A DNA stretch of 64,000 nt from Lachnospiraceae bacterium (lineage in GTDB: Bacteria; Bacillota; Clostridia; Lachnospirales; Lachnospiraceae), in NCBI GenBank assembly GCA_016286555.1, contig JAEETA010000009.1, positions 1 through 64,000 on the forward strand, read 5' to 3'. Both the position numbers and the translations under genes were made by a program. The notes beneath the pieces were generated by a model. It saw nothing but the letters and a program-made list of their open reading frames with translations, made no database searches and was not told the DNA's origin. Position 1 is the stretch's first letter, and every line of letters begins with the position of its first letter. Shown piece by piece: positions 1-64,000 of this stretch.

Positions 1-652
1 CGTTGTCGAAATCCAGATCCTTCAGATCCAGGCCCACACACTCGGAAACACGGATACCGGTACCCAGCAGAAGAGTAAGCAAAGCCACATCCCGGACCTT
101 TGTCTTCTGATGATAGACCAGTTCCCGCTCCGTAAGTTTCTCACCGCTTTCCACCTGATCCAGCAGGATGGCAACCTCATTGGGATCCAGACGGATAATG
201 GCCTTCTCATGAAGCTTCGGGCTCGGGATCAGACTGGCCGTATTCTTATCGATCTTCTCATTTTCGAACAGATACTGGAAGAGCCGACGGAGAGCGGAGA
301 GCTTCCGCGCTTTTCCGCGCTCATCGTTGGTGATCTCTTTTCCGTCCTTCGTATACAGGGTGATATACTCCATATACTCCACCAGATCCTCCCTGGTGAT
401 GCTGTTAAACTGCGCTAGAGTGAACTCCTTCATGGATTTCCCCTTCAGGGAAGGGTTCCGCTCATGCAGGAACTCAAAGAAAAGCCGGATATCATATCCA
501 TAAGCAAGCCTGGTCCTGGTAGAAGTGGTATCGCTGATGCTCCGGAAGAAGTCGCGGCAGTAGTCCGGCAGCTCCTCCAGAATCCCTCGGAGCTTCTGGA
601 TATTTGCCTTATTTTGCATATCATGATAGTTCTCGTCACGTAAGACTGCCAT
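1..652 (-). CDS. tyrosine recombinase (XerC/XerD-like), 3' end cut by window
   Basis: DNA strand-exchange enzyme of the phage-integrase family. The visible 217 codons contain an N-terminal SAM-like core-binding domain (about residues 10-130) with a TRLAYGYDIRLFFEFL segment typical of XerC/D. The start of the catalytic domain follows, including LLLGTGIRVSE, which holds the first catalytic arginine. The remaining catalytic residues lie outside the window. The ATG at 652 is preceded by a clear AGGAGG (656-661 region), and a promoter lies at 699-726. It could be a chromosome dimer resolvase or another housekeeping Xer-type protein. The missing C-terminus prevents a finer call. Confidence 0.85.
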   Translation of the reverse strand, partial: MAVLRDENYHDMQNKANIQKLRGILEELPDYCRDFFRSISDTTSTRTRLAYGYDIRLFFEFLHERNPSLKGKSMKEFTLAQFNSITREDLVEYMEYITLYTKDGKEITNDERGKARKLSALRRLFQYLFENEKIDKNTASLIPSPKLHEKAIIRLDPNEVAILLDQVESGEKLTERELVYHQKTKVRDVALLTLLLGTGIRVSECVGLDLKDLDFDN

Positions 653-698
653 AGGACCTCCTTACACAAGTCTTGTACTGTTCGCATTTCTATTATTC

Positions 699-726
699 AT
701 CATATCATCAGAACCGGAAAATGCAA
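699..726 (-). promoter_or_regulatory. putative sigma-A promoter for the recombinase gene
   Basis: On the minus strand, TTGCAT (721-726) and TATGAT (699-704) are separated by 16 bases, about 50 bases upstream of the recombinase start. This is a pattern match only. Confidence 0.5.
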
Positions 727-728
727 TA

Positions 729-757
729 TTGTGTATATAAATACCTGCGACTATACT
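729..757 (+). promoter_or_regulatory. putative sigma-A promoter reading into the structured repeat and radical SAM gene
   Basis: TTGTGT (729-734) and TATACT (752-757) are spaced by 17 bases on the plus strand. A transcript starting near 764 would carry the whole repeat element (798-949) as a leader of about 220 bases before the ATG at 986. It is divergent from the recombinase promoter. Confidence 0.5.
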
Positions 758-797
758 GTATATTGTGGAAGAGAAATAACATTGGAATATATTGGAC

Positions 798-949
798 GCC
801 CGGTCCCACCATATACTCGGGTTCGGACACGCTTCCGCTTACGGTTTTGACACGTAGCGGACGCTAAGCTCGCCACGAGCCTGACGGCTCTACCTCGCTA
901 AGCGCCGACGGCAAAACATAGTCCTCACCCGGGTTATGGTGTCCCGGGC
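798..949 (+). ncRNA. structured intergenic repeat, copy 1 (RNA element or palindromic mini-element)
   Basis: This 152-base element can fold into nested stems: 798-803 with 944-949, 807-813 with 935-941, 818-822 with 927-931, and two inner hairpins (835-839 with 856-860, 877-881 with 886-890). It shares two exact 20-base blocks (822-841 and 909-928) with copy 2 at 3945-4127. Between copies the outer and inner stems change at both partners so that pairing is kept. I do not recognise the family. The short open frames across it look accidental. The 653-985 gap holds otherwise only the two divergent promoters and a ribosome site. Confidence 0.6.
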
Positions 950-985
950 TGATGCTACAATAAATTCAAAGTCAGGAATTCCGAC

Positions 986-1867
986 ATGATTGATTATACC
1001 TCTCTGAATCACTACCTCAAAACCACCTTCGGCTGTAAGGTATATAAGATTGCTTTGAACGCAGGCTTCACCTGCCCCAACCGTGACGGTAAGCTGGGTA
1101 CCGGAGGCTGCATCTTTTGCTCCGGTACGGGAAGCGGAGACTTCGCGGAAGATCCGGAACGGAGCATCACTGAGCAGATCGAAGCAGGGAAGCGGAGAGT
1201 GGCATCCAAAGCGGGAGAGGGGAAGTTCATCGCTTACTTCCAGGCATTCACCAACACCTATGCCCCCATAGAACGGCTGAAAGCCCTATACGAAGAAGCT
1301 CTGGCTCATCCGGATGTGGTGGCCCTCTCCATTGCCACCAGACCGGACTGCCTCCCGGAGGAGGTTCTGAATCTACTGGAAGCCTGCAACCGGATCAAAC
1401 CCATCTGGGTGGAGCTGGGACTTCAGACCATCCATGAAAACTCCGCAAAATACATACGTCGTGGGTATACCCTGGATGTTTATGACGAAGCCGTCAGGAA
1501 TCTGAAAAAAAGAAACCTGAATGTCATTACCCACGTGATCCTGGGGCTCCCGGGGGAGACAAATGCCGATATAGAGGCAACCGTACGCTATGTGTGTGAC
1601 CATGGCACCGACGGTATCAAGCTGCAGCTCCTTCACATCCTGAAGGGAACGGATCTGGCAGAAGAGTACCTGGCCGGAAGAGTGCCTGTGATGGCAGAAG
1701 AGGAGTATGTAGCCCTCATCACTCATCTCCTGCGGATCATTCCAAGGAATGTGGTGATCCACCGGATGACCGGGGATGGTGCCAAGAAAGATCTCCTGGC
1801 GCCTCTTTGGAGCGCTGACAAAAAACATGTACTGAATGCCCTGCAAAATGCTATCCGGGAGGGCTGA
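986..1867 (+). CDS. radical SAM protein, TIGR01212 (YhcC-like) family
   Basis: The protein has 293 residues, the normal size of this Elp3-related radical SAM family. The iron-sulfur cysteines are in the N-terminal stretch FTCPNRDG...GGCIFC (about residues 29-49), the spacing typical of TIGR01212 rather than the plain CxxxCxxC. ELGLQT and ITHVILGLPGET are conserved barrel strands. The substrate of the family is not established to my knowledge. The start is the ATG at 986 behind a modest AGGA at 973-976. It is the first gene of a plus-strand trio with the AI-2E-type permease and dtd. Its probable leader contains the structured repeat. Confidence 0.88.
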   Translation: MIDYTSLNHYLKTTFGCKVYKIALNAGFTCPNRDGKLGTGGCIFCSGTGSGDFAEDPERSITEQIEAGKRRVASKAGEGKFIAYFQAFTNTYAPIERLKALYEEALAHPDVVALSIATRPDCLPEEVLNLLEACNRIKPIWVELGLQTIHENSAKYIRRGYTLDVYDEAVRNLKKRNLNVITHVILGLPGETNADIEATVRYVCDHGTDGIKLQLLHILKGTDLAEEYLAGRVPVMAEEEYVALITHLLRIIPRNVVIHRMTGDGAKKDLLAPLWSADKKHVLNALQNAIREG

Positions 1868-1934
1868 ATCCCTAAGGATTTCTATACAATCCGGCATATA
1901 TCTGATATGATGGGCAGGGAATAAGGAAACCTGA

Positions 1935-3467
1935 ATGGAGATGACCATGAGAGAAATGGACAAACCGCAAGTGGATCAGGAAAACGAAAGAGAATCAATC
2001 CTTCAAAACAAGCCGGACATTGACGAAATGCTGGAGGATTCCGATCAGGCGGAAGCGGTGATCGAAAGCGCGAATGCTACAGAGGAAACCGTAGCGGATC
2101 CTGCACAGGCCACAGAAGAGACCGGAGGCAGAAAGCGGACGGTGATCATCTGGAATCAGAATTTTATCCAGGTAGGTCTGATCCTTCTGTTCTGTTCCAT
2201 GCTGGTGCTTCTGTTCTATTACCTTTTGTTCCACACCGATGCACTTAAGCAGAACTTTGCCCATTTGAACAGGATCCTGCTACCCGTTCTGGTAGGCATC
2301 GCCCTGGCCTATGTCATGACGCCGCTTCTCAATGCCATCGAACGCAGGATTTTAAAGCCCCTCTATTATCAGAAGCTGAAGAGAAAGGAAACAGACCGCT
2401 CCGGCAGAGTGATCCGCTATCTTTCCGTAACCGCAACCTGTACGTTGTTCATCCTTGCGCTGTGGCTGGTCCTCAAAATGCTGATCTCCGGCATCGTTCC
2501 TTCCGTCGGCAACCTGATCTCCAATTTTGACGTATATACCAGCAATGCCATCAAATGGGCCAATTCCATCTCCTTTGAGGATCCGGATGTCAATGCCTAT
2601 CTGACCCTTGCCATCGATTCTGTCTCCGAGAGCATCTCAGAATGGTTTAATACCGATATCTTCAGCAAATCCACTACAATCCTGAAGAACTTGTCCCTGG
2701 GCATGATGTCCTTCGGAAAAAAACTTTTGGATTTTGTTGTAGGCTTCATCATTTCCGTCTACCTGCTGAACAGCAAGGAAGTGCTGGTAGGGCGCTTTAA
2801 AAAGATCATCTATGCCGCTTTGTCCAGGAAAAAGGCAAACGATGTGGTGGATGCTCTCTGGTATACTCACCAGACCTTCAGCGGCTTCCTTACCGGAAAA
2901 TTCGTGGATTCCGTCATCATCGGCCTCCTGTGTTTCATCGGGACCACATTGATGCAGACTCCCTATGCAGCCCTGGTAAGCCTTATCATCGGCATCACCA
3001 ATATGATTCCCTTTTTCGGCCCTTACATCGGTGCTATCCCTACGACGCTCCTGATCTTTATGGTGAACCCTTCCCATCCGCTGCCGGCATTGTACTTCCT
3101 GATCTTTATCATCCTGCTGCAGCAGCTGGACGGCAATGTGATCGGTCCTAAGATCCTGGGCAAGAGCACCGGTCTGGAGGGATTCTGGGTGATCTTTGCC
3201 ATTACCCTGTTCGGCGGTATCTGGGGGCTCTTTGGCATGATCGTAGGCGTTCCGTTCTTTGCCGTACTGTATAACGGCATCAGAGTCACCATCAACGGTA
3301 AACTGGCAAAAAAAGGATATACCAACGACACAAAACAATATATGAATGCCATTCGCGTAGATGAGGACGGAATCGTCATCCAAAAACCGGAAGCAGAACC
3401 GGAAAAGATCCGTCCTTTTTCCAGAAAAACAAAAAAAACGATAATCAAAAAGGATAAAACATCATGA
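1935..3467 (+). CDS. AI-2E family transporter (PerM/YtvI-like membrane protein)
   Basis: This is a 510-residue integral membrane protein. Residues 1-65 are a soluble, glutamate-rich N-terminal tail. Several hydrophobic spans follow, arranged as in the PF01594 family: two or three near residues 75-185, then a soluble middle, then a helical bundle from about 265 to 440. [14 protein letters not shown] and [19 protein letters not shown] are family hallmarks. Members have been linked to autoinducer-2 export or Na+/H+ antiport, so the substrate is open. AAGGA precedes the ATG at 1935, and a second in-frame ATG at 1947 is possible. The last codons overlap dtd by four bases, indicating translational coupling. 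Confidence 0.88.
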
Positions 3468-3931
3468 GATTTGTAATTCAGCGCGTTGACAGGGCCTCTG
3501 TGCGGATCCTTCCGGAAGAGGGACAACCCTACGAGAACGGTAAGATCGGAAAAGGATTTCTGGTCCTGATCGGAGTAGAAGAGGCAGACAACGAAAAAAT
3601 CGCAGATGCCATGGTGCGAAAGCTCCTTGGCATGCGGATCTTCCCGGATGAAAACGGCAAAACGAACCTGGATCTGGCTGCAGTAAACGGGGAACTGCTT
3701 TTGATCAGTCAGTTTACCCTGTATGCAGATTGTCGCAAGGGGAATCGACCCAGCTTTACAAACGCCGCCGGCGCTGAGCAGGCTAACGCATTATATGAAT
3801 ATGTGGTTGCTCAGTGCAGAGCCAGTGTGGCTCATGTGGATACGGGCGTATTTGGAGAACATATGGAGGTGGATCTGGTCAATAACGGACCGTTTACCAT
3901 TGTGCTGGATTCCCGTGATTTAAGTATATAG
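3464..3931 (+). CDS. dtd: D-aminoacyl-tRNA deacylase
   Basis: This 155-residue cytosolic enzyme hydrolyses D-amino acids (and glycine) mischarged on tRNA. The sequence is full length. It begins [13 protein letters not shown], contains the [11 protein letters not shown] active-site segment near residue 80 and ends with the NxGPxT motif ([11 protein letters not shown]). The ATGA overlap with the upstream permease gene supports one operon. The second structured repeat starts within 15 bases of the stop codon, so it would be in the 3' untranslated region of this transcript. Confidence 0.96.
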
Positions 3932-3944
3932 AGGAACCCTTACA

Positions 3945-4127
3945 GGGCTCCCGTGGTCCATATATCCGTGTTCGGACACGCTTCCGCTTAGTGTGTCCGT
4001 ATATGTGCTAGCATATTCGGACATGACACAGCAGCGGTACATAAACTCACCGTGCGCTTGTAGCGCCGGTTCGTTAAGTACCGGCGGCAAAACATAGTCC
4101 TCACACGAATTATGGACCCGGTCGCCC
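3945..4127 (+). ncRNA. structured intergenic repeat, copy 2
   Basis: This is the second copy of the element at 798-949, in the same orientation. The conserved blocks are 3971-3990 and 4085-4104. Stems: 3945-3948 with 4124-4127, 3956-3962 with 4111-4117, 3967-3971 with 4103-4107, 3984-3988 with 4033-4037, 4054-4058 with 4062-4066. The inner hairpin at 3984-4037 is enlarged by an extra stem-loop (about 3993-4023) absent from copy 1, explaining the longer size. It lies just after dtd on the plus strand. Function unknown. Confidence 0.6.
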
Positions 4128-4236
4128 ACGAAATAATGCTTAGATCGAACTCATAATTTGAAAAAGACGACATAGAGTAAAATCTATGACGGCTATTATA
4201 TTGCAGACTAAGTCATGGTGTACTGATAAGCAACCT
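4128..4236. other. intergenic stretch without a recognised feature
   Basis: This AT-rich spacer lies between the second structured repeat and the long hairpin. I see no credible coding frame, tRNA or promoter here. The rest of the 3932-4460 gap is covered by the repeat, the hairpin and the terminator listed separately. Bases 4296-4385 are likewise plain AT-rich sequence. Confidence 0.5.
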
Positions 4237-4295
4237 ATAGTTTAACGAATCAGTTGGAATGCATTTTAATGTATTCCAACTATTCGTTAAACTAT
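4237..4295 (+). repeat. long AT-rich inverted repeat (hairpin)
   Basis: A 14-base perfect arm (4237-4250, ATAGTTTAACGAAT) pairs with 4282-4295. The stem continues inward by about 13 further pairs after a single bulged C and with one G-T pair, leaving a tiny loop. On the plus strand the sequence CCTTTT follows, so it could act as a weak terminator for the dtd transcript. The AT content is unlike the neighbouring genes. Confidence 0.7.
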
Positions 4296-4385
4296 CCTTT
4301 TGCGAATAAATATAGTGTAATCTCTCGCAACTCAACAGATACAAATTGGCTACTCCATATGCAGATCTGTATCATGCGTTGCAAC

Positions 4386-4416
4386 GAAAAAAGCAGCCAA
4401 AAACGGCTGCTTTTTT
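4386..4416 (-). terminator. bidirectional rho-independent terminator after the chemotaxis receptor
   Basis: The stem GCAGCC/GGCTGC (4393-4410) is flanked by six A residues on one side and six T residues on the other, so it can work on both strands. It lies 45 bases after the receptor stop codon. Confidence 0.9.
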
Positions 4417-4460
4417 GAAATTATGGAACATACTTCAATGTTTTCTGTGGAGAAAGGTCC

Positions 4461-6176
4461 TTAAGCGCTGATGATAAATTGATCGATCAGGCTGTTCAGG
4501 TTCTCGGACTGCTCGGAAAGCTCGATGGATACGGCGCTGGATTCCTCGGCGGTAGCGGAATTGTTCTGCACCACACCGGAAATCATCTCGATCCCCTTGT
4601 CGATCTCTTCCATGCTCTGTGCCTGCTCCTCAGCCAGATCGCCGGTCTCAATGATCATGCCGGTGATCTCCTCAACGCTCTGCTGCATTGCATCCAGCGC
4701 TTCGGTGGTCTCAGCCACAACGGCATTTCCGTTTTGAATCTCGTCCATGGTATCTGCGATAAGCTGGTGAGTATTCTTGGCAGCATCGCTGGACTGATCT
4801 GCCAGGATACCGATCTGCTCTGCCACCACTGCAAATCCTCTTCCGGTATCTCCCGCTCTGGCTGCCTCAATGGAAGCGTTCAGGGCAAGGAGGGAAGTCT
4901 GCTTTGCGATGGCTTCGATGGTATTGGTGATCTGCTCGATCTCTGCGGATGCCTCGGTGATCCTGGTCATGGCATCCGTCACCAGATGCATCTTCTGTGC
5001 ACTGCGCTCTGCATCCTTACGGACGGAAGCTGCCATGCTCCTGCTCTTTTCAGCTACCACAGCCAATTGTCTCGTCTGCTCCGTCACGGAATCAACGGAT
5101 GCAGTGAGTTCCTCAACGGCTGCAGCCTGGTCCGTTGCGCCCTCCGCAAGGTCCGTAGCGCCCTGCGACATATTATTTGCGGATTCCGATACAAGCGAGG
5201 AAGAATTCTTCACCTCACGCAGCGTATTGGAAAGGGTATCCGAAATATCCCCCAGCGCTGTCTTGATGGCATCGTAATCTCCGATATACAGGTCTTCGTT
5301 CCGGGAGCCGGTAGAAAAATCACCGCCGGACATTCTATTTAAGGTCTCTGCGATGTCTTTTACGATATTCTCGATCACATTGGTGGACTGCCTCAGGTCC
5401 CCTGCCAGTCTGCCCAGCTCATCCTCGGAATCGGTCTCGATCTCAATCTCCAGCTTTCCTTTTGCCATGTCATCCGCCGCTTTCGAGATTGCCTCAATAG
5501 GATCCAGAATGCTGCGGGTCATTGCCTTTCTGGCCAGACCGGAATACTGCAGTGCATAGAGGACCACGATCAGAGAAATGACCGTCATGATCACGACTCC
5601 GACGATACTCACCAGATAGGCTTTGGAAGCCTGCTCCTTCGCATCAATGCCGATCTCCTTAAAGTCCTTGACCACTACCTTGATTGCCTCATTGGTGTTG
5701 GCACTGTAATAATCGTAGATCTCTTCTCTGGAGGCTCCGGAAGCAAACATGCTGAGCAGCGCATCGTCAGACTTGTCGATATCCGCGATATGCTGATAAG
5801 CCACGGACAGATCGCCCTTATAGACCTTTCCCAGGGCGTCCAGGCCGTCATTCAACTCCTGAATCTTCTCATAGACGCCTTCCAGCTGCTCCTGTCTTTC
5901 GCCTTCATCATAAGCATTCATGGCAGAAAGATAGTATTTCGCCAGCGCCTGGATAGTGATACGGATCTCACCCTGCTGGGTGTTCTGCTCATAGTACACA
6001 GCGTAAATATTTCTAATATTCAGAAGGGAAACCAGATCGATGATCGCAATGACCACAATGATCACGATCAGATTGGTACGAAACCTTCCAAAGACTCTTT
6101 TCAGCTTGTCTGATACAGAAAGCTTCCGAAATTCGTCTTTTGCAAATCCATTTTTCTTTGAATCGACGTTAGACAT
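4461..6176 (-). CDS. methyl-accepting chemotaxis protein
   Basis: This transmembrane chemoreceptor has 571 residues from the chosen start. A hydrophobic span at about 34-54 and a second at about 187-212 bracket an extracytoplasmic four-helix-type sensor. A HAMP domain (about 215-270) and a methyl-accepting signalling domain follow. The hairpin tip LLALNASIEAARAGDTGRGF is intact, so coupling to CheA/CheW is expected. The ATG at 6176 was chosen because GGAGG (6182-6186) lies five bases upstream; an in-frame ATG at 6188 would overlap that site. No flagellar or che genes are in the window. The ligand cannot be inferred. Confidence 0.93.
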   Translation of the reverse strand: MSNVDSKKNGFAKDEFRKLSVSDKLKRVFGRFRTNLIVIIVVIAIIDLVSLLNIRNIYAVYYEQNTQQGEIRITIQALAKYYLSAMNAYDEGERQEQLEGVYEKIQELNDGLDALGKVYKGDLSVAYQHIADIDKSDDALLSMFASGASREEIYDYYSANTNEAIKVVVKDFKEIGIDAKEQASKAYLVSIVGVVIMTVISLIVVLYALQYSGLARKAMTRSILDPIEAISKAADDMAKGKLEIEIETDSEDELGRLAGDLRQSTNVIENIVKDIAETLNRMSGGDFSTGSRNEDLYIGDYDAIKTALGDISDTLSNTLREVKNSSSLVSESANNMSQGATDLAEGATDQAAAVEELTASVDSVTEQTRQLAVVAEKSRSMAASVRKDAERSAQKMHLVTDAMTRITEASAEIEQITNTIEAIAKQTSLLALNASIEAARAGDTGRGFAVVAEQIGILADQSSDAAKNTHQLIADTMDEIQNGNAVVAETTEALDAMQQSVEEITGMIIETGDLAEEQAQSMEEIDKGIEMISGVVQNNSATAEESSAVSIELSEQSENLNSLIDQFIISA

Positions 6177-6227
6177 ACATACCTCCATTTATCTTCTTAA
6201 AATCTTCACATTTCTCTCTCACGAACA

Positions 6228-6256
6228 ATTACATTTTACACGATATAGTTTGTCAA
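6228..6256 (-). promoter_or_regulatory. putative sigma-A promoter for the chemotaxis receptor
   Basis: TTGACA (6251-6256) and TGTAAT (6228-6233) are spaced by 17 bases on the minus strand, with an AT-rich leader of about 45 bases before the start. It does not resemble a flagellar sigma-D promoter. Confidence 0.6.
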
Positions 6257-6318
6257 AACAATTTAAGAAACTATAAATATCCGAAAGTATTTATAAACTG
6301 TCTCACAGAAAAAAAAGA

Positions 6319-6336
6319 GCCGGCAAAATTGCCGGC
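6319..6336 (-). terminator. rho-independent terminator of the moxR-to-RNase G gene run
   Basis: A perfect GCCGGC/GCCGGC stem with a six-base loop is followed on the minus strand by a run of T residues (opposite 6309-6316). It lies eight bases beyond the stop codon of the small membrane protein gene. Confidence 0.9.
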
Positions 6337-6343
6337 CCAACGC

Positions 6344-6589
6344 TTATTCCTGATCCTCTTCTTTCGCATTTAACGTATATAAAACTTCTCTGAGAAGTCG
6401 ATTGTTTTCACTGATCAAATCATTCAAGGCTTGATCATTTTCGCTTATCAGTTTATGTGTTCTGTCCAAATTATCCAAAATCTCATTTGTTTTAATATAC
6501 CAGCACCACAATTCTCTTAACAGAAAAAATAAGCCAATTCCCAAACAGATAATTGCAATGATAAGGACACTGAAACTGCGTTGATCCAT
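6344..6589 (-). CDS. small single-span membrane protein with coiled coil, unknown function
   Basis: The product is 81 residues. Residues 1-28 contain one hydrophobic span (SVLIIAIICLGIGLFFLL). The rest is a charged, leucine- and asparagine-rich helix (NDLISENNRLLREVL) likely to form a coiled coil. I do not recognise the family. The ATG at 6589 has GGAGG seven bases upstream, and a longer in-frame extension into RNase G lacks a ribosome site. It is the last gene of the operon that starts at moxR or hisZ, 14 bases behind RNase G, with a terminator directly after it. Confidence 0.75.
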   Translation of the reverse strand: MDQRSFSVLIIAIICLGIGLFFLLRELWCWYIKTNEILDNLDRTHKLISENDQALNDLISENNRLLREVLYTLNAKEEDQE

Positions 6590-6603
6590 AAAAACCTCCA
6601 GGA

Positions 6604-7659
6604 TTAAAAAACAAATTGCTCCCGCAGGGATTTGCGGGTCTTCTTGCGAGTGATCTCCATAATGCCCAGAGCAGTGATGTCCAGGGCTTTGGCAAAACAA
6701 ATATCGGCCTTCAGGAGGTCCTGCATGTAAGCAAGAAGGCTCTCAGACGCGTTTTCCGCATCGTTATTGACGAAATCCACCAGGATCATGCCGGAGAGAT
6801 TCCGGAGCCTGATCTGAAGCGCCACCTCCCTGGCAGCTTCCCGGTTCAGGTCGCTAACGAATCCCGCGCCGGATTTTTCCATCTTGCCGCTGTTCACATC
6901 GATGACGGTCATGGCCTCGGTGTAGTCAAAGATCAGATATCCCCCGGAAGGAAGCCAGACCTTTCTGGCCAATGCATCGGAGCCCTTGGTGTGCAGGCTG
7001 TACAGAGCACTTAAGGACAGTTGCCTGTCGGTATATAGCCTGACGGGAGTACCGGAAATCCCGGCAGATAACCTCTCGTAAAGCCCCTCCTTATCCGTAA
7101 CGATCTCTTCGATGTCGTAATGCACCTTGTCCGCCACTGCTTTCATGACAGGCTTCAGATCCGGTCCTTCGGACACGGACAACCGTCTGATCTTGTTGTC
7201 ATGGGCCGCTGCGTTACGGATATCTTCTCCATCGGGGATGCGACTCCAGTCAATCTTTGCAGAGAACGAAGCCCGCTTGCCCCTTTGAGGTTCTGCCTTC
7301 AAACGCACGCAAAGCAGATCTCCCTGCTTGGGGTTCAGATCCCCAGAAATCTGGGAAAAGGGCAAAAATCCGGTAAGAGACTCTCCTTCCGTTCCATAGA
7401 GAACGAAAGCTGCTTTCAGCTCTTTGGAGATGTTGGATACCCGGGCCAGGAACAGGTCTCCTACGTGATACCCGGATCCTGCTTCCTCTTCTGCCGCCCC
7501 CAGGGATACCATCTCCAGGAGCCGTCCGCCCTTCAGATAAAACATGCAAGTATGCTTTTCAAAGTCTGTGATCAGGAGCTTGCCCGCTCCGGAAGCCGCC
7601 TCTCTGGCAAGGGCTTTCCCCTCCATGGAGGCAGCGCTCACATCAATCCTGCGACTCAT
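6604..7659 (-). CDS. rng: ribonuclease E/G family protein, short form
   Basis: This is a 351-residue endoribonuclease of the RNase E/G family, expected to cut single-stranded RNA during rRNA and mRNA processing. An S1-like segment lies near residues 40-120 (LFLARVSNISKELKAAFV). The two catalytic aspartates are visible in VIDVNSGK (about 255) and MILVDFVNND (about 290). The protein ends at KKTRKSLREQFVF, just where classical members have the CPxCxG zinc-link, so that cysteine pair is missing. The start overlaps the upstream TIGR03936 gene by four bases. This gene order is common in Clostridia. Confidence 0.9.
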   Translation of the reverse strand: MSRRIDVSAASMEGKALAREAASGAGKLLITDFEKHTCMFYLKGGRLLEMVSLGAAEEEAGSGYHVGDLFLARVSNISKELKAAFVLYGTEGESLTGFLPFSQISGDLNPKQGDLLCVRLKAEPQRGKRASFSAKIDWSRIPDGEDIRNAAAHDNKIRRLSVSEGPDLKPVMKAVADKVHYDIEEIVTDKEGLYERLSAGISGTPVRLYTDRQLSLSALYSLHTKGSDALARKVWLPSGGYLIFDYTEAMTVIDVNSGKMEKSGAGFVSDLNREAAREVALQIRLRNLSGMILVDFVNNDAENASESLLAYMQDLLKADICFAKALDITALGIMEITRKKTRKSLREQFVF

Positions 7660-8480
7660 GCCAAATGTTCCTCACAGATACCGATCATGGGGATCAACTC
7701 CCCTTCAGCGCCCTCTTCTGCCGCGGTTCTGGTGTACATCTCCAGTCGGGTCACCAGAAGGGCATACTGAGCCAACGTCTCTCCCTCCATGGCACAGATG
7801 CTTTCCAGTACCTGAATGGGCTTAATGTTGCCGGCACTGGAGGCGTCGCAGCGCAGGAAGAGGCTGTTTGTTTCCTCATCAAAACGAAACTCCAGGATGC
7901 CGGGGCGCAGATCCAGGATCCGCTCTCCTTTTTTAAGCACCTTAGTATAGGGGATCTCCGTACGGCCCAAAGTCTTTTCGATCACAGCCCTGCACTTATC
8001 GGGATCCAAAGCAGACTGCTCACTTCCTTCCGCCGCCAGGCACGCAGGGACCTTTCCGGCCCGAAATTCAATCTGATAATCCGCAGCCGCCACGGAAGCC
8101 ATGGCATTGCCCGCATTTTCCGGCAGGAGTCCCACATCCGCGATGCGGATCTCCGGTACCGATACGGCATTCAAAGCGTCAGCGATGTCCTGCAGAGAGG
8201 TCATGGAATTTAACTTCAGATCCATGTACTCCGCCTGACTTTCCAGGCCCACACTCAAAGGTGACGCAAATGTCATGATCTGGTGGGGGGAGAAGCCTCC
8301 CGTATAGGCCACATCGATCTCGGCTCTGCGAATGCACTTCTGGAAATACCGCATCACATCCAGATGGCCGATATACCGGATGGCTCCGGTTTTGGTAAAT
8401 TTCACTCGTATAAACAAAGTATGTCTCCCATCAAGCAAATCAAGTTCTAGTAAATCAAGCGCTTCAGCGGGGACCGCCAT
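7656..8480 (-). CDS. TIGR03936 family protein (DUF2344, radical SAM-associated)
   Basis: The 274-residue cytosolic protein of DUF2344 is nearly always beside or fused to a TIGR03960 radical SAM protein, as here. The hallmark segment RVKFTKTGAIRYIGHLDVMRYFQKCIRRA is at about residues 25-53, followed by GGFSPHQIM. Family members usually begin close to RVKF, so the first about 20 residues are doubtful. The ATG at 8480 has only a weak ribosome site. It overlaps RNase G by four bases. The function is unproven; a role in RNA modification is suspected from the neighbourhood. Confidence 0.85.
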   Translation of the reverse strand: MAVPAEALDLLELDLLDGRHTLFIRVKFTKTGAIRYIGHLDVMRYFQKCIRRAEIDVAYTGGFSPHQIMTFASPLSVGLESQAEYMDLKLNSMTSLQDIADALNAVSVPEIRIADVGLLPENAGNAMASVAAADYQIEFRAGKVPACLAAEGSEQSALDPDKCRAVIEKTLGRTEIPYTKVLKKGERILDLRPGILEFRFDEETNSLFLRCDASSAGNIKPIQVLESICAMEGETLAQYALLVTRLEMYTRTAAEEGAEGELIPMIGICEEHLA

Positions 8481-8511
8481 CCGCGCAGGATCAGATCACT
8501 GCATCAAGTCC

Positions 8512-10392
8512 TCAGGAACGTGCCGCAAAACAGATGCCCACACCAAAGGAGGCAGCGCCGCAACCGGAACATTTGTCGGCACAGTTGTTGGTCACCTTGC
8601 CTTCCTTGGAATTGTGCCACTCCTGCAGCAGGAACTTCCGGGATACACCGCAGTCAATGAAATCCCAGGGGAAGATCTCGTCATCGGGACGCTCCCTTAC
8701 GGTATAGAAATCGGGATCCACGCCGCATTCTTCGAAGGTCTCCATCCAGACATCGTTCTTGTAATACTCGGACCAGGCATCGTAGAAGCACCCCTTTTCA
8801 TAAGCCCGCTTGATGACCTTACAAAGTCTCCGGTCGCCTCTTGCCAGGACGCCCTCCAGGACGCTGACGTCCGCCTCGTGCCAGTTGTATTTGATGCTCT
8901 TCTGGTTCAGCTGGGATGCAATGCCCTGCCTGCAGGTATAGGCCTTTTCGATGAACTGTTCCTTGCTGCACTGGGGCGCCCACTGGAACGCGGTAAAGGG
9001 CTTGGGGACAAAGAAAGATGTACTGACCACGATCTGTACCCGGCCATTGACCCGCTTTTCCTTGGGTACCGCATCAAAGAACTCCGCCGCGATCTTGTTG
9101 GCCAGGTCCCCGATGCCCACGATATCCTCATCCGTCTCTCCGGGGTGGCCCAGCATGAAGTAGAGCTTGACTCTGGTCCAGCCGCCTTCAAAGGCCTCTC
9201 TGGCGCCGGAAAGGATCACCTCTTCCGACAGGCCCTTGTTGATGACGTCACGGAGTCTCTGGGAGCCTGCCTCAGGGGCAAAGGTCAGGCTGGTCTTTTT
9301 CACATCCTGCACCTTGCTCATGACATCCAGGCTGAAGGCGTCGATCCGCAGGGAGGGCAGACTGATGTTGATATGGCGCTTGCTGCATTCCTCCAGGAGA
9401 TAGTCCAGCAGCTCCGGCAGATGGGTGTAATCGCTGGAGGACAGGGAACTTAAGGAAATCTCCTCATGCCCCGTATTTTTCAGCATTTCCATGGCATAGC
9501 GCTTTAATGTCTCCACGGAACGCTGCCGCACGGGACGGTAAAGCTCACCGGCCTGGCAGAAACGACACCCGCGGATACAGCCGCGCATGATCTCCAGCAC
9601 CACACGATCCTGAGTACATTTGATATAGGGCACCACAGGCTTCATGGGATAGTAGGTATCGTCCAATTCTCCCACGATCTCTTTCCGGATCTTCTTCGGC
9701 ATCTCCGGGAATCTGGGCAAAAAGGAAGCAATGGTTCCGTCCTCGTTGTAGGTCACATCATAGAGCGACGGCGCATAAATGCCCGGCAGGCAACCTGCTT
9801 TTCGCAGGAATTCCTCCCTGGTGGCACCGTTTTTCCGGCATTCTTTATACAGGTCCAGAAGTGCCCGGTACTGGGTTTCCCCTTCGCCGATGTAAAAGAG
9901 GTCAAAGAAATCCGCGATGGGCTCGGGATTGTAAGTGCAGGGTCCGCCGCCGATCACGATGGGCACGTCCCAGGTGCGGTCCTTCGCCTCCAGAGGGATC
10001 TGGGCCAGATCCAGCACCTGCAGGATGTTGGTATAGCACATCTCATACTGGATGGTGATGCCCAGGAAATCAAAATCCTTCACGGGACTCTGGGACTCCA
10101 GCGCAAAAAGGGGGATCTTTTTCTCCCGCAGCACCTTGTCCAGATCCGTCCAGGGAGAATAGACCCGCTCACACCAGGTATCCTCGAAGGAATTGAACAT
10201 ATCGTAGAGAATCTGAATCCCCAGGTGGGACATACCGATCTCATAGACATCGGGAAAACACATGGCAAAGCGCACCTGCACCTGTGACAGGTCCTTCACC
10301 ACGGCGTTCACCTCGTGTCCGATATAGCGTTCCGGCTTATCGATGGATAGTAAAATTTCGTCAGGCAATGCCAGAAAATCCGTCTTCATCAT
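8512..10392 (-). CDS. TIGR03960 family B12-binding-like/radical SAM protein
   Basis: This is a 626-residue radical SAM enzyme of unknown substrate. The N-terminal third resembles a cobalamin-binding-like fold (DVYEIGMSHLGIQILYD, GGGPCTYNPEPIADFFD). The radical SAM domain begins with MRGCIRGCRFCQAG near residue 265, giving the CxxxCxxC cluster ligands. The C-terminus carries an extra cysteine group (CADKCSGCGA...GIC), which may bind another cluster. The length is normal for the family. It overlaps the upstream DUF4129-like gene by four bases and is 31 bases ahead of its TIGR03936 partner. Confidence 0.9.
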   Translation of the reverse strand: MMKTDFLALPDEILLSIDKPERYIGHEVNAVVKDLSQVQVRFAMCFPDVYEIGMSHLGIQILYDMFNSFEDTWCERVYSPWTDLDKVLREKKIPLFALESQSPVKDFDFLGITIQYEMCYTNILQVLDLAQIPLEAKDRTWDVPIVIGGGPCTYNPEPIADFFDLFYIGEGETQYRALLDLYKECRKNGATREEFLRKAGCLPGIYAPSLYDVTYNEDGTIASFLPRFPEMPKKIRKEIVGELDDTYYPMKPVVPYIKCTQDRVVLEIMRGCIRGCRFCQAGELYRPVRQRSVETLKRYAMEMLKNTGHEEISLSSLSSSDYTHLPELLDYLLEECSKRHINISLPSLRIDAFSLDVMSKVQDVKKTSLTFAPEAGSQRLRDVINKGLSEEVILSGAREAFEGGWTRVKLYFMLGHPGETDEDIVGIGDLANKIAAEFFDAVPKEKRVNGRVQIVVSTSFFVPKPFTAFQWAPQCSKEQFIEKAYTCRQGIASQLNQKSIKYNWHEADVSVLEGVLARGDRRLCKVIKRAYEKGCFYDAWSEYYKNDVWMETFEECGVDPDFYTVRERPDDEIFPWDFIDCGVSRKFLLQEWHNSKEGKVTNNCADKCSGCGAASFGVGICFAARS

Positions 10393-11657
10393 AACTTTCC
10401 TTTAAATGCCGCCAGTTCCTCCTCAGTGCATTCTCTGCCCGAGTATCTGGCTTTTTCGTAAATGGCGCTCCAGCCGGAAGTACCACTGAGCTTCTCCAGC
10501 TGTCTCGCCGTATGTTTTCCGGGATGTCGCAGAGGATCTCCAGTCGCGGCCTCTTCTCTTCTTTTTGCAAAATGGGTGGCGTAATGCCTTCGGATCCGGT
10601 CGTTGACACTTTTTCCGGCAGGCCCGAAAAAGCGGCGTCTCGCTTCCCGCTCCAGGCGCTCGTGAAGGTCCGTTACGCCCTCTTCCTCACTGTCACTGTA
10701 AACCTCCACGGCACGGTGCTTATAGAGGTACAAAAATAGCTTAAAGAGACCCGTCGCAGCATAATATACCACCACGGCGATGATAATGCCAAACAACAGG
10801 TAGGACAGAACCTGCCATACGGGAGAAGGTCCCTGAGATTCCCCCAGCATCTGCATGGTGGCAGGATCCGATAAGTGCAGATCTTCAGGCACCTCCATGG
10901 AAGGCCCTTCTTCCGGCGCAAAATGCGACAGGATCCAGATCACAAATTCCTTCAGCTTCCCGATGAGATATTGAAATCCTCTCTGAATGGCTTCAAATTG
11001 CCCTGCGATGATAAGAGCCACTGCCAGGAGTCCGGAAAAGATCAGCGTCGTGGAAAAGCCACTGCGATACATTTCCCTGACGGGAAGGTAACTTACGGTG
11101 CTTTCGTTAAAGCGGGTGAACTTCTGCAGCTGATTCAGATACAGCTGCACGAACAACAGCAGCAGGCACAGGATCACTCCCACTCGGAGCTGTCTGTCCC
11201 ATTCCGGTCCCATGACATAATGGGTAAAGGCGGAAGCTACAAAAGCAAGAGCAACACCGGTCACCGGCGGAATGGGGATCACGGGATCGTTGTCCCGCAG
11301 GAACCTTCTCCTGCATTCCGACAGCAGGAAGATGGCCCCGAAGAAAAATCCATCCAGCTTCACCACATAGGAAATGGGGATCACCACCCAGATGGCCAGC
11401 ACCAGAATGGATAATCCCAGGAATGGGAAAGATTTGGTAAACAGCCGGTTCAGAAAGTAAAAGATCAGAGGAAAGATCCCCAGTCCAACAAAAATCAGGA
11501 TATGGGGCGGCATTCCTCCGGAAATATTATAAAAGATCAGCATCAAAAACACGTAGAGTCCGAAGAGACTCCAGTGATTCATTTCCAGCGTCATGACGGA
11601 TCCCAGCAGAGCGATCCGTTCCGACAGGGAGGATTTTTGTTTGTCAGCCATGCTCAT
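10389..11657 (-). CDS. multi-span membrane protein with DUF4129-like C-terminus
   Basis: The 422-residue membrane protein has about six hydrophobic spans (roughly residues 30-180 and 205-225), a further span near 290-310, and then a soluble C-terminal region. The tail (VNDRIRRHYATHFAKR ... IYEKARYSGRECTEEE) resembles the DUF4129 domain. That domain is often found next to MoxR and DUF58 genes, where transglutaminase-like proteins normally occur. No transglutaminase core is visible here. It overlaps DUF58 and TIGR03960 by four bases each. The molecular role is unknown; a part in envelope-protein handling is inferred from the MoxR neighbours. Confidence 0.75.
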   Translation of the reverse strand: MSMADKQKSSLSERIALLGSVMTLEMNHWSLFGLYVFLMLIFYNISGGMPPHILIFVGLGIFPLIFYFLNRLFTKSFPFLGLSILVLAIWVVIPISYVVKLDGFFFGAIFLLSECRRRFLRDNDPVIPIPPVTGVALAFVASAFTHYVMGPEWDRQLRVGVILCLLLLFVQLYLNQLQKFTRFNESTVSYLPVREMYRSGFSTTLIFSGLLAVALIIAGQFEAIQRGFQYLIGKLKEFVIWILSHFAPEEGPSMEVPEDLHLSDPATMQMLGESQGPSPVWQVLSYLLFGIIIAVVVYYAATGLFKLFLYLYKHRAVEVYSDSEEEGVTDLHERLEREARRRFFGPAGKSVNDRIRRHYATHFAKRREEAATGDPLRHPGKHTARQLEKLSGTSGWSAIYEKARYSGRECTEEELAAFKGKL

Positions 11658-12766
11658 TCCTCCACATAGTAAGTAAACTGCTGCAGATCCGTACCGATAA
11701 ACTCCGCATCTTCCTTGCGGCTGGGCAGGATCAATGCTACAGCTGCGCCCATATTCATGCCCTTTTCCACCAGCTCCAGCATTTCCGGATCCGGGAACAG
11801 AGAGAAAAAGCAGCGTAAGGAATACTCTTCTTCCAGGAACAGAGACTCATTGAAATGATGCTCGAAGGGCAGAGTTTTGGATGGATCGATCCCTGCCAGC
11901 ACCGTCAGAAAATCGGAAAACTCCCCCTCTTCCGTGGAGGCAAAGGCAGGTCCTCCCGTCAGGGAATTCACCGCATTGCAGCGTAAGGACACATTGATCC
12001 CCTGCTCAAAGAAAAGCCTTCCCAGATAGGCAATGGCGGAGATCAAATCTTCCGCTTCGTCCTCTCTGTGCCGGATGTGGACATCCATGAGATTCAGGAA
12101 AAAAAGCACGGGACGCCTGGACACATACTCCCTGACATTTACAAGCAGGTCGTCCTCCGTTTTGGCGGAAGCCCGCCAGTTGATGGTCTTCATGGGATCG
12201 CCGGGCTGATATTCCCGGATACCACGGAAAGAAAAGACATCTTCGATCAGAGGAGAATTGGTCAACGCCGTACCGATGGAAGTCTGCAGCGCCCTGGCCA
12301 GATCCGCGCATTCCAGCTCCTCGGGATACACCAAAAGCGAGGTGCTGACAGGCACCTGCGTCACAAATTGATCTATCAAAAACAGATCGGCGCCCACAAG
12401 GTCCATGGATCCGATCTCATACATCCCCCTTTTTTTCGGATAAAACTGCACCCTGCGGGTGATCCGCTCCATGGATTTTAAGTGAAAGATGTCATTCCGG
12501 TAATACTGATCCGTTACGGAAGAACCCTTTCCGGAGGTAAAGCTCAGCTCCCTGGGCGCCTGAAACTTTACCTTTACCATGGCAAGAGGAAGCCATTTTT
12601 TATTTTCCACGATCTCAATGACCTCACTGCTCTGACCCCTGGTGAGCTCACTGTCCGCAAAAGATACGGAGGCAGTCAGATTCCTGTCCCAGAACCTGCG
12701 GTACAGCCAGCGCTGCCCCAGGAAAAACAGAAGGGCAATGAAGCCAAATACTATCAAAAGGATCAT
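11654..12766 (-). CDS. DUF58 domain protein
   Basis: The 370-residue protein has an N-terminal hydrophobic segment (residues 1-20). A beta-rich region follows, then the DUF58 signature FRGIREYQPGDPMKTINWRASAKTEDDLLVNVRE near residues 195-230. The rest is a von Willebrand A-like fold. DUF58 proteins partner with MoxR AAA ATPases; the pair is thought to act in metal-dependent or chaperone-like maturation of proteins. The gene shares four-base overlaps with moxR upstream and the DUF4129-like gene downstream, so all three are probably made together. Confidence 0.9.
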   Translation of the reverse strand: MILLIVFGFIALLFFLGQRWLYRRFWDRNLTASVSFADSELTRGQSSEVIEIVENKKWLPLAMVKVKFQAPRELSFTSGKGSSVTDQYYRNDIFHLKSMERITRRVQFYPKKRGMYEIGSMDLVGADLFLIDQFVTQVPVSTSLLVYPEELECADLARALQTSIGTALTNSPLIEDVFSFRGIREYQPGDPMKTINWRASAKTEDDLLVNVREYVSRRPVLFFLNLMDVHIRHREDEAEDLISAIAYLGRLFFEQGINVSLRCNAVNSLTGGPAFASTEEGEFSDFLTVLAGIDPSKTLPFEHHFNESLFLEEEYSLRCFFSLFPDPEMLELVEKGMNMGAAVALILPSRKEDAEFIGTDLQQFTYYVEE

Positions 12767-13701
12767 TCGAAGCCCTCGGTGGGAACATCCAGTTCCTTCA
12801 CGATGCGCTGGATCAGTTCATACGCAGGTGCCTTATGAGCAAAGGAGGAAGGGATCACGCGATGTGCCAGGACCGGCACGGTCATGGAGATCACATCATC
12901 CGGAATCACATAGTCACGATCCGAGAGATATGCCAGGCACATAGCGCACTTCTGCAATGCCAGCAATCCTCTGGTACTGACCCCAAGTCGGAAGAGATTG
13001 CTCTCTCTGGTAGCCTTGCCGATGGAGACGATGTAGGAACGGATCTCCTCGGATACCTGCACCTGTCCCACAGCCTTCCTCGCATCCAGAATATCTCCGG
13101 TGGTAAGCACTGCAGTGAGATCTGCAATGGGATCTCCGGCGGAATGATAGTAAAGTACCGTTTTCTCATCCTTTTCCTCGGGGTACCCCATGGACAGCTT
13201 CATGAGGAAACGATCCAGCTGGGCTTCGGGCAGAGGGAAAGTTCCCATATTCTCAATGGGATTCTCCGTAGCGATGACCAGGAAGGGCTCAGGCAGCAGC
13301 ATCGTGTTGCCGTCAATGGTCACCTGCAACTCTTCCATGGCTTCCAGGAGACCTGCCTGGGTCCTGGGCGTGGCACGATTGATCTCGTCTGCCAGCAGAA
13401 TATTGGTAAAAACAGGTCCTTTCTTCAGAACAAATTCCGATGTTTTTCTGTCAAAAACCGACAAACCCGTCACATCCGACGGCAGCAGATCCGGCGTAAA
13501 CTGGATCCTGGAAAAGGATGCATCCAGACAGCCCGCAATGGTTCTTGCCAGCTTGGTCTTGCCGGTGCCGGGCACATCCTCCAGAAGGACATGTCCTCCC
13601 GCCAGAATGGCCACCAGGAGCTGCTCGATGACAGCGTCCTTGCCGATGATGACTTTGCCCGCTTCCCCAAGCAGGCGTTCTTTCAGTTCCGTACCTTTCA
13701 T
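12763..13701 (-). CDS. MoxR family AAA+ ATPase
   Basis: This is a cytosolic AAA+ ATPase of 312 residues, a typical MoxR length. Walker A is EDVPGTGKTKLA (about residues 41-52), Walker B is ILLADEINRATPRTQ, and sensor 1 is VIATENPIE. Family members act as chaperone-like ATPases with DUF58 or VWA partners. Start at the ATG 13701 behind a G-rich ribosome site. It lies 46 bases after hisIE on the same strand; no terminator is seen between them, so read-through from the his operon is possible. Confidence 0.93.
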   Translation of the reverse strand: MKGTELKERLLGEAGKVIIGKDAVIEQLLVAILAGGHVLLEDVPGTGKTKLARTIAGCLDASFSRIQFTPDLLPSDVTGLSVFDRKTSEFVLKKGPVFTNILLADEINRATPRTQAGLLEAMEELQVTIDGNTMLLPEPFLVIATENPIENMGTFPLPEAQLDRFLMKLSMGYPEEKDEKTVLYYHSAGDPIADLTAVLTTGDILDARKAVGQVQVSEEIRSYIVSIGKATRESNLFRLGVSTRGLLALQKCAMCLAYLSDRDYVIPDDVISMTVPVLAHRVIPSSFAHKAPAYELIQRIVKELDVPTEGFE

Positions 13702-13747
13702 ATTACCCCCACAAAAACTTTTTTATTTGAAATACAGGTGATCCGCA

Positions 13748-15064
13748 TTAGTGTCTGTTTGCCAGTTCGTCTGCGATCTCTTCCCAGGTGACGCCCTTCT
13801 CCACCATAAGCACCATCATGTGGTAGAGAAAATCACTGATCTCATATTTGATCTCGTTGACATTGGGATTCTTGGCAGCGATAACGATCTCCGTCGCTTC
13901 CTCTCCCACCTTCTTCAGGATCTTATCAACGCCCTTGTCAAAGAGGTAATTGGTGTAGGACCCTTCCTTGGGATTCTCCTTCCGGTCTGCGATGGTGTCA
14001 TAAACTTCGGACAGGATGGTCAAGGGATTCACAGAGGAACCCTTCTCTTCGGGCGCGATGATCTCGTTAAAGAAGCAGGAACGGTTGCCGGTATGGCAGG
14101 CAGCCCCCACCTGGGAAACCTTTGCCAGAATGGTATCGTAATCGCAGTCCGCAGTCAGACTCTTTACATACTGGTAGTGGCCGCTGGTCTCGCCCTTCAG
14201 CCACTGCTCCTGTCTGCTGCGGCTGTAATAATGCATCATGCCTGTTCGGATGGTGTCCTGGAAAGCCTGCCTGTTCATGTAGGCCATCATCAGCACTTCG
14301 TCGTTTTTCTCGTCCTGCACGATGACAGGCACCAGGCCCTGCTCGTTCAGTTTCAGGTCGTCGAAGGAAAGCTCCGCTCTGGGGAACTTCACATCGATGC
14401 CGTTCTCGCTGCACAGCTCCTTCAGGCTCAGGATCTGGGATACATTATCGTTAATGGTATTGCCGGTAACGCCGCAGACCTGCTCCACGGCGAAAAACTC
14501 CAGGAGCTTGTTCAGCAGGATCTGATCGATCCGTGCATAGAAAGGCAGGGAGGATACGATCTCCGTCTCGTGCAGCTGATGGACATTTAAGAGCACGAAA
14601 CCGCTGACCTTCTTCTGCTCATCGGAGGGAATCATCTTGATGCGGTCCGGATCCGTAAACATGGCCAGGAGCTTCTCCGCACCGAACTTCTCGTTCACTT
14701 CCTGCGTCAGTTCAAAATTGTCATCCCTGTCATAATCCAGAATGGCCTTAGCACATCCGGTGTAGAGGATCTTCTTCACATCCTCCATGCGCTTGATGTT
14801 GCCGCCGCCGAACACGGGCTTATCAAAGACCGTGACGATCTCCTTCAGGATGTCCAGGGCCTCCTCGTGGGCGGCATCCGCAGACTCCACGGATTCATAG
14901 GTTCCCTGATCCGACAGATCAAAGACCATGAGTTCATCAACACTGTTTCTGCTGTAGGTTTCCGCCAGGCGCACCGGATCCGTGTCCACCACGGTATGAT
15001 CCGTAAAACCTCTCACGGCATTGTTCTGAAACAGATAAATACTTGCTACAAATTTCTTAACCAT
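13748..15064 (-). CDS. hisIE: HisI-HisE bifunctional enzyme with N-terminal HisF-like barrel domain
   Basis: Histidine steps two and three: phosphoribosyl-ATP pyrophosphatase and phosphoribosyl-AMP cyclohydrolase. Of 438 residues, 1-225 resemble a HisF/HisA barrel ([39 protein letters not shown]). HisI spans about 235-335 with its zinc cysteines (C307, C323, C330 in the [11 protein letters not shown] region). HisE spans about 348-435 ([15 protein letters not shown]). The catalytic aspartate of HisF (CLDV in true HisF) is replaced, here SIYLFQ, so the barrel is probably not a working cyclase. The ATG at 15064, behind GAGGGG, was chosen because a longer frame would overlap hisB. Confidence 0.9.
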
Positions 15065-15110
15065 AATCCCCTCGAAAGAAGCCGAAATCGGCGTATTTTT
15101 CGGTGCGGTA

Positions 15111-15695
15111 TCAGAGACTTCCCTTGGTGGAAAGCACGCCCTCCACACGCGCATCTATAGAAACCGCCATGTCCAGCGCCTTGGCAAAGGCCTTGAACAT
15201 TGCCTCGATCTCGTGATGTGCGTTACCGGTCTCCAGCACCTTGATGTGCAGGTTCATGCCTGCGCTGTAGGACAGGGCATAGAAAAACTCATGTACCAGC
15301 TCCGTATCAAGAGCTCCCACCATGGGTGCCTTAAACTCGTGCTCAAAACGCAGGTAAGGTCTGCCGCACAGATCCACGGCACAAAGCACCAGCACCTCAT
15401 CCATGGGAAGGATGAAATAACCGTATCTGCGGATTCCTGCCTTATCTCCCAGTGCCTCTTTGATGGCAGTGCCCAGCGCGATGCCGGTATCCTCCACAGT
15501 GTGGTGTCCGTCCACCTGCAGATCTCCGTCCACCTTGCAACTTAAGTCAAAGAAGCCATGCCTGGTAAAACCCTCCAGCATGTGGTCGAAAAAGCCGATG
15601 CCGGTATTCACATCATACTTTCCGGAACCGTCCAGATTCAGGTCGATGCAGATATCCGTCTCTTTGGTTTTGCGGGTTACTTTAGCGTCTCTCAT
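15111..15695 (-). CDS. hisB: imidazoleglycerol-phosphate dehydratase
   Basis: The 194-residue enzyme dehydrates imidazole glycerol phosphate to imidazole acetol phosphate. The manganese-binding histidine motifs are present: [16 protein letters not shown] (about 36-51) and [14 protein letters not shown] (about 62-75), with a second pair in [16 protein letters not shown]. It is the stand-alone form without a HisN phosphatase domain. It lies between hisD (20 bases) and hisIE in the his operon. Confidence 0.97.
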
Positions 15696-15715
15696 ACTGC
15701 CCCCTTATAATGATT

Positions 15716-17011
15716 TTACTCGTTTTCGAAGCGAACCGCCACACTGTTTGCGTGAGCAGTCAGACCTTCTTCCTTTGCAAAGAGCTCCACCTGCTTATGC
15801 ACTGCAGCCAGGCCCTCTCTGGAATAGGCGATGATACTGGATTTCTTGATAAAATCATCTACGCTGACCGGTGAGAAAAACTTTGCGGTACCGTTGGTAG
15901 GCAAAATGTGGTTGGGGCCTGCGAAGTAATCTCCCAAAGGCTCGGAGGAATACTCTCCTAGGAACATGGCGCCGGCATTCTTCACCTTCGTCATGGTCTC
16001 CCAGGGATTCTTCGTCAGAATCTCCAGGTGCTCCGGAGCAATCTCGTTCACGGTTTCAATAGCCTGATCCATGGTGTCAGCCACCAGGATATAGCCGTAA
16101 TTGTCCAGACTCTTTCGGATGATCTCGGCACGCTCCAGCTTCAGGAGGTAGCCGTCGATCTCCTTTGCGGTCTGCTCTGCGATCTCCATGGAAGTGGTGA
16201 CCATGATGGCACTGGCCAGTTCATCGTGCTCCGCCTGACTCAAGAGGTCTGCCGCCACATAGTGAGGATTTGCGGTCTCGTCACAGAGGGCCATGACCTC
16301 GGAGGGACCGGCGATGGAATCGATGCTGACGAAACCGTAGACAGCCTTCTTTGCCAGAGCAACGAAGATATTACCGGGGCCTGAGATCTTATCGGTCTTG
16401 GGCACAGATGCGGTTCCATAAGCCATTGCTGCGATGGCCTGCGCACCGCCAACCTTGTAGATACGGTCAACGCCTGCGATATCAGCGGCAACCAGGGTGC
16501 CGGCATTGACCTTACCGTCCTTTCCGGGAGGGGTGGTCATAACAATATCCTTCACGCCTGCCACCTTGGCAGGGATCACGTTCATCAGAACGGAACTGGG
16601 ATAAGCAGCCTTACCGCCGGGAACATAGACGCCGGCTCTGGAAATGGGAGAAACCCGCATCCCCAGGATGGAGCCGTCCTCCTTGGTCTCAAACCAGCTG
16701 TTTCGCAGCTGCTTTACATGGAATGCACGAATGTTCTCCGCAGCTTCCCGGATCACAGCGATGTACTCGTCGGAAAGAGCTTCGTACGCCTCTTTGATCT
16801 CCGCTTCCGTCACCAGAATGTTCTCGGCATTCAGGTCAAATCCATCAAACTTTTTGGTGTATTCAAAGAGTGCCTTATCACCGTTTTCCCGCACATTTGC
16901 CAGGATCTCATTTACGGTCTTCTCATACTCGGGATACTGACCCGGGCTGCGCTTCAGCATGTTCTCCAGGATCGACTCCCGCAATTCATCGGTCAATTTT
17001 ACGATTCTCAT
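15716..17011 (-). CDS. hisD: histidinol dehydrogenase
   Basis: The 431-residue zinc enzyme oxidises histidinol to histidine in two NAD-dependent steps. The family signature is clear: YVPGGKAAYPSSVLMNVIPAKVAGV near residue 130, SISGPGNIFVALAKKAV near 210, DSIAGPSEVMAL near 235 and PEHLEI near 345. The length is standard. It follows hisG by 26 bases. Confidence 0.97.
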   Translation of the reverse strand: MRIVKLTDELRESILENMLKRSPGQYPEYEKTVNEILANVRENGDKALFEYTKKFDGFDLNAENILVTEAEIKEAYEALSDEYIAVIREAAENIRAFHVKQLRNSWFETKEDGSILGMRVSPISRAGVYVPGGKAAYPSSVLMNVIPAKVAGVKDIVMTTPPGKDGKVNAGTLVAADIAGVDRIYKVGGAQAIAAMAYGTASVPKTDKISGPGNIFVALAKKAVYGFVSIDSIAGPSEVMALCDETANPHYVAADLLSQAEHDELASAIMVTTSMEIAEQTAKEIDGYLLKLERAEIIRKSLDNYGYILVADTMDQAIETVNEIAPEHLEILTKNPWETMTKVKNAGAMFLGEYSSEPLGDYFAGPNHILPTNGTAKFFSPVSVDDFIKKSSIIAYSREGLAAVHKQVELFAKEEGLTAHANSVAVRFENE

Positions 17012-17037
17012 AATCTATCCGTATCCTTCCTCTTCTC

Positions 17038-17691
17038 TTATGCTTCCAGGACCTTTTTCCGCAGGCGGTTTACCAGGTCCGTAATGGTTTTGTTCTGCAT
17101 CTGCATGCTGACGGGATTCACGATCATCCGGGCAGACAGGGGGCAGATCTCCTCCAGCACCACCAGACCGTTCTCCCTTAATGTAGAACCGGTCTCCACG
17201 ATATCCACGATCACATCGGAAAGTTCCACGATGGGACCCAGCTCCACGGAGCCGTTGAGTTTAATGATGTCCACGGACTGGTGCTTCCGGTTGTTGAAAT
17301 ACTCCTTGGCGATCAGGGGATATTTTGTAGCCACGCGGATCCGCTCATGGTTCTGCAGAAGGGCCGTAGCGGAAGCGGGACCGCAGACACACATGCGGCA
17401 TTTGCCGTAACCCAGATCCAGCACTTCATAGACATTGCGGTTTTCCTCCAGGATGGTATCCCTGCCAACCACGCCGATATCTGCAGCGCCGTACTCCACA
17501 TAGGTGGGGACATCCGGGCCTTTAGCCAGGAAAAATCGCATTTTCAGTTCTTCATTCACAAAGATCAGCTTCCGGGAGTCCTTATCTTTCATCTCCTCGC
17601 AGGTGATGCCGATGGACTCGAAAAGTTCCATGGTCTTATTTGCCAGGCGCCCTTTTCCAAGGGCAAAAGTCAGGTATCTTTCTTCACTCAT
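17038..17691 (-). CDS. hisG: ATP phosphoribosyltransferase, short form
   Basis: This is the first committed enzyme of histidine synthesis, joining ATP and PRPP. At 217 residues it is the short form lacking the C-terminal regulatory domain, so it needs HisZ, which is encoded directly upstream. LTFALGKGRLANKTMELFESIGI at the N-terminus and DIVETGSTLRENGL (PRPP loop, about residue 165) identify it. AGAGGA precedes the ATG. Confidence 0.97.
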   Translation of the reverse strand: MSEERYLTFALGKGRLANKTMELFESIGITCEEMKDKDSRKLIFVNEELKMRFFLAKGPDVPTYVEYGAADIGVVGRDTILEENRNVYEVLDLGYGKCRMCVCGPASATALLQNHERIRVATKYPLIAKEYFNNRKHQSVDIIKLNGSVELGPIVELSDVIVDIVETGSTLRENGLVVLEEICPLSARMIVNPVSMQMQNKTITDLVNRLRKKVLEA

Positions 17692-17714
17692 TTTCTTTTC
17701 CTCTTTGCCCTTGT

Positions 17715-18839
17715 CTAATGAATCGCGGGAGTCAGGATCACTTGCTTTCCTTCTCCGCGAAGCTTCTGTGCCTCTCCCAGCGCCTTTGCAAAACTCTCTT
17801 CGTCATAGGTGTCATAAAATACGATGATCCGCTCATCTTCCGGCCTGGGCAGCGATTTTGCACGATTCAGCGCCTCAGCCAGATCGTCGATCCGCAGGAC
17901 AAAACCGATGGCAGGTGCATTTTTTCCGAAAAGCGGAAGAAGACTGTCATAACGTCCGCCGGAAGCAACCGGTCTGCCCACACCGTAGGTGAAGGCCTTA
18001 AAAATGACACCGGTGTAATATCCGTGCTTGCCCAGCATTCCCAGATCGAAGGAAATGCGATCCGTCACGCCGTAATGCTCCAGAATGCCGTACAGGGTTT
18101 CCAGTCGTTCGATGGCCTTCACGGAACGCTCATTTGCCGCATTCTGCTTAAGAACGCTTAAGTCACCGTGATCCTCAAAGGAATTCCCGATCTCCAGGAG
18201 CTTTCGCACATGCTCTTCCGGCAGTTTTCTGCTTTCCAGCAGTTCCTGGGCCGCAAAGATGTTTTTCCCGGTGATGTATTCCCGCAGTTTTTCCTCGGTC
18301 TGAGCATCCAGACCTGCCTCTTCGCAGAGTCCCTTGAAATAGTCCACTTCGCCGATGCTGATCTGGAACTCCTTCAGGCCCGCCCCGGAAAGGGCTTCCG
18401 CCACCAGAGCGATCATCTCCGCATCTGCCTGGACACTGCCGTCACCGATGAGCTCCGCTCCCATCTGGGTCTCTTCACAGAGCTTCCCCTGCAGGGTGGA
18501 GGTGTTGGTGAACACATTTCCATGATAGGAAAAACGACGGGGCGTAGGATCCTCCGGGAAGTATTTTGCCACGCATCTTGCGATGGAAGGCGTAAAGTCA
18601 GGCCGCAGCACCAGCGTGCGATTTTCCTTGTCGAAGAACTTGTACAGTTCGCTGCTGGAAGCCTGAGACGCCTCATCGGAAAAGATCTCGAAATACTCGA
18701 AAGACGGAGTACGGATGTCTTCATATCCGAAGGAAAGGAGCTTCTGGTGCAGGCATTTTTCCAGAAGCCTGCGGGAAGCGTACTCTTTCCCGTAATAATC
18801 CTTCACTCCGTCCGGTGTATGTAGCAGGTTGTAGTTCAT
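17715..18839 (-). CDS. hisZ: ATP phosphoribosyltransferase regulatory subunit
   Basis: The 374-residue protein is a HisRS-like paralogue that forms the hetero-octamer with short HisG and gives histidine feedback control. Class II synthetase-like motifs are seen: TPSFEYFEIF, LRPDFTPSIARCVA and a C-terminal ASGGRYDSLLPLFG. The anticodon-binding domain of true HisRS is absent. It is the first gene of the his operon, with AGGAGG eight bases before the start and a strong promoter upstream. Confidence 0.95.
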   Translation of the reverse strand: MNYNLLHTPDGVKDYYGKEYASRRLLEKCLHQKLLSFGYEDIRTPSFEYFEIFSDEASQASSSELYKFFDKENRTLVLRPDFTPSIARCVAKYFPEDPTPRRFSYHGNVFTNTSTLQGKLCEETQMGAELIGDGSVQADAEMIALVAEALSGAGLKEFQISIGEVDYFKGLCEEAGLDAQTEEKLREYITGKNIFAAQELLESRKLPEEHVRKLLEIGNSFEDHGDLSVLKQNAANERSVKAIERLETLYGILEHYGVTDRISFDLGMLGKHGYYTGVIFKAFTYGVGRPVASGGRYDSLLPLFGKNAPAIGFVLRIDDLAEALNRAKSLPRPEDERIIVFYDTYDEESFAKALGEAQKLRGEGKQVILTPAIH

Positions 18840-18893
18840 AAATCCTCCTGGGCACTTTAGTATGCTAATGTGTTATCACGGTAAACTATTAGG

Positions 18894-18922
18894 AATATAC
18901 ACTATCCTGCGGGAAATGTCAA
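18894..18922 (-). promoter_or_regulatory. promoter of the his operon
   Basis: A consensus TTGACA (18917-18922) and TATATT (18894-18899) have 17-base spacing, followed by a leader of about 50 bases. The leader holds an imperfect palindrome (about 18868-18887, GTTTACCGTGATAAC on the minus strand) that could bind a repressor. I see no T-box or leader peptide. Confidence 0.8.
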
Positions 18923-18929
18923 CAAATGC

Positions 18930-19466
18930 TTATTCTTCGGGGCGCTCCGACAGATCTTTGTTGATGAGTTCCAGATAAGGTACCGGGATGCCGGGCACCT
19001 CCGGGATCTCATATTCGGGATTCAGTTCGTCAAAACGGAAGCTTTTCCGGCCGCCTTCCTTGGCTCTGTCCCAGAAAAACATCAGCATCTGCAGCGGCAG
19101 ATAATAAAGCACATCCCGATCCGTAAAGTAGATCAGGAAAAATGCAACGCCCCCCTGTTTTTCAAAATCCTGCATGAACTGCACCTGGTGTTCATGGATG
19201 TTCTGCAGGGCGAAGGTATCGGAAGCGGACTCCTTGGCATCAAAACACACAGGAATCCCCTGGACAGCACCGATGTAGTCCACAGTACTCTTCTGTCCGA
19301 AATAGGCCAGGGTGATGTGCCGCGTCCGCTGGTCGATCTCGATGGGCGTGATGGGGGTGGGAATCTTCTGCACCAGGGCAAGTCCCAGCTCCAGATATTT
19401 TTCGTTGGACCGGTTGATCAGCTCCTCAAGAGCGGAGCCCCGCAGCCCTCTTGATTTCCAGGCCAT
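18930..19466 (-). CDS. recU: Holliday junction resolvase RecU
   Basis: This 178-residue nuclease is the Gram-positive counterpart of RuvC and cleaves the junctions moved by RuvAB (encoded later in the window). The core motif VDYIGAVQGIPVCFDAKES (about residues 60-80) contains the D-x(n)-E/D-x-K nuclease signature, followed by HEHQVQFMQDF. The gene begins inside the end of the upstream RluA-type gene (41-base overlap). Its first ATG is the only one giving the full domain. Confidence 0.9.
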   Translation of the reverse strand: MAWKSRGLRGSALEELINRSNEKYLELGLALVQKIPTPITPIEIDQRTRHITLAYFGQKSTVDYIGAVQGIPVCFDAKESASDTFALQNIHEHQVQFMQDFEKQGGVAFFLIYFTDRDVLYYLPLQMLMFFWDRAKEGGRKSFRFDELNPEYEIPEVPGIPVPYLELINKDLSERPEE

Positions 19467-20598
19467 GCAATACCTCCGGAAAATGTTCCTTCATGATCTG
19501 TAAAAACGGCTCTTCGGGAAGGGAAACGATACTTTTGCCCGCCAGATCCGAGAGCCTGCCGCAGCTTTCCTCACCGGGGAAAGTAAATACGGCGGCGTGA
19601 AGCAGTTGATGGCGCAAGCCGTAAGACTGCTTCCAGTATGCATTGAAGGATTTATCGCCGTACTTGGGATCACCTGCGATGGGGTGTCCCAAAGATGCCA
19701 GCTGGGCTCTGATCTGATGGGTCTTTCCCGTATAGAGACGCACCTCCAGCAAAGTGGCAGCGTCCTTACAACCTTCCGGTTTCACGGTGGCCAGGGGCTT
19801 AAATCCGGTGCGGATCTCTACTTCTCCCGGTGCGCCTGTAGGTTTCTCCGAAATGTGGGATACCCGGTCAGCGCCGCTTCTGCTCAGGTAAGAAGTCACT
19901 TCCTTCTCTGCGGAAAACTTCCCCTTACAGAGAGCCAGATACACCTTCTCCCCGTCCTTCTCCCGCAGGATCCTGGACAATTCCTGGAGTCCCGGGAGGG
20001 AAATCCCGCAAAGCACGATGCCCGTGGTATTTCGGTCCAGACGGTTGCAAACGGAAGGGGTAAAGCCCTCTCCCATGCCCTCGGGACGATGGGCAGGATC
20101 GGAACAGTAATCCAGCATCCATTCGTTGATGGAATATTTCGTGTCCCCGCTGCTCTGGGAATCCACCCCGGCGGGCTTGTAGAGCGCCAGCACGTCCTTG
20201 CCGTGATACAGCACCTGCACACCCTTCAGGGATGCCATGCGCTGTTTCGGCGAAGCCGTATCCGTAGTTCCGGACTTCCCAGCCGCATCCGTAGTTCCGG
20301 GCTTTCCGGCCGCATCCGCAGCTCCGGCTTTCTTTGCCGTATTCTTCCCGGCTCCGGATCCGCCCCCTGCGCTCTCCCCCTGCCGGAACAGGGCAAAGGT
20401 CTCATCGGAAAAGAAGGACTCCACCGTATCTCCTTCCGAGAGCTGCTCGGTGCCGTCCGCCTTTTTGCCGTTCAAAGTGATGTTTTTCTTGCGGAGCATC
20501 TTATACAGAAGGCCGGAGGATGCCCCGGGAAAATATTTTTTCAGAAATTTATCCAGTCGTTGTCCGGCCTGGTTGACGCCGATGCTGATCCTCTGCAT
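19426..20598 (-). CDS. RluA family pseudouridine synthase with S4 domain
   Basis: This rRNA-modifying enzyme has 390 residues. An S4 RNA-binding domain covers about residues 5-65 (GQRLDKFLKKYFPGASSGLLYKMLRKK). A low-complexity Ala/Gly/Thr/Lys linker (about 80-115) is made of imperfect 27-base repeats near 20255-20330. The catalytic domain has its aspartate in CNRLDRNTTGIVLCG, and KTHQIRAQLASLGHPIAGD comes later. It is RluC/RluD-like; the target uridine cannot be told. The linker is longer than in most relatives. The end overlaps recU by 41 bases. Confidence 0.9.
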   Translation of the reverse strand: MQRISIGVNQAGQRLDKFLKKYFPGASSGLLYKMLRKKNITLNGKKADGTEQLSEGDTVESFFSDETFALFRQGESAGGGSGAGKNTAKKAGAADAAGKPGTTDAAGKSGTTDTASPKQRMASLKGVQVLYHGKDVLALYKPAGVDSQSSGDTKYSINEWMLDYCSDPAHRPEGMGEGFTPSVCNRLDRNTTGIVLCGISLPGLQELSRILREKDGEKVYLALCKGKFSAEKEVTSYLSRSGADRVSHISEKPTGAPGEVEIRTGFKPLATVKPEGCKDAATLLEVRLYTGKTHQIRAQLASLGHPIAGDPKYGDKSFNAYWKQSYGLRHQLLHAAVFTFPGEESCGRLSDLAGKSIVSLPEEPFLQIMKEHFPEVLHGLEIKRAAGLRS

Positions 20599-20616
20599 GT
20601 GTCGCCTCCTATGCCG

Positions 20617-21198
20617 TCAAAGGGAAATCTGATGCAACACGGTACGCACCCGTAAGGAGGCATCTTCCTCCGCAGAGGGCTTCATCTCGGAAAGGCGCTT
20701 CAGGTAGCCTTCCAAATCCCGGTACACCTTGATCACGGGCGCTTTCAGATGCTCCTGCCCCAGCATGGATCCCAGATGCTCGGAAAAGCCCTTGTCGTCA
20801 AAGGCAGGATCTGCGGTATAGGCCGCCATTTCCCCGTGGGAAATCGCCAGGTGCTGAACAAAGTAATTCTTTGCGGAAGAAGTAAACACGCGGTCAAAGG
20901 AGCCGCACAGATGGGAAGCCACTTCACTGATCTGCTTTACCTGTTCGGGATCACACCCCCGATAACGGTAGAACATCACCGTCTCCACCAGGCTCTTACT
21001 ACCCGGAAGGCACAGCAGTACCGCAAAGATGGTGAAGATATTGGCCCTGGTCTTCAGGATGGCAAATGCACAGAAAAAGACGCCAAGGGCCAGGACAAAA
21101 TAAAGGATTGTCCTGGTCAGCTCCCAGCGTCTCTGGTTTTTAAGATATCCCGGTTCTCCTTTGTATTTCTCCCAGGAAAACATACGAAGAAAGTTCAT
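20617..21198 (-). CDS. conserved two-span membrane protein, unknown function
   Basis: The 193-residue protein starts MNFLRMFSWEKYKGEPGYLKNQ. It has two close hydrophobic spans (about residues 28-70: ILYFVLALGVFFCAFAIL and ANIFTIFAVLLCLPG) and a cytosolic domain of about 120 residues. I do not recognise a family. The ATG at 21198 was chosen because GGAGGATCC directly precedes it; the frame extends upstream without a ribosome site. It is 18 bases ahead of the RluA-type gene. Confidence 0.75.
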   Translation of the reverse strand: MNFLRMFSWEKYKGEPGYLKNQRRWELTRTILYFVLALGVFFCAFAILKTRANIFTIFAVLLCLPGSKSLVETVMFYRYRGCDPEQVKQISEVASHLCGSFDRVFTSSAKNYFVQHLAISHGEMAAYTADPAFDDKGFSEHLGSMLGQEHLKAPVIKVYRDLEGYLKRLSEMKPSAEEDASLRVRTVLHQISL

Positions 21199-21210
21199 GG
21201 ATCCTCCATA

Positions 21211-21260
21211 CTGCCTGCAGGAACAGGCAGGTGTCACGGCATCTTTTTAGAGAGATGCCG
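21211..21260 (-). terminator. two tandem hairpins between the SDR and membrane protein genes
   Basis: CTGCCTG/CAGGCAG (21211-21230) and CGGCATCT/AGATGCCG (21237-21260) are perfect stems. Neither has a strong T run, so they may be attenuators, mRNA-stabilising structures or processing sites rather than full terminators. Confidence 0.45.
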
Positions 21261-21268
21261 ACAGAATT

Positions 21269-22036
21269 TTATCGAATAAAGAGACTGAAGATGCGAAGCA
21301 GGAAGGTATGAGGCAGCACCTTGCAAACCACCTGCAGTGCCCGCATGGAAATCGTGGGAACGGATTCCGCTCTTCTGTGATAGGAATCTTTCAGAGCCTT
21401 CCGCACAACCTTATCCGGGGTAGTCATAAAATATTTCTTGATGGCAAGTGTAGAAGCATTCTCTTCCGCGATTTGGAAAAACTCTGTAGCAACGGGACCG
21501 GGGCAAACAGCAGTTACCGTGATGCCACGGCTGCGCAGCTCCTCGTTGAGCCCCAGAGAAAAGCTCCGTACATAAGCCTTGGAAGCGGCATACACCACAA
21601 AACCGGACTGAGGCATAAAGGAAGCGCTGGATGCCATCTGAATGATGCGCCCGCCCCGTACCATAAAGGGAAGCACTACCTTCGTCATCCGGGACAAAGC
21701 TTCCACATTGAGGCGGATCATGCCTTCCACATCGGAAAGTCTGTGATCTGCGAAGTTACCGATCTTGCCGTAACCTGCGGCATTGATCAGCATACAGACC
21801 TTTGCGCCCCGCAGTGCCAGTTCATCCGTCAGCCCCTCTACAGCCTCCTGATCGTTCACATCCATGGCAAAGATCCGGGCATCATGATTCATGGTGCGGG
21901 CCAGTTCCTCCAGACGGTCCTTTCTCCTGGCGATAAGCCAAAACTCATCGATCTTCGCCCCCATAACGTGATCCAGTTCAAATGCAAACTCTCTGCCAAT
22001 GCCGGAAGATGCTCCGGTGATCAAGATAATATTCAT
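21269..22036 (-). CDS. short-chain dehydrogenase/reductase
   Basis: This is a 255-residue NAD(P)-dependent oxidoreductase of the classical SDR family. The Rossmann glycine motif TGASSGIG is at residues 7-14, NAAGYG is the structural NAG-like motif, and the catalytic pair is in YAASKAYVRSFS (about 155-166). A hydrophobic C-terminus (LPHTFLLRIFSLFI) may associate with the membrane. The substrate is unknown. It overlaps the upstream HAD gene by four bases. Confidence 0.9.
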   Translation of the reverse strand: MNIILITGASSGIGREFAFELDHVMGAKIDEFWLIARRKDRLEELARTMNHDARIFAMDVNDQEAVEGLTDELALRGAKVCMLINAAGYGKIGNFADHRLSDVEGMIRLNVEALSRMTKVVLPFMVRGGRIIQMASSASFMPQSGFVVYAASKAYVRSFSLGLNEELRSRGITVTAVCPGPVATEFFQIAEENASTLAIKKYFMTTPDKVVRKALKDSYHRRAESVPTISMRALQVVCKVLPHTFLLRIFSLFIR

Positions 22037-22689
22037 AAAAACAACCCCACATAATCTTCAATATAGTACTGCGCCAGCTCCCGTTTTTCCTCTTCCTGGA
22101 AAGCGGAATGCTCATCGTCCACGGCGCAGACTTCCATTCCCGCAGCCAGCCCCGCCTGAATCCCGGGCACAATGTCCTCGAACACCAGGCAGTCGGAAGG
22201 ATCCACACCAAGGCGCTCCGCCGCCGTCAGATAGATATCCGGCGCAGGCTTTCCCCGAAGCATGTCATCCCCGGTGAGCACCACGGAAAAACAATCCCGG
22301 ATCCCTCTGGACTCCAGGAAGGTCTCCGCCAGAGGCCTGGCATTGATGGTGCAGATGGCCAGCAGATATCCCCGTTTCTTTGCTTCCAGCAGGAATTCCC
22401 TGCCCCCTTCCCGGAATGCGATATGGTGTGCATATTGATCCATGGCCATCTCATTCCAGATGTCCCCGATCTCCTCGGGTGATTCCGGGAGATCAAAACG
22501 CTCCTTAAAGTAGACAGCCGTGTCATAAAAGGTAAGACCCTGAATGGATTTTTTCAGGTCGGTGGGTACTGTCAAGCCATACCGCGCCAGGAAATTGATA
22601 TCGATCTGGCCCCACATTCCCATGGAATGCACCAGAGTGCCGTCCATATCAAAAAGCAGGGCTTTTTTCCCTTCCAGCATTTTATGCAT
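22033..22689 (-). CDS. HAD family phosphatase (beta-phosphoglucomutase-like)
   Basis: The 218-residue haloacid-dehalogenase hydrolase has motif I LLFDMDGTLVHS (about residues 10-21), motif II ICTINARP, and motifs III/IV GKPAPDIYL ... CLVFEDIVPGIQAG. The cap after motif I is alpha-helical (subclass I). Substrate not inferable. The start overlaps the end of the RsuA-type gene, and an internal ATG at 22680 is an alternative. It is four-base coupled to the SDR gene. Confidence 0.92.
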   Translation of the reverse strand: MHKMLEGKKALLFDMDGTLVHSMGMWGQIDINFLARYGLTVPTDLKKSIQGLTFYDTAVYFKERFDLPESPEEIGDIWNEMAMDQYAHHIAFREGGREFLLEAKKRGYLLAICTINARPLAETFLESRGIRDCFSVVLTGDDMLRGKPAPDIYLTAAERLGVDPSDCLVFEDIVPGIQAGLAAGMEVCAVDDEHSAFQEEEKRELAQYYIEDYVGLFL

Positions 22690-23374
22690 TTCGTAAAGCC
22701 TCCGCTTCTTCTTCCGTCAGTTCTCTGCAGGCTCCCTTCTCCAGATCCCCCAATTGCAGGGGACCGAAGGACAGGCGCTTCAGATAGGTCACTTCATTTC
22801 CAACTGCCATCAGCATCCGTTTCACCTGATGGTATCTGCCTTCATAGAGAGTCAGCAGCAGATGGCCGTCGCCATCCGGCTCCGCCTCCGCAGGCAGCGT
22901 GGGTTCAGGGTCATCAATGTCCACACCGGCCCGCAGGCGCTCCAGATCCGCCTCCGAAACAGGTACTGCGGTATGCACCTCATAGGTCTTCCCCACGTGA
23001 TGTTTCGGGCTCAGCAGCTGATGCCCCAGAGCGCCGTCATCCGTAATGAGAAGAAGTCCTTCCGTGTCCTTATCCAACCGACCCACAGGGAAGAGATTCT
23101 TCGACACCTTCGGCACCAGATCCATCACCGTAGGCGCAGAGCCTTCCGTGGCAGTGATACATCCCGCAGGCTTATGAAGCATCAGATAATGATATTTTTG
23201 ATACTTCAGGATCTCTCCGTCCAGGGTTACGATATCCCGGTCCGGATCGATGTTTTGATTGGGTTTGCAGGGCCCTTTTGCCCCTTCCACTGAGACTCTT
23301 CCCCGCCGGATGGCTTCCGCAGCTTCCTTGCGGGTGAGCATTGCAGTGTCCCCTAAATATTTATCCAGTCTCAT
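22682..23374 (-). CDS. RsuA/RluB family pseudouridine synthase
   Basis: The 230-residue rRNA pseudouridine synthase has an N-terminal S4 domain (MRLDKYLGDTAMLTRKEAAEAI), LMLHKPAG and the catalytic GRLDKDTEGLLLIT (about residue 100), and a C-terminal YEGRYHQVKRMLMAVG. It most resembles the 16S-specific RsuA subgroup, but the target is inferred. It is 10 bases after the amidase gene. Confidence 0.93.
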   Translation of the reverse strand: MRLDKYLGDTAMLTRKEAAEAIRRGRVSVEGAKGPCKPNQNIDPDRDIVTLDGEILKYQKYHYLMLHKPAGCITATEGSAPTVMDLVPKVSKNLFPVGRLDKDTEGLLLITDDGALGHQLLSPKHHVGKTYEVHTAVPVSEADLERLRAGVDIDDPEPTLPAEAEPDGDGHLLLTLYEGRYHQVKRMLMAVGNEVTYLKRLSFGPLQLGDLEKGACRELTEEEAEALRNA

Positions 23375-23384
23375 AGATCACCGA

Positions 23385-25175
23385 TCATTCATCAAATTTC
23401 GACCAGTCGAAGTCGTCATTACCGGTGCCGACGGCGCCTCCTGCTGTCCTGCCGGCAACAGGCCTTCCCGTGGCCTGATCCGCTTTGCGGGTCGGAACAT
23501 CACTTTCCTTCTCCCGCAAACCTGCGCCGTAAATGTCCGCCTCATAGATGCTGACCTTCACCGGGGACTTCTGCGTCGTCTTCGACTCCCAAGGGAATTC
23601 CTCCAGGTCATCGGGGATCATGGATTTGGACCCGGCACCGGAAGTAGGGTAAACGGTCCTTCCGCCGGCAGGCACAGGCCTGTCGTTCTTCCCCTTCTTA
23701 TGACTCGTGGCTCTGCGCAATGCCTTCAGGATACGCAGTACCAGCAGCAGGAAAAAGATCCCGCCGAAAAACCATACCAAAAGCAATAGGATTGCCCGTT
23801 CCTTGGCCAGGATATCCGCCCCCTCATCTGTCTGACTGAGAGCAGACAGCACGGAAACAGCTCCGGATTCGGGCGTCTCAGGTGCCCCCATGCTTTCTTC
23901 CGCTTCTTCCACCAGCTCAGCTGCATCCGCCTGCTCTCCCCCTTCGGGCAAAGCAGCATCCCCTTCCGTTACTTCTTTTCCGGTATCGGTACCGGCACCC
24001 ATGCCCTGGAGCGCATCGTCGTCCACATGGTCAGCCAGTTCCGGCAGATTCGGCTTTTTCTCCTCCAGGAAGGTCTCGGAGAAGGTAAAGGGTTCACTGT
24101 CCGTTGTAAGGTCATACTGGTCGTACACCCGGACGATCACCTCAGGATCCGTGGGTTCCGTAAAGGTCAGATCCAGGTAAATGGTCTGGTCATACCCCCT
24201 TACGACGGCATCGGAGCCGGGCCAGGGAATCAGATCACTGAAGGTCTTCCCTCCGTCGGTGCTGTAGGAATAGTACAGAAGGCAACCGTCCGTATCGGCA
24301 GCCACCACCTGCAGGGATGCCTTTCCTGCCTGGTAATTCACGGAGGATAAGGAAAGTGCCAGATGATCCGGCGCCGTAGTATCCTCCACCGTCATGGGAG
24401 AAATGACAAATTCGTCGGTTTCCTCCAGCATGGAAGCATAGGCGGAATAATCGATGCCCAGTGCTTCGCTTTTTAATCCGAAATATTTTGCAATGGCATG
24501 GGCATCGCTGCGTCCCATTTCCCGGAGCTTGTCCTCGTCAGAGATCCGCTCTGCATCGGATGCCACATCCACAGCGCAGTGCTCCATGATCACGGCAGGG
24601 AGCCCCAGAGCCACGCTGCTGCGGATGATCCCGTAATAATCGTCTCCGGAAGATCCGGTCCTGGTCTTCACGCCGCGAAGGAAGAAATTCTTATCCCGCA
24701 TTCCCTCCAGCCAGAGTCTGCCAAACTGATAGCCGTAGGCATTGTAAGGAGCCACGGTGGATACCCACACTTCGGAGCCGAAGAGATTGTGCTCCAGGGA
24801 AGCATTGTAATGAACACTGAAGAGGAAGTCCGCATCCACGGACTTTGCAAAATCAGCCCGCTCTTCCAGAGACAGATCCACATCCTCGGTTCTGGTAAGG
24901 TATACCGTGATGTCATCAAACTGCCTGAGCTCCTCTGCCAGGGCCAGTCCGGTGATCAGCGTCATTTCCTTCTCAGGACGGTACCCTTCCTCGGTACCCT
25001 TATTCTCACCGCCGTGACCGGGATCGATGACAACGATCAGTTCCTCTCCCGTAACAAGGAGATTCTCGGCAGCCTGCACAGGCCGGGGCAGCACACCAAA
25101 CATGGAAAACGCCACTGTAAGCGCAAGCGCCGCTACTGCTTTTCTATAGATTTTTCCGCCGAAATGCCTTTTCAA
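23385..25175 (-). CDS. N-acetylmuramoyl-L-alanine amidase with C-terminal membrane anchor
   Basis: This zinc amidase cuts the stem peptide from muramic acid in the wall. Of 596 residues, 1-36 form a signal peptide (ALALTVAFSMFG...VQAAEN). The Amidase_3 domain spans about 43-260 (VIDPGHGGENKG, FLFSVHYNAS, VIMEHCAVDV). A beta-rich region follows at about 285-375. An acidic linker leads to a hydrophobic span at about 460-485 (ILLLLVWFFGGIFFLLLVL), and a charged tail of about 110 residues ends DDFDWSKFDE. If the last span crosses the membrane, the tail is cytoplasmic. The TTG at 25175 is the apparent start with a weak ribosome site; nearby alternatives would cut the signal peptide. Confidence 0.88.
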   Translation of the reverse strand: MKRHFGGKIYRKAVAALALTVAFSMFGVLPRPVQAAENLLVTGEELIVVIDPGHGGENKGTEEGYRPEKEMTLITGLALAEELRQFDDITVYLTRTEDVDLSLEERADFAKSVDADFLFSVHYNASLEHNLFGSEVWVSTVAPYNAYGYQFGRLWLEGMRDKNFFLRGVKTRTGSSGDDYYGIIRSSVALGLPAVIMEHCAVDVASDAERISDEDKLREMGRSDAHAIAKYFGLKSEALGIDYSAYASMLEETDEFVISPMTVEDTTAPDHLALSLSSVNYQAGKASLQVVAADTDGCLLYYSYSTDGGKTFSDLIPWPGSDAVVRGYDQTIYLDLTFTEPTDPEVIVRVYDQYDLTTDSEPFTFSETFLEEKKPNLPELADHVDDDALQGMGAGTDTGKEVTEGDAALPEGGEQADAAELVEEAEESMGAPETPESGAVSVLSALSQTDEGADILAKERAILLLLVWFFGGIFFLLLVLRILKALRRATSHKKGKNDRPVPAGGRTVYPTSGAGSKSMIPDDLEEFPWESKTTQKSPVKVSIYEADIYGAGLREKESDVPTRKADQATGRPVAGRTAGGAVGTGNDDFDWSKFDE

Positions 25176-25218
25176 GATTCCGCGTCCTGCTTTCTTTTTA
25201 CTTTCCTATAAACGAACA

Positions 25219-25241
25219 AAAGCCGGTTATGCACCGGCTTT
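25219..25241 (-). terminator. rho-independent terminator after the coaD/coiled-coil genes
   Basis: A nine-base perfect stem AAAGCCGGT/ACCGGCTTT with a five-base loop lies 15 bases beyond the stop codon of the coiled-coil gene and before the amidase start. Confidence 0.8.
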
Positions 25242-25255
25242 CGAAATACTCTGTG

Positions 25256-25876
25256 TTACTCTGCCTCGGGTCCGGGGCCTTCCTGAGGAGCCGCAGTCTC
25301 GGGACCGTAATCGTCAGGATGGAGATTACTGTGATCCGATGTGATGCGATCCTGGAACATGGTAAGGGTTCCGATGAGATCCTCGTAGTTCTTGGAAGCA
25401 TGCTTCATAGCATCTCCCACCAGAGACTCCAGATAGGTAAGGACATCATCCATATATTGTTCCGCATTGGCACGAATAGCCTCAGCGTCTGCGTAGGCTG
25501 CCTCTCTGACATTGATGGCTTCCTGGTTCGCCATGGAAACCACGGTATCCGCCTGATCGTATGCTCTGCGCATGATCTCGTTCTGGCTGATCAGTTCATC
25601 GGTCTGGGCCTCTGCCTGATCGATGAGGGCCTGTGCCTTGTTCCGGGCGTCATCCAGGATGGCCTCCCGATTCTTCACCACGCGGCGTGCATGCTCGATC
25701 TCTTCGGGCGCCTTTCTGCGCAGCTCGCGGAGGAAATCCTCCATCTGTCCTCTGTCTACCACGACCTCTGTGGTGGACATGAATTTATTCTTACAGCCGG
25801 CCAGATAATCCTCCATGTCGTCAATGACGCCATATATCATATCGCCGTTTCTTGTATCTTTCTCCATATCTGTCAC
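25256..25876 (-). CDS. coiled-coil protein resembling V-type ATPase subunit H/E annotation, unknown function
   Basis: The 206-residue cytosolic protein is largely a long alpha-helical coil (about residues 40-150: ARRVVKNREAILDDARNKAQALIDQAEAQTDEL) with Ala/Glu/Gln-rich heptads, plus a short acidic proline-rich tail. Proteins of this kind beside coaD are often labelled ATPase because of coil similarity; no ATP-binding motif is visible. A DivIVA-like scaffold role is possible but unsupported. It follows coaD by 21 bases. Confidence 0.7.
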   Translation of the reverse strand: MTDMEKDTRNGDMIYGVIDDMEDYLAGCKNKFMSTTEVVVDRGQMEDFLRELRRKAPEEIEHARRVVKNREAILDDARNKAQALIDQAEAQTDELISQNEIMRRAYDQADTVVSMANQEAINVREAAYADAEAIRANAEQYMDDVLTYLESLVGDAMKHASKNYEDLIGTLTMFQDRITSDHSNLHPDDYGPETAAPQEGPGPEAE

Positions 25877-25897
25877 CTTCGGTTTGTGTACGGGTTC

Positions 25898-26389
25898 CTA
25901 TTGCCTGCGTCCTGCGAATTTCTCCCGAAGCAGCTCGGCCACGAAATCGGGAACACATTTGCTCACGTCTCCGCCGAATGCCGCGATCTCCTTCACACTG
26001 GAGGAGCTCAGGTAGGAATATTGCAGGGATGTATTGAGATAGATCGTATCCAGCTTCCCATCGGAAAGCATGCGATTGGTCTGAGACATCTGCAGCTCAT
26101 ACTCAAAATCGGTGATGGCGCGCAGTCCTCTGACCGCAACATGAAGGTTCTTCTCTGCGGCGTAATTGATCAAAAGTCCGCTGAAAGAATCCACGGTCAC
26201 ATTGGCCATTCCTTCTGTCGCTTTCTGCAATATTTTAACACGCTCTTCCACAGAAAACAACGCATTCTTTTCATTATTCACAAGGACTGCGACGATGAGT
26301 TCGTCGAACATTTCGGCGCTTCTGCGGATGATGTCAAGGTGTCCGTAGGTCATGGGATCAAAGCTGCCGGGATATACCGCTCTCTTCAT
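25898..26389 (-). CDS. coaD: phosphopantetheine adenylyltransferase
   Basis: The 163-residue enzyme makes dephospho-CoA from 4'-phosphopantetheine and ATP. The N-terminal [21 protein letters not shown] nucleotidyltransferase motif (about residues 4-24) and [18 protein letters not shown] near residue 130 are diagnostic. It is in the usual rsmD-coaD order. Confidence 0.97.
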
Positions 26390-26413
26390 GAAAGCCTCCG
26401 TTCTGATGTCTCT

Positions 26414-26968
26414 TCAGGCCTGTTTTTTCCTGAAAAAAAGATGCTGATTGGTCTTGTATTTTTTGGTGCGGGTCAGTTCATACCCGAGATCCGTAACGGC
26501 TGCGGGATCAAAGTGCAGATCCTCCTCCAGGATGATCACCGTATCCTCATCGCAGAAATGGGAATGCAGGAGCTGTGCAAATACGGGAAGCTCCGCCTTC
26601 TGGCCGTAGGGCGGATCCATAAAGATAAAGTCCGCATGCTTTTCATAGATGGAAAGCAGGCCGCCTGCCGCTTCCTGCCGCAGGAGTACCGCCTTGTCGG
26701 AAAGCTTCGTAAACCGGAGATTCTCCCGGATACACTCCTCACAGCGCTGGCTGTGATCCACAAAATATGCCTTGGCAGCACCGCGGCTTAAGGCTTCGAT
26801 GCCGATGCCGCCGCTACCTGCAAACAGATCGATGAATACGCAGTCGGGAATATCCCATTGCAGAATGTTGAACAGGGTCTCCTTGATCCTGTCCTGGGTG
26901 GGTCTGGTGTCCATGCCGTCCGGTGTCATCAAAGGAAGGCTCCGGGCGGAACCTGCGATCACTCTCAT
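26414..26968 (-). CDS. rsmD: 16S rRNA (guanine(966)-N(2))-methyltransferase RsmD
   Basis: The 184-residue SAM-dependent methyltransferase has RVIAGSARSLPL at the N-terminus, the SAM loop DLFAGSGGIGIEALSRGA at about residues 47-64, and the catalytic DPPYGQ near 116. Only 9 bases separate it from the topoisomerase gene upstream. Confidence 0.95.
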   Translation of the reverse strand: MRVIAGSARSLPLMTPDGMDTRPTQDRIKETLFNILQWDIPDCVFIDLFAGSGGIGIEALSRGAAKAYFVDHSQRCEECIRENLRFTKLSDKAVLLRQEAAGGLLSIYEKHADFIFMDPPYGQKAELPVFAQLLHSHFCDEDTVIILEEDLHFDPAAVTDLGYELTRTKKYKTNQHLFFRKKQA

Positions 26969-26977
26969 GGCATTCTC

Positions 26978-29215
26978 CTATCTGATCTTGTTGCCTTTGT
27001 TATCGCGCTTCAAAAGCTTGATGGTATTAACGGAAACCTCTTTGGAGCCGGTGGGGAGCATCTTAACATCCGCAGCTCCGGTGATCACCGCATACTCCAG
27101 CAGATCCTTGGGATCCAGCTTCATGCAGCGGACACCGGCCGCCGTCTTTTTCTGGACGGGAAGCTCCTCCAGGGAGAAGCGCAGGAAGTAACCGAAACGG
27201 GACTTCAGGGTCAGGTAGATCTCCTCGGCAATGCCGTACACCGCCAGAAGTTTATCCTCTCCGTTCAGCTTCGTTGCAGCTACCGTCTTACGGGTGCTGA
27301 TCTCGAATTCGGAGCCCTCCACCAGTTTACCCATGCCCTTCTCGGTGACAAAGAGCAACTTCATATTGGGGAGCTCTGCCTGGTCACAGATAAAGAGAGT
27401 CTGATCGCTGGAGGAATCGTAATTGGACACGTTGTCCACGGGAATACCCTTGTCCTTCAGCTTGCACAGGGGCAGATCCGTCAGTTTCACGGAATGCATG
27501 TCTCCGTTTCTGGTGAACATGGCGATCTTACCCGTATTTTTCATGCGGATCACGGTCCGGGACTCTGCCAGGATGGTATCGGTATTCCGGTCGAAGGTGC
27601 CCTCGTCCACGGTCTTGGCGTAGCCGAAGCGGTCCATCAGGAAGTAGACATCGGTCTCTTCCATCTCCTTCTCATGATATACGGCTTCCTCACCGTTTTC
27701 AATGACGGTTCTGCGCTTGGTGGCATATTCCTTCTTAATGGCATCCAGTTCGGAGAGGATCACCTCGGTCATGGACTCTCTGTGATCCAGGATATCCTCG
27801 TAACGGTAGATGTTGGACAGGGTCTGCTCGTGCTCTTTGATGAGGGCTTCCAGCTCCAGTCCGATCAGTTTGTACAAACGCATCTCCAGAATGGCATTTG
27901 CCTGCTTTTCGGTAAACATGAGCTGGGCAGCCATGATCTGGGATTCCTTGCTCTTAAAACGAATGCCGTCAGTCTTACCGTAGATCAGGCAGTCCTTTGC
28001 CATCTGACGGTCTTTGGATCCCCGCAGGATCTCGATCACCAGATCGATGACGTTGCAGGCTTTGATCAGTCCTTCCTGGACTTCCTTCCGCTCCTGCTCC
28101 TTAGCCAGCAGATTGGTGTATTTCCGGGTGTTCAGTTCATACTGGAAGTCCACCACATGCTTCAGGATTCCTTTCAGACCCAGGGTCTCGGGACGGCCGT
28201 CCGCAATGGCCAGCATATTGACTCCGAAGGTGTCTTCCAGCTTGGTCTTCTTATACAGGAGATTGATGAAATTCTCCGTGTCCGCGTCCTTTTTCAGCTC
28301 GATGCAGATCCGGATGCCCTCCTTGGAGGACTGGTTGGAAATGTCTACGATATCCCGGGTCTTCTTGTTTTCCGACAGAGCTGCCACATCCTGCAGGAAT
28401 TTGGAAATATTAGCACCGATCATGGTATAGGGGATCTCAGTGATGACCACGGCAGTGTGGCCGCCTTTCAGCTTCTCCACCTCCACCTTGCCGCGGATAC
28501 GGATCTTGCCGGCGCCGGTCTCATAGATCTCCGTCAGCTCATCCTTGTTGATGACGATGCCGCCGGTGGGAAAATCAGGTCCCTTCAGATGCTTCATCAG
28601 TCTGGCAGTGGTGATGTCGGGGTCCAACATATAAGCCTTCATGGCATCGATGACCTCTCCCAGATTGTGGGGAGGAATGCTGGTAGCCATACCTACGGCG
28701 ATACCCTCGCTGCCGTTTACCAGCAGATTGGGGATACGGACGGGAAGCACCGAAGGCTCCTTCTCTGTCTCGTCAAAATTCGGAACAAAGTCCACAACAT
28801 CCAGGTCCAGATCACTGAGGAAGGTCTCCTGGGTCACCTTCTGGAGTCTCGCCTCGGTATAACGCATGGCAGCGGCGCCGTCCCCCTCGATGTTACCGAA
28901 GTTACCGTGGCCGTCCACCAGAGGCATTCCCTTTTTGAAATCCTGGCTCATGACCACCAGGGCTTCGTAGATGGAGGAATCTCCGTGAGGATGGTATTTA
29001 CCCATGGTATCGCCCACGATCCTGGCACACTTACGATAGGGTCTGTCATAACGGATCCCCAGCTCCAGCATATCGTAGAGGGTTCTGCGCTGTACGGGCT
29101 TAAGGCCGTCTCTCACATCCGGAAGAGCACGGGCGATGATAACGCTCATGGCATAGTCGATAAAGGACTTCTGCATCTCCTCCGAATATTCGGTTTTGAT
29201 AATACGATCTTCCAT
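26978..29215 (-). CDS. type II DNA topoisomerase subunit A (ParC/GyrA-like)
   Basis: The 745-residue DNA-breaking subunit has [30 protein letters not shown] and the catalytic tyrosine in [10 protein letters not shown] (about residue 118). The C-terminal region (about 500-735) has beta-pinwheel-like repeats but no QRRGGxG GyrA box, which favours a decatenase (topoisomerase IV-like) over a supercoiling gyrase. It follows its ATPase partner by 61 bases and is short compared with most GyrA proteins. A gyrase assignment cannot be ruled out. Confidence 0.88.
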
Positions 29216-29276
29216 GTGATCTACTCTTATCTCTTTCTGAATCTGTGTTTCTTAAGAACAAATACTGACGGGATCG

Positions 29277-31199
29277 TCAGATATCCAGGAGTGCGTCCTG
29301 GGCATGCTTGTAGATAAAGGCTTTTCGGGGCGGAACGTCGGTGCCCATAAGAAGTTCCGTGGTCTCGGAAGCCATGCGGGCATCCTCGATCTCCACCAGT
29401 TTTAAGCGCCTGCGCTCGGGATCCAGGGTGGTCTCCCAGAGCTGCTCCGGATTCATCTCTCCCAGACCTTTGTAACGCTGGAGGATGAAATTCCCCTTGT
29501 GGGTCTTGCGATAATTCTCCAGGGCCTTGTCGTCGTAGAGATAAACCTCTTCGCCCTTGGAGGGCATTGCCTTATACAGAGGCGGCATGGCGATGTACAC
29601 ATGTCCCTCAAAGATCAGATCCGGCATGAAGCGGTAGAACAGGGTCAGCAGCAGGTTGGAAATATGTGCGCCGTCCACGTCCGCATCGGCCATGATGATG
29701 ATCTTGTCATAGCGCAGCTTGGTGATATCAAAATCGTTGCCGTATCCTTCGGAAAAACCACAGCCAAAGGCATTGATCATAGCCTTGATCTCGGCGTTTG
29801 CCAGCACCTTGTCGATGGAAGCCTTCTCCACGTTCAGGATCTTACCGCGGATGGGCAGGATAGCCTGATAGGTACGGTTCCGGGCGGTCTTGGCACTGCC
29901 GCCTGCGGAGTCTCCCTCTACGATAAAGATCTCGCACTGGGAAGCGTCCTTGGAAATGCAATTGGCCAGCTTACCGTTGGAATCGAAGGAAAACTTCGGA
30001 TTGGACAGCATGTTGGTCTTGGCTTTTTCCTCGGTCTTACGGATCTTCGCAGCCTTCTCCGCGCAGCCGATGATGCTCTTAAGCATCTCCAGGTTACGGT
30101 CAAAGAAGCGCACCACTTCGTCGCCGGTGACCTTGGATACTGCCTTGGCAGCGTCCTGATTGTCCAGCTTCGTCTTCGTCTGGCCCTCGAATCTGGGATC
30201 CGGATGCTTGATGCTGACGACGGCGGTCATGCCGTTACGCACATCGGCACCGGTAAAGTTCTGATCCTTATCCTTCAGGATCCCCAGCTCTCTGGCATAG
30301 GTATTGATGATATTGGTAAACTGAGTCTTAAAGCCCGTCAGGTGAGTACCGCCCTCGGAATTGTAAATACAGTTACAAAATCCCAGAACGTTCTCATGAA
30401 ATTCGTTTACATACTGAAAAGCAATCTCCACCTCGATGCCTTCGGAGATACCGGTGAGATACACCACATCGCTGACAGGCTCCTTCATGTTGTTCATGTC
30501 ACGAAGGAAGCCGATGAGTCCGTCGGGCTCGTGGAACTCCACGGTCTCGGGATTCTCCTTCCGCAGATCCTTAAAAACGATGGTGAGTTTGGGATTCAGG
30601 TAAGCAGTCTCATGGAGACGGCTCTTGATCTCATCCTCCTTAAACCAGGTGCGGTCAAAAATGGTAGGATCCGGCAGGAAATTAATGGTGGTGCCGCTTT
30701 CCCGGGTCTTCCCCAGGCAGGGAAGCAGTCCCTTCTCCAGCTCTGTGGTAGGCACGCCTCTCTCATAGGTATCACGGAAGATCTGCCCTCCGGTCTTGAC
30801 CGTAACGGTCATTCGCTCGGAAAGCGCATTTACAACGGAGGAACCCACACCGTGGAGACCGCCGCTGGTCTTATATGCATTGTTGTCAAACTTACCGCCG
30901 GCATGGAGAGTGGTAAACACCAGACGCTCAGCACTGATGCCTTTCTCGTGCATTCCCACGGGAATACCTCTTCCGTTGTCGGATACCGTGGCGGAGCCGT
31001 CCTTCTCCAGCGTAACGGTGATCCGGTCGCAAAATCCGGCCAGATGCTCGTCCACGGAATTGTCCACGATCTCATATACCAGATGATTCAGTCCCTTGGT
31101 GGACACGGAACCGATATACATTCCGGGGCGGACTCTGACCGCCTCAAGCCCCTCCAGCACTGTGATGCTGGAAGCGTCATATACTGTCTTCGGAGCCAT
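29277..31199 (-). CDS. type II DNA topoisomerase subunit B (ParE/GyrB-like)
   Basis: The 640-residue ATPase subunit has a GHKL fold with EIVDNSVDEHLAGFC (Asn/Asp for ATP and Mg), DNGRGIPVG, and GGLHGVGSSVVNAL. The TOPRIM domain shows EGDSAGGSAK and DADVDGAHI. AMPPLYK closes the core. The length fits ParE or GyrB without insertions. Its promoter region carries a LexA-like box. With the GyrA-box-less partner downstream, topoisomerase IV is the better guess. Confidence 0.9.
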   Translation of the reverse strand: MAPKTVYDASSITVLEGLEAVRVRPGMYIGSVSTKGLNHLVYEIVDNSVDEHLAGFCDRITVTLEKDGSATVSDNGRGIPVGMHEKGISAERLVFTTLHAGGKFDNNAYKTSGGLHGVGSSVVNALSERMTVTVKTGGQIFRDTYERGVPTTELEKGLLPCLGKTRESGTTINFLPDPTIFDRTWFKEDEIKSRLHETAYLNPKLTIVFKDLRKENPETVEFHEPDGLIGFLRDMNNMKEPVSDVVYLTGISEGIEVEIAFQYVNEFHENVLGFCNCIYNSEGGTHLTGFKTQFTNIINTYARELGILKDKDQNFTGADVRNGMTAVVSIKHPDPRFEGQTKTKLDNQDAAKAVSKVTGDEVVRFFDRNLEMLKSIIGCAEKAAKIRKTEEKAKTNMLSNPKFSFDSNGKLANCISKDASQCEIFIVEGDSAGGSAKTARNRTYQAILPIRGKILNVEKASIDKVLANAEIKAMINAFGCGFSEGYGNDFDITKLRYDKIIIMADADVDGAHISNLLLTLFYRFMPDLIFEGHVYIAMPPLYKAMPSKGEEVYLYDDKALENYRKTHKGNFILQRYKGLGEMNPEQLWETTLDPERRRLKLVEIEDARMASETTELLMGTDVPPRKAFIYKHAQDALLDI

Positions 31200-31219
31200 A
31201 AACTACCTTCCTTCCGATT

Positions 31220-31233
31220 AGAACATTCGTTCC
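31220..31233. promoter_or_regulatory. LexA/SOS-like box upstream of the topoisomerase operon
   Basis: AGAACATTCGTTCC matches 12 of 14 positions of the Bacillus-type SOS consensus CGAACRNRYGTTYC and is a near-perfect dyad (GAAC-4-GTTC). It lies just downstream of the predicted transcription start, a position where repressor binding would block elongation. Confidence 0.55.
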
Positions 31234-31244
31234 CACATTCAGTT

Positions 31245-31273
31245 AGTATACCATATATTTTGTATAGGTACAA
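31245..31273 (-). promoter_or_regulatory. promoter of the topoisomerase operon
   Basis: TTGTAC (31268-31273) and TATACT (31245-31250) have 17-base spacing on the minus strand, 45 bases ahead of the start codon at 31199. Confidence 0.65.
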
Positions 31274-31277
31274 GAAA

Positions 31278-31309
31278 AAATGCCCAAGATTTGGTGCTCT
31301 TGGGCATTT
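31278..31309 (-). terminator. rho-independent terminator after the DegV gene
   Basis: A 12-base perfect stem AAATGCCCAAGA/TCTTGGGCATTT is followed on the minus strand by a T run opposite 31274-31280. It separates the recG-degV genes from the topoisomerase promoter. Confidence 0.9.
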
Positions 31310-31387
31310 GCAAGGATTCCGTCAAGTATCTAAATAATTTGTAAACATGTCTGTATTTTGGACCCCAAAGAGGCCCGCCGGGTGGTC

Positions 31388-32260
31388 TTACAGAAGCTCC
31401 TCCGGGACGCAGGAGCATGCCACTGCCAGGGCGCCGGGGCCGATGTGGCAGGACACGGACAGGGAAAGGGGTTCCATCACGATGTCAAATCCGGGAATAG
31501 CCTCCTGCACCTGCTTTTTTAAATCCTCCGCTGCGGCAATATCGTAGGTATATGCCATCTCCAGGTGTGTCCTGGAAGGATCGATGCCGCCGAAACGCTC
31601 CTCCATATCCTTTTTGATGGCGGAGATCATCATATCCCTTCCCTGGGAAGAAGTGCGGGCTTTGGCAAAAGCGTCCAGCTTCTCTCCCTGAATGGTCAGC
31701 ACCGGCTTTATGCGGAGCATGGTACCGATGGCCGCAGCTGCAGGGGTAATGCGACCACCTTTTTTCAGGTATGTCAGAGTATCCAGCATGATATAGATGG
31801 AAGAACGGAACTTCTCCCGCTCCAGGATCTCCTTGATCTGAATGGCATCGAAGCCTTTTTCCGCAAGAAGCAGTGCATCCAGAGCACTCTGACGCTGGGT
31901 CACGGAAATGCGCTGGTTATTCACCACCTGCACCTTCCGGTCATACTCCTCGGAAAGCATCATGGCACTCTGGCAGGAACCGGAAAGGCCGCTGCTCATT
32001 GGGATATACACGATCTGGTCGTACTGCTCCAGCAGATCCTCCCAGAAATCCATCACATTCGCGGGAGTGGGCTGAGAAGTCTTGATGTCCGCATCATTTT
32101 TCAGCGCCTCGTAGAACTGCTCCTGCGTCAGGGAGATATCCTCAAAGTACTCCTTTCCGTTGATGTAAAAGGGCATGGGAAGGACAAAAATACCCAGTTC
32201 TTTTCCTTCCTTCTGTGTGATCCCGCTGTTACTGTCGGTCATCACCGCAACTTTTCCCAT
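31388..32260 (-). CDS. DegV family fatty-acid-binding protein
   Basis: The 290-residue cytosolic lipid carrier of the DegV (FakB) type begins VAVMTDSNSGI, has the SSGLSGSCQSA fatty-acid head-group loop near residue 90 and ends with HIGPGALAVAC. FakB proteins present fatty acids to FakA for phosphorylation; a FakA-like gene lies 2.3 kb upstream on the same strand with recG between. The fatty acid preference is not predictable. The ribosome site before 32260 is weakly spaced. Confidence 0.92.
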   Translation of the reverse strand: MGKVAVMTDSNSGITQKEGKELGIFVLPMPFYINGKEYFEDISLTQEQFYEALKNDADIKTSQPTPANVMDFWEDLLEQYDQIVYIPMSSGLSGSCQSAMMLSEEYDRKVQVVNNQRISVTQRQSALDALLLAEKGFDAIQIKEILEREKFRSSIYIMLDTLTYLKKGGRITPAAAAIGTMLRIKPVLTIQGEKLDAFAKARTSSQGRDMMISAIKKDMEERFGGIDPSRTHLEMAYTYDIAAAEDLKKQVQEAIPGFDIVMEPLSLSVSCHIGPGALAVACSCVPEELL

Positions 32261-32297
32261 AATCCGGTCACTCCTCTATCTTCCCTTAAGGGATTAC

Positions 32298-34355
32298 TTA
32301 TAATGTCTGAAGATCCAGGTGATACTTACCGTAGCTGCCGGCCTCCGCCAGAATGGCGGCGGAGGATTCCTTCACCAGAGCAGGATCCGCTTTCAGCAGC
32401 GCTTCCACCGCATCCGAAGCTTCGGACAGTTCCTGCGCATCGGCGAATACATCCGCGATCTCAAAGGCAAATTCTCCGCTCTGCCGGACACCGAAGAGTT
32501 CTCCGGGTCCTCTGAGCTGCAGATCCTTGGAAGCGATCTCGAATCCGTCATTGGTGGAATTCAGGATTTCCAGACGCTTCATGGTCTTCTCGTCCTCTTT
32601 CGAAGAGAGAAAAATACAATAACTCTGTTCCTTCCCTCGTCCCACGCGGCCCCGCAGCTGATGGAGCTGGGCCAGTCCGAAACGTTCCGCATTTTCCACC
32701 ATCATCACCGTTGCATTGGGGACATTGATGCCCACCTCAATGACGGTGGTAGAAACCAGCAGGTCAATGTCTCCTTTGGAAAAACGATCCATGATGCCGT
32801 TTTTCACCGCCGGGGTCATGCGCCCGTGGAGGTACTCTATCCGTACCGTGTCAGGAAAGGTGTTTTTCAGCTCTTCCGCGTAACTGACTACATCGGTCAG
32901 CGATTCGTCTTCCCCGGATTCCACCTGAGGACAGATGATGTAGACCTGTCTGCCGGCGACGATCTGCTTTTCCATAAAAGCATAGGCGCTGGGCCGGTAT
33001 CCTGTACCCACCACGCAGTTCTTAATGGGCAGGCGCTCCGCAGGGAGCTCCCGGATCACGGAGGTCTTCAGATCACCGTATAGGACCATGGCCAGTGTTC
33101 TGGGAATGGGCGTTGCGCTCATGACCAGAATATGGGGCTGGCCGCCCTTCTGTGCCAGAGTCTGACGCTGCCGCACGCCGAAGCGGTGCTGCTCGTCAGT
33201 GATCACCAGGCCCAGGGATTTGTATTCCACCTTCGCCTGGATCAGGGCATGAGTGCCGATGATCACATTGGCTTCCCCGGATTTTACCAGTTCATAGGCT
33301 TCCCGTTTGGCTGCCGCCGTCATGGAACCCAGAAGCAATACCGGCTTTAAGGGCAGATCGTAGGTTTCAATCATCCGCTGCAGGGATTCCATATGCTGGG
33401 CGGCCAGCACTTCCGTGGGAGCCATCAACGCTCCCTGATAGCCGTTAGCGGCACACATGAGAAGTGCCAGAAAAGCAATGATGGTCTTGCCGCTGCCCAC
33501 ATCGCCCTGGATCAGGCGATTCATGCAATTAGGGCCCGTCAGATCCGAACGGATCTCCTTCCAGGCCTTCTTCTGACCGGCGGTCAGGGTAAAGGGCAAC
33601 CGCTCCAGCAGTCTGTCACAATGCGCCACCTCGATCATGGGAAAGGCATTGGGCTCATTCTGGATCAGCGCCTTGCTGCGGTGCATGATCAGCAGGAAGA
33701 AGAAAAACTCTTCAAAGGAAAGCCTGCGCCTTGCCTCCCGCAAATGCTCGGGAGAATCCGGAAAATGCACAGTCCGTAAGGCTTCCTGTCTGGAAAGCAG
33801 GTTGTGCTCCGCAAGGAACTCCGGTGAGAAGCAGTCCGCCATGGGGAAAGCTTCCAGTGCCTGCAATACTGCTTTAGAAATGGTATTGCCGGAAAGTCCC
33901 TTGGTCAGGGGATAAACGCTGTGAAGCTCCTTCTGCAGGGCTTCATATTCAGCGGGGGTATATTTTTTCGGCTGTTCCAGCATCATCCCTCTGCCTTTTC
34001 GGACCGCTCTGCCGTAAAACACGGCAAACGTCCCGGGAACAAAGGATTTTTTCAGATAAGGCTGGTTGAAAATACTTAAGGTAAAACGCTCTCCCTCGGG
34101 ATCCGTCACCACCACTTCAAAAAAGGACTTGCGGTTAAAGTACCGGACACCGGATACCGAAGCGATGCAGCCGCGAATGGCTGTCATCTCACCCGACCCG
34201 GCGCTCTTCACCATCACCGGATCCGGATAGGTCAGGTAGGTTCTGGGATAATAGACGATCAGATCCCGGATGGTATGAATCTCCAATTTGGAAAACAAAG
34301 CGGCTGTCTTGGCTCCGATCCCTTTCAGGTCGGTTACCGCCATCTGATCCGTCAA
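32298..34355 (-). CDS. recG: ATP-dependent DNA helicase RecG
   Basis: The enzyme remodels stalled forks and branched DNA. It has 685 residues from the chosen start. The wedge/OB region (about 10-230) begins TDLKGIGAKTAALF. The helicase core follows with GDVGSGKTIIAFLAL, TDEQHRFG (DEQH box), VMSATPIPRTLAM, and the C-terminal QLHQLRGRVGRG and RGPGELFG motifs. The TTG at 34355 is preferred because GGAGGT (34361-34366) is five bases upstream. It gives the normal family length; a longer frame starting at 34448 would add 31 residues without homology. Confidence 0.95.
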   Translation of the reverse strand: MTDQMAVTDLKGIGAKTAALFSKLEIHTIRDLIVYYPRTYLTYPDPVMVKSAGSGEMTAIRGCIASVSGVRYFNRKSFFEVVVTDPEGERFTLSIFNQPYLKKSFVPGTFAVFYGRAVRKGRGMMLEQPKKYTPAEYEALQKELHSVYPLTKGLSGNTISKAVLQALEAFPMADCFSPEFLAEHNLLSRQEALRTVHFPDSPEHLREARRRLSFEEFFFFLLIMHRSKALIQNEPNAFPMIEVAHCDRLLERLPFTLTAGQKKAWKEIRSDLTGPNCMNRLIQGDVGSGKTIIAFLALLMCAANGYQGALMAPTEVLAAQHMESLQRMIETYDLPLKPVLLLGSMTAAAKREAYELVKSGEANVIIGTHALIQAKVEYKSLGLVITDEQHRFGVRQRQTLAQKGGQPHILVMSATPIPRTLAMVLYGDLKTSVIRELPAERLPIKNCVVGTGYRPSAYAFMEKQIVAGRQVYIICPQVESGEDESLTDVVSYAEELKNTFPDTVRIEYLHGRMTPAVKNGIMDRFSKGDIDLLVSTTVIEVGINVPNATVMMVENAERFGLAQLHQLRGRVGRGKEQSYCIFLSSKEDEKTMKRLEILNSTNDGFEIASKDLQLRGPGELFGVRQSGEFAFEIADVFADAQELSEASDAVEALLKADPALVKESSAAILAEAGSYGKYHLDLQTL

Positions 34356-34454
34356 AGCGCACCTCCCATGAGACGTTCCTCTGTTTCCCACCCGCTTCCG
34401 AAAGGAAACGCTCGGATCTGCCCGCGCAGAACATCCCGTTAATTGCAAAAGAAA

Positions 34455-34479
34455 TAGAGGAGACGCACAGTCTCCTCTA
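34455..34479 (-). terminator. terminator after the fakA gene
   Basis: A 10-base stem TAGAGGAGAC/GTCTCCTCTA is followed on the minus strand by a T-rich tail (ATTTCTTTTGC). A second dyad (34493-34518, GCATGTAG/CTACATG) lies between it and the fakA stop codon. Confidence 0.75.
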
Positions 34480-34569
34480 GATTATAGTCGGGTGCATGTA
34501 GTCAAACAAACTACATGTGCAACATTTTCACCTAATGTGTTACATATCTCACGAATTGCGCAGATATTA

Positions 34570-36222
34570 TCACTCAACCGATACGATGTAATAATAGATC
34601 GGCTGTCCGCCGGGCTGCAGTTCCACATCCACGCCGCTGAACGCTTCCTGAACGGTCTGCTGCATTGCTGCCGCATCCTCTTCGGAAACATCGGAACCGT
34701 AGTAAATGCAGATGAGTTCGGAGGATTCCTCCACCATCTCAGCCAGCATATCCTTCACGGCAGTGGTCAGATCCTTGGACACTGCCAGGATGCCCTTGTC
34801 GCCGATGCCCATGTAATCGCCCTTTTCGATGGTCTTGTCATCGATGACGGTATCACGGACCGCATAGGTGATCTCACCGGACTTCACTCTGCCGATCTGC
34901 TCCATCATGGATACTTCGTTCTCATCGGGAGTGCTGTCGGGCACATAGTTGATGGCCGCTGCGATACCCTGAGGAATGGTCTTGGTGGGGATCACCAGCA
35001 CATTCTTGTCGGTGGACAGGTCTCTGGCCTGGTTTGCAGCCAGAATAATGTTCTTGTTGTTGGGAAGGACAAAGACGGTATCCGCATTGACCTTTGCCAC
35101 TGCATCCAGGATGTCTGCAGTGGAAGGATTCATGGTCTGGCCGCCCTCGATCACATAATCAACGCCCAGGCTGCGGAAGATCTCAGCCAGGCCGTCACCT
35201 GCGGAAACGGCAATGAAGCCTACAGGCTTTCTGGGGCCTGCTTCGGGAGTAGGCTCGGGAGCAGCTGCTTCCCGGCCTTCTTCCTCGATGGTGGGATACT
35301 CCTCGGTGCTTCTGTTGCGGATCACTACATTTTTCAGGTCACCGTACAGCAGCGCCTTCTGCAGTGCCATACCGGGATCGTTGGTATACAGTGCCAGATC
35401 TACGGTCTCATCCGTGCTGGTGACAACAGCCTTCTCACCGATGCCCTCCAGATAGGACTTCAGATCCAGCTCGCTCTTAATATTGAAAGGTCGCATCAGA
35501 GTGATGGTCGCGGAGGTGTAATAGAGATGCTCGGGACGAAGGATATCCTCCTCCTCGGGAGCCTCTTCGGTGATCTCACCGATGGTCAGATCCATCTCCT
35601 TGCCTTCAAAGAGATCCACAGCGCCGCGGAATGCCACTACCAGGCCCTTTCCGCCGGAATCCACAACGCCTGCCTGCTTCAGAACGGGCAGCATCTCGGG
35701 GGTCTTCTCCAAAGTCTCTTCGCCCTTTTTCAGACAGGTATTCAGGAAGACGCTCAGATCGGTGCAGCCTTCCTCCTGCAGTGCCAATGCGCACTCGGAA
35801 ATGCCCTTGGCCACGGTAAGAATGGTGCCCTCCTTGGGTACCATGACAGCCTTATAAGCCGTCTCCACAGCCTTCACAAAGCCTTCCGTCAAAACGGGAA
35901 TGGTAAGGGCGTCCTCTTCCTTGATCCTGCGGGTAAATCCGCGAAGGAGCTGAGAAAGGATAACGCCGGAATTTCCTCTGGCACCCTTCAGGGAACCGCT
36001 GGAAATGGCCTTGCTCAGGGTCTTCATATCTACATCATCCGCCAGCTCGGATACCTCTTTTGCCGCTGACATGATGGTCATGGTCATATTGGTTCCGGTA
36101 TCTCCGTCGGGAACGGGGAATACGTTCAATTCGTTGATCAGATCTTTCTGACTTTCAAGGCTCTTGGCGCCGGCCAGGAACATGCGGCGCAAAAGCTTAA
36201 CATCAATCTGTGAAACAGACAC
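34570..36222 (-). CDS. fakA: fatty acid kinase FakA-like protein (DAK2 domain)
   Basis: The 550-residue kinase phosphorylates FakB-bound fatty acids in Gram-positives. The N-terminal DAK2/DhaL nucleotide domain (about residues 8-205) has VPDGDTGTNMTMTI and the GARGNSGVILSQL loop. A middle domain and a C-terminal EDD-like domain complete the normal architecture. A GTG start at 36222 has GGAGG nine bases upstream. It follows asp23 by 14 bases, the common asp23-fakA pair. Confidence 0.92.
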   Translation of the reverse strand: MSVSQIDVKLLRRMFLAGAKSLESQKDLINELNVFPVPDGDTGTNMTMTIMSAAKEVSELADDVDMKTLSKAISSGSLKGARGNSGVILSQLLRGFTRRIKEEDALTIPVLTEGFVKAVETAYKAVMVPKEGTILTVAKGISECALALQEEGCTDLSVFLNTCLKKGEETLEKTPEMLPVLKQAGVVDSGGKGLVVAFRGAVDLFEGKEMDLTIGEITEEAPEEEDILRPEHLYYTSATITLMRPFNIKSELDLKSYLEGIGEKAVVTSTDETVDLALYTNDPGMALQKALLYGDLKNVVIRNRSTEEYPTIEEEGREAAAPEPTPEAGPRKPVGFIAVSAGDGLAEIFRSLGVDYVIEGGQTMNPSTADILDAVAKVNADTVFVLPNNKNIILAANQARDLSTDKNVLVIPTKTIPQGIAAAINYVPDSTPDENEVSMMEQIGRVKSGEITYAVRDTVIDDKTIEKGDYMGIGDKGILAVSKDLTTAVKDMLAEMVEESSELICIYYGSDVSEEDAAAMQQTVQEAFSGVDVELQPGGQPIYYYIVSVE

Positions 36223-36236
36223 GGGACAAATCCTCC

Positions 36237-36599
36237 TTAATCAATTACCTTAACGCCTTCGACATAAATATTGATGCGCTCGATGGGAAGGCCGGTGAAT
36301 TCCTCCACACGATATTTGACATTCTCGATGAGATTGTCGGCCACAGCCTTAATGCTGACATCATAGGCCACAATGACATGAAAATCGAGGATCAGCTTCC
36401 GATCCGCATTCAGACTGACATGGATTCCCCGGGTCAGAGATTCTTTCTTTAAGAGCTTGACCAGACCGTCCTTCATGCTCACGCCGGCCATACCGACGAT
36501 ACCGAAGCATTCAACGGCAACACTTCCGGCATATTGAGCAATGACTTCGTTATCTACTACAATATTCCCCATATGGGTGTTCATGGAAGAACCCTTCAT
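36237..36599 (-). CDS. Asp23/Gls24 family envelope stress protein
   Basis: The 120-residue protein of the Asp23 family has GNIVVDNEVIAQYAGSVAVECFGIVGMAG and ends with VEGVKVID. Relatives attach to the membrane through partners and respond to envelope stress; this one is the short form usually preceding fakA. The ATG at 36599 with AAGGAGG nine bases upstream is clearly the start. Confidence 0.93.
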   Translation of the reverse strand: MKGSSMNTHMGNIVVDNEVIAQYAGSVAVECFGIVGMAGVSMKDGLVKLLKKESLTRGIHVSLNADRKLILDFHVIVAYDVSIKAVADNLIENVKYRVEEFTGLPIERINIYVEGVKVID

Positions 36600-36629
36600 A
36601 ATGACCTCCTTGTTCAAACATTCCAAACT

Positions 36630-36658
36630 ACTATATCAGTTTTCGTGAAAAATGAAAA
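36630..36658 (-). promoter_or_regulatory. putative promoter of the asp23-fakA operon
   Basis: TTTTCA (36653-36658) and TATAGT (36630-36635) have 17-base spacing on the minus strand. A GTTTTC/GAAAAC dyad (about 36638-36658) covers the -35 and spacer and might be an operator. Confidence 0.5.
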
Positions 36659-36685
36659 CCGATTTTCTTAAATTATAATTTCTCC

Positions 36686-36714
36686 TTGCATTCAAATCAT
36701 TCATTTGATATTAT
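36686..36714 (+). promoter_or_regulatory. promoter of rpmB
   Basis: TTGCAT (36686-36691) and TATTAT (36709-36714) have 17-base spacing, divergent from the asp23 promoter, with a leader of about 45 bases to the rpmB start. Confidence 0.65.
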
Positions 36715-36763
36715 ATCAATGTTGCGAAAAAATCGCGGGATTTGATGTAAGGGAGGTGTAATC

Positions 36764-36949
36764 ATGGCAAAGTGTGATGTTTGCGGCAAAGGCGTACATT
36801 TTGGAAACAATGTCAGCCATTCTCATAGAAGAAGCAACGCAATCTGGAATTCCAACGTGCGTAGCGTAAAGTGCAAGGTTAACGGCGGCACCAAGCGTAT
36901 GCATGTCTGCTCCAGATGCCTCAGAAGCGGCGCCGTTGAGCGTGCCTGA
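36764..36949 (+). CDS. rpmB: 50S ribosomal protein L28, zinc-ribbon form
   Basis: This is a 61-residue ribosomal protein. CDVCGKG (residues 4-10) and CSRCLRSG (about 49-56) give the four zinc cysteines of the C+ form. HSHRRSNAIWNSNVRSVKC is the family core. GGGAGG lies upstream of the ATG. It is monocistronic, with its own promoter and terminator, as in other Firmicutes. Confidence 0.97.
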   Translation: MAKCDVCGKGVHFGNNVSHSHRRSNAIWNSNVRSVKCKVNGGTKRMHVCSRCLRSGAVERA

Positions 36950-36973
36950 TTATTTTTCTTTTGAGAGTTGAAG

Positions 36974-37000
36974 CCCCGGACTTTACGTCCGGGGTTTTTT
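36974..37000 (+). terminator. rho-independent terminator of rpmB
   Basis: CCCCGGAC/GTCCGGGG with a five-base loop is followed by six T residues, 25 bases after the rpmB stop codon. Confidence 0.95.
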
Positions 37001-37116
37001 ATTTGACGGAACATTCCGTCAAATAAAAACGCTCCGCGAGGATGCGACTCGCGCGGACAGGAAGATTGTCGCTTTGCGACACCGCGCTCGCGCGAGCGTA
37101 TCGCAGAGCGATACGC
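37001..37116. repeat. cluster of back-to-back palindromes between convergent genes
   Basis: An 11-base dyad ATTTGACGGAA/TTCCGTCAAAT (37001-37024) is followed by GC-rich hairpins: TCCGCGAG/CTCGCGCGGA (37033-37057), GTCGC/GCGAC (37068-37080), the 14-base palindrome CGCTCGCGCGAGCG (37085-37098), and GCGTATCGC/GCGATACGC (37096-37116). The last ends four bases before the stop codon of the minus-strand gene. Confidence 0.7.
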
Positions 37117-37120
37117 TATA

Positions 37121-37678
37121 TTACAGCTCATTCCATCTTCTCTGGAATACACGGTTGATGGCCTGTGCCATGGCAGCATCACCGCAAAGATTGTCGGGAT
37201 GAAAGATCTTTACCAGATCCTTGTACCGCTTCCGAAGCGCCATGGAACCAACAACACCTCTGAACAGGAAATCCGCAACCTCTTCCAGGGATTCGGGGGT
37301 AGCGTCATCGTAGCCCTGTCCCAGCAGTCTGGATTCTTCCAGATTCCTGCGTTCCTGCTCCAGCTTTCTGCGATCCTCCTCCAAAGAACGGAATCCGTCT
37401 TTCAGGATTTCCATCTTCTTCTCGAAAAACATACTCTCCTGCTTCAGCCGCTGCCGCTCCTGGAGCGTTCTGCGGTTCAGCTCATCCAGCTCGTCCCTGA
37501 GTTTCACGCGGTCCTTGATAAAATCCTCCTGCATCTGTTCCAGGCGGCGCCGCTCTTCCTCCAGGTTCCGTTTCTCGGCATCCAGCCGCATGTTTTCCTT
37601 GAAGAGAAAGATCTTGACCTTTTTCAGTTCGTCATCGTCCTGTGCCTGTACGATTTCGTCCCAATCAATCATGGTCAT
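37121..37678 (-). CDS. coiled-coil protein with C-terminal J-domain-like HPD motif
   Basis: The protein has 185 residues. Residues 25-118 are a highly charged coiled coil (KRNLEEERRRLEQMQEDF, SLEEDRRKLEQERRNLEES). The last about 45 residues resemble a DnaJ domain: LRKRYKDLVKIFHPDNLCGDAAMAQAINRV with the HPD triplet at 160-162. J domains usually sit at the N-terminus, so the order is reversed. It may recruit DnaK to a partner bound by the coil. Function unknown. The start is ATG 37678 or 37672; neither has a strong ribosome site. It follows gerW by eight bases. Confidence 0.75.
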   Translation of the reverse strand: MTMIDWDEIVQAQDDDELKKVKIFLFKENMRLDAEKRNLEEERRRLEQMQEDFIKDRVKLRDELDELNRRTLQERQRLKQESMFFEKKMEILKDGFRSLEEDRRKLEQERRNLEESRLLGQGYDDATPESLEEVADFLFRGVVGSMALRKRYKDLVKIFHPDNLCGDAAMAQAINRVFQRRWNEL

Positions 37679-37686
37679 TTACCCGT

Positions 37687-38100
37687 TCAGGCTTCACCCC
37701 CGTCTTCGGGAAATGCAGCCTCTTTTACTTCGTCGTCGGAGGGCTCTCCGCCCTTTGCCTTCGTAAAGCGATGTGTCAGTTCCGGTATCATATCCAGGAT
37801 CTTCGTCAGATTATCCTGGTTCTTGATGCTGAGGATCCTTGCGTGGCCGTCCTGGATCACCAGTACGCAATTGGGGCTTACCTTACCGCCCATTCCGCCC
37901 ATTCCGGAAGCGGATGCGTTCTTGGTGTCCTTGCCGTTCCCCGCAGCCAGTCCGAAGGAAACATCCACCAGGGGAATGATGGTGATCCCATCCAGCTTAA
38001 TGGGCTCTCCCACCACGGTCTTGCTGGATAAAATGTGGTCCATCCCGCTCAGCAGGGAATTTACCACAGTCTCTTTATCTTTCTTCTCTAACTCAGACAT
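37687..38100 (-). CDS. gerW: GerW family sporulation protein (YtfJ-like)
   Basis: The 137-residue protein contains the YtfJ/GerW core: MDHILSSKTVVGEPIKLDGITIIPLVDVSFGLAAG, a GMGGMGGKVSPNC glycine segment, and ILSIKNQDNLTKILDMIPEL. In Bacillus, relatives are forespore-made and required for some germination routes. The ATG at 38100 has GGAGG five bases upstream; the longer frame to 38151 overlaps the upstream gene. The downstream J-like gene and upstream DUF2953 gene form an operon with it. Confidence 0.92.
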   Translation of the reverse strand: MSELEKKDKETVVNSLLSGMDHILSSKTVVGEPIKLDGITIIPLVDVSFGLAAGNGKDTKNASASGMGGMGGKVSPNCVLVIQDGHARILSIKNQDNLTKILDMIPELTHRFTKAKGGEPSDDEVKEAAFPEDGGEA

Positions 38101-38125
38101 CCTTACCTCCAAAGCCGGCTCCGGA

Positions 38126-39232
38126 TCACTCTTCCGAACTGCCGGTTTCAAGTTTTTCCAATCGTTTTGCCTTGCGTTCCTTATGAGAGGCGATCCTGCC
38201 TCTGGTCCGCTTCAGGCGTTTATCCAGGATCACGATGAGGCCGCACAGGGCGACGCCGAACACCGTAAAATGACCTCTCATCTTCACCTTGCCCTTGATG
38301 ACCTTTTCCTCAAAGTCCGGGATCACACGGGAGCCCTTGCGGAAGCGGTCCGCAAACAGTGCATAGAGGCCGAAAAGATACCCTGTGGTATCCGGCGATC
38401 CCGTTCCGAAGATGAGATCTGCCTTGATGTCTCTGGGAAGTATCATGCGCAGCACACGCAGTACCTGCTTCTTGCTGCTTGCCAGGAATCCCCTGGTATC
38501 CTCATGATCCAGAAGGTTCTTCCAGAACTCCAGGTCCCAAAGCATCAATTTGATTTTATCACAGAAGTTATGGAAAGTGTTAGCAATCTTTTCGAAGATG
38601 GATTGCTTCTCCTGCGCACCGTCTTTCTCCCCATCGGCAGCAGCATCGTCCTCTGCGCCGGCTTCCTTCCCGGAAGCCCCGGTATCAGATCCATCTTCCT
38701 TCGACGCATCGGAAGTATTGCCGTCTTCGAAAATGTCCTCTTCCGAATCATCTTCATCAGAATCCGCAGGAACATCTCCCTCGGGATTCTCCGCCCCGGA
38801 CTCCTGCTCTGATCCATCGGTTTTCTCTTCTTCCACAGATCCTGCATCTGCCTGTGCCGGCCCATTCCCGGCGCTCGAAGCCTCGTCTTCCTTCTCTGCC
38901 TTGTGGTCCTTCTCATCCACGGCATCCTTCTCCGTGTCTGCCCCGTCCTCTTCCTTCCCGAGATCAAGTTTAAAAATCGGGATGCCAAAGAGCCGCACCT
39001 TCAAAACACCCGGGGACGGATAGTCCAGGCCTCCCGTAACGATCCACAAAAGCCAGTGGAGCCTGAGTCTCCCGTGATAGGGATCCTTCGACCCTTCCTC
39101 GCCCGCAGCTCCCTCGATCCGATAGACAAAGGGCGTAAAGAGCACCAGCAGCAAAAGGAGCAGCACAAGCCCCAGGATTCCCAGAAGGATCCAACCCAGG
39201 ACAATGAGAATTTTTAATACCACTGCCCACAT
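38126..39232 (-). CDS. DUF2953 membrane protein with long acidic insert
   Basis: The 368-residue protein has an N-terminal hydrophobic span (about residues 5-32). The DUF2953 core is split by about 110 residues of Asp/Glu/Ser-rich, low-complexity sequence (about 95-205), followed by a conserved C-terminal half (LIFGTGSPDTTGYLFGLYALF, VKMRGHFTVFGVALCGLIVI). It is the usual partner of GerW (YtfI-YtfJ pair), suggesting a sporulation role. The ATG at 39232 has AAAGGAG eight bases upstream. The long acidic insert is the unusual feature. Confidence 0.85.
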   Translation of the reverse strand: MWAVVLKILIVLGWILLGILGLVLLLLLLVLFTPFVYRIEGAAGEEGSKDPYHGRLRLHWLLWIVTGGLDYPSPGVLKVRLFGIPIFKLDLGKEEDGADTEKDAVDEKDHKAEKEDEASSAGNGPAQADAGSVEEEKTDGSEQESGAENPEGDVPADSDEDDSEEDIFEDGNTSDASKEDGSDTGASGKEAGAEDDAAADGEKDGAQEKQSIFEKIANTFHNFCDKIKLMLWDLEFWKNLLDHEDTRGFLASSKKQVLRVLRMILPRDIKADLIFGTGSPDTTGYLFGLYALFADRFRKGSRVIPDFEEKVIKGKVKMRGHFTVFGVALCGLIVILDKRLKRTRGRIASHKERKAKRLEKLETGSSEE

Positions 39233-39543
39233 GCGCAATACTCCTTTAGATTCAGATCACCCCGCAGCCGCATGCAGTCCTCCGCAATGGAAGCCACCAG
39301 CTCTGCCGCAGTCTCCTCACCGGAAGCGATTCCCACCACGGGGATGCGACGTCCCTCGTAGTAAAGCCCCTTCAGGGTCTTGCTGGGCAGGATCTCCAGC
39401 TGCTCTCCCGGGGCCTCACTGACAGTGATGACATAAAGCCCGTCCTTCGCCGCTTTGATCCTGCGGCGGAGCTTCGGCAACGCACTCGCTTCCAGATCCG
39501 GACTGATATACACTTGGGGATAAAAAACGAATTCCGGTTTCAT
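39214..39543 (-). CDS. conserved hypothetical protein
   Basis: The 109-residue soluble protein begins MKPEFVFYPQVYISPDLEASALPKL. It is probably a small alpha/beta protein. CACGQW at the C-terminus has two cysteines. I do not recognise a family. It is the first gene of the DUF2953-gerW group and overlaps the DUF2953 gene by 19 bases, so expression is probably coupled. The frame is open and the codon use matches the neighbours. Confidence 0.7.
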   Translation of the reverse strand: MKPEFVFYPQVYISPDLEASALPKLRRRIKAAKDGLYVITVSEAPGEQLEILPSKTLKGLYYEGRRIPVVGIASGEETAAELVASIAEDCMRLRGDLNLKEYCACGQWY

Positions 39544-39598
39544 AGGGTAAATTTTATCACAGAACTCCCTTGTTTTCTAAAAAAATAGCGTATTTTTG

Positions 39599-39629
39599 TT
39601 GACAGTTCCGTCAAAAAATCAGAATATTA
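39599..39629 (+). promoter_or_regulatory. putative promoter of the HD-GYP-like gene
   Basis: A consensus TTGACA lies at 39599-39604. The -10 is ambiguous among overlapping AT-rich hexamers in 39622-39633. A TTGAC/GTCAA dyad (39599-39615) covers the -35 and could bind a regulator. Confidence 0.45.
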
Positions 39630-39664
39630 TATTGTAGACACTGTATTCTACGGAGGTAGGGGCA

Positions 39665-40717
39665 TTGAAAACGATCACCAGAATGGAATGTCAGCCGGGT
39701 ATGGTCCTGGCAGAGCCCATTGAACATGACGGCGAGGTTCTCTTTAAGGCCGGCCGGAAGATCGACGAACGCGTGCTGGAACGTCTGGAACGCTTTAATA
39801 TCCTGTGCGTTACCATCATGGAAGACGTTGACTATGCCACCACCCATTATCAGAAGATCCAGTATTCCACCGAGTTTCAGAATTTCGTTAAGGTATATCA
39901 GGAGCAGCTCCTGGTGTACAAAGCCATCATGATCAGTTACCTGGGAACCAAAGCTATGGATCCTGCTTCTCTGATGGCCGTTTATAACAAGATCAACGAG
40001 TATGTCTCCTCGGAAAAGCAGCTCCTGGATTTCATCTACAACATGATGCCCGGCGAGGACGAGCTGACCTACACCGCATCCCTGAACTCCGCTCTTCTCT
40101 GCGGCGCTTTTGCTAACTGGATGGGGATGGACGCTCATGAGAAAAAACGTCTCATCATGTGTGGCTTCTTCTACGACATCGGTAAATGGAAGCTGCCTAA
40201 CGAAATCCTCTGGAAGCCCGGAAAGCTCACGGATGAAGAGTTCGAAATGGTACGCAAGCACCCTGTCATCGGCTACATCCTGGTGCGGAACGATCCAAAC
40301 CTGAGCGATCACATCAAAGCTGCCATCCTCATGCACCACGAGCGCATGGACGGATCCGGCTACCCCTCTCATCTCGCCGGTGAAAAGATCGACAAATACG
40401 CCCGATACATGGCCATCGTCGATACCTACATTGCCATGGCATCTCCCAGAATGCACCGCAGGGCCTTCACGCCACTGCAGATCATCGGCACTCTGGAAAC
40501 CAGCAAGGAAAAATATGACACTTCCATTCTGATGCCGCTGATCGAGCGCATCAGTGAAGCCCAGATCGGAACCGATGTGGAACTGAACGACGGTTCCATC
40601 TGGGAAGTAATGACGATCACAAGACAGCCCTACTCCCGTCCGATCCTGCGCAATGATGAGGGTGAGATCTTAAGTCTGTCAGAACATCCCGAACTCGAGA
40701 TCGTAAAGCTGGCCTGA
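39665..40717 (+). CDS. HD-GYP-like protein with altered metal ligands
   Basis: The protein has 350 residues. The C-terminal part follows the HD-GYP pattern: RKHPVIGYIL (H199), HHERMDGSGYP (224-234) and MAIVDTYIAM (D253). However, the HD dyad is Y170-D171 (FFYDIGKWKLP), and the preceding histidine position reads TYTASLNSALL, so two usual metal ligands are missing. It may be an inactive c-di-GMP sensor or have a changed activity. The N-terminal 120 residues include a DUF3391-like start. The TTG at 39665 has GGAGG eight bases upstream, preferred over the ATG at 39683. It is a monocistronic unit. Confidence 0.82.
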   Translation: MKTITRMECQPGMVLAEPIEHDGEVLFKAGRKIDERVLERLERFNILCVTIMEDVDYATTHYQKIQYSTEFQNFVKVYQEQLLVYKAIMISYLGTKAMDPASLMAVYNKINEYVSSEKQLLDFIYNMMPGEDELTYTASLNSALLCGAFANWMGMDAHEKKRLIMCGFFYDIGKWKLPNEILWKPGKLTDEEFEMVRKHPVIGYILVRNDPNLSDHIKAAILMHHERMDGSGYPSHLAGEKIDKYARYMAIVDTYIAMASPRMHRRAFTPLQIIGTLETSKEKYDTSILMPLIERISEAQIGTDVELNDGSIWEVMTITRQPYSRPILRNDEGEILSLSEHPELEIVKLA

Positions 40718-40737
40718 AAAGGCCGGCTTTTTCTTTT
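40708..40737 (+). terminator. rho-independent terminator overlapping the HD-GYP-like stop codon
   Basis: The stem GCTGGCCT/AGGCCGGC (one G-T pair) spans the TGA stop, followed by TTTTTCTTTT. Confidence 0.9.
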
Positions 40738-40766
40738 GCATAAAATCGCCGGGATACGCCTCTTCC

Positions 40767-43634
40767 TTAATCCCCCAGATACAGATCAAAGATCCTTCTG
40801 GCCAGAGGCACCGCATAGTCTCCGCCGGAGCCTGCGCCCTCGATGATCACCGTCACCGCGATCTGCGGATCCTCTGCGGGAGCAAAACCCGTGAACCATG
40901 CATGGGACTCTCCCTTCACATTTCCGTACTCTGCGGAGCCCGTTTTCCCGGCAGCAGTATACAGATCGCTCTGCAGCTTCTTTGCGGTTCCGTCCGTAAC
41001 CACCGCAGTCATCATTTCCGTCAGAAATGCGGATTCTTCCTCGGTAAGGAGCCTTCCGTAATTCTGACTCTGGAAGGTCTTCACCGCTCTCCCCTCAATG
41101 CTTTCCACCTTATCAAGAACTCTCGGTTTTACCAGCACGCCCTGATTTGCAATGGCACAGGTAACCAGGTGCAGATGCATGGGCGTGATGAGCGTCGTTC
41201 CCTGACCGATGGAGGTCTGCATCTTATCATAGTCCGAAAGGTTCGCACCCGCTTGCGTCCGGGAGGATACCTGAAGGAAATCCACGGGAAGCTCCGTGTC
41301 AAAAAGCAGTCCCGAAAGCTGGGTTCCGAAGTCCTCCCAGTCCAGACTCATGCCGATGTTGGCAAAGGAGGAATTGCAGGACTTGGCAAAGGAACTCTTG
41401 AAATTCACACTTCCATGGTTGGTTCCGTGATAGCAGTGAATGCTCTCGCCGCCTTTGCTGTAGGAACCGTTACAGTTGTAGGAATACTTCTTCCATCCAT
41501 CCGGGAACTGTCTGTAATATGCCAGCGAAGTAAAGATCTTGAAGGTGGATCCGGGGGGATAGAGTCCCTGGGTTACGCGGTTTAACAGCTCCGCCTCCTC
41601 GCTCTCATCCAGCGTCTCCCACACGTCTGCCACTTCATTGGGATCAAAATCAGGATGGGACAGCATTGCCAGGATCCGTCCCGTCTTCACTTCCGAAACA
41701 ATGACGGCACCGTTGTACATCCGCAGATAATCATCCGCCGCCTGCTGGATGGGAATATTTAAAGAGGTATAAACCGTATCACCGGGATTTTTCACCTCCG
41801 CCACATCGTTTGCCACCTTTTTGTCCAGACTGATGTGGGTATTGATGAGCCAGTAATTGGCAATGTCCTCAATGCCCATGCGCCCGTAAGTGGAAAAGCC
41901 CACCGCATGTGCAAAAAGCTTTCCGTAAGGATAGGTTCTGTGCTCGTTTTGCTCCTCATCCACCGTGGACTCCGCCAGCACGCTGCCGTCATCCGCCAGA
42001 ATGGTTCCCCGATAATTACGTGACAGCAGTGTCTCCTGCCGGGAGTTGTAGGAATTGTTGATGAGCACGGTCTCGTTCTCCCGGACGAAATCACACAGAT
42101 AGATCATCATTGCGCCAAAGATGGCAAGGAACGACACAGATGTCAGATAAATAGGGAGATTCCGAAGGAAGATCTTCCGGTTTTCTTTCCGCTGCTCACG
42201 TTTCGCAGCCTTCTCTCCCTTGGCGTCGGAAGCATTCGCAGCAGAAGAATCCGCTCCGGGTTGCGCATCGGTACTTTCATCCATATCCTGCCGCAGATCC
42301 TCCGCATCCACTGCACTGCCGCTCTCATGCCGCAGGATCTTCAGATAGCTTCCCTGCACCACGGAAAAGAGGATCATGGTGGTCATGACGGAGCTGCCGC
42401 CGTAGCTGATAAAGGGCAGGGTGACACCGGTCAGCGGAATGAACTTAATGCCGCCGCCCACGGTCAGGAAGATCTGGAAGAGGTACATAACGCCTGCGCC
42501 GTAGAGCAGACAACGGTAAAAGGAATCCTTACAGATCACAGCGCAGCGCATCATTTCCAGGAAACAGCACAGACACATCACCAGCAGACAGAAGCCGAAA
42601 ATGAGACCGAACTCCTCACAGACGGCGGAAAAGATCATGTCCTGCTCCACATAGGGAATGTCCCCCGGATTACCCTGCAGCAGCCCCATGCCGAACCAGC
42701 TGCCGGAGGAAATGGAAAAGAGGGATTGGGTGATCTGATAGCCCTTGTTGTCGATATTGGTCCAGGGGTCCAGAAATGCCAGTACTCTGGTGCGCACATG
42801 AGGAAAAATGCGATAGGCCACATAGGAAGCCCCTGCAAGTCCTGCAACACCGGGAATCAGATACAGATACTGCCCGGTCATGAAAACCACGATGAGCACA
42901 TAAGCCACAAAGAAGATCAGGCCGCTGCCCAGATCCCTGGAAAAAACCAGGATCAGGACATAGGATCCGGAGATCAGCGCGCTGATTGCAACGGTCCAAA
43001 AGTCTGTTTCCGCACTTAATGCCGCCGCCAGGAAAAAAAGGAACAGAATCTTCACAAATTCCGAAGGCTGGAAGGTAGCTCCGGCGATGGTAAAGGACAG
43101 TTTGGAGCCATTGGTGAACTCTCCGATGAGGAGCACGATCCCCAGCATGCCGATGCCGGTGAAGGCATAGACGTAGGTCAGCTTTTTCCAGATCCGGATC
43201 CGGTTCATAAGGTACGGGATCCCCAGACAGATGGCAAAGGACACCATACTGATGAGATACAGCCGGAAGGCCTTTGTAAAGGACAGTCTCGAGATCACCG
43301 TAAATCCGATCCCCAGAAGCATACACATATTGTTCAGGAGAAAACGGTTGATCCCGTCATAGATCATGGTATTTAAGAAGATCATCAGAAAGAGAAAGAC
43401 CGTCACAAACCCGAAAAGGTACAGGAATTTGGACTCTCCCGTTACGAAGGTCAGATCCAGAAAACATAGGAACAGAAAGCCCAGAGCCAGCAAATGCTGC
43501 ACGCTGAAAAGACCTTCCCGGCGGGATTTATCGGGCAGGAAAAAATAAAGCAGATCCGTAAAGGCAAAGGCAGCGCCAAAGCCCAGTATCACATACTTGG
43601 ATAATTCAATTACATACTGCTGCAACGTGATCAT
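40767..43634 (-). CDS. fused SEDS glycosyltransferase (FtsW/RodA) and class B penicillin-binding protein
   Basis: This is one 955-residue chain. Residues 1 to about 440 are a SEDS peptidoglycan polymerase with about ten spans; PSEFVKILFLF, the FLDPW...D..GYQ loop (about 290) and FISYGGSS are hallmarks. A charged linker (about 445-485) leads to another span (about 490-515) and a transpeptidase. Its catalytic serine is in PPGSTFKIF (about 694), with SCNSSF (SxN, about 751) and GKTGSAE (about 898). These activities are normally on separate RodA/PBP2 or FtsW/PBP3 proteins. No stop or frameshift separates the halves. It follows the U32 peptidase by three bases. Confidence 0.93.
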   Translation of the reverse strand: MITLQQYVIELSKYVILGFGAAFAFTDLLYFFLPDKSRREGLFSVQHLLALGFLFLCFLDLTFVTGESKFLYLFGFVTVFLFLMIFLNTMIYDGINRFLLNNMCMLLGIGFTVISRLSFTKAFRLYLISMVSFAICLGIPYLMNRIRIWKKLTYVYAFTGIGMLGIVLLIGEFTNGSKLSFTIAGATFQPSEFVKILFLFFLAAALSAETDFWTVAISALISGSYVLILVFSRDLGSGLIFFVAYVLIVVFMTGQYLYLIPGVAGLAGASYVAYRIFPHVRTRVLAFLDPWTNIDNKGYQITQSLFSISSGSWFGMGLLQGNPGDIPYVEQDMIFSAVCEEFGLIFGFCLLVMCLCCFLEMMRCAVICKDSFYRCLLYGAGVMYLFQIFLTVGGGIKFIPLTGVTLPFISYGGSSVMTTMILFSVVQGSYLKILRHESGSAVDAEDLRQDMDESTDAQPGADSSAANASDAKGEKAAKREQRKENRKIFLRNLPIYLTSVSFLAIFGAMMIYLCDFVRENETVLINNSYNSRQETLLSRNYRGTILADDGSVLAESTVDEEQNEHRTYPYGKLFAHAVGFSTYGRMGIEDIANYWLINTHISLDKKVANDVAEVKNPGDTVYTSLNIPIQQAADDYLRMYNGAVIVSEVKTGRILAMLSHPDFDPNEVADVWETLDESEEAELLNRVTQGLYPPGSTFKIFTSLAYYRQFPDGWKKYSYNCNGSYSKGGESIHCYHGTNHGSVNFKSSFAKSCNSSFANIGMSLDWEDFGTQLSGLLFDTELPVDFLQVSSRTQAGANLSDYDKMQTSIGQGTTLITPMHLHLVTCAIANQGVLVKPRVLDKVESIEGRAVKTFQSQNYGRLLTEEESAFLTEMMTAVVTDGTAKKLQSDLYTAAGKTGSAEYGNVKGESHAWFTGFAPAEDPQIAVTVIIEGAGSGGDYAVPLARRIFDLYLGD

Positions 43635-43637
43635 ACA

Positions 43638-45878
43638 TTACTCAACCGGACGACTTTCATATCCTCCCGTAACAGGGAAAGACAGATTTCCGGTACCTTT
43701 CAAAAACAGTTCCAGTACTTCGCGGGTCTCTTCCGGACTTTCCGTGGAAAATTCCAGACGAAGATTGCATTTTCCCTCCCACTTATCCAAATGCTTGTGC
43801 AGATCCGTGGGAAGGGAATTGTAGATCAGGTTCTGACAATGGACACAATCGACCCAAACGGGGAAAGTCTTCCCGTAGCGATCCGTCAGGCTGTCGAAGG
43901 AAGGCTTACTGCCGTTAAGACACCCCTTTCTCGTCTTCGTTACGCACCCTGCACTCACCATCAACACGGCCCTGCCGTAGACAACTCTGGAAATCCCCCG
44001 GGGCTTCGCACCATCCTCAAAGAGATCAAAGAGAAGCCTCTCCTGCTCCCTGGCGGAAAGTTCCAAAGGCAGGGTCATGAGATCCGCATGCTCTGACAAT
44101 ACGCCGGCAGACTCCCGGTTCCAGACATAGAGACCGTGATCCGTGCCAACAAGGAAGGACGCCGGCAATAATCCGGAAGCTTTTACCGCCTCCAGAAGCC
44201 GCAGATCCTCCAGGCAACGAGCATAAGCGCCGTCAAAATCCTTGCCTGCGCACATCGCTGCCATGCATTCAAAGAGCTTCACTCCGTCCTTTCTCCGCAC
44301 CTGATTCAGCATGACAAAGACAGAACTCTCCGGGTGCCGAACTTTCCAGTCCGTCAAGGACGCAAGGACCGCATCTTCATCGGAAGAACCCAGCAGACTT
44401 TCCTCCAGAAGCACTCTGCAGGACTCATGATACCCATAATCAAAAAAGGTCAGCGCCTGCTCCTTCGTCCTAAGCAGGATCTCATAACAGGTACCGGTAC
44501 GTTCCCGGCCATCCGCATTTCCTTCAGTCTCCCAAGTACCAAATGCACAGTTCACGGGAGGCAGTTCGTTTTCCCGGATCACAGGTGCCTTTCTCCGGTG
44601 CAGATCCGCCAGTCCCTTGGCCTCCAGGATCTGCTCCTCCATGGCGGCGATTCCCTTTCTGCGCAGAGCATTTAAGGCTGCCACAGGCAGGAACACGTCC
44701 CCTTCCGCATAAACGGATATCTCTTCCGTTTTGCAGGAAAAGACACTTCCTCCAAGCTTTAACAGCTGCTTTTTGATCTCCTCTTCGGAGAGAGGTTTCT
44801 TCTGCGCAGCCTGCACCGTATCTCCGTTCACCGAAGCGTACAGCTCCCCACAGCTTAAGTTCAGGACAGCGACACTGCCCGGCGCCAGATACAGCTCCAT
44901 GGAAAGGGGATAAGCAGGGGCATAGGTCGTATGCTCGGGCTTCAGAAAACGCTCCCGTACCGATTCCAGCACGGACTCGGACTGACCGTTGTATCCGGGT
45001 CCATCCAGGCTCACCATTTCACGACCGTTTCTGCGATGGTAATATCCTTCCGAGGTCTCCCCCCGGACATAGAGCCCCAGCAGGTCCCTGGCATCCTTCT
45101 CCGATTTTTTCGAACCGTCCAGCTTCTTCCGGTAGGCATTGGTGACAGCCGCCACATACTCCGGGGATTTCATCCGACCCTCGATCTTAAAGGAATCGAT
45201 TTCGGCATCAACCAACTCCTCTATGATATCGTAAGCAGACAGGTCCTTCAGGCTTAAGGGATACTCCCCTTCATAGGGAAGTCTGCAGGGCTGGGCACAG
45301 CGTCCTCTGTTGCCGCTCCTGCCTCCCAGCATGCTGCTGAAGAGACATTTCCCGGAATAGCAATAACAGAGCGCTCCGTGGATAAAGCATTCCACCTCCT
45401 GACCGCTCTCCTGTTTCAGGACCCGCACTTCCTCCAGAGAAAGTTCCCTGGCAGGCACCACGCGGCATACTCCCTGATCCTTCAAAAACAATGCACCTTC
45501 CGCAGCAGTCACGGACATCTGGGTGCTGGCATGGAGTTCCAGACCGGGGAAGGTTTCCCGAAGAACTCTCAAGACCCCAAGATCCTGAACGATCACGCCG
45601 TCCAGTCCCGCCGCATACAAAGGCGCCATAAAGCCGGGGAGTTGTATCAGCTCCTCTTCCTTTACCAGCGTGTTTACCGTCAGATAGACCCGTACGCCGT
45701 AAAGATGGGCATAGCGAATACACTCCGAAAGCTCTTCTTCCGAAAAATTATCCGCATATGCTCTTGCCCCAAAGCTCTTACCGGCCAGGTAAACCGCATC
45801 CGCTCCCGCTTTCACGGCGGCGTAAAAGGCTTCCCGGGATCCGGCGGGAGCCAGGAGTTCTCCCTTGTTTTTCTTCAT
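43638..45878 (-). CDS. U32 family peptidase with DUF3656 C-terminal region
   Basis: The protein has 746 residues. The N-terminal U32 barrel (ELLAPAGSREAFYAAVKAGADAVYLAG; ELHASTQMSVT; ECFIHGALCYCYSGKCLFSS; GGRSGNRGRCAQPCRLPY with iron-sulfur-type cysteines) is followed by the DUF3656 region seen in long members. Some U32 relatives act in tRNA or cofactor hydroxylation, so a peptidase role is not certain. No good ribosome site precedes the ATG at 45878. It lies 42 bases after the zapA stop and forms a unit with the SEDS-PBP gene. Confidence 0.9.
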   Translation of the reverse strand: MKKNKGELLAPAGSREAFYAAVKAGADAVYLAGKSFGARAYADNFSEEELSECIRYAHLYGVRVYLTVNTLVKEEELIQLPGFMAPLYAAGLDGVIVQDLGVLRVLRETFPGLELHASTQMSVTAAEGALFLKDQGVCRVVPARELSLEEVRVLKQESGQEVECFIHGALCYCYSGKCLFSSMLGGRSGNRGRCAQPCRLPYEGEYPLSLKDLSAYDIIEELVDAEIDSFKIEGRMKSPEYVAAVTNAYRKKLDGSKKSEKDARDLLGLYVRGETSEGYYHRRNGREMVSLDGPGYNGQSESVLESVRERFLKPEHTTYAPAYPLSMELYLAPGSVAVLNLSCGELYASVNGDTVQAAQKKPLSEEEIKKQLLKLGGSVFSCKTEEISVYAEGDVFLPVAALNALRRKGIAAMEEQILEAKGLADLHRRKAPVIRENELPPVNCAFGTWETEGNADGRERTGTCYEILLRTKEQALTFFDYGYHESCRVLLEESLLGSSDEDAVLASLTDWKVRHPESSVFVMLNQVRRKDGVKLFECMAAMCAGKDFDGAYARCLEDLRLLEAVKASGLLPASFLVGTDHGLYVWNRESAGVLSEHADLMTLPLELSAREQERLLFDLFEDGAKPRGISRVVYGRAVLMVSAGCVTKTRKGCLNGSKPSFDSLTDRYGKTFPVWVDCVHCQNLIYNSLPTDLHKHLDKWEGKCNLRLEFSTESPEETREVLELFLKGTGNLSFPVTGGYESRPVE

Positions 45879-45892
45879 CTTTTACCGAAAAA

Positions 45893-45912
45893 AGAGCTGT
45901 CCGCCAGGACAG
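45893..45912 (-). terminator. rho-independent terminator after zapA
   Basis: GCTGTCC/GGACAGC with a four-base loop and, on the minus strand, a six-T tail (opposite 45885-45890). The U32 gene start is nearby at 45878, so it may only partly block read-through. Confidence 0.8.
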
Positions 45913-45919
45913 CCCTTTC

Positions 45920-46321
45920 TTATTTACCCTTCAGCTGCGTCTCAAGCTGCACGATCTTCTTTGCGTTCTCTGCCAGAGAGTTCTGAAGCTCCGCCACCTG
46001 CTTGGTCAGGGTGTCCAGCTTCATCTGATCGGCAACTCTGTCATGCTTGAGATCGTAGATCACCTTGTCTCTCTCTTCGAGCTCTGCATTCAGCAGATCG
46101 ATCTGCTTCTTCGCCTTGAAATAATCGTCGGCGATATTGACCTCCAGCAGCACTGCCTTAATATCCTCAGGCTGGATGCGATATGCTTCGAGCTTGCTGT
46201 ACTCCTCAATCATGTCATTGATGTAGGAAGCAATCCTCTGTTGATATTCGGGGGTCTCATAACCGGAGAGGGTCAGAACCCTGCCGCCGATCACGACCTG
46301 TGTATCTGTCTTTTGTGACAT
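45920..46321 (-). CDS. zapA: cell division protein ZapA
   Basis: The 133-residue FtsZ-ring stabiliser has the ZapA domain TQVVIGGRVLTLSGYETPEYQQRIASYIND at about residues 6-36. A coiled coil (about 70-130: ELEERDKVIYDLKHD...) is longer than in many family members. The ATG at 46321 has GAGG six bases upstream. It has its own promoter (46458-46486) and a leader of about 130 bases with a strong hairpin. Confidence 0.9.
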   Translation of the reverse strand: MSQKTDTQVVIGGRVLTLSGYETPEYQQRIASYINDMIEEYSKLEAYRIQPEDIKAVLLEVNIADDYFKAKKQIDLLNAELEERDKVIYDLKHDRVADQMKLDTLTKQVAELQNSLAENAKKIVQLETQLKGK

Positions 46322-46403
46322 ATCCCACCTCGTCTGTGTCTGAATCCGATTGAGCAAAGCGGTCAAAACACTCGTTTATGTAAGCATACCTTGCAAATTC
46401 CTG

Positions 46404-46430
46404 ACAACAGAATGCCTCGCATTCTGTTGT
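46404..46430 (-). promoter_or_regulatory. perfect hairpin in the zapA leader
   Basis: ACAACAGAATGC/GCATTCTGTTGT is a 12-base perfect stem with a three-base loop. It lies between the predicted zapA transcription start (about 46451) and the gene. There is no T tract on either side, so it is more likely an mRNA structure or operator than a terminator. Confidence 0.6.
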
Positions 46431-46457
46431 ATGACTCATGACCCTTGCATTAACCAA

Positions 46458-46486
46458 ATTATAAAACACGAAAGGTTTTACTGCAA
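46458..46486 (-). promoter_or_regulatory. promoter of zapA
   Basis: A consensus TATAAT (46458-46463) and TTGCAG (46481-46486) are spaced by 17 bases on the minus strand, immediately after the ruvB stop codon. Confidence 0.6.
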
Positions 46487-46493
46487 GCAAAAC

Positions 46494-47483
46494 TCAAAGC
46501 CCCAAGTGGGTCCTGGCGGTCTCGGTGGCCACTCTTCCCTTGGGGGTCCGCATCAGCAGTCCGTTCTTGATGAGATAAGGCTCGTAAACATCCTCAATGG
46601 TTCCCGCATCCTCTCCGATGGCTGCGGACAGGGTATCCAGTCCCACAGGGCCGCCCTCAAACTTGATGAGGATGGTCTCCAGGATCAGCCGGTCGATATG
46701 ATCCAGGCCCAGCCGGTCCACATCCATAAGGTCCAGTGCCTCAATGGCCACGGGCAATGTGATCACGCCGTCGTAGCGGACCTGGGCGTAGTCTCTCACC
46801 CGCTTCAGGATCCGGTTGGAAAGTCTCGGGGTACCGCGGCTCCGACGAGCCATTTCCTCTGCGCCTTCCCGTTCCACCTCGATGTTCATCTTTGCAGCGG
46901 AATGCAGGATGATATGAGTCAGTTCCTGCACCGTATAGAATTCCAGATGATAAATGAGGCCGAAGCGATCCCGCAAGGGTGCTGTCAAGAGGCCTGCTCT
47001 GGTGGTGGCTCCCACCAGGGTAAAATGGGGCAGGGGAAGTCTCACGGATCTGGAGGTGGAGGAAGAATCCTTCCCGATGATCACGTCGATGCAATAATCC
47101 TCCATGGCAGGGTATAGTACCTCTTCCACCTGACGATTCAGGCGATGGATCTCGTCCACGAACAGCAGGTCCCCCTCCTGAAGACTGTTTAAGATCGCGG
47201 CCATCTCCGCCGGTTTTTCAATGGCGGGTCCGCTGGTGACCTTGATATGGGTTCCCATTTCATTGGCTATGATATTGGCAAGTGTAGTCTTTCCCAGTCC
47301 TGGAGGGCCGTAAAGAAGCACGTGATCCAGGGCCTCTCCTCTGGAAAGTGCTGCCCGGATGCCGATCTCCAGGCCTTCCTTGATAGGCTCCTGTCCGATA
47401 TAATCCGCAAGCTTCTTCGGCCGAAGGGATCCTTCGATGGGAAGATCTTCTTTGGTTCTGCCTGTTTCGATACTGCGCGCCAT
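46494..47483 (-). CDS. ruvB: Holliday junction branch migration ATPase RuvB
   Basis: The 329-residue AAA+ motor has [23 protein letters not shown], Walker [12 protein letters not shown], Walker [11 protein letters not shown], the [19 protein letters not shown] sensor segment, and a C-terminal winged helix ([20 protein letters not shown]). It follows ruvA by nine bases under the same SOS-regulated promoter. Confidence 0.98.
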
Positions 47484-47492
47484 GTCCTTCTC

Positions 47493-48107
47493 CTAAAACA
47501 GATATTTCAAAGCCGCTCCAAGCACGGCGCCGGAATCCATACCTTCCGTATCCGGGATCTGAGCCACAGCCTTCCGGCTCTCGGTGGAGGAATATCCCAG
47601 TGCGATGAGGGCCGCAACCGCATCCGACCGCTCCGGGCTCATATTCTCCGTCGCTGCATGAACGTTGCCGGCGGAAGCCGCCTGCTCCAGGAGACTCTCC
47701 TCCGTCAGGCGCACCTTGTCCTTCAGCTCCAGGATTATCCTCTGCGCCGTCTTGGGTCCGATGCCCGGAGCCGCAGAGATGGCCTTGGCATCTCCTGACA
47801 AAATGGCAAAACGCACAGAATCAGGATCCAGTTCCGACAGGATCGAAAGCCCGGCCTTGGGCCCGACGCCGCTGACACTGATGAGCCGCTTAAACAGCTC
47901 CAGCTCGTCCCGGTTCATAAATCCGTATAAGGAAATGGCATCCTCACGGAGTGCGGTATAGGTGTAGAGCTTCACCGATTCGCCGATTCCCGGAAGCTGG
48001 GACGCAGTCCTGGCGGAGATCCCCACATTCACGCCGAAGCCGCCCACATCTACGATGCAGCCGTCCTCGGTGATGCCATCCAATATTCCCTGAACAAATG
48101 CAAACAT
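47493..48107 (-). CDS. ruvA: Holliday junction DNA-binding protein RuvA
   Basis: The 204-residue tetrameric junction-binding subunit starts MFAFVQGILDGI. Helix-hairpin-helix motifs are ISVSGVGPKAGLSILS and ISAAPGIGPKTAQRIILELKDKV (about residues 73-130), and the RuvB-contacting domain III is at the C-terminus (AVAALIALGYSSTESRKAV). The ATG at 48107 has GGGAGG seven bases upstream. Confidence 0.97.
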   Translation of the reverse strand: MFAFVQGILDGITEDGCIVDVGGFGVNVGISARTASQLPGIGESVKLYTYTALREDAISLYGFMNRDELELFKRLISVSGVGPKAGLSILSELDPDSVRFAILSGDAKAISAAPGIGPKTAQRIILELKDKVRLTEESLLEQAASAGNVHAATENMSPERSDAVAALIALGYSSTESRKAVAQIPDTEGMDSGAVLGAALKYLF

Positions 48108-48136
48108 ACAAAAACCTCCCGCACTCAAACATGTTC

Positions 48137-48166
48137 ATATTACCACAATCGAACATATGTTTTCAA
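48137..48166 (-). promoter_or_regulatory. promoter of ruvAB
   Basis: TTGAAA (48161-48166) and TAATAT (48137-48142) have 18-base spacing on the minus strand; the LexA-like box lies in the spacer. Confidence 0.7.
48150..48163. promoter_or_regulatory. LexA/SOS box controlling ruvAB
   Basis: CGAACATATGTTTT matches 13 of 14 positions of the Bacillus-type SOS consensus CGAACRNRYGTTYC. It overlaps the -35 and spacer of the ruvA promoter, which is the expected position for repression. Confidence 0.8.
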
Positions 48167-48184
48167 GTGCAGGGAGGTATTTTG

Positions 48185-49537
48185 TTATCCTTTGTTTTCT
48201 TTCAAAAGTTTCCTGTAGAACAGGATAAAACAAACAAGATGTGCAAAGAATGTCAACGCCCAGCTGATGGGATAGGACACGTAAAGTACCGCCTGTGTCC
48301 GGAACTCCCGGAATACCGTCAGGATCCAGATGATGCGGAACAGACAGGCGCCTGTAAGTGACACGATCATGGGAGCGATGGAATAGCCCATGCCGCGGAT
48401 CATGCCCACCATGGTATCCATCATGCCGCAGAGGGCATAGGTCACACAGATGTATTTCATCCGCAGCAGACCGTAGGCAATGACCTGAGGATCCGTACTG
48501 TAAAGGCCCAGCAGTTTGTCCCCGATGAGGTAGGAACCGCCGCCGAAGACGATGCCCGTCAGGATCACCGCGCCCATGCAGATCAGGCAGATGCTGCGGA
48601 TCCGCAGGTATTTCCGGGCACCCATATTCTGGGAGGTAAAGCTGGTGGCCGTCTGGGAATAGGCGTACATTGCGGAATAAATAAAGCCCTCGATATTGGC
48701 GGACGCCGCATTTCCGGCCATGGCAATGCCGCCGAAGGAATTGATGGAGGACTGGATGATCACGTTGGAAATGGAGAAGAGGCACCCTTGCAATCCCGCC
48801 GGCAAGCCGATCCGCAGGAGCTGTCCCAGCATGCTTCCGTGGAGCCGGATCCTTCCGATCTCCAGCTTTGCAGGGCCATCCAGCCCCAGCAGGCACCGGA
48901 ACACCAGTACGGCGGAGATGCCCTGGGAGATCACGGTAGCGGAAGCCACTCCCGCAACGCCCATGTGAAATCCCATCACAAAGATCAGATTCAGGATCAC
49001 ATTGATGATCCCGGCACCGGTGAGATAGATCAAAGGCCTGGTGGTATCTCCCAGCGCGTTCAGGATGGAACTGCCGTAATTGTAGATCAGGTTAAAAACG
49101 GTGCCCGCAAAATAGATCCGCATGTATCTGGTGGCCAGGGGCAGGATCTCCTCGGGAGATCCCATTATCACCAGACAGGGGGCCGCCGCCAGAATGCCGA
49201 TGAGGGTCAGAGCAACGCCGCCGATCAGCGCCGCCGCCACGGAAGTGTGGACCATGTCCGATAGTTCCCGGTCCCTTCCGGCGCCCTTGTAATGGGCCAC
49301 CATCACGTTGGCGCCCACGCCCAGACCAATGAACATCTTGCTCAGCAGATTGATAAGGGAACTGGTGGAACCCACCGCCGCCAGCGCATCACTTCCGGCA
49401 AAACGCCCCACCACAATGACATCCGCGGCATTAAAAAGGAGCTGCAGTTCCGCGGAAAGCATCAGCGGAATATAGAAGGCCAGGATCTTGGGAAGCAGGG
49501 CCCCGTTTGTCATATCGATTTCAAAACGTTTCTTCAT
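48185..49537 (-). CDS. MATE family efflux transporter
   Basis: The 450-residue multidrug/cation antiporter is predicted to have 12 membrane spans in two homologous halves (LPKILAFYIPLMLSAELQLLFNAADVIVVGRFAG at the N-terminus; second half from about residue 230). Substrate unknown. The ATG at 49537 is preferred over a TTG at 49543; no convincing ribosome site is seen. It is a single gene between the leuD terminator and the ruvA promoter. Confidence 0.92.
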   Translation of the reverse strand: MKKRFEIDMTNGALLPKILAFYIPLMLSAELQLLFNAADVIVVGRFAGSDALAAVGSTSSLINLLSKMFIGLGVGANVMVAHYKGAGRDRELSDMVHTSVAAALIGGVALTLIGILAAAPCLVIMGSPEEILPLATRYMRIYFAGTVFNLIYNYGSSILNALGDTTRPLIYLTGAGIINVILNLIFVMGFHMGVAGVASATVISQGISAVLVFRCLLGLDGPAKLEIGRIRLHGSMLGQLLRIGLPAGLQGCLFSISNVIIQSSINSFGGIAMAGNAASANIEGFIYSAMYAYSQTATSFTSQNMGARKYLRIRSICLICMGAVILTGIVFGGGSYLIGDKLLGLYSTDPQVIAYGLLRMKYICVTYALCGMMDTMVGMIRGMGYSIAPMIVSLTGACLFRIIWILTVFREFRTQAVLYVSYPISWALTFFAHLVCFILFYRKLLKENKG

Positions 49538-49575
49538 AAGCAATCAAAAAACAATCATCCAAAGAGAAAAAAAGA

Positions 49576-49597
49576 CCTGCGACAAAAATGCCGCAGG
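49576..49597 (-). terminator. rho-independent terminator after leuD
   Basis: CCTGCG/CGCAGG stem with a ten-base loop and, on the minus strand, a run of seven T residues after one C (opposite 49567-49573). Confidence 0.8.
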
Positions 49598-49605
49598 CCG
49601 AAAAC

Positions 49606-50097
49606 TTAAGGTCTTCCGTTGTTGATCCACTGCACAAGACCTTCGTTTGCGATGATCTTCTGCATGAACTCCGGAAATGCCTGTCCCCGGAAGCTGTCTC
49701 CCGTGGTCAGGTCCCTGATCTCGCCGGAATCAAAATCGATCTCCACTTCATCCCCCGCCGAAATGGCTTTTGCCGCTTCGGGACACTCGATGATGGGAAG
49801 TCCGATATTGATGGCATTGCGGTAAAAGATTCTGGCGAAGGTTTCAGCGATGACGCAGCTTACCCCGGATGCCTTGATGGCGATGGGGGCATGCTCTCTC
49901 GAGGAACCGCAGCCGAAATTCTTGTTGGCAACAATGATATCACCCTTGTTCACCTTGTCAACAAATTCTTTGTCGATGTCCTCCATGCAGTGGGTTGCCA
50001 GCTCTGCCGGATCGGACGAATTCAGATATCTTGCGGGAATAATGACGTCAGTGTCAACATTGTCTCCGTATTTAAAAACCCTTCCTTTTGCCTGCAT
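49606..50097 (-). CDS. leuD: 3-isopropylmalate dehydratase small subunit
   Basis: The 163-residue subunit completes the aconitase-like isomerase of leucine synthesis. [16 protein letters not shown] and [18 protein letters not shown] are the family motifs. It is the short archaeal/Firmicute LeuD type. The ATG at 50097 starts 11 bases after the leuC stop with a GGAGGA-type site. Confidence 0.96.
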
Positions 50098-50107
50098 ACG
50101 CTCCTCC

Positions 50108-51376
50108 TTAAAGATCTTCCGGGCAGGAGATCTGACCGGTGATGGCACTGGCTGCCGCCACAGCGGGGCTTGCCAGATAAATTTCGGAATCCACATGTCC
50201 CATACGACCTACAAAGTTCCGGTTGGTGGTGGACACGCAGCGCTCGCCCTGCGCCAGGACGCCCATGTAACCGCCCAGGCAGGGACCGCAGGTGGGCGTG
50301 GACACCACACCGCCGGCCTCGATAAAGGTCCGAAGGAGTCCTTCTTCCATGGACTGGAGATACACGGACTGGGTAGCGGGGATCACGATGAGACGCACCC
50401 CGGGAGCCACCTTTCTGCCCTTCAGGATCTCGGCAGCCTCTCTCATATCCTGGATCCGGCCGTTGGTGCAGGATCCGATGACCACCTGGTCGATCTTGAT
50501 GTCGCCCTCGGCGTGGATCTGGTCGATGGTATGGGTGTTCTCGGGCAGATGAGGGAAGGACACGGTAGGACGTAAGGTGGAGAGATCGATCTCGATGGTC
50601 TCGTCATATTCCGCATCCGGATCTGCCTCATAAACCGTGTAAGGTCTGGTAGCATGCTCCTTCAGATATTCTTCCGTGATCTCATCCACGGGGAAAATGC
50701 CGTTCTTGCCGCCGGCCTCAATGGCCATGTTGGCGATGGTAAAACGATCATCCATGGTCAGGTGCCTGATGCCTTCTCCGGTAAACTCCATGGAGCGATA
50801 CAGGGCACCGTCCACACCGATCATGCCGATGATGTGCAGGATCAGGTCCTTGCCGCTGATGTGCTTTGCAGGCTTTCCCACGATGTTAAAGCGAATGGCG
50901 GAAGGCACCTTGAACCATGCCTGGCCCGTTGCCATGCCGGCAGCCATATCCGTGCTGCCCACACCGGTGGAAAATGCGCCCAGCGCACCGTAGGTACAGG
51001 TATGGGAATCCGCACCGATGATCACATCACCAGGAACCGTCAGACCTTTTTCGGGCAGCAGCGCATGCTCGATGCCCATCTGGCCCACCTCAAAATAATT
51101 GGTGATCTCGTTTTTCCGGGCAAACTCTCTCACGCACTTGCAATGCTCGGCGGATTTGATGTCCTTGTTGGGGACAAAATGATCGGGCACCAGCGCGATC
51201 TTGTCCTTGTTAAAGACTCCCTCCACCTTCATTTTTTCCAGCTCATGAATGGCTACGGGACTGGTGATGTCGTTTCCAAGCACCAGGTCCAGATCCGCCA
51301 TGATCAGCTGTCCTGCCTTTACCTCCGGCAAGCCGGCGGCATGGGCCAGGATCTTCTGTGTCATTGTCATTCCCAT
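50108..51376 (-). CDS. leuC: 3-isopropylmalate dehydratase large subunit
   Basis: The 422-residue iron-sulfur subunit isomerises 2- to 3-isopropylmalate. Cluster cysteines are visible in [14 protein letters not shown] and [37 protein letters not shown] is the substrate segment. GGGAGG lies seven bases before the ATG. It is paired with leuD and 17 bases behind an ABC exporter gene. Confidence 0.97.
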
Positions 51377-51393
51377 ACTGTTTCCTCCCTCGA

Positions 51394-53202
51394 TCAGCTC
51401 TGCAGCTTTTTCATATGATAGAAGGCTCCCTTGGAAGCCATCAGTTCGTCGTAGGTTCCGATCTCCTCACACTTGCCGTCGGCGATGACCGCAATGCGGT
51501 CCGCTCCGGTAATGGTGGACAGTCTGTGGGCCACGATAAAGGTGGTGCGTCCACGGCACAGATTTTCAATGGCCTCCTGGATCAGCTTCTCGGATACGGA
51601 ATCCAGCGCCGAAGTCGCTTCATCCAGCACGATGACCTTGGGATCCCGGATCAAAGCTCTGGCGATGGAAACACGCTGTCTCTGACCGCCGGAAAGCTTG
51701 CCGCCGTGCTCTCCCACCTGGGTATCCAGACCGTGGGGCATACCGGCAATGAGATCCTTCAAATTCGCGGCTTCAATGACCTGCGCCAGTTTTTCCTCGC
51801 TCACATCCTCACACCCGTAGGTGATGTTGTCCCGGATGGAACCGGAGAACAGAATGCTGGTCTGGGGCACCACTGCCAGGAAATGCCGATAGGAGCGCAG
51901 ATCCAGATTGTCCATGTTCCGGCCGTCCAGAAGGAGCTGTCCTCCCGTGGCTTTGTAAAATCCGATGACCATGTTCAAAATGGTGGATTTTCCGGCACCG
52001 GACTCTCCCACCAGTGCGATGGTCTCTCCCGGTTTCACATCCAGATTCAGACCATTTAAGACATCACTGTCACTGTCCTTGTAGTGGAAATGCACATTTT
52101 CAAAGGTGAAATGCCCCTGCACTTCCGAGATCTCCAGCTTGCCCTGATTGTCCTCCACCTCGTCGGAAAGCAGCACCTCACCGATGGAGTTCACGCTCTC
52201 CACGCCCTTGGCGATGGCGGGCACCAGACTGATGACTGCGGAGACCTGATTGACGATGGTGGCAAAATAGCTCTGGTAAAGGGTGATGTCACCGGGCTCA
52301 ATGGAATGCCGGTAAGCCAGCACCGCCGTAAAGCACAGGCAGATCACCTGGAAGATCTGGAAGATCACCCATCCCACGGAACCGAACAGGGTCTGGACCA
52401 GATCCAGCTTGTAACCCTTCTCCGCCACAGCGAAGAGCTGGGAACTCATCTTTTTGACTTCTTCGTCCTCCAGAGCGTGGGCTCTGGTAACAGGGATCAT
52501 CTCCACCATCTCCATGACTCTGGCGGAGGTCTCTTCCATCTCCTTCCGGAATTCCGAATTACGCTTTTTCATCACGTTCCGGAAAAACCACATGGTTCCC
52601 GCCGCAACGGGGGTGGTGATGAGAAAGAAGAAAAATACCACATAGCTCTTCCGCACGGTAACTGCCAGAGCAACACCGATGTTCAGCGCAATGTTCAGGG
52701 CGCTTAAAAACATCTGGGTGCTGAGCTGCTCCACCGCTTCCACGTCACGCATGATCTTGGACTGCAGTCTTCCGGACTGAGTGTCCACATGATAGGAAAT
52801 GGTGAGCTGCTGAAGCTTTCGGATCAGGGCTTTGCGCAGCCCCGTCTCCGCGTAGCGGGTGGCCTGGCTCTTATAGGCCGTGTAGGCGTAGTTCATGGGG
52901 ATGTTCAAAAGCAACAACACCACCATCAGCGCCCCGTAAAAGATCAGCTTCCGGATCAGGTCACCGTCCCCCTTCACCACGGAATTGATGACGCCGGAGG
53001 TGACTATGGGCAGGACCCACACCGGGGAATGCTTGATGAAAAAGAAGAAAACGGCCAGGAGAAACTTGTGATAATACCCCTTATAGATCCCCACGAGGAT
53101 CCGCAGGGGATGCCCCTTATGCTTCCGGTACATCTCCGTAAACCAGACCTCGGGAAGAATGCCTTTGGGCGATTTGATTTTTTCTTCGAAACTGGATGTC
53201 AT
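51394..53202 (-). CDS. ABC transporter, fused permease and ATP-binding protein
   Basis: The 602-residue half-transporter exporter has six spans in residues 45-320. The nucleotide-binding domain has GESGAGKST (Walker A, about 390), [16 protein letters not shown] (signature) and [12 protein letters not shown] (Walker B). It probably works as a homodimer. The substrate is unknown; its position ahead of leuCD does not fix a role. No clear ribosome site precedes the ATG at 53202, which follows the ilvC terminator closely. Confidence 0.92.
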
Positions 53203-53217
53203 ACGATACGAAAAACA

Positions 53218-53241
53218 GGGGGCCGCTTTCGGCAGCCCCCC
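53218..53241 (-). terminator. rho-independent terminator after ilvC
   Basis: GGGGGC/GCCCCC stem with, on the minus strand, TGTTTTT following. It lies ten bases beyond the ilvC stop codon. Confidence 0.85.
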
Positions 53242-53251
53242 GAGTGATCTG

Positions 53252-54325
<1,074 letters not shown>

Positions 54326-54826
54326 TTAGGGCAAATAGGTCACATTCTCGGCGCCTCTGGTGAGACCTGCGATACCGGTCCGTGCCAGCTCCAGCACCTC
54401 GTGTCCGTCCAACAGACGTAAGAATGCGTCCACCTTGGACTGGTTGCCGGTGATCTCGATGATGACACAATCGGGAGACACATCGATGATGTTGCCGCGG
54501 AAGATCTCCGTGGTAGCCACGATGGTCTGGCGCTCCTGGGGCGTGATCTTCACCTTCACCATGGCGAGCTCGCGGTACACGCTCTCGTCCGGCTTCAGCT
54601 CCTTAATGTCTCTCACATCCTCCAGCTTTGCCAGCTGCTTCTCGATCTGCTCCAGCACCTCGTCATCTCCGCTGGTGCAGATGGTAATGCGGGTGTAGCG
54701 GGCATCCGCCGTTACGCCTGCAGTAATGCTCTCGATGTTATAACCTCTTCTGGAAAACAGTCCGGATATACGACTGAGCACACCCGAATTATTGTCGACC
54801 AAAAGCTGAAAAACTTTCTTTCTCAA
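54326..54826 (-). CDS. ilvN: acetolactate synthase regulatory small subunit, first copy
   Basis: The 166-residue ACT-domain subunit confers valine feedback on acetolactate synthase. FQLLVDNNSGVLSRISGLFSRRGYNIESITAG at the N-terminus and a second ACT-like half (IIEITGNQSKVDAFLRLL) are typical. The start is TTG 54826 with GGAGG seven to eight bases upstream. It has its own promoter and is followed by ilvC. A paralogue lies at 54965-55462. Confidence 0.94.
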   Translation of the reverse strand: MRKKVFQLLVDNNSGVLSRISGLFSRRGYNIESITAGVTADARYTRITICTSGDDEVLEQIEKQLAKLEDVRDIKELKPDESVYRELAMVKVKITPQERQTIVATTEIFRGNIIDVSPDCVIIEITGNQSKVDAFLRLLDGHEVLELARTGIAGLTRGAENVTYLP

Positions 54827-54870
54827 GATGAAACCTCCTGAAAAATTCCCTTGATTTCAAGCTAGATTCT

Positions 54871-54899
54871 ACTTTAGCAACGATGGATTGTAATGTCAA
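54871..54899 (-). promoter_or_regulatory. promoter of ilvN-ilvC
   Basis: TTGACA (54894-54899) and TAAAGT (54871-54876) have 17-base spacing on the minus strand, 45 bases upstream of the TTG start. No T-box leader is seen. Confidence 0.75.
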
Positions 54900-54964
54900 C
54901 AGACACTTTTTAACCATCTGAAAACTTGATCTTTGTTAATATCCGGAAACCTGCAAAAATAATC

Positions 54965-55462
54965 TCAGTTCCCTTCACTCTCCAGGCACTTCTGCAGTGC
55001 CAAAGTCCCTGTCCGCGCGCATTCCACGATGCTGATGGACTTGAACATCCGGATCATCAGCTGAATCTTCTCCGGTGTATCGCAAATCTGGATCATCATA
55101 TGATGAAGGCTCATGTCCACGATGCTGGCATTCATGAGCTCACACATCTCCATGATCTCCTGGCGGTTGCCCTTATTGTACTTCACCTTCATCAGCATCA
55201 GCTCCCGGGAGATGCATTCCTGCTCCGTGAAAGTCTTGACCTTGATGACATCCAATTTCTTATTCAGCTGTTTCTCGATCTGCTCCAGGGTGCGCTCGTC
55301 TCCGGAAGAGACGATGGTCATGTTGGAGACCATCTTGTCGTCGGTCTCTCCCACCGCCAGAGAATCGATGTTAAAGCATCTTCTCGCAAACAGTCCGCTG
55401 ACCTTGCTGAGGACGCCGGAGCGGTTCTCAACGGTAACGGAATAGATTCTCTTGATCTTCAT
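54965..55462 (-). CDS. acetolactate synthase regulatory small subunit, second copy
   Basis: The 165-residue ACT-domain protein has KRIYSVTVENRSGVLSKVSGLFARRCFNIDSLAVGE and FKSISIVECARTGTLALQK. It aligns along its full length with the other subunit but is clearly diverged. It is 20 bases behind the large subunit gene ilvB and so is probably that enzyme's direct partner. The ATG at 55462 has GGAGG five bases upstream. The two copies may respond to different effectors (inference). Confidence 0.92.
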   Translation of the reverse strand: MKIKRIYSVTVENRSGVLSKVSGLFARRCFNIDSLAVGETDDKMVSNMTIVSSGDERTLEQIEKQLNKKLDVIKVKTFTEQECISRELMLMKVKYNKGNRQEIMEMCELMNASIVDMSLHHMMIQICDTPEKIQLMIRMFKSISIVECARTGTLALQKCLESEGN

Positions 55463-55481
55463 GCTTACCTCCATGCCGCGC

Positions 55482-57098
55482 TTATTTTACCAGGTCCAGG
55501 GGATCCACGATGACTTCCATGAGAACGGAACCTTCCGCCTTCAAAAAGGCGTCGATCCTCGCATCAATGTCCTTGTCCTTCGCCAGCTTCAGATAGGTAA
55601 AGTCATATGCCGCAGCCAGCTTTGCCAGATCGGGACTGCCGTCCAGACTCACCACGGAATAATTGTCCTTGTAGGTGTAGTGCTGATACTCACGGACCAT
55701 GCCCAGATATCCGTTGCGGATCACCACGATCTTGGCAGGAACGCCGTGCTGATTGCAGGTTGCCAGCTCCATCATGGACATCTGGAAGGAACCGTCGCCG
55801 CAGACAGCCACCACCTGACGGTCGGGGGCAGCGATCTTGGCGCCCATGGCAGCGGGAATGGAATAACCCATGGTTCCCATACCGCCGGAAGTAAGGAACT
55901 TGCCCTTGCGCATCTGCACATTGGCACAGGACCAGATCTGGTTCTGACCCACATCCGCCACATAAACCGCATCCTCTTCCATCGCCAGAGAAAGCTTCTT
56001 TACAAAGGCTGCAGGATCCACATAGCCTTTTCTGCCGTACTTATTGGGCTTGTAAGCATCCTTGTAGGAGGTGAGAGTCTTTACCCAGTCGGAGTAATCC
56101 CCTTCGATCTCCTGCTCCATCAATTCTTCGATGACCTTGTCTGCGTCTCCCACCAGAGGAATGGAGGAAACCGCATTTTTACCGATCTCCGCGGGATCCA
56201 CATCGATGTGTACCAGGACCTTGTCCCGGGTGATGAGATCCGGCTGGGAAATGGCTCTGTCCGCCACACGGGCTCCCACCATGATGATGAGATCCGCTTC
56301 GTTCATGGCACGGTTGGCATAGGGCTTACCGTTGTTTCCCACCATGCCAAAGTAGTAAGGATCCTCCGTGGGCATTACGCCGATACCCATCATGGTTGAT
56401 ACCACAGGGATCCGATGCTTCTTCACAAATGCCTGAAGCTCATCGTCCGCCTGAGCCAGCAGCACGCCGCCGCCTGCGCAGATGATGGGACGCTTTGCAC
56501 GGTTCAGCTCCTTTACCACCTTCTTGATCTGTACCGCATTGCCGCGGATGGTGGGCTTGTAAGTACGGAGCTGTACACTCTCGGGGTACTTAAAGCTCTT
56601 CACCGGCGTATTCTGCACATCAATGGGCAGGTCGATGAGGACAGGCCCCTTGCGGCCGGAATTGGCGATGTAGAAAGCTTCCTTGATGATCCGGGGGATC
56701 TCCGCCGCATCCCGCACCAGGTAGCTGTATTTCACAAAGGACTCCACGGCACCGGTAATGTCCGCCTCCTGGAACACATCACTGCCCAGAAGTTCACTGT
56801 TGACCTGACCCGTCAACACCACCAGCGGAATGCTGTCCGCAAAAGCGGTGGCGATACCGGTGATGATATTGGTGGCACCGGGGCCGGAGGTAACGGCACA
56901 GACACCGGGTCTGTTGGTCATTCTGGCCACACCACTGGCTGCATGCGCCGCATTCTGCTCGGTACGCACCAGCACCGTCTTGATCTCGGAGTTCAAAATG
57001 CTGTTGTAAAAAGGACAGATGGCAACACCGGGATACCCGAACACATGGGTAACCCCTTCCTCTTCGAGGCATTTCACGATGACATCAGCTGCGATCAC
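55482..57098 (-). CDS. ilvB: acetolactate synthase large subunit
   Basis: The 538-residue thiamine-diphosphate enzyme condenses pyruvate with pyruvate or 2-oxobutyrate. The N-terminal HVFGYPGVAICPFYNSI contains a proline-rich variant of the usual GGA loop; the glutamate of most ThDP enzymes is in VRTEQNAAHAASG. GDGSFQMSMMELATCNQ is the ThDP motif. A GTG start at 57098 has GGAGG nine bases upstream. It is 60 bases behind metH without a terminator. Confidence 0.96.
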   Translation of the reverse strand: MIAADVIVKCLEEEGVTHVFGYPGVAICPFYNSILNSEIKTVLVRTEQNAAHAASGVARMTNRPGVCAVTSGPGATNIITGIATAFADSIPLVVLTGQVNSELLGSDVFQEADITGAVESFVKYSYLVRDAAEIPRIIKEAFYIANSGRKGPVLIDLPIDVQNTPVKSFKYPESVQLRTYKPTIRGNAVQIKKVVKELNRAKRPIICAGGGVLLAQADDELQAFVKKHRIPVVSTMMGIGVMPTEDPYYFGMVGNNGKPYANRAMNEADLIIMVGARVADRAISQPDLITRDKVLVHIDVDPAEIGKNAVSSIPLVGDADKVIEELMEQEIEGDYSDWVKTLTSYKDAYKPNKYGRKGYVDPAAFVKKLSLAMEEDAVYVADVGQNQIWSCANVQMRKGKFLTSGGMGTMGYSIPAAMGAKIAAPDRQVVAVCGDGSFQMSMMELATCNQHGVPAKIVVIRNGYLGMVREYQHYTYKDNYSVVSLDGSPDLAKLAAAYDFTYLKLAKDKDIDARIDAFLKAEGSVLMEVIVDPLDLVK

Positions 57099-57158
57099 TT
57101 CTTATTCCTCCGTAAGTCTGCTTCTAAGCCTGTAATTTCCATTCCGATCTTTGAAAAT

Positions 57159-59696
57159 CTATTCTGCGATACCCAGGAGCTTTCTGGCAACCTTCACGGC
57201 TTCCGAAGCATCTCTCGAGTATCCGTCGGCACCGATCTCGTCGGCGTATTCCTGGGTTACCACGGCGCCTCCCACCATGACCTTTACGGAGAGGCCTTCC
57301 TGCTTTACCGCTTCCACCACATCCTTCATGCGCTGCATGGTGGTGGTCATCAGAGCCGACAGGCAGATGATATCGGCCTTCCGTTCCTTCGCTACCCGCA
57401 GGATCTCGTCACAGGGAACATCCTTCCCCAGATCCACCACATCGAAGCCGTAGTTTTTCAGCATCATGGCCACCAGATTTTTCCCGATGTCATGAATGTC
57501 GCCTTCCACGGTGGCGATGACCACAACGGCCTTCTCTCCCTCTGCCGCATCGGATGCAAGCAGGGGCTCCAGGACTTCGATGGAAAGCTTCATGGCTTCC
57601 GCACTGCCGATGAGCTGGGGCAGGAAGTACTTACCGCTGTCAAAACGCTTTCCCACCTCATTGATGGCGGGGATCAGGGCGTCGTTCAAAAGTACCTGGG
57701 GATCTTCTCCCGCATCCAGGGCATCCTTTGTGATACCTGCGATGGAGCTGCGGTTTCCCTTCAGGACCGCTTCATAGACACTGTCCGCCGCCTTGGATCG
57801 TCCGCTTTCGGTTGCGACGCTCTCCACAGCGGCAGCAGCTTTTGCAGGCTCACCCACACCGCTCACAGGCAGGTTCCCGGCAGCAGCCGCCAGGGCCGCA
57901 AGCCTTGCCTTTTCCTGCTCTTCCTTCTCGTGCTTTTCCTTCAGCACGGAGACGGTTTCAATATAGGTCAGGTTTGCATCCTTCTTCGCCAGCAGCAGGT
58001 CCGTGGCCTGTGCCGTGCAGACCAGGAGTTCCTGGGAAGGATTGGAAATAGCCATGGACAGGCCCTTGGAAATGGCCAGGGTCAGAAACGCGGAATTCAC
58101 ATATTTGCGCTCCGGCATACCGAAGGAAATATTGGAAAGTCCGCAAACGGTAGCAAAGCCGTTTTGGGTAGCGTAGGCGATGGTCTCCAGCGTCTCCAGA
58201 CCCGCATTTGCGTTGGCACCTACGGTCTGGACGAGACCGTCCACTACGATATCTTCTTTCCGCATGCCCAGTTCAAAGGCACGGCAGGAAATCTTTTCAA
58301 TGATCTGCTTCTTCTCATCGATATCCTTGGGAAGTCCCTCATCCGACAGGGGCAGCAGGATAAACATGGCGCCGTACTTGGCCACCAGAGGAAGGAGCTT
58401 TTCGAATTTCTCCGTCTCCAGGGAAACGGAATTGACCAGGGCTCTGCCGGGATAGTACCGAAGAGCCGCTTCCAGCACATCGATAAAGCTGGAATCCAGA
58501 CTTAAGGGCAGGTTAGTGACCTGGGTCACCTCTTCAATGGCGGTGAGCATGGCAGCCTTCTCGTCGATACCGCCCATCCCCACATTAATGTCCAGCACCT
58601 TGGCACCGCAGGCTTCCTGTTCCTGGGCAAAGGAACGGACCAGGTCCATCTTCCCTTCACGAAGTTCTGCCTGCAGGGCTTTCTTACCCGTAGGATTGAT
58701 GCGCTCACCGATAATGATGAACTGATCTCCCGGTGCAAAGGCCAGAGTCTGACGCTCGCTTGTAAGGTACCGCATGCCGGCCGGTCTTCTGGAGACGGTG
58801 ACGGGAGTTCTTCCCTTGCAGCTCCCGGTAAGTGCCTGAATGAACTCAGGTGTGGTACCGCAGCAGCCGCCCAGGATGGACGCACCGGCAGCAATGAGCT
58901 CCTGCATCTCGGATGCAAACTCGTTGACATCCATGTCATATACGGTCTTTCCCTCTGCATCCAGCTTCGGAAGCCCTGCGTTGGGCTTTGCGATGAGGGG
59001 CAATTCTGACACAGATGCCATAGCCTCCACGATGCCCTTCATGGCTGCGGGACCGGTGGAACAGTTCACTCCGATGGCTGCAGCTCCCATGCTCTCACAG
59101 ACAATGGCAGCGGTGGCTGCATCGGTTCCGAAGAGGGTTCTTCCGCCGGGCTCAAAGGTAAAGGTGACCATAACCGGAAGACTCGTCACTTCCTTAGCGG
59201 CGATGAGGGCACAACGAACCTCTGCAAGGCTCATCATGGTCTCCACCACCAGCAGATCCACGCCCGCTTCCTCCAGGGCAAGGATCTGCTCCTTGTAGAC
59301 GTCGATCAAAGCTTCCGGCTCCATGGGCCCCATGGGACGAAGCTGCTGACCTGTCATGGTCAGATCCCCGGCCACCAGGCAATCCTTACGACCGCTCTTA
59401 GCGATGGCATTTTTCGAGATCCGTACCAGCCCGTCTATCATCTCCTTCTGGCGATCCGCCAGGCCGTACTCAGCCAGCTTAATGCGATTGGCAGTGAAGG
59501 TGGGCGCATAGAGAATATCAGTGCCTGCGTTTAAGAAAGCAACCTGCAAATCCTCCATGGCATCCGGATGTTCCAGGATCCACGCCTCCGGGCAGACTCC
59601 TCCCGGCATTCCGGCCTTGGCCAGATTGGTACCGGTGGCTCCATCCAGAAACACAAAACGATCCTTCACATATTCCCGAAACTGTTCAACCGTCAT
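57159..59696 (-). CDS. metH: cobalamin-dependent methionine synthase lacking the activation domain
   Basis: The enzyme has 845 residues. The homocysteine domain (about 1-310) shows zinc cysteines in GVNCSTGP and SILGGCCGTT. The pterin-binding domain is at about 330-590 (GERINPTGKKAL; VLDINVGMGG). The cap and B12-binding domains are at about 640-845, with EGDIHDIGKNLVAMML giving the DxHxxG ligand. The C-terminal AdoMet reactivation domain of full MetH (about 1200 residues) is absent, so reductive reactivation must come from another protein. The ATG at 59696 has GAGG eight bases upstream, better than a TTG at 59702. Confidence 0.95.
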   Translation of the reverse strand: MTVEQFREYVKDRFVFLDGATGTNLAKAGMPGGVCPEAWILEHPDAMEDLQVAFLNAGTDILYAPTFTANRIKLAEYGLADRQKEMIDGLVRISKNAIAKSGRKDCLVAGDLTMTGQQLRPMGPMEPEALIDVYKEQILALEEAGVDLLVVETMMSLAEVRCALIAAKEVTSLPVMVTFTFEPGGRTLFGTDAATAAIVCESMGAAAIGVNCSTGPAAMKGIVEAMASVSELPLIAKPNAGLPKLDAEGKTVYDMDVNEFASEMQELIAAGASILGGCCGTTPEFIQALTGSCKGRTPVTVSRRPAGMRYLTSERQTLAFAPGDQFIIIGERINPTGKKALQAELREGKMDLVRSFAQEQEACGAKVLDINVGMGGIDEKAAMLTAIEEVTQVTNLPLSLDSSFIDVLEAALRYYPGRALVNSVSLETEKFEKLLPLVAKYGAMFILLPLSDEGLPKDIDEKKQIIEKISCRAFELGMRKEDIVVDGLVQTVGANANAGLETLETIAYATQNGFATVCGLSNISFGMPERKYVNSAFLTLAISKGLSMAISNPSQELLVCTAQATDLLLAKKDANLTYIETVSVLKEKHEKEEQEKARLAALAAAAGNLPVSGVGEPAKAAAAVESVATESGRSKAADSVYEAVLKGNRSSIAGITKDALDAGEDPQVLLNDALIPAINEVGKRFDSGKYFLPQLIGSAEAMKLSIEVLEPLLASDAAEGEKAVVVIATVEGDIHDIGKNLVAMMLKNYGFDVVDLGKDVPCDEILRVAKERKADIICLSALMTTTMQRMKDVVEAVKQEGLSVKVMVGGAVVTQEYADEIGADGYSRDASEAVKVARKLLGIAE

Positions 59697-59732
59697 TCGC
59701 AAATCCTCTCAGATCTTTTTCACAACAATCAA

Positions 59733-59738
59733 AGTATA
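59733..59738 (-). promoter_or_regulatory. putative extended -10 promoter of metH
   Basis: TATACT is preceded by TGC on the minus strand, giving an extended -10. No good -35 is seen. It lies 37 bases upstream of the metH start. No cobalamin or SAM riboswitch was recognised here. Confidence 0.45.
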
Positions 59739-59792
59739 GCACAGGGAAGCGCCTTGCACATCGCATTCTTCCCGGGTTTTGTTTTATAAGAA

Positions 59793-59816
59793 GGGCGCTT
59801 CCTTCCGGGAGCGCCC
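59793..59816 (-). terminator. terminator after the small membrane protein gene
   Basis: GGGCGCT/AGCGCCC stem, with a TTCTTATAAAA tail on the minus strand, 46 bases beyond the stop codon at 59862. Confidence 0.65.
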
Positions 59817-59861
59817 CATTCTCATCAGGCATGCGCCCGATCCGATGCATATGATCGTCGA

Positions 59862-60161
59862 TTATTTGAGGATCTCAAAACCGCCGATGATGGGAAGAGG
59901 AATCTCTTCTTCCTTGCATGCATGAACCAGACCGATGATCCAGAAAACAAACAGGATGATGTTCAGGATCCAGAGTACCAGACCGATGATAAATCCGCCG
60001 GGCAGGATCTTGGCTGCAACCGTCAGGATCAGGTTAGCGATTACCAGGATAAAGCTCTGATTCAGATGGAACTTAGCACCCTCTTTGTCGCCCACGAAGT
60101 AAGCCAGAAGCCAGCCGATGAGCGTCAGGTAAGATACGATTCCGGTCACTTTCTTGTTCAT
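59862..60161 (-). CDS. small DUF4870-type membrane protein
   Basis: The 99-residue integral membrane protein has about three spans: VTGIVSYLTLIGWLLAYFVG, FILVIANLILTVAAKIL and GLVLWILNIILFVFWIIGLVHACK. DKEGAKFHLNQ between the first two is the usual DUF4870/Tic20-like motif. Function unknown. The ATG at 60161 has AGGAGG eight bases upstream, and the long frame to 60239 covers an intergenic repeat. Confidence 0.85.
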   Translation of the reverse strand: MNKKVTGIVSYLTLIGWLLAYFVGDKEGAKFHLNQSFILVIANLILTVAAKILPGGFIIGLVLWILNIILFVFWIIGLVHACKEEEIPLPIIGGFEILK

Positions 60162-60200
60162 ATTCGTTCCCTCCTTCAAAAATTTGCATTTTTTATACCA

Positions 60201-60265
60201 CGTGATACGAGTTGCTTCGCGGCTTCGCCGCTTCCGCATTTTTGACTTTTGACCCTTGTATCACG
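60201..60265. repeat. 65-base inverted-repeat element touching the ABC ATPase stop codon
   Basis: Perfect terminal arms CGTGATAC (60201-60208) and GTATCACG (60258-60265) surround a GCGGC/GCCGC hairpin (60219-60231) and an A/T-rich GACTTTTGACC segment. The right arm contains the stop codon of the ABC ATP-binding gene. The structure suggests a mini-repeat or MITE-like unit; only one copy is in the window. Confidence 0.5.
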
Positions 60266-61070
60266 ACAGCATCATCCGATCGTTTGCAAACTCTGCTCCG
60301 CTGATCTCTTCAAACTTTGCCAGCAGATCCTTCACATGGAGATTCTTCTTCTCCTCGCCCCTTACATCGTAGATCACATGTCCCTCATGCATCATAATGA
60401 GGCGATTGCCGTGTGCGATGGCATCCTTCATATTGTGGGTGACCATCATTGCGGTCAGATGATTTTCATTGATGATCTGGTCGCTGATCTCCAGCACCTT
60501 GGCTGCGGTCTTGGGATCCAGTGCCGCCGTGTGCTCATCCAGCAGGAGGAGCTTGGGCTGCTTCATGGAAGCCATCAGCAGCGTGATGGCCTGCCGCTGA
60601 CCGCCGGACAAAAGTCCAACCTTGCTGGCCATGCGATCTTCCAGGCCTAATCCAAGAGTCTGGAGTTTTTCCCGGAACAACTCTCTGTCCTGGCGGGTGA
60701 CACCCCAGCGAAGGGTACGCTTCTGGCCTCTTCGAAGGGCCAGTGCCATATTTTCCTCGATATCCATGGTAGCGGCAGTGCCGGTCATGGGATCCTGGAA
60801 GACTCTTCCCAGATAGGTAGCGCGCTTGTGCTCGGAAAGCCCTGTGATATCGTTTCCGTCAATGACGATCCGTCCCTCGTCCACGGGCCAGACGCCGGCG
60901 ATGGCATTCAGCATGGTGGACTTTCCTGCGCCGTTACCGCCGATGATGGTAATAAAATCACCGGGCAGCAGCTCCAGGTTCAGATGATCCAGAGCCACCT
61001 TCTCGTTGATGGTTCCCCGGTTAAATACCTTTTGTACATTTTCAATGATCAGTGCTTTTTCGGAACTCAT
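60261..61070 (-). CDS. ABC transporter ATP-binding protein
   Basis: The 269-residue ATPase has Walker A GGNGAGKSTMLNAI (about residues 40-53), signature LLSGGQRQAITLLMA and Walker B LLLLDEHTAALDPKT. It belongs with the permease and binding protein upstream (four-base overlap with the permease), forming an importer of the TrpXYZ/PF04392-associated class. The ATG at 61070 has GGAGG six bases upstream. Confidence 0.94.
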   Translation of the reverse strand: MSSEKALIIENVQKVFNRGTINEKVALDHLNLELLPGDFITIIGGNGAGKSTMLNAIAGVWPVDEGRIVIDGNDITGLSEHKRATYLGRVFQDPMTGTAATMDIEENMALALRRGQKRTLRWGVTRQDRELFREKLQTLGLGLEDRMASKVGLLSGGQRQAITLLMASMKQPKLLLLDEHTAALDPKTAAKVLEISDQIINENHLTAMMVTHNMKDAIAHGNRLIMMHEGHVIYDVRGEEKKNLHVKDLLAKFEEISGAEFANDRMMLS

Positions 61071-62014
61071 TTTGCACCTCCCTTCTTCTTGCCGGCCTTC
61101 CCCTTCAGATAAGGGATGGCGAGGAAGATGGCAACCACGATGGCCGAGAAGAGCTTCATATCCTCGGAAGGCATCTTCAGCCACAGCACCAGCTGATAGA
61201 CCATGTAGTAGATGATGGCGCCCAGGATCACGGCGATGAGGGTCCATGCAAATGCCAGACGCTTCTTCTCCGCAAACTTTCCGAAGAGCACTTCACCGAT
61301 GATGACGGCAGCCAGACCGATGACGATGGCGCCGCGGCCCATGTTCACGTCCGCAGCTCCCTGGAACTGTCCGTAGAGTGCGCCGCAGAAGCCTACCAGG
61401 CCGTTGGAGAGCATTAATGTAAGAACCTTGATAAAGTCGGTGTTGATGCCCTGCGCTCTGGCCATATTGCCGTTACAGCCCGTTGCACGAACGGAATGTC
61501 CCAGCTCGGTACCGAAGAACCAGTACAGGCAGGAAACCAGCACCAGCAAAAATACGGTCATACCGATGAAAAAGACGATCTCGGAGCTGGTGGAACCCGT
61601 CACATAACGAAGAGAAACCACCAGAGGGTAATTGTCCACGGACACAGGCTGGTTTGCCTTGCCCATAATGTTCAGATTGATGGAATACAGAGAGATCTGG
61701 GTCAAGATACTCGACAGGATCCCCGGAATACCGAGCCCCGTGGTCAGGAGTCCTGTGATCATCCCGGCAAGCGCTCCCGCAAAAAACGCTACGATGGTTG
61801 CCAGGATCGGGGATACCCCCGCACGGATCAGCATCACCGTAACGGCGGCACCGAGGGCCAGAGAGCCGTCCACCGTCAGATCCGCAAAATCAAGGAGTCT
61901 GAAGGTGATGAAGACGCCCAGCGCCATAATGCCCCAGATCATTCCCTGGGCGATGGAGCCCGGAAATGCCCGAAATAAGGAAGCTAAACTTAAGGATGAA
62001 AAATAAGAGAGCAT
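61067..62014 (-). CDS. ABC transporter permease
   Basis: The 315-residue permease of the branched-chain-type BPD_transp_2 fold has eight or more spans; GIPGILSSILTQISLYSINLNIMGKAN and MGRGAIVIGLAAVIIGEVLFG are family patterns. It is probably the only permease of the system, acting as a homodimer. The ATG at 62014 was chosen for GGAGG four bases upstream; an upstream in-frame ATG at 62035 has no ribosome site. It ends with a lysine-rich tail. Confidence 0.93.
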   Translation of the reverse strand: MLSYFSSLSLASLFRAFPGSIAQGMIWGIMALGVFITFRLLDFADLTVDGSLALGAAVTVMLIRAGVSPILATIVAFFAGALAGMITGLLTTGLGIPGILSSILTQISLYSINLNIMGKANQPVSVDNYPLVVSLRYVTGSTSSEIVFFIGMTVFLLVLVSCLYWFFGTELGHSVRATGCNGNMARAQGINTDFIKVLTLMLSNGLVGFCGALYGQFQGAADVNMGRGAIVIGLAAVIIGEVLFGKFAEKKRLAFAWTLIAVILGAIIYYMVYQLVLWLKMPSEDMKLFSAIVVAIFLAIPYLKGKAGKKKGGAK

Positions 62015-62047
62015 AAGACCTCCGAAGTGTTTCATAGGAAATGATAA

Positions 62048-62077
62048 ACAGGGATACCCAAATAAAGGCATCCCTGT
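62048..62077 (-). terminator. intercistronic attenuator between the binding protein and permease genes
   Basis: An 11-base stem (ACAGGGAT core, one G-T pair) sits 14 bases after the binding-protein stop and is followed by TTTAT on the minus strand. Partial termination here would give more binding protein than permease, as often seen in ABC importer operons. Confidence 0.65.
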
Positions 62078-62091
62078 CATATTACATCATT

Positions 62092-63081
62092 TTACTCAGA
62101 AATGGCAACATAATCGTCGGGAACGGTGATGCCCAGCTCATTGCAGATGCTGGCGTTGTATTTCTTGGTAACGTTGGGAGCGAACTTCACGGGCATGGTG
62201 GTGATATCAGCGCCGTTCAGCAGGATCTCGGCTGCCATCTCGCCGGTGGTGTAGCCCAGGTCATAGTAGCTGATGGAAAGGGTTGCAACACCGCAACCGG
62301 AGCAGATGCCCTCCTCACCCGCGATACAGGGCACGCCTGCAGGGATCAGGATGTTGTAAACGGTCTCGGTAACGTTTGCCAGAGTGTTGTCGGTGGGGAT
62401 GTAAACCACATCGCACTCCTCTGCAGCGGTGGTCACAACGGACTGAACCTCGTTGGTATCAGCGATACCGTACTCCTGGTAAGCGATGCCGTCCTCCTCC
62501 AGAGCAGCCTTGAAGAGCTCGATCTGGTACTTGGAGTTTGCCTCGGCAGTGCAGTACAGGAGGCCGACCTTCTGTGCATTGGGGAAGATCTCCACCAGCA
62601 TGTTCTCCTGCTCGTCGATGGGAGCCAGGTCGCTGGTACCGGAGATATTTCTGCCGGATACGCCACTCCAGTTCTCAACCTCAAGGGCGGTGCCGTAATC
62701 GGTCACGGAAGTGCCAAGGATGGGAATGGTGGTGGTAGCTGCTGCTGCAGCCTGAAGAGGGGTGGTGGCGTTTGCCATGATCAGGTCCACATTGTCTGCT
62801 ACCAGACCGTTGCAGATGGTAGCTGCGGTAGCCTGCTCACCCTGTGCATTCTGTACATCAAAGGTAACCTTGTCGCCCAGCTTTGCTACCAGTGCATCCT
62901 TGAAGCCCTGGGTAGCGGCATCCAGTGCGGGATGCTCCAGAAGCTGGCACACGCCGATGTGATACACCTTATCGGCGGATGCAGTCTCGGCCTGCTGTCC
63001 GCCTTCAGCGGAACCGCAGCCGGTAACGGCCGTCATACACATAGCAGCCGTAAGAACCAAAGCCATGATCTTCTTTTTCAT
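62092..63081 (-). CDS. ABC transporter substrate-binding lipoprotein (PF04392/TrpX-like)
   Basis: The 329-residue lipoprotein has a signal peptide (residues 1-21) ending in VTGC, with the acylated cysteine at 22. The two-lobe periplasmic-binding fold has HIGVCQLLEHPALDAATQGF, IPILGTSVTDYGTAL and VYIPTDNTLAN. The family includes tryptophan importers, but the ligand here is inferred only. The ATG at 63081 has GGAGGAG close upstream. It is the first gene of the operon. Confidence 0.93.
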   Translation of the reverse strand: MKKKIMALVLTAAMCMTAVTGCGSAEGGQQAETASADKVYHIGVCQLLEHPALDAATQGFKDALVAKLGDKVTFDVQNAQGEQATAATICNGLVADNVDLIMANATTPLQAAAAATTTIPILGTSVTDYGTALEVENWSGVSGRNISGTSDLAPIDEQENMLVEIFPNAQKVGLLYCTAEANSKYQIELFKAALEEDGIAYQEYGIADTNEVQSVVTTAAEECDVVYIPTDNTLANVTETVYNILIPAGVPCIAGEEGICSGCGVATLSISYYDLGYTTGEMAAEILLNGADITTMPVKFAPNVTKKYNASICNELGITVPDDYVAISE

Positions 63082-63119
63082 AATCTCCTCCACTATCTTA
63101 CATCCGTCTGCTTGCTTTT

Positions 63120-63141
63120 ACGCTTTAACCATTTAAAGCGT
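63120..63141. promoter_or_regulatory. inverted repeat operator candidate ahead of the ABC importer
   Basis: ACGCTTTAA/TTAAAGCGT is a perfect nine-base dyad with a four-base centre, immediately downstream of the predicted transcription start. It fits either a repressor operator or a short 5' hairpin; no T-box or riboswitch fold is apparent. Confidence 0.6.
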
Positions 63142-63156
63142 TACAGACTAAAAGTA

Positions 63157-63185
63157 ATGATAGCTTATTTCCAAAAGTTCGTCAA
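63157..63185 (-). promoter_or_regulatory. promoter of the ABC importer operon
   Basis: TTGACG (63180-63185) and TATCAT (63157-63162) have 17-base spacing on the minus strand. Confidence 0.75.
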
Positions 63186-63202
63186 TCATTTTGCATGTAT
63201 CT

Positions 63203-63868
63203 TTATGCATTCTTTGGCACCACGTTTCCGGGTGCTTTGAAGATATGCTCCTCGGGGATCACGCCTCTGACACAGGAGGTGGGATACACATTGGAATGTC
63301 TGCCGATGACGGTGCCGGGATTCAGGACACTGTTGCATCCCACTTCCACGAAGTCTCCCAGCATGGCGCCCACTTTCTTGCGTCCGGTCTCGTAAGACTG
63401 CTCTCCCTTGACGGTCACAAGGAGCTTGTCGCTCTTCACATTGGAAGTGATGGAGCCCGCACCCATGTGAGAAGAAAATCCCAGGATGCTGTCTCCTACA
63501 TAATTGTAATGAGGGACCTGCACCACATTGAACAGGATCACGTTCTTCAGCTCCGTGGAGTTGCCCACCACGGCCTTTTTGCCCACGATGGCACTGCCCC
63601 GCACAAAGGCACAGTGTCTGATTTCTGCTTCCTCATCCACGATGAGGGGACCGTTTAAACATGCAGTGGGAGCTACTTTAGCGCTTTTGGCGATCCAGAT
63701 GTCCTCGCCTCGCTGCTCGAAGCGCTCCGGATCCAGGGTGGGGCCCAGGGCCTTGATAAACTCAGAGATGCCTTCCAGGGCTTCCCAGGGATAGGTAAAA
63801 CGGGACAGGTACTCTCCCGCAATGGTTTCCTGCAGATCATAGAGATCGGCGATGGTGATTCGATCCAT
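63203..63868 (-). CDS. left-handed beta-helix (GlmU/acyltransferase-like) protein
   Basis: The 221-residue protein contains hexapeptide-repeat strands from about residue 55 (WIAKSAKVAPTACLNGPLIVDEEAEIRHCAFVRGSAIVGKKAVVG) forming a trimeric left-handed beta helix. It resembles the C-terminal half of sugar-nucleotide transferases such as GlmU, but there is no nucleotidyltransferase domain. Substrate unknown; it may be an acetyltransferase or a structural relative. The ATG at 63868 has AGGAG five bases upstream, inside the tail of the upstream gene's stop region. Confidence 0.85.
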   Translation of the reverse strand: MDRITIADLYDLQETIAGEYLSRFTYPWEALEGISEFIKALGPTLDPERFEQRGEDIWIAKSAKVAPTACLNGPLIVDEEAEIRHCAFVRGSAIVGKKAVVGNSTELKNVILFNVVQVPHYNYVGDSILGFSSHMGAGSITSNVKSDKLLVTVKGEQSYETGRKKVGAMLGDFVEVGCNSVLNPGTVIGRHSNVYPTSCVRGVIPEEHIFKAPGNVVPKNA

Positions 63869-63877
63869 AATGACTCC

Positions 63878-64000
63878 TTATTTTTTCTTGTAAAATACCG
63901 CAACCTGACGGAAGGTATTTTCCATCTGAGGGATATTGTTCAGGCCCTTCACGCTGTTGGTGATCTGGGTGATGAAGTTCTCCAGCTTCCCCATGTACTC
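63878..64000 (-). CDS. C-terminal fragment of an unidentified gene, cut by the window edge
   Basis: The last 40 codons of a reading frame end in TAA at 63878-63880. The visible tail (KLENFITQITNSVKGLNNIPQ...) is charged and helical. The family cannot be recognised from this fragment. It is nine bases ahead of the beta-helix protein gene, so probably in the same operon. Confidence 0.55.
   Translation of the reverse strand, partial: EYMGKLENFITQITNSVKGLNNIPQMENTFRQVAVFYKKK

Follow-up and report, generated by a model that had tools for sequence, protein, structure and literature searches.

Within the window, a 64,000-nucleotide stretch of contig JAEETA010000009.1 from a Lachnospiraceae bacterium, two copies of a structured element (798–949 and 3945–4127) lie on either side of a three-gene group that includes a radical SAM gene. 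As described in the initial annotation, both copies possess the same two exact blocks: block 1, TTCGGACACGCTTCCGCTTA, is identical at 822–841 of copy 1 and 3971–3990 of copy 2, and block 2, GGCAAAACATAGTCCTCA, which was searched with 18 of its 20 bases, is identical at 910–927 and 4086–4103. With up to three mismatches allowed, 0.00 and 0.04 chance matches are expected for blocks 1 and 2, respectively. The five double base-pair changes claimed between the copies are all real, three of them read out directly and two paired by eye. Two are located in the outer stem segment 807–813/935–941 of copy 1, where C807-G941 and A808-T940 correspond to G3956-C4117 and T3957-A4116 of copy 2; a third, in the stem 818–822/927–931, converts G820-C929 to T3969-A4105, and the pair paired by eye from the sequence converts the apical stem from GAGCC/GGCTC to GCGCT/AGCGC. 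The extra inner hairpin of copy 2 is likewise real, and a similar one occurs in two copies of a relative genome (G010).

Both copies fold better than all 200 shuffled sequences, either as plus-strand RNA (z-scores of -4.8 and -6.1 for copies 1 and 2) or as minus-strand DNA (-4.1 and -6.2). The direction in which the element was originally read is probably not that of the folded strand, since it is the minus strand that carries the GNRA loops. A plus-strand RNA was rejected, as the loop is a GNRA on the minus strand only.

Table 1. Parts of the two copies in the window
Feature	Position	Strand	Basis or remark
Copy 1, whole element	795–951	minus	model matches 808–940; exact ends putative
Copy 1, feet	5' CAG 951–949; 3' CGTC 798–795	minus	minus strand runs 951 to 795
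Copy 1, outer stem P1, 3' arm of minus strand	798–822	minus	pairs with 927–949; sequence-free; predicted folds
Copy 1, outer stem P1, 5' arm of minus strand	927–949	minus	predicted folds
Copy 1, inner P1 pairs GGAC/GTCC	825–828 with 921–924	minus	family helix 3, 95.7% paired
Copy 1, mini-hairpin H1, GC-GGAA-GC (GNRA tetraloop)	831–838	minus	family helix 6, 96.2% paired
Copy 1, long arm	844–917	minus	family alignment and fold
Copy 1, long arm, P3	844–849/912–917	minus	
Copy 1, long arm, CGY/RCG with 2-nt bulge	853–855/908–910, bulge 856–857	minus	
Copy 1, long arm, CGG/CCG	858–860/905–907	minus	
Copy 1, long arm, U-U mismatch	866/900	minus	
Copy 1, long arm, tandem GA	870–871/895–896	minus	
Copy 1, long arm, apical hairpin	872–894	minus	
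Copy 2, whole element	3945–4127	minus	model core 3957–4116
Copy 2, mini-hairpin H1, GC-GGAA-GC	3980–3987	minus	sequence and family GNRA count
Copy 2, extra hairpin in place of the 5' partner of P3	3991–4029 (approximate)	minus	also in G010 copies L033 and L034

The element adopts a three-way junction with three parts: a sequence-free outer stem, a mini-hairpin capped by a GNRA loop, and a long arm whose internal loops are fixed and whose apical loop is GA-rich. The mini-hairpin carries a GNRA loop in 182 of 204 elements, with six common loop types that all conform to G[AGC]RA. In the long arm, the U-U mismatch is present in all 52 aligned sequences, whereas each position of the tandem GA and the CU bulge are kept in 50 of the 52. 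Covariation over about 200 copies upholds the earlier proposal of selection on the fold. The 52 sequences contain 464 double-change cells, compared to a mean of 180.5 after shuffling; one further measure, which takes in additional pair types, was attained in 34 of 500 shuffles. Where three pairs vary freely, all eight combinations are common and non-Watson-Crick states occupy 12 of 561 cells, counted over 187 of 200 elements with a filter that itself favors paired elements and dropped 13. The outer stem has a median of 36.5 pairs, a value taken without shuffle control; across families its outermost helices are just 52.6 and 61.4% paired, and stem lengths differ. Tetramers of the CAG- type and the GCGT/CGTC type are enriched family-wide in the flanks: the folded strand bears CAG[CG] on its 5' flank in 105 of 205 elements and [CG]CGT[CTA] on its 3' flank in 82, with both motifs in 56 and neither in 74.

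Both window copies belong to a dispersed intergenic family, roughly 150–240 bp in length between putative ends, that occurs in many gut and rumen bacteria. The search of Lachnospiraceae genomes proposed in the initial annotation revealed a large family, with copies in 180 of 397 genomes, mostly Lachnospiraceae. The element was found in all 31 genomes searched at the genus level, and, at the phylum level, full-length copies were found in one genome outside that family among 398. The genome of the window has eight copies, five fully counted genomes have 8 to 47 model matches each, and the conserved primary sequence spans 157 genera. Solo arm hairpins of about 40–55 bases also occur. A search of the whole window against 4,227 Rfam families at the gathering threshold gave no match to the element, and in E-value mode no gathering score fell over the element in the chosen stretches, in agreement with the view that it is not a known RNA family. 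The sole over-threshold Rfam match in these stretches was a SAM riboswitch elsewhere in locus L071, where a sub-threshold ctRNA match lies beside the element. In open-licence papers we found no description of the element, which is weak evidence of novelty; the family is apparently uncatalogued. In viral contigs the full pattern had no match and the arm-only pattern had four, three of them in coding sequence and resembling chance matches and one (L407) resembling a real hairpin. Neither copy 1 nor one solo arm matched in the plasmid and phage search. A phage or plasmid origin was rejected on the absence of full-element matches in these searches.

Copies are dispersed, and some that one species has are missing at the same place in relatives, which bears out the suggestion of a mobile mini-element. 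In genome G012, one copy is absent from the corresponding site of five relatives and another from that of four; five G012 copies at different loci tie for the best score. At neither of the two insertion sites compared could a clean target-site duplication be discerned, the flanks being too diverged. Comparison of copies further revealed that cores can agree better between sites than at one site, while the arms follow the site. Copy 1 has 106 identical bases in common with a copy at another G010 locus (L028), and its longest identical run with its own G010 orthologue is 31. For the C23/C123 doublet at the same site, the arms are 95 and 97.5% identical and the cores 73%; conversely, the cores of L004 and L032, which lie at different sites, are 92% identical and the arms 70%. 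The core of the other half of the doublet (L022b against L030) is 75% identical, with no reciprocal exchange. At the copy 2 site, about 193 bases starting at 3964 are missing from G010, which looks like a deletion at a CATA microhomology rather than an excision.

Of 26 pairs of close neighbors, within 500 bp of each other, 25 have the same inverted arrangement, a count that leaves out pairs known only from search listings and in which the pairs are not all independent, since orthologous doublets of different species were left unmerged. Partial tandem duplications abut the hairpins on either side, with extra copies of the RNA-3' part in L370, L379 and L380 (by eye) and of the RNA-5' part in L040, L076 and L094. 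Retroposition, which would leave 5'-truncated copies, was rejected because truncation is not one-sided. No transposase was found for the element. Y1 transposases occur in only 9 of the 31 genus genomes, and none of the 15 Y1 loci carries the element within 1.5 kb on each side; it is thus the association expected for mobilisation of the RAYT/REPIN kind that was rejected, and not the mechanism. No transposon-like ORF was noticed between or beside copies in 11 loci read. A composite transposon with two elements as its ends was also rejected, as the genes between distant neighbors in the loci read are host-like (for example panC and a carbonic anhydrase-like ORF, names read off the translations).

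The element resembles REP sequences and REPINs in being intergenic, multi-copy, palindromic and non-autonomous. Inverted doublets predominate as they do in Pseudomonas fluorescens, where 93% of 430 REP doublets are inverted, and compensatory changes in the folded single strand are reported for REPINs (in the parts of PMC3733652 and PMC3116915 drawn on here). The same parts distinguish GTAG- and CGTC-tagged extragenic palindromes, the latter class without a dedicated transposase (PMC3733652, PMC3116915), to which the element is similar in lacking one and in the CGT[CTA] motif at one foot of many copies. However, REPs are described there as about 20–60 bp long with stems of 5–13 bp (PMC3733652, PMC3116915) and, as far as that material goes, carry their tag at the 5' foot, whereas the present element exceeds 100 bases, has a three-way junction, a GNRA mini-hairpin, internal loops that are fixed and a long outer stem of free sequence, and bears CGTC on the folded strand at its 3' foot. 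The main text of the 2013 REP paper (of the pair PMC3733652/PMC3116915) has no mention of Firmicutes, Clostridi- or Lachno-. REP size is approached only by the solo arm hairpins, and no Y1 locus was found flanked by the element in the way that the RAYT/Y1 transposase of the GTAG class is flanked by its repeat. MITEs are short, non-coding and dispersed, with long inverted repeats and insertions that are absent in relatives, all of which hold for the element. MITEs have conserved ends and a free middle; the element has this the other way round, with a free outer stem at its ends and conservation in between. A symmetric terminal repeat motif was not found, and the outer arms differ between subfamilies; nor were conserved terminal inverted repeats found to be shared with an autonomous transposon, and the genes between the distant neighbors examined are host-like.

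attC sites are palindromes bound as a folded bottom strand, in which extrahelical bases are important for recognition (PMC3053210, in part). The element is likewise palindromic, with a folded strand as the proposed recognised form. attC sites have R boxes at their base, form cassette arrays and go with an IntI gene; compared to them, the conserved part of the element is apical and its copies lie dispersed, either alone or in inverted doublets.

We therefore moderately favor a non-autonomous intergenic mobile repeat, REP- or MITE-like and found mainly in Lachnospiraceae, whose folded minus strand is a putative enzyme substrate in single-stranded DNA form. The minus strand would fold into the outer stem, mini-hairpin and long arm, with CAG and CGTC-like feet in many copies, and be recognised by a putative trans-acting enzyme that moves the element. 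The substrate would probably be single-stranded DNA that becomes exposed during replication, in line with proposals for REP/REPIN, IS200/IS605 and attC. The enzyme may read the junction and the arm in detail and the outer stem by its shape alone, and the stem sequence would therefore be free but compensated; gene conversion between copies may then swap cores between outer stems. Rather more tentatively, the element could represent a new class of genetic element, an exchangeable folded cassette, in which the conserved core (GNRA mini-hairpin and the arm with its fixed mismatches) moves between sequence-free palindromic sockets, is swapped among them and is read as single-stranded DNA by the putative enzyme. 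In this view, the arm hairpin would persist by itself among other Bacillota in the manner of a REP, and pairs would form in a single favored inverted orientation.

The main competitor, which we regard as unlikely but worth weighing, is a structured non-coding RNA carried on mobile or duplicated DNA, whose minus-strand transcript would act, for instance, as a guide, as a protein-binding small RNA or as the RNA component of an RNA-guided element that is non-autonomous. The GNRA loops and their six types, the tandem GA with the U-U internal loop, and the strong plus-strand RNA folding scores are what an RNA would offer; both GNRA loops and tandem GA count as classic motifs of RNA, yet they are stable in DNA too. 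Isolated mismatches of the outer stem also lean, on the GNRA strand, toward G-T/G-U over A-C (124 to 76), as in an RNA. Over all curated pairs, however, G-U is no commoner than A-C (63:62 in 1,910 cells; 28:55 by the RNAalifold pairs), compared to 32:7 in a control of 30 SAM riboswitches from the same bacterial family. Across 201 flanks, promoter signals showed no upstream excess (123 TATAAT-like and 67 TTGACA-like matches, compared to 119.5 and 75.2 expected, respectively, and 22 promoter-like pairs upstream compared to 35 for the control flank), and runs of six T residues are in small excess on both sides (3' side, 16 against 9.1; 5' side, 25 against 13.9), so that these flanks do not present an independent small RNA gene with a promoter and an intrinsic terminator of its own. 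HEARO/OMEGA RNAs of IscB-type elements are similarly structured, dispersed and partly non-autonomous mobile, and HEARO is included among the Rfam families; the element differs in having no Rfam match, no transposon-like ORF in the loci read and no promoter signal. The inverted doublets and the partial tandem copies at the hairpin foot are the behavior of a DNA repeat. Altogether, it is more likely that the element is selected as a folded single strand of DNA rather than of RNA.

A passive imperfect palindrome, in which template-switch (quasi-palindrome) correction during replication maintains the complementarity of the arms and the fold itself is unselected, would fit the few non-Watson-Crick intermediates, the near-equal G-T and A-C counts overall and the tandem duplications at the foot. 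We consider it very unlikely, as such correction would erase the fixed U-U mismatch, tandem GA and bulge, and would keep neither the GNRA loops nor the primary sequence over the 157 genera. Least probable of all is an mRNA element that acts in cis at the ends or in the leaders of genes, as a terminator, stabiliser or regulator, for although copies often sit close behind stop codons (among singles, label-upstream co-oriented genes end a median of 45 bases from the model match), they take both orientations to co-directional neighbors about equally (49 and 46 of 137 singles), occur in every context type, with 19 of the 137 in a divergent one and some copies between pan genes, and have at the 3' foot a small T-run excess that the other side has as well.

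A 3'-UTR element was rejected on the same grounds, as gene calling gives no orientation bias; a bias of a lagging-strand single-stranded DNA element relative to gene direction is conceivable, and none was seen. The interpretation in the initial annotation is partly supported: a role in stabilising mRNA ends is conceivable but has nothing specific in its favor, a cis-regulator finds no support in these unbiased contexts, nor does a place in the leader of the radical SAM gene, from which the GNRA strand of copy 1 points away, and the flanking of a three-gene group is incidental, G010 having the orthologue of copy 1 and, at the corresponding site, just one arm of copy 2.

Several copies sit at contig ends, and the element may therefore break assemblies; in annotation it can pass for a small RNA, a leader or a terminator. 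A conserved and strongly covarying structure occurs in close to half of the species sampled from a major family of gut bacteria (180/397), and provides a large natural covariation set in which tolerance of wobble pairs can serve to separate folded DNA from folded RNA. Should the element be recognised by an enzyme, it would represent a new strand-specific, structure-reading mobile system.

In the window, both copies of the element lie where the initial annotation had placed them; a sequence search showed that their shared blocks are identical, and all five compensated base pairs were found in the sequence. Each copy folds better than 200 of 200 shuffles, both as plus-strand RNA and as minus-strand DNA. 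The element adopts a three-way junction, which consists of an outer stem, a mini-hairpin and a long arm with fixed internal loops. In an alignment of 52 sequences, 84.8% of the cells of the curated structure are paired, compared to 65.2% after shuffling and at most 42.8% when the structure is slid. The covariation score is 0.507 against 0.182 shuffled, with 464 double-change cells against 180.5, and these three values are reached by none of 500 shuffles, a statistic that ignores kinship among the elements. Further pair types number 100 against 94.9 (34/500 shuffles reach the value), and the two outermost helices are merely 52.6 and 61.4% paired. Among the 187 of 200 elements that passed a filter counting paired positions, and thus leaning towards pairing, three freely varying arm pairs show all eight Watson-Crick combinations commonly (174/187 elements), which argues that the changes occurred many times; only 12 of 561 cells are non-Watson-Crick.

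The departures from pairing are fixed. On the minus strand, a U-U opposition occurs in 52/52 sequences, tandem G-A and A-G oppositions in 50/52 each, and a CU bulge in 50/52. In a larger set, the bulge reads AG on the plus strand in 158/175 and TC/TC recurs in 172 and 178 of 186, while the A-A count was fixed by the search anchor and carries no evidence. These departures belong to the fold. In 182 of 204 elements, the minus-strand loop of the mini-hairpin fits GNRA (GAGA 82, GAAA 43, GGGA 28, GGAA 16, GCGA 7, GCAA 6), two of 206 having yielded no hairpin. Owing to this loop, we regard the minus strand as the one that folds, contrary to the direction originally read.

To judge whether the folded molecule is RNA or DNA, wobble pairs were counted, as an RNA with a function accepts G-U much more readily than A-C. 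In thirty SAM riboswitches of the same family, G-U stands at 32 versus 7 for A-C (983 cells). The element, treated identically, gave 28 versus 55 (1,553 cells) on its GNRA strand and 57 versus 34 (1,608 cells) on the opposite strand. The 38 curated pairs gave 63 versus 62 (1,910 cells), and isolated mismatches in unrestricted plus-strand folds 103 versus 114; only in the outer stem do isolated mismatches favour G-T over A-C on the minus strand (124 versus 76, complemented count). In 201 element flanks, promoter-like signals show no excess, and T runs a small excess on both sides. Tandem GA and C-G-closed GNRA loops can also be stable in DNA. Together, the wobble counts and flank signals favour folded DNA, though not decisively. 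Several hairpins have partial tandem duplications adjoining their foot, on one side or the other, a pattern that hairpin formation in DNA would produce by interfering with replication.

Coordinates of the element copies and of neighbouring or related features
Feature	Sequence	Position	Remarks
Copy 1	window	795-951 (-)	
Core of copy 1	window	822-927	106 bases
Copy 2	window	3945-4127 (-)	
Long inverted repeat	window	4237-4295	GTTTAACGAATcagTTGGAATGCATT...; separate, ~110 bases from copy 2; also in genome G010
Terminator-like hairpin	window	4387-4416	A and T runs flank it; in the gap from dtd to the chemotaxis receptor gene
Sub-threshold Rfam match	L071	1653-1724	ctRNA_pND324, 39.2 of 45 bits; adjoins an element
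Two inverted copies	L163	3922-5128	within apparent panB-panC-panD operon, before and after panC
Arm-like hairpin	L407	9310-9355	contig classed viral (IMGVR_UViG_2588253902_000001)

Searching the window's own genome (G000) at the DNA level revealed four further copy sites (C70 twice, C23, C2), and reading of the sequence a fifth copy adjoining that at C23; by covariance models, the genome totals eight elements. R1, a covariance model built from 16 copies, matches all 31 genomes of the genus, own genome included, and 180/397 genomes in 157/334 genera sampled from the family. R2, a further model that reads the opposite strand and uses a curated structure, matches 72/392 genomes sampled from the order, all 72 of the same family, and 7/398 sampled from the phylum. 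Four of these seven belong to the same family; in G1099, of another family, strong matches span the full element, and in G935 and G960 just the arm is matched. At E up to 0.001, matches number 8 in G000, 8 in G010, 25 in G012, 47 in G231 and 16 in G1099, the last three counts including some arm-only matches or ones cut by contig ends. A pattern scan of named genomes found at least 119 stretches; among the 80 titles listed, 40 are Lachnospiraceae and 7 more Butyrivibrio, Lachnoclostridium, Blautia or [Clostridium] symbiosum, with one genome repeated in several titles and a few other taxa that may be misbinned.

Solo arm hairpins of ~40-55 bases occur in five genomes: G1099, G231, G012 and, from another family, G935 and G960. 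Fifteen arm-only loci were fetched; L400, L402 and L403, elements cut by a contig end, were left out of the count. In G935, solo arms stand in tandem directly after gene stop codons (L397, L398; spacing 74 and 86 bases), and one larger repeat is common to L389, L390 and L393. At five G012 loci (L238, L239, L240, L242, L252), several copies are preceded by a second repeat of ~60 bases (GTATGGATTCGCTACGTCTCCGCG...), which stops where the element starts.

The element at one G012 site has no counterpart in three aligned relatives, and the model gives no match in two more stretches of that site (G005, G008); at a second, four aligned relatives are without it. The best score in G012 is tied by five copies at different loci, whose listed cores agree. 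The core of copy 1 is identical to that of L028, another locus in G010, despite a different outer stem, and the true orthologue in G010 (L026) has a longest run of 31 in common with copy 1. In the C23/C123 doublet, same-site outer arms are 95 and 97.5% alike and same-site cores merely 73%; one core agrees across sites (L004 versus L032, 92%), the other does not (L022b versus L030, 75%). These patterns indicate that cores can move between outer stems, for which gene conversion would be the simplest cause. Of copy 2, G010 retains just one arm at the same site, where a CATA microhomology is present, and the difference resembles a deletion; the G000 counterparts of L031 and L034 of G010 are too divergent for a clean empty site. 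In L371 and L376, further hairpins are apparently inserted in the mini-hairpin/P3 region or the outer stem, and such insertions within the fold seem tolerated.

The copies are intergenic and closer to gene ends than to gene starts. With genes called by a home-made hexamer finder, 137 single copies show no orientation bias relative to neighbour genes: (+,+) 49, (-,-) 46, (+,-) 23 and (-,+) 19. Element neighbours less than 500 bp apart share one arrangement in 25 of 26 cases, some being orthologous doublets of different species, with the GNRA strands facing outwards; the one remaining pair is -/-, and no pair of the 26 shows the reverse inversion. Doublet members are of different subfamilies in G000 and G012, and look near-identical in L378 and in L379. 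Pfam identified five genes near the window copies: a tyrosine recombinase with phage-integrase and SAM-like domains, truncated at the window start, a radical SAM protein, an AI-2E family transporter, a D-Tyr-tRNA deacylase and a chemotaxis receptor; the element need not be linked to any of them.

The element behaves like REP/REPIN sequences in that it is dispersed, forms inverted doublets and shows compensatory change, yet it differs from them in size, fold and transposase features; it also lacks the conserved terminus of MITEs. A Y1 transposase was not found in 22 of the 31 genus genomes, the window's among them, a weak absence as the genomes are incomplete, and the element is absent from all 15 Y1 loci detected in genus genomes, read with 1.5 kb to either side. 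We file the element among the small non-autonomous palindromic repeats, as a novel variant within them.
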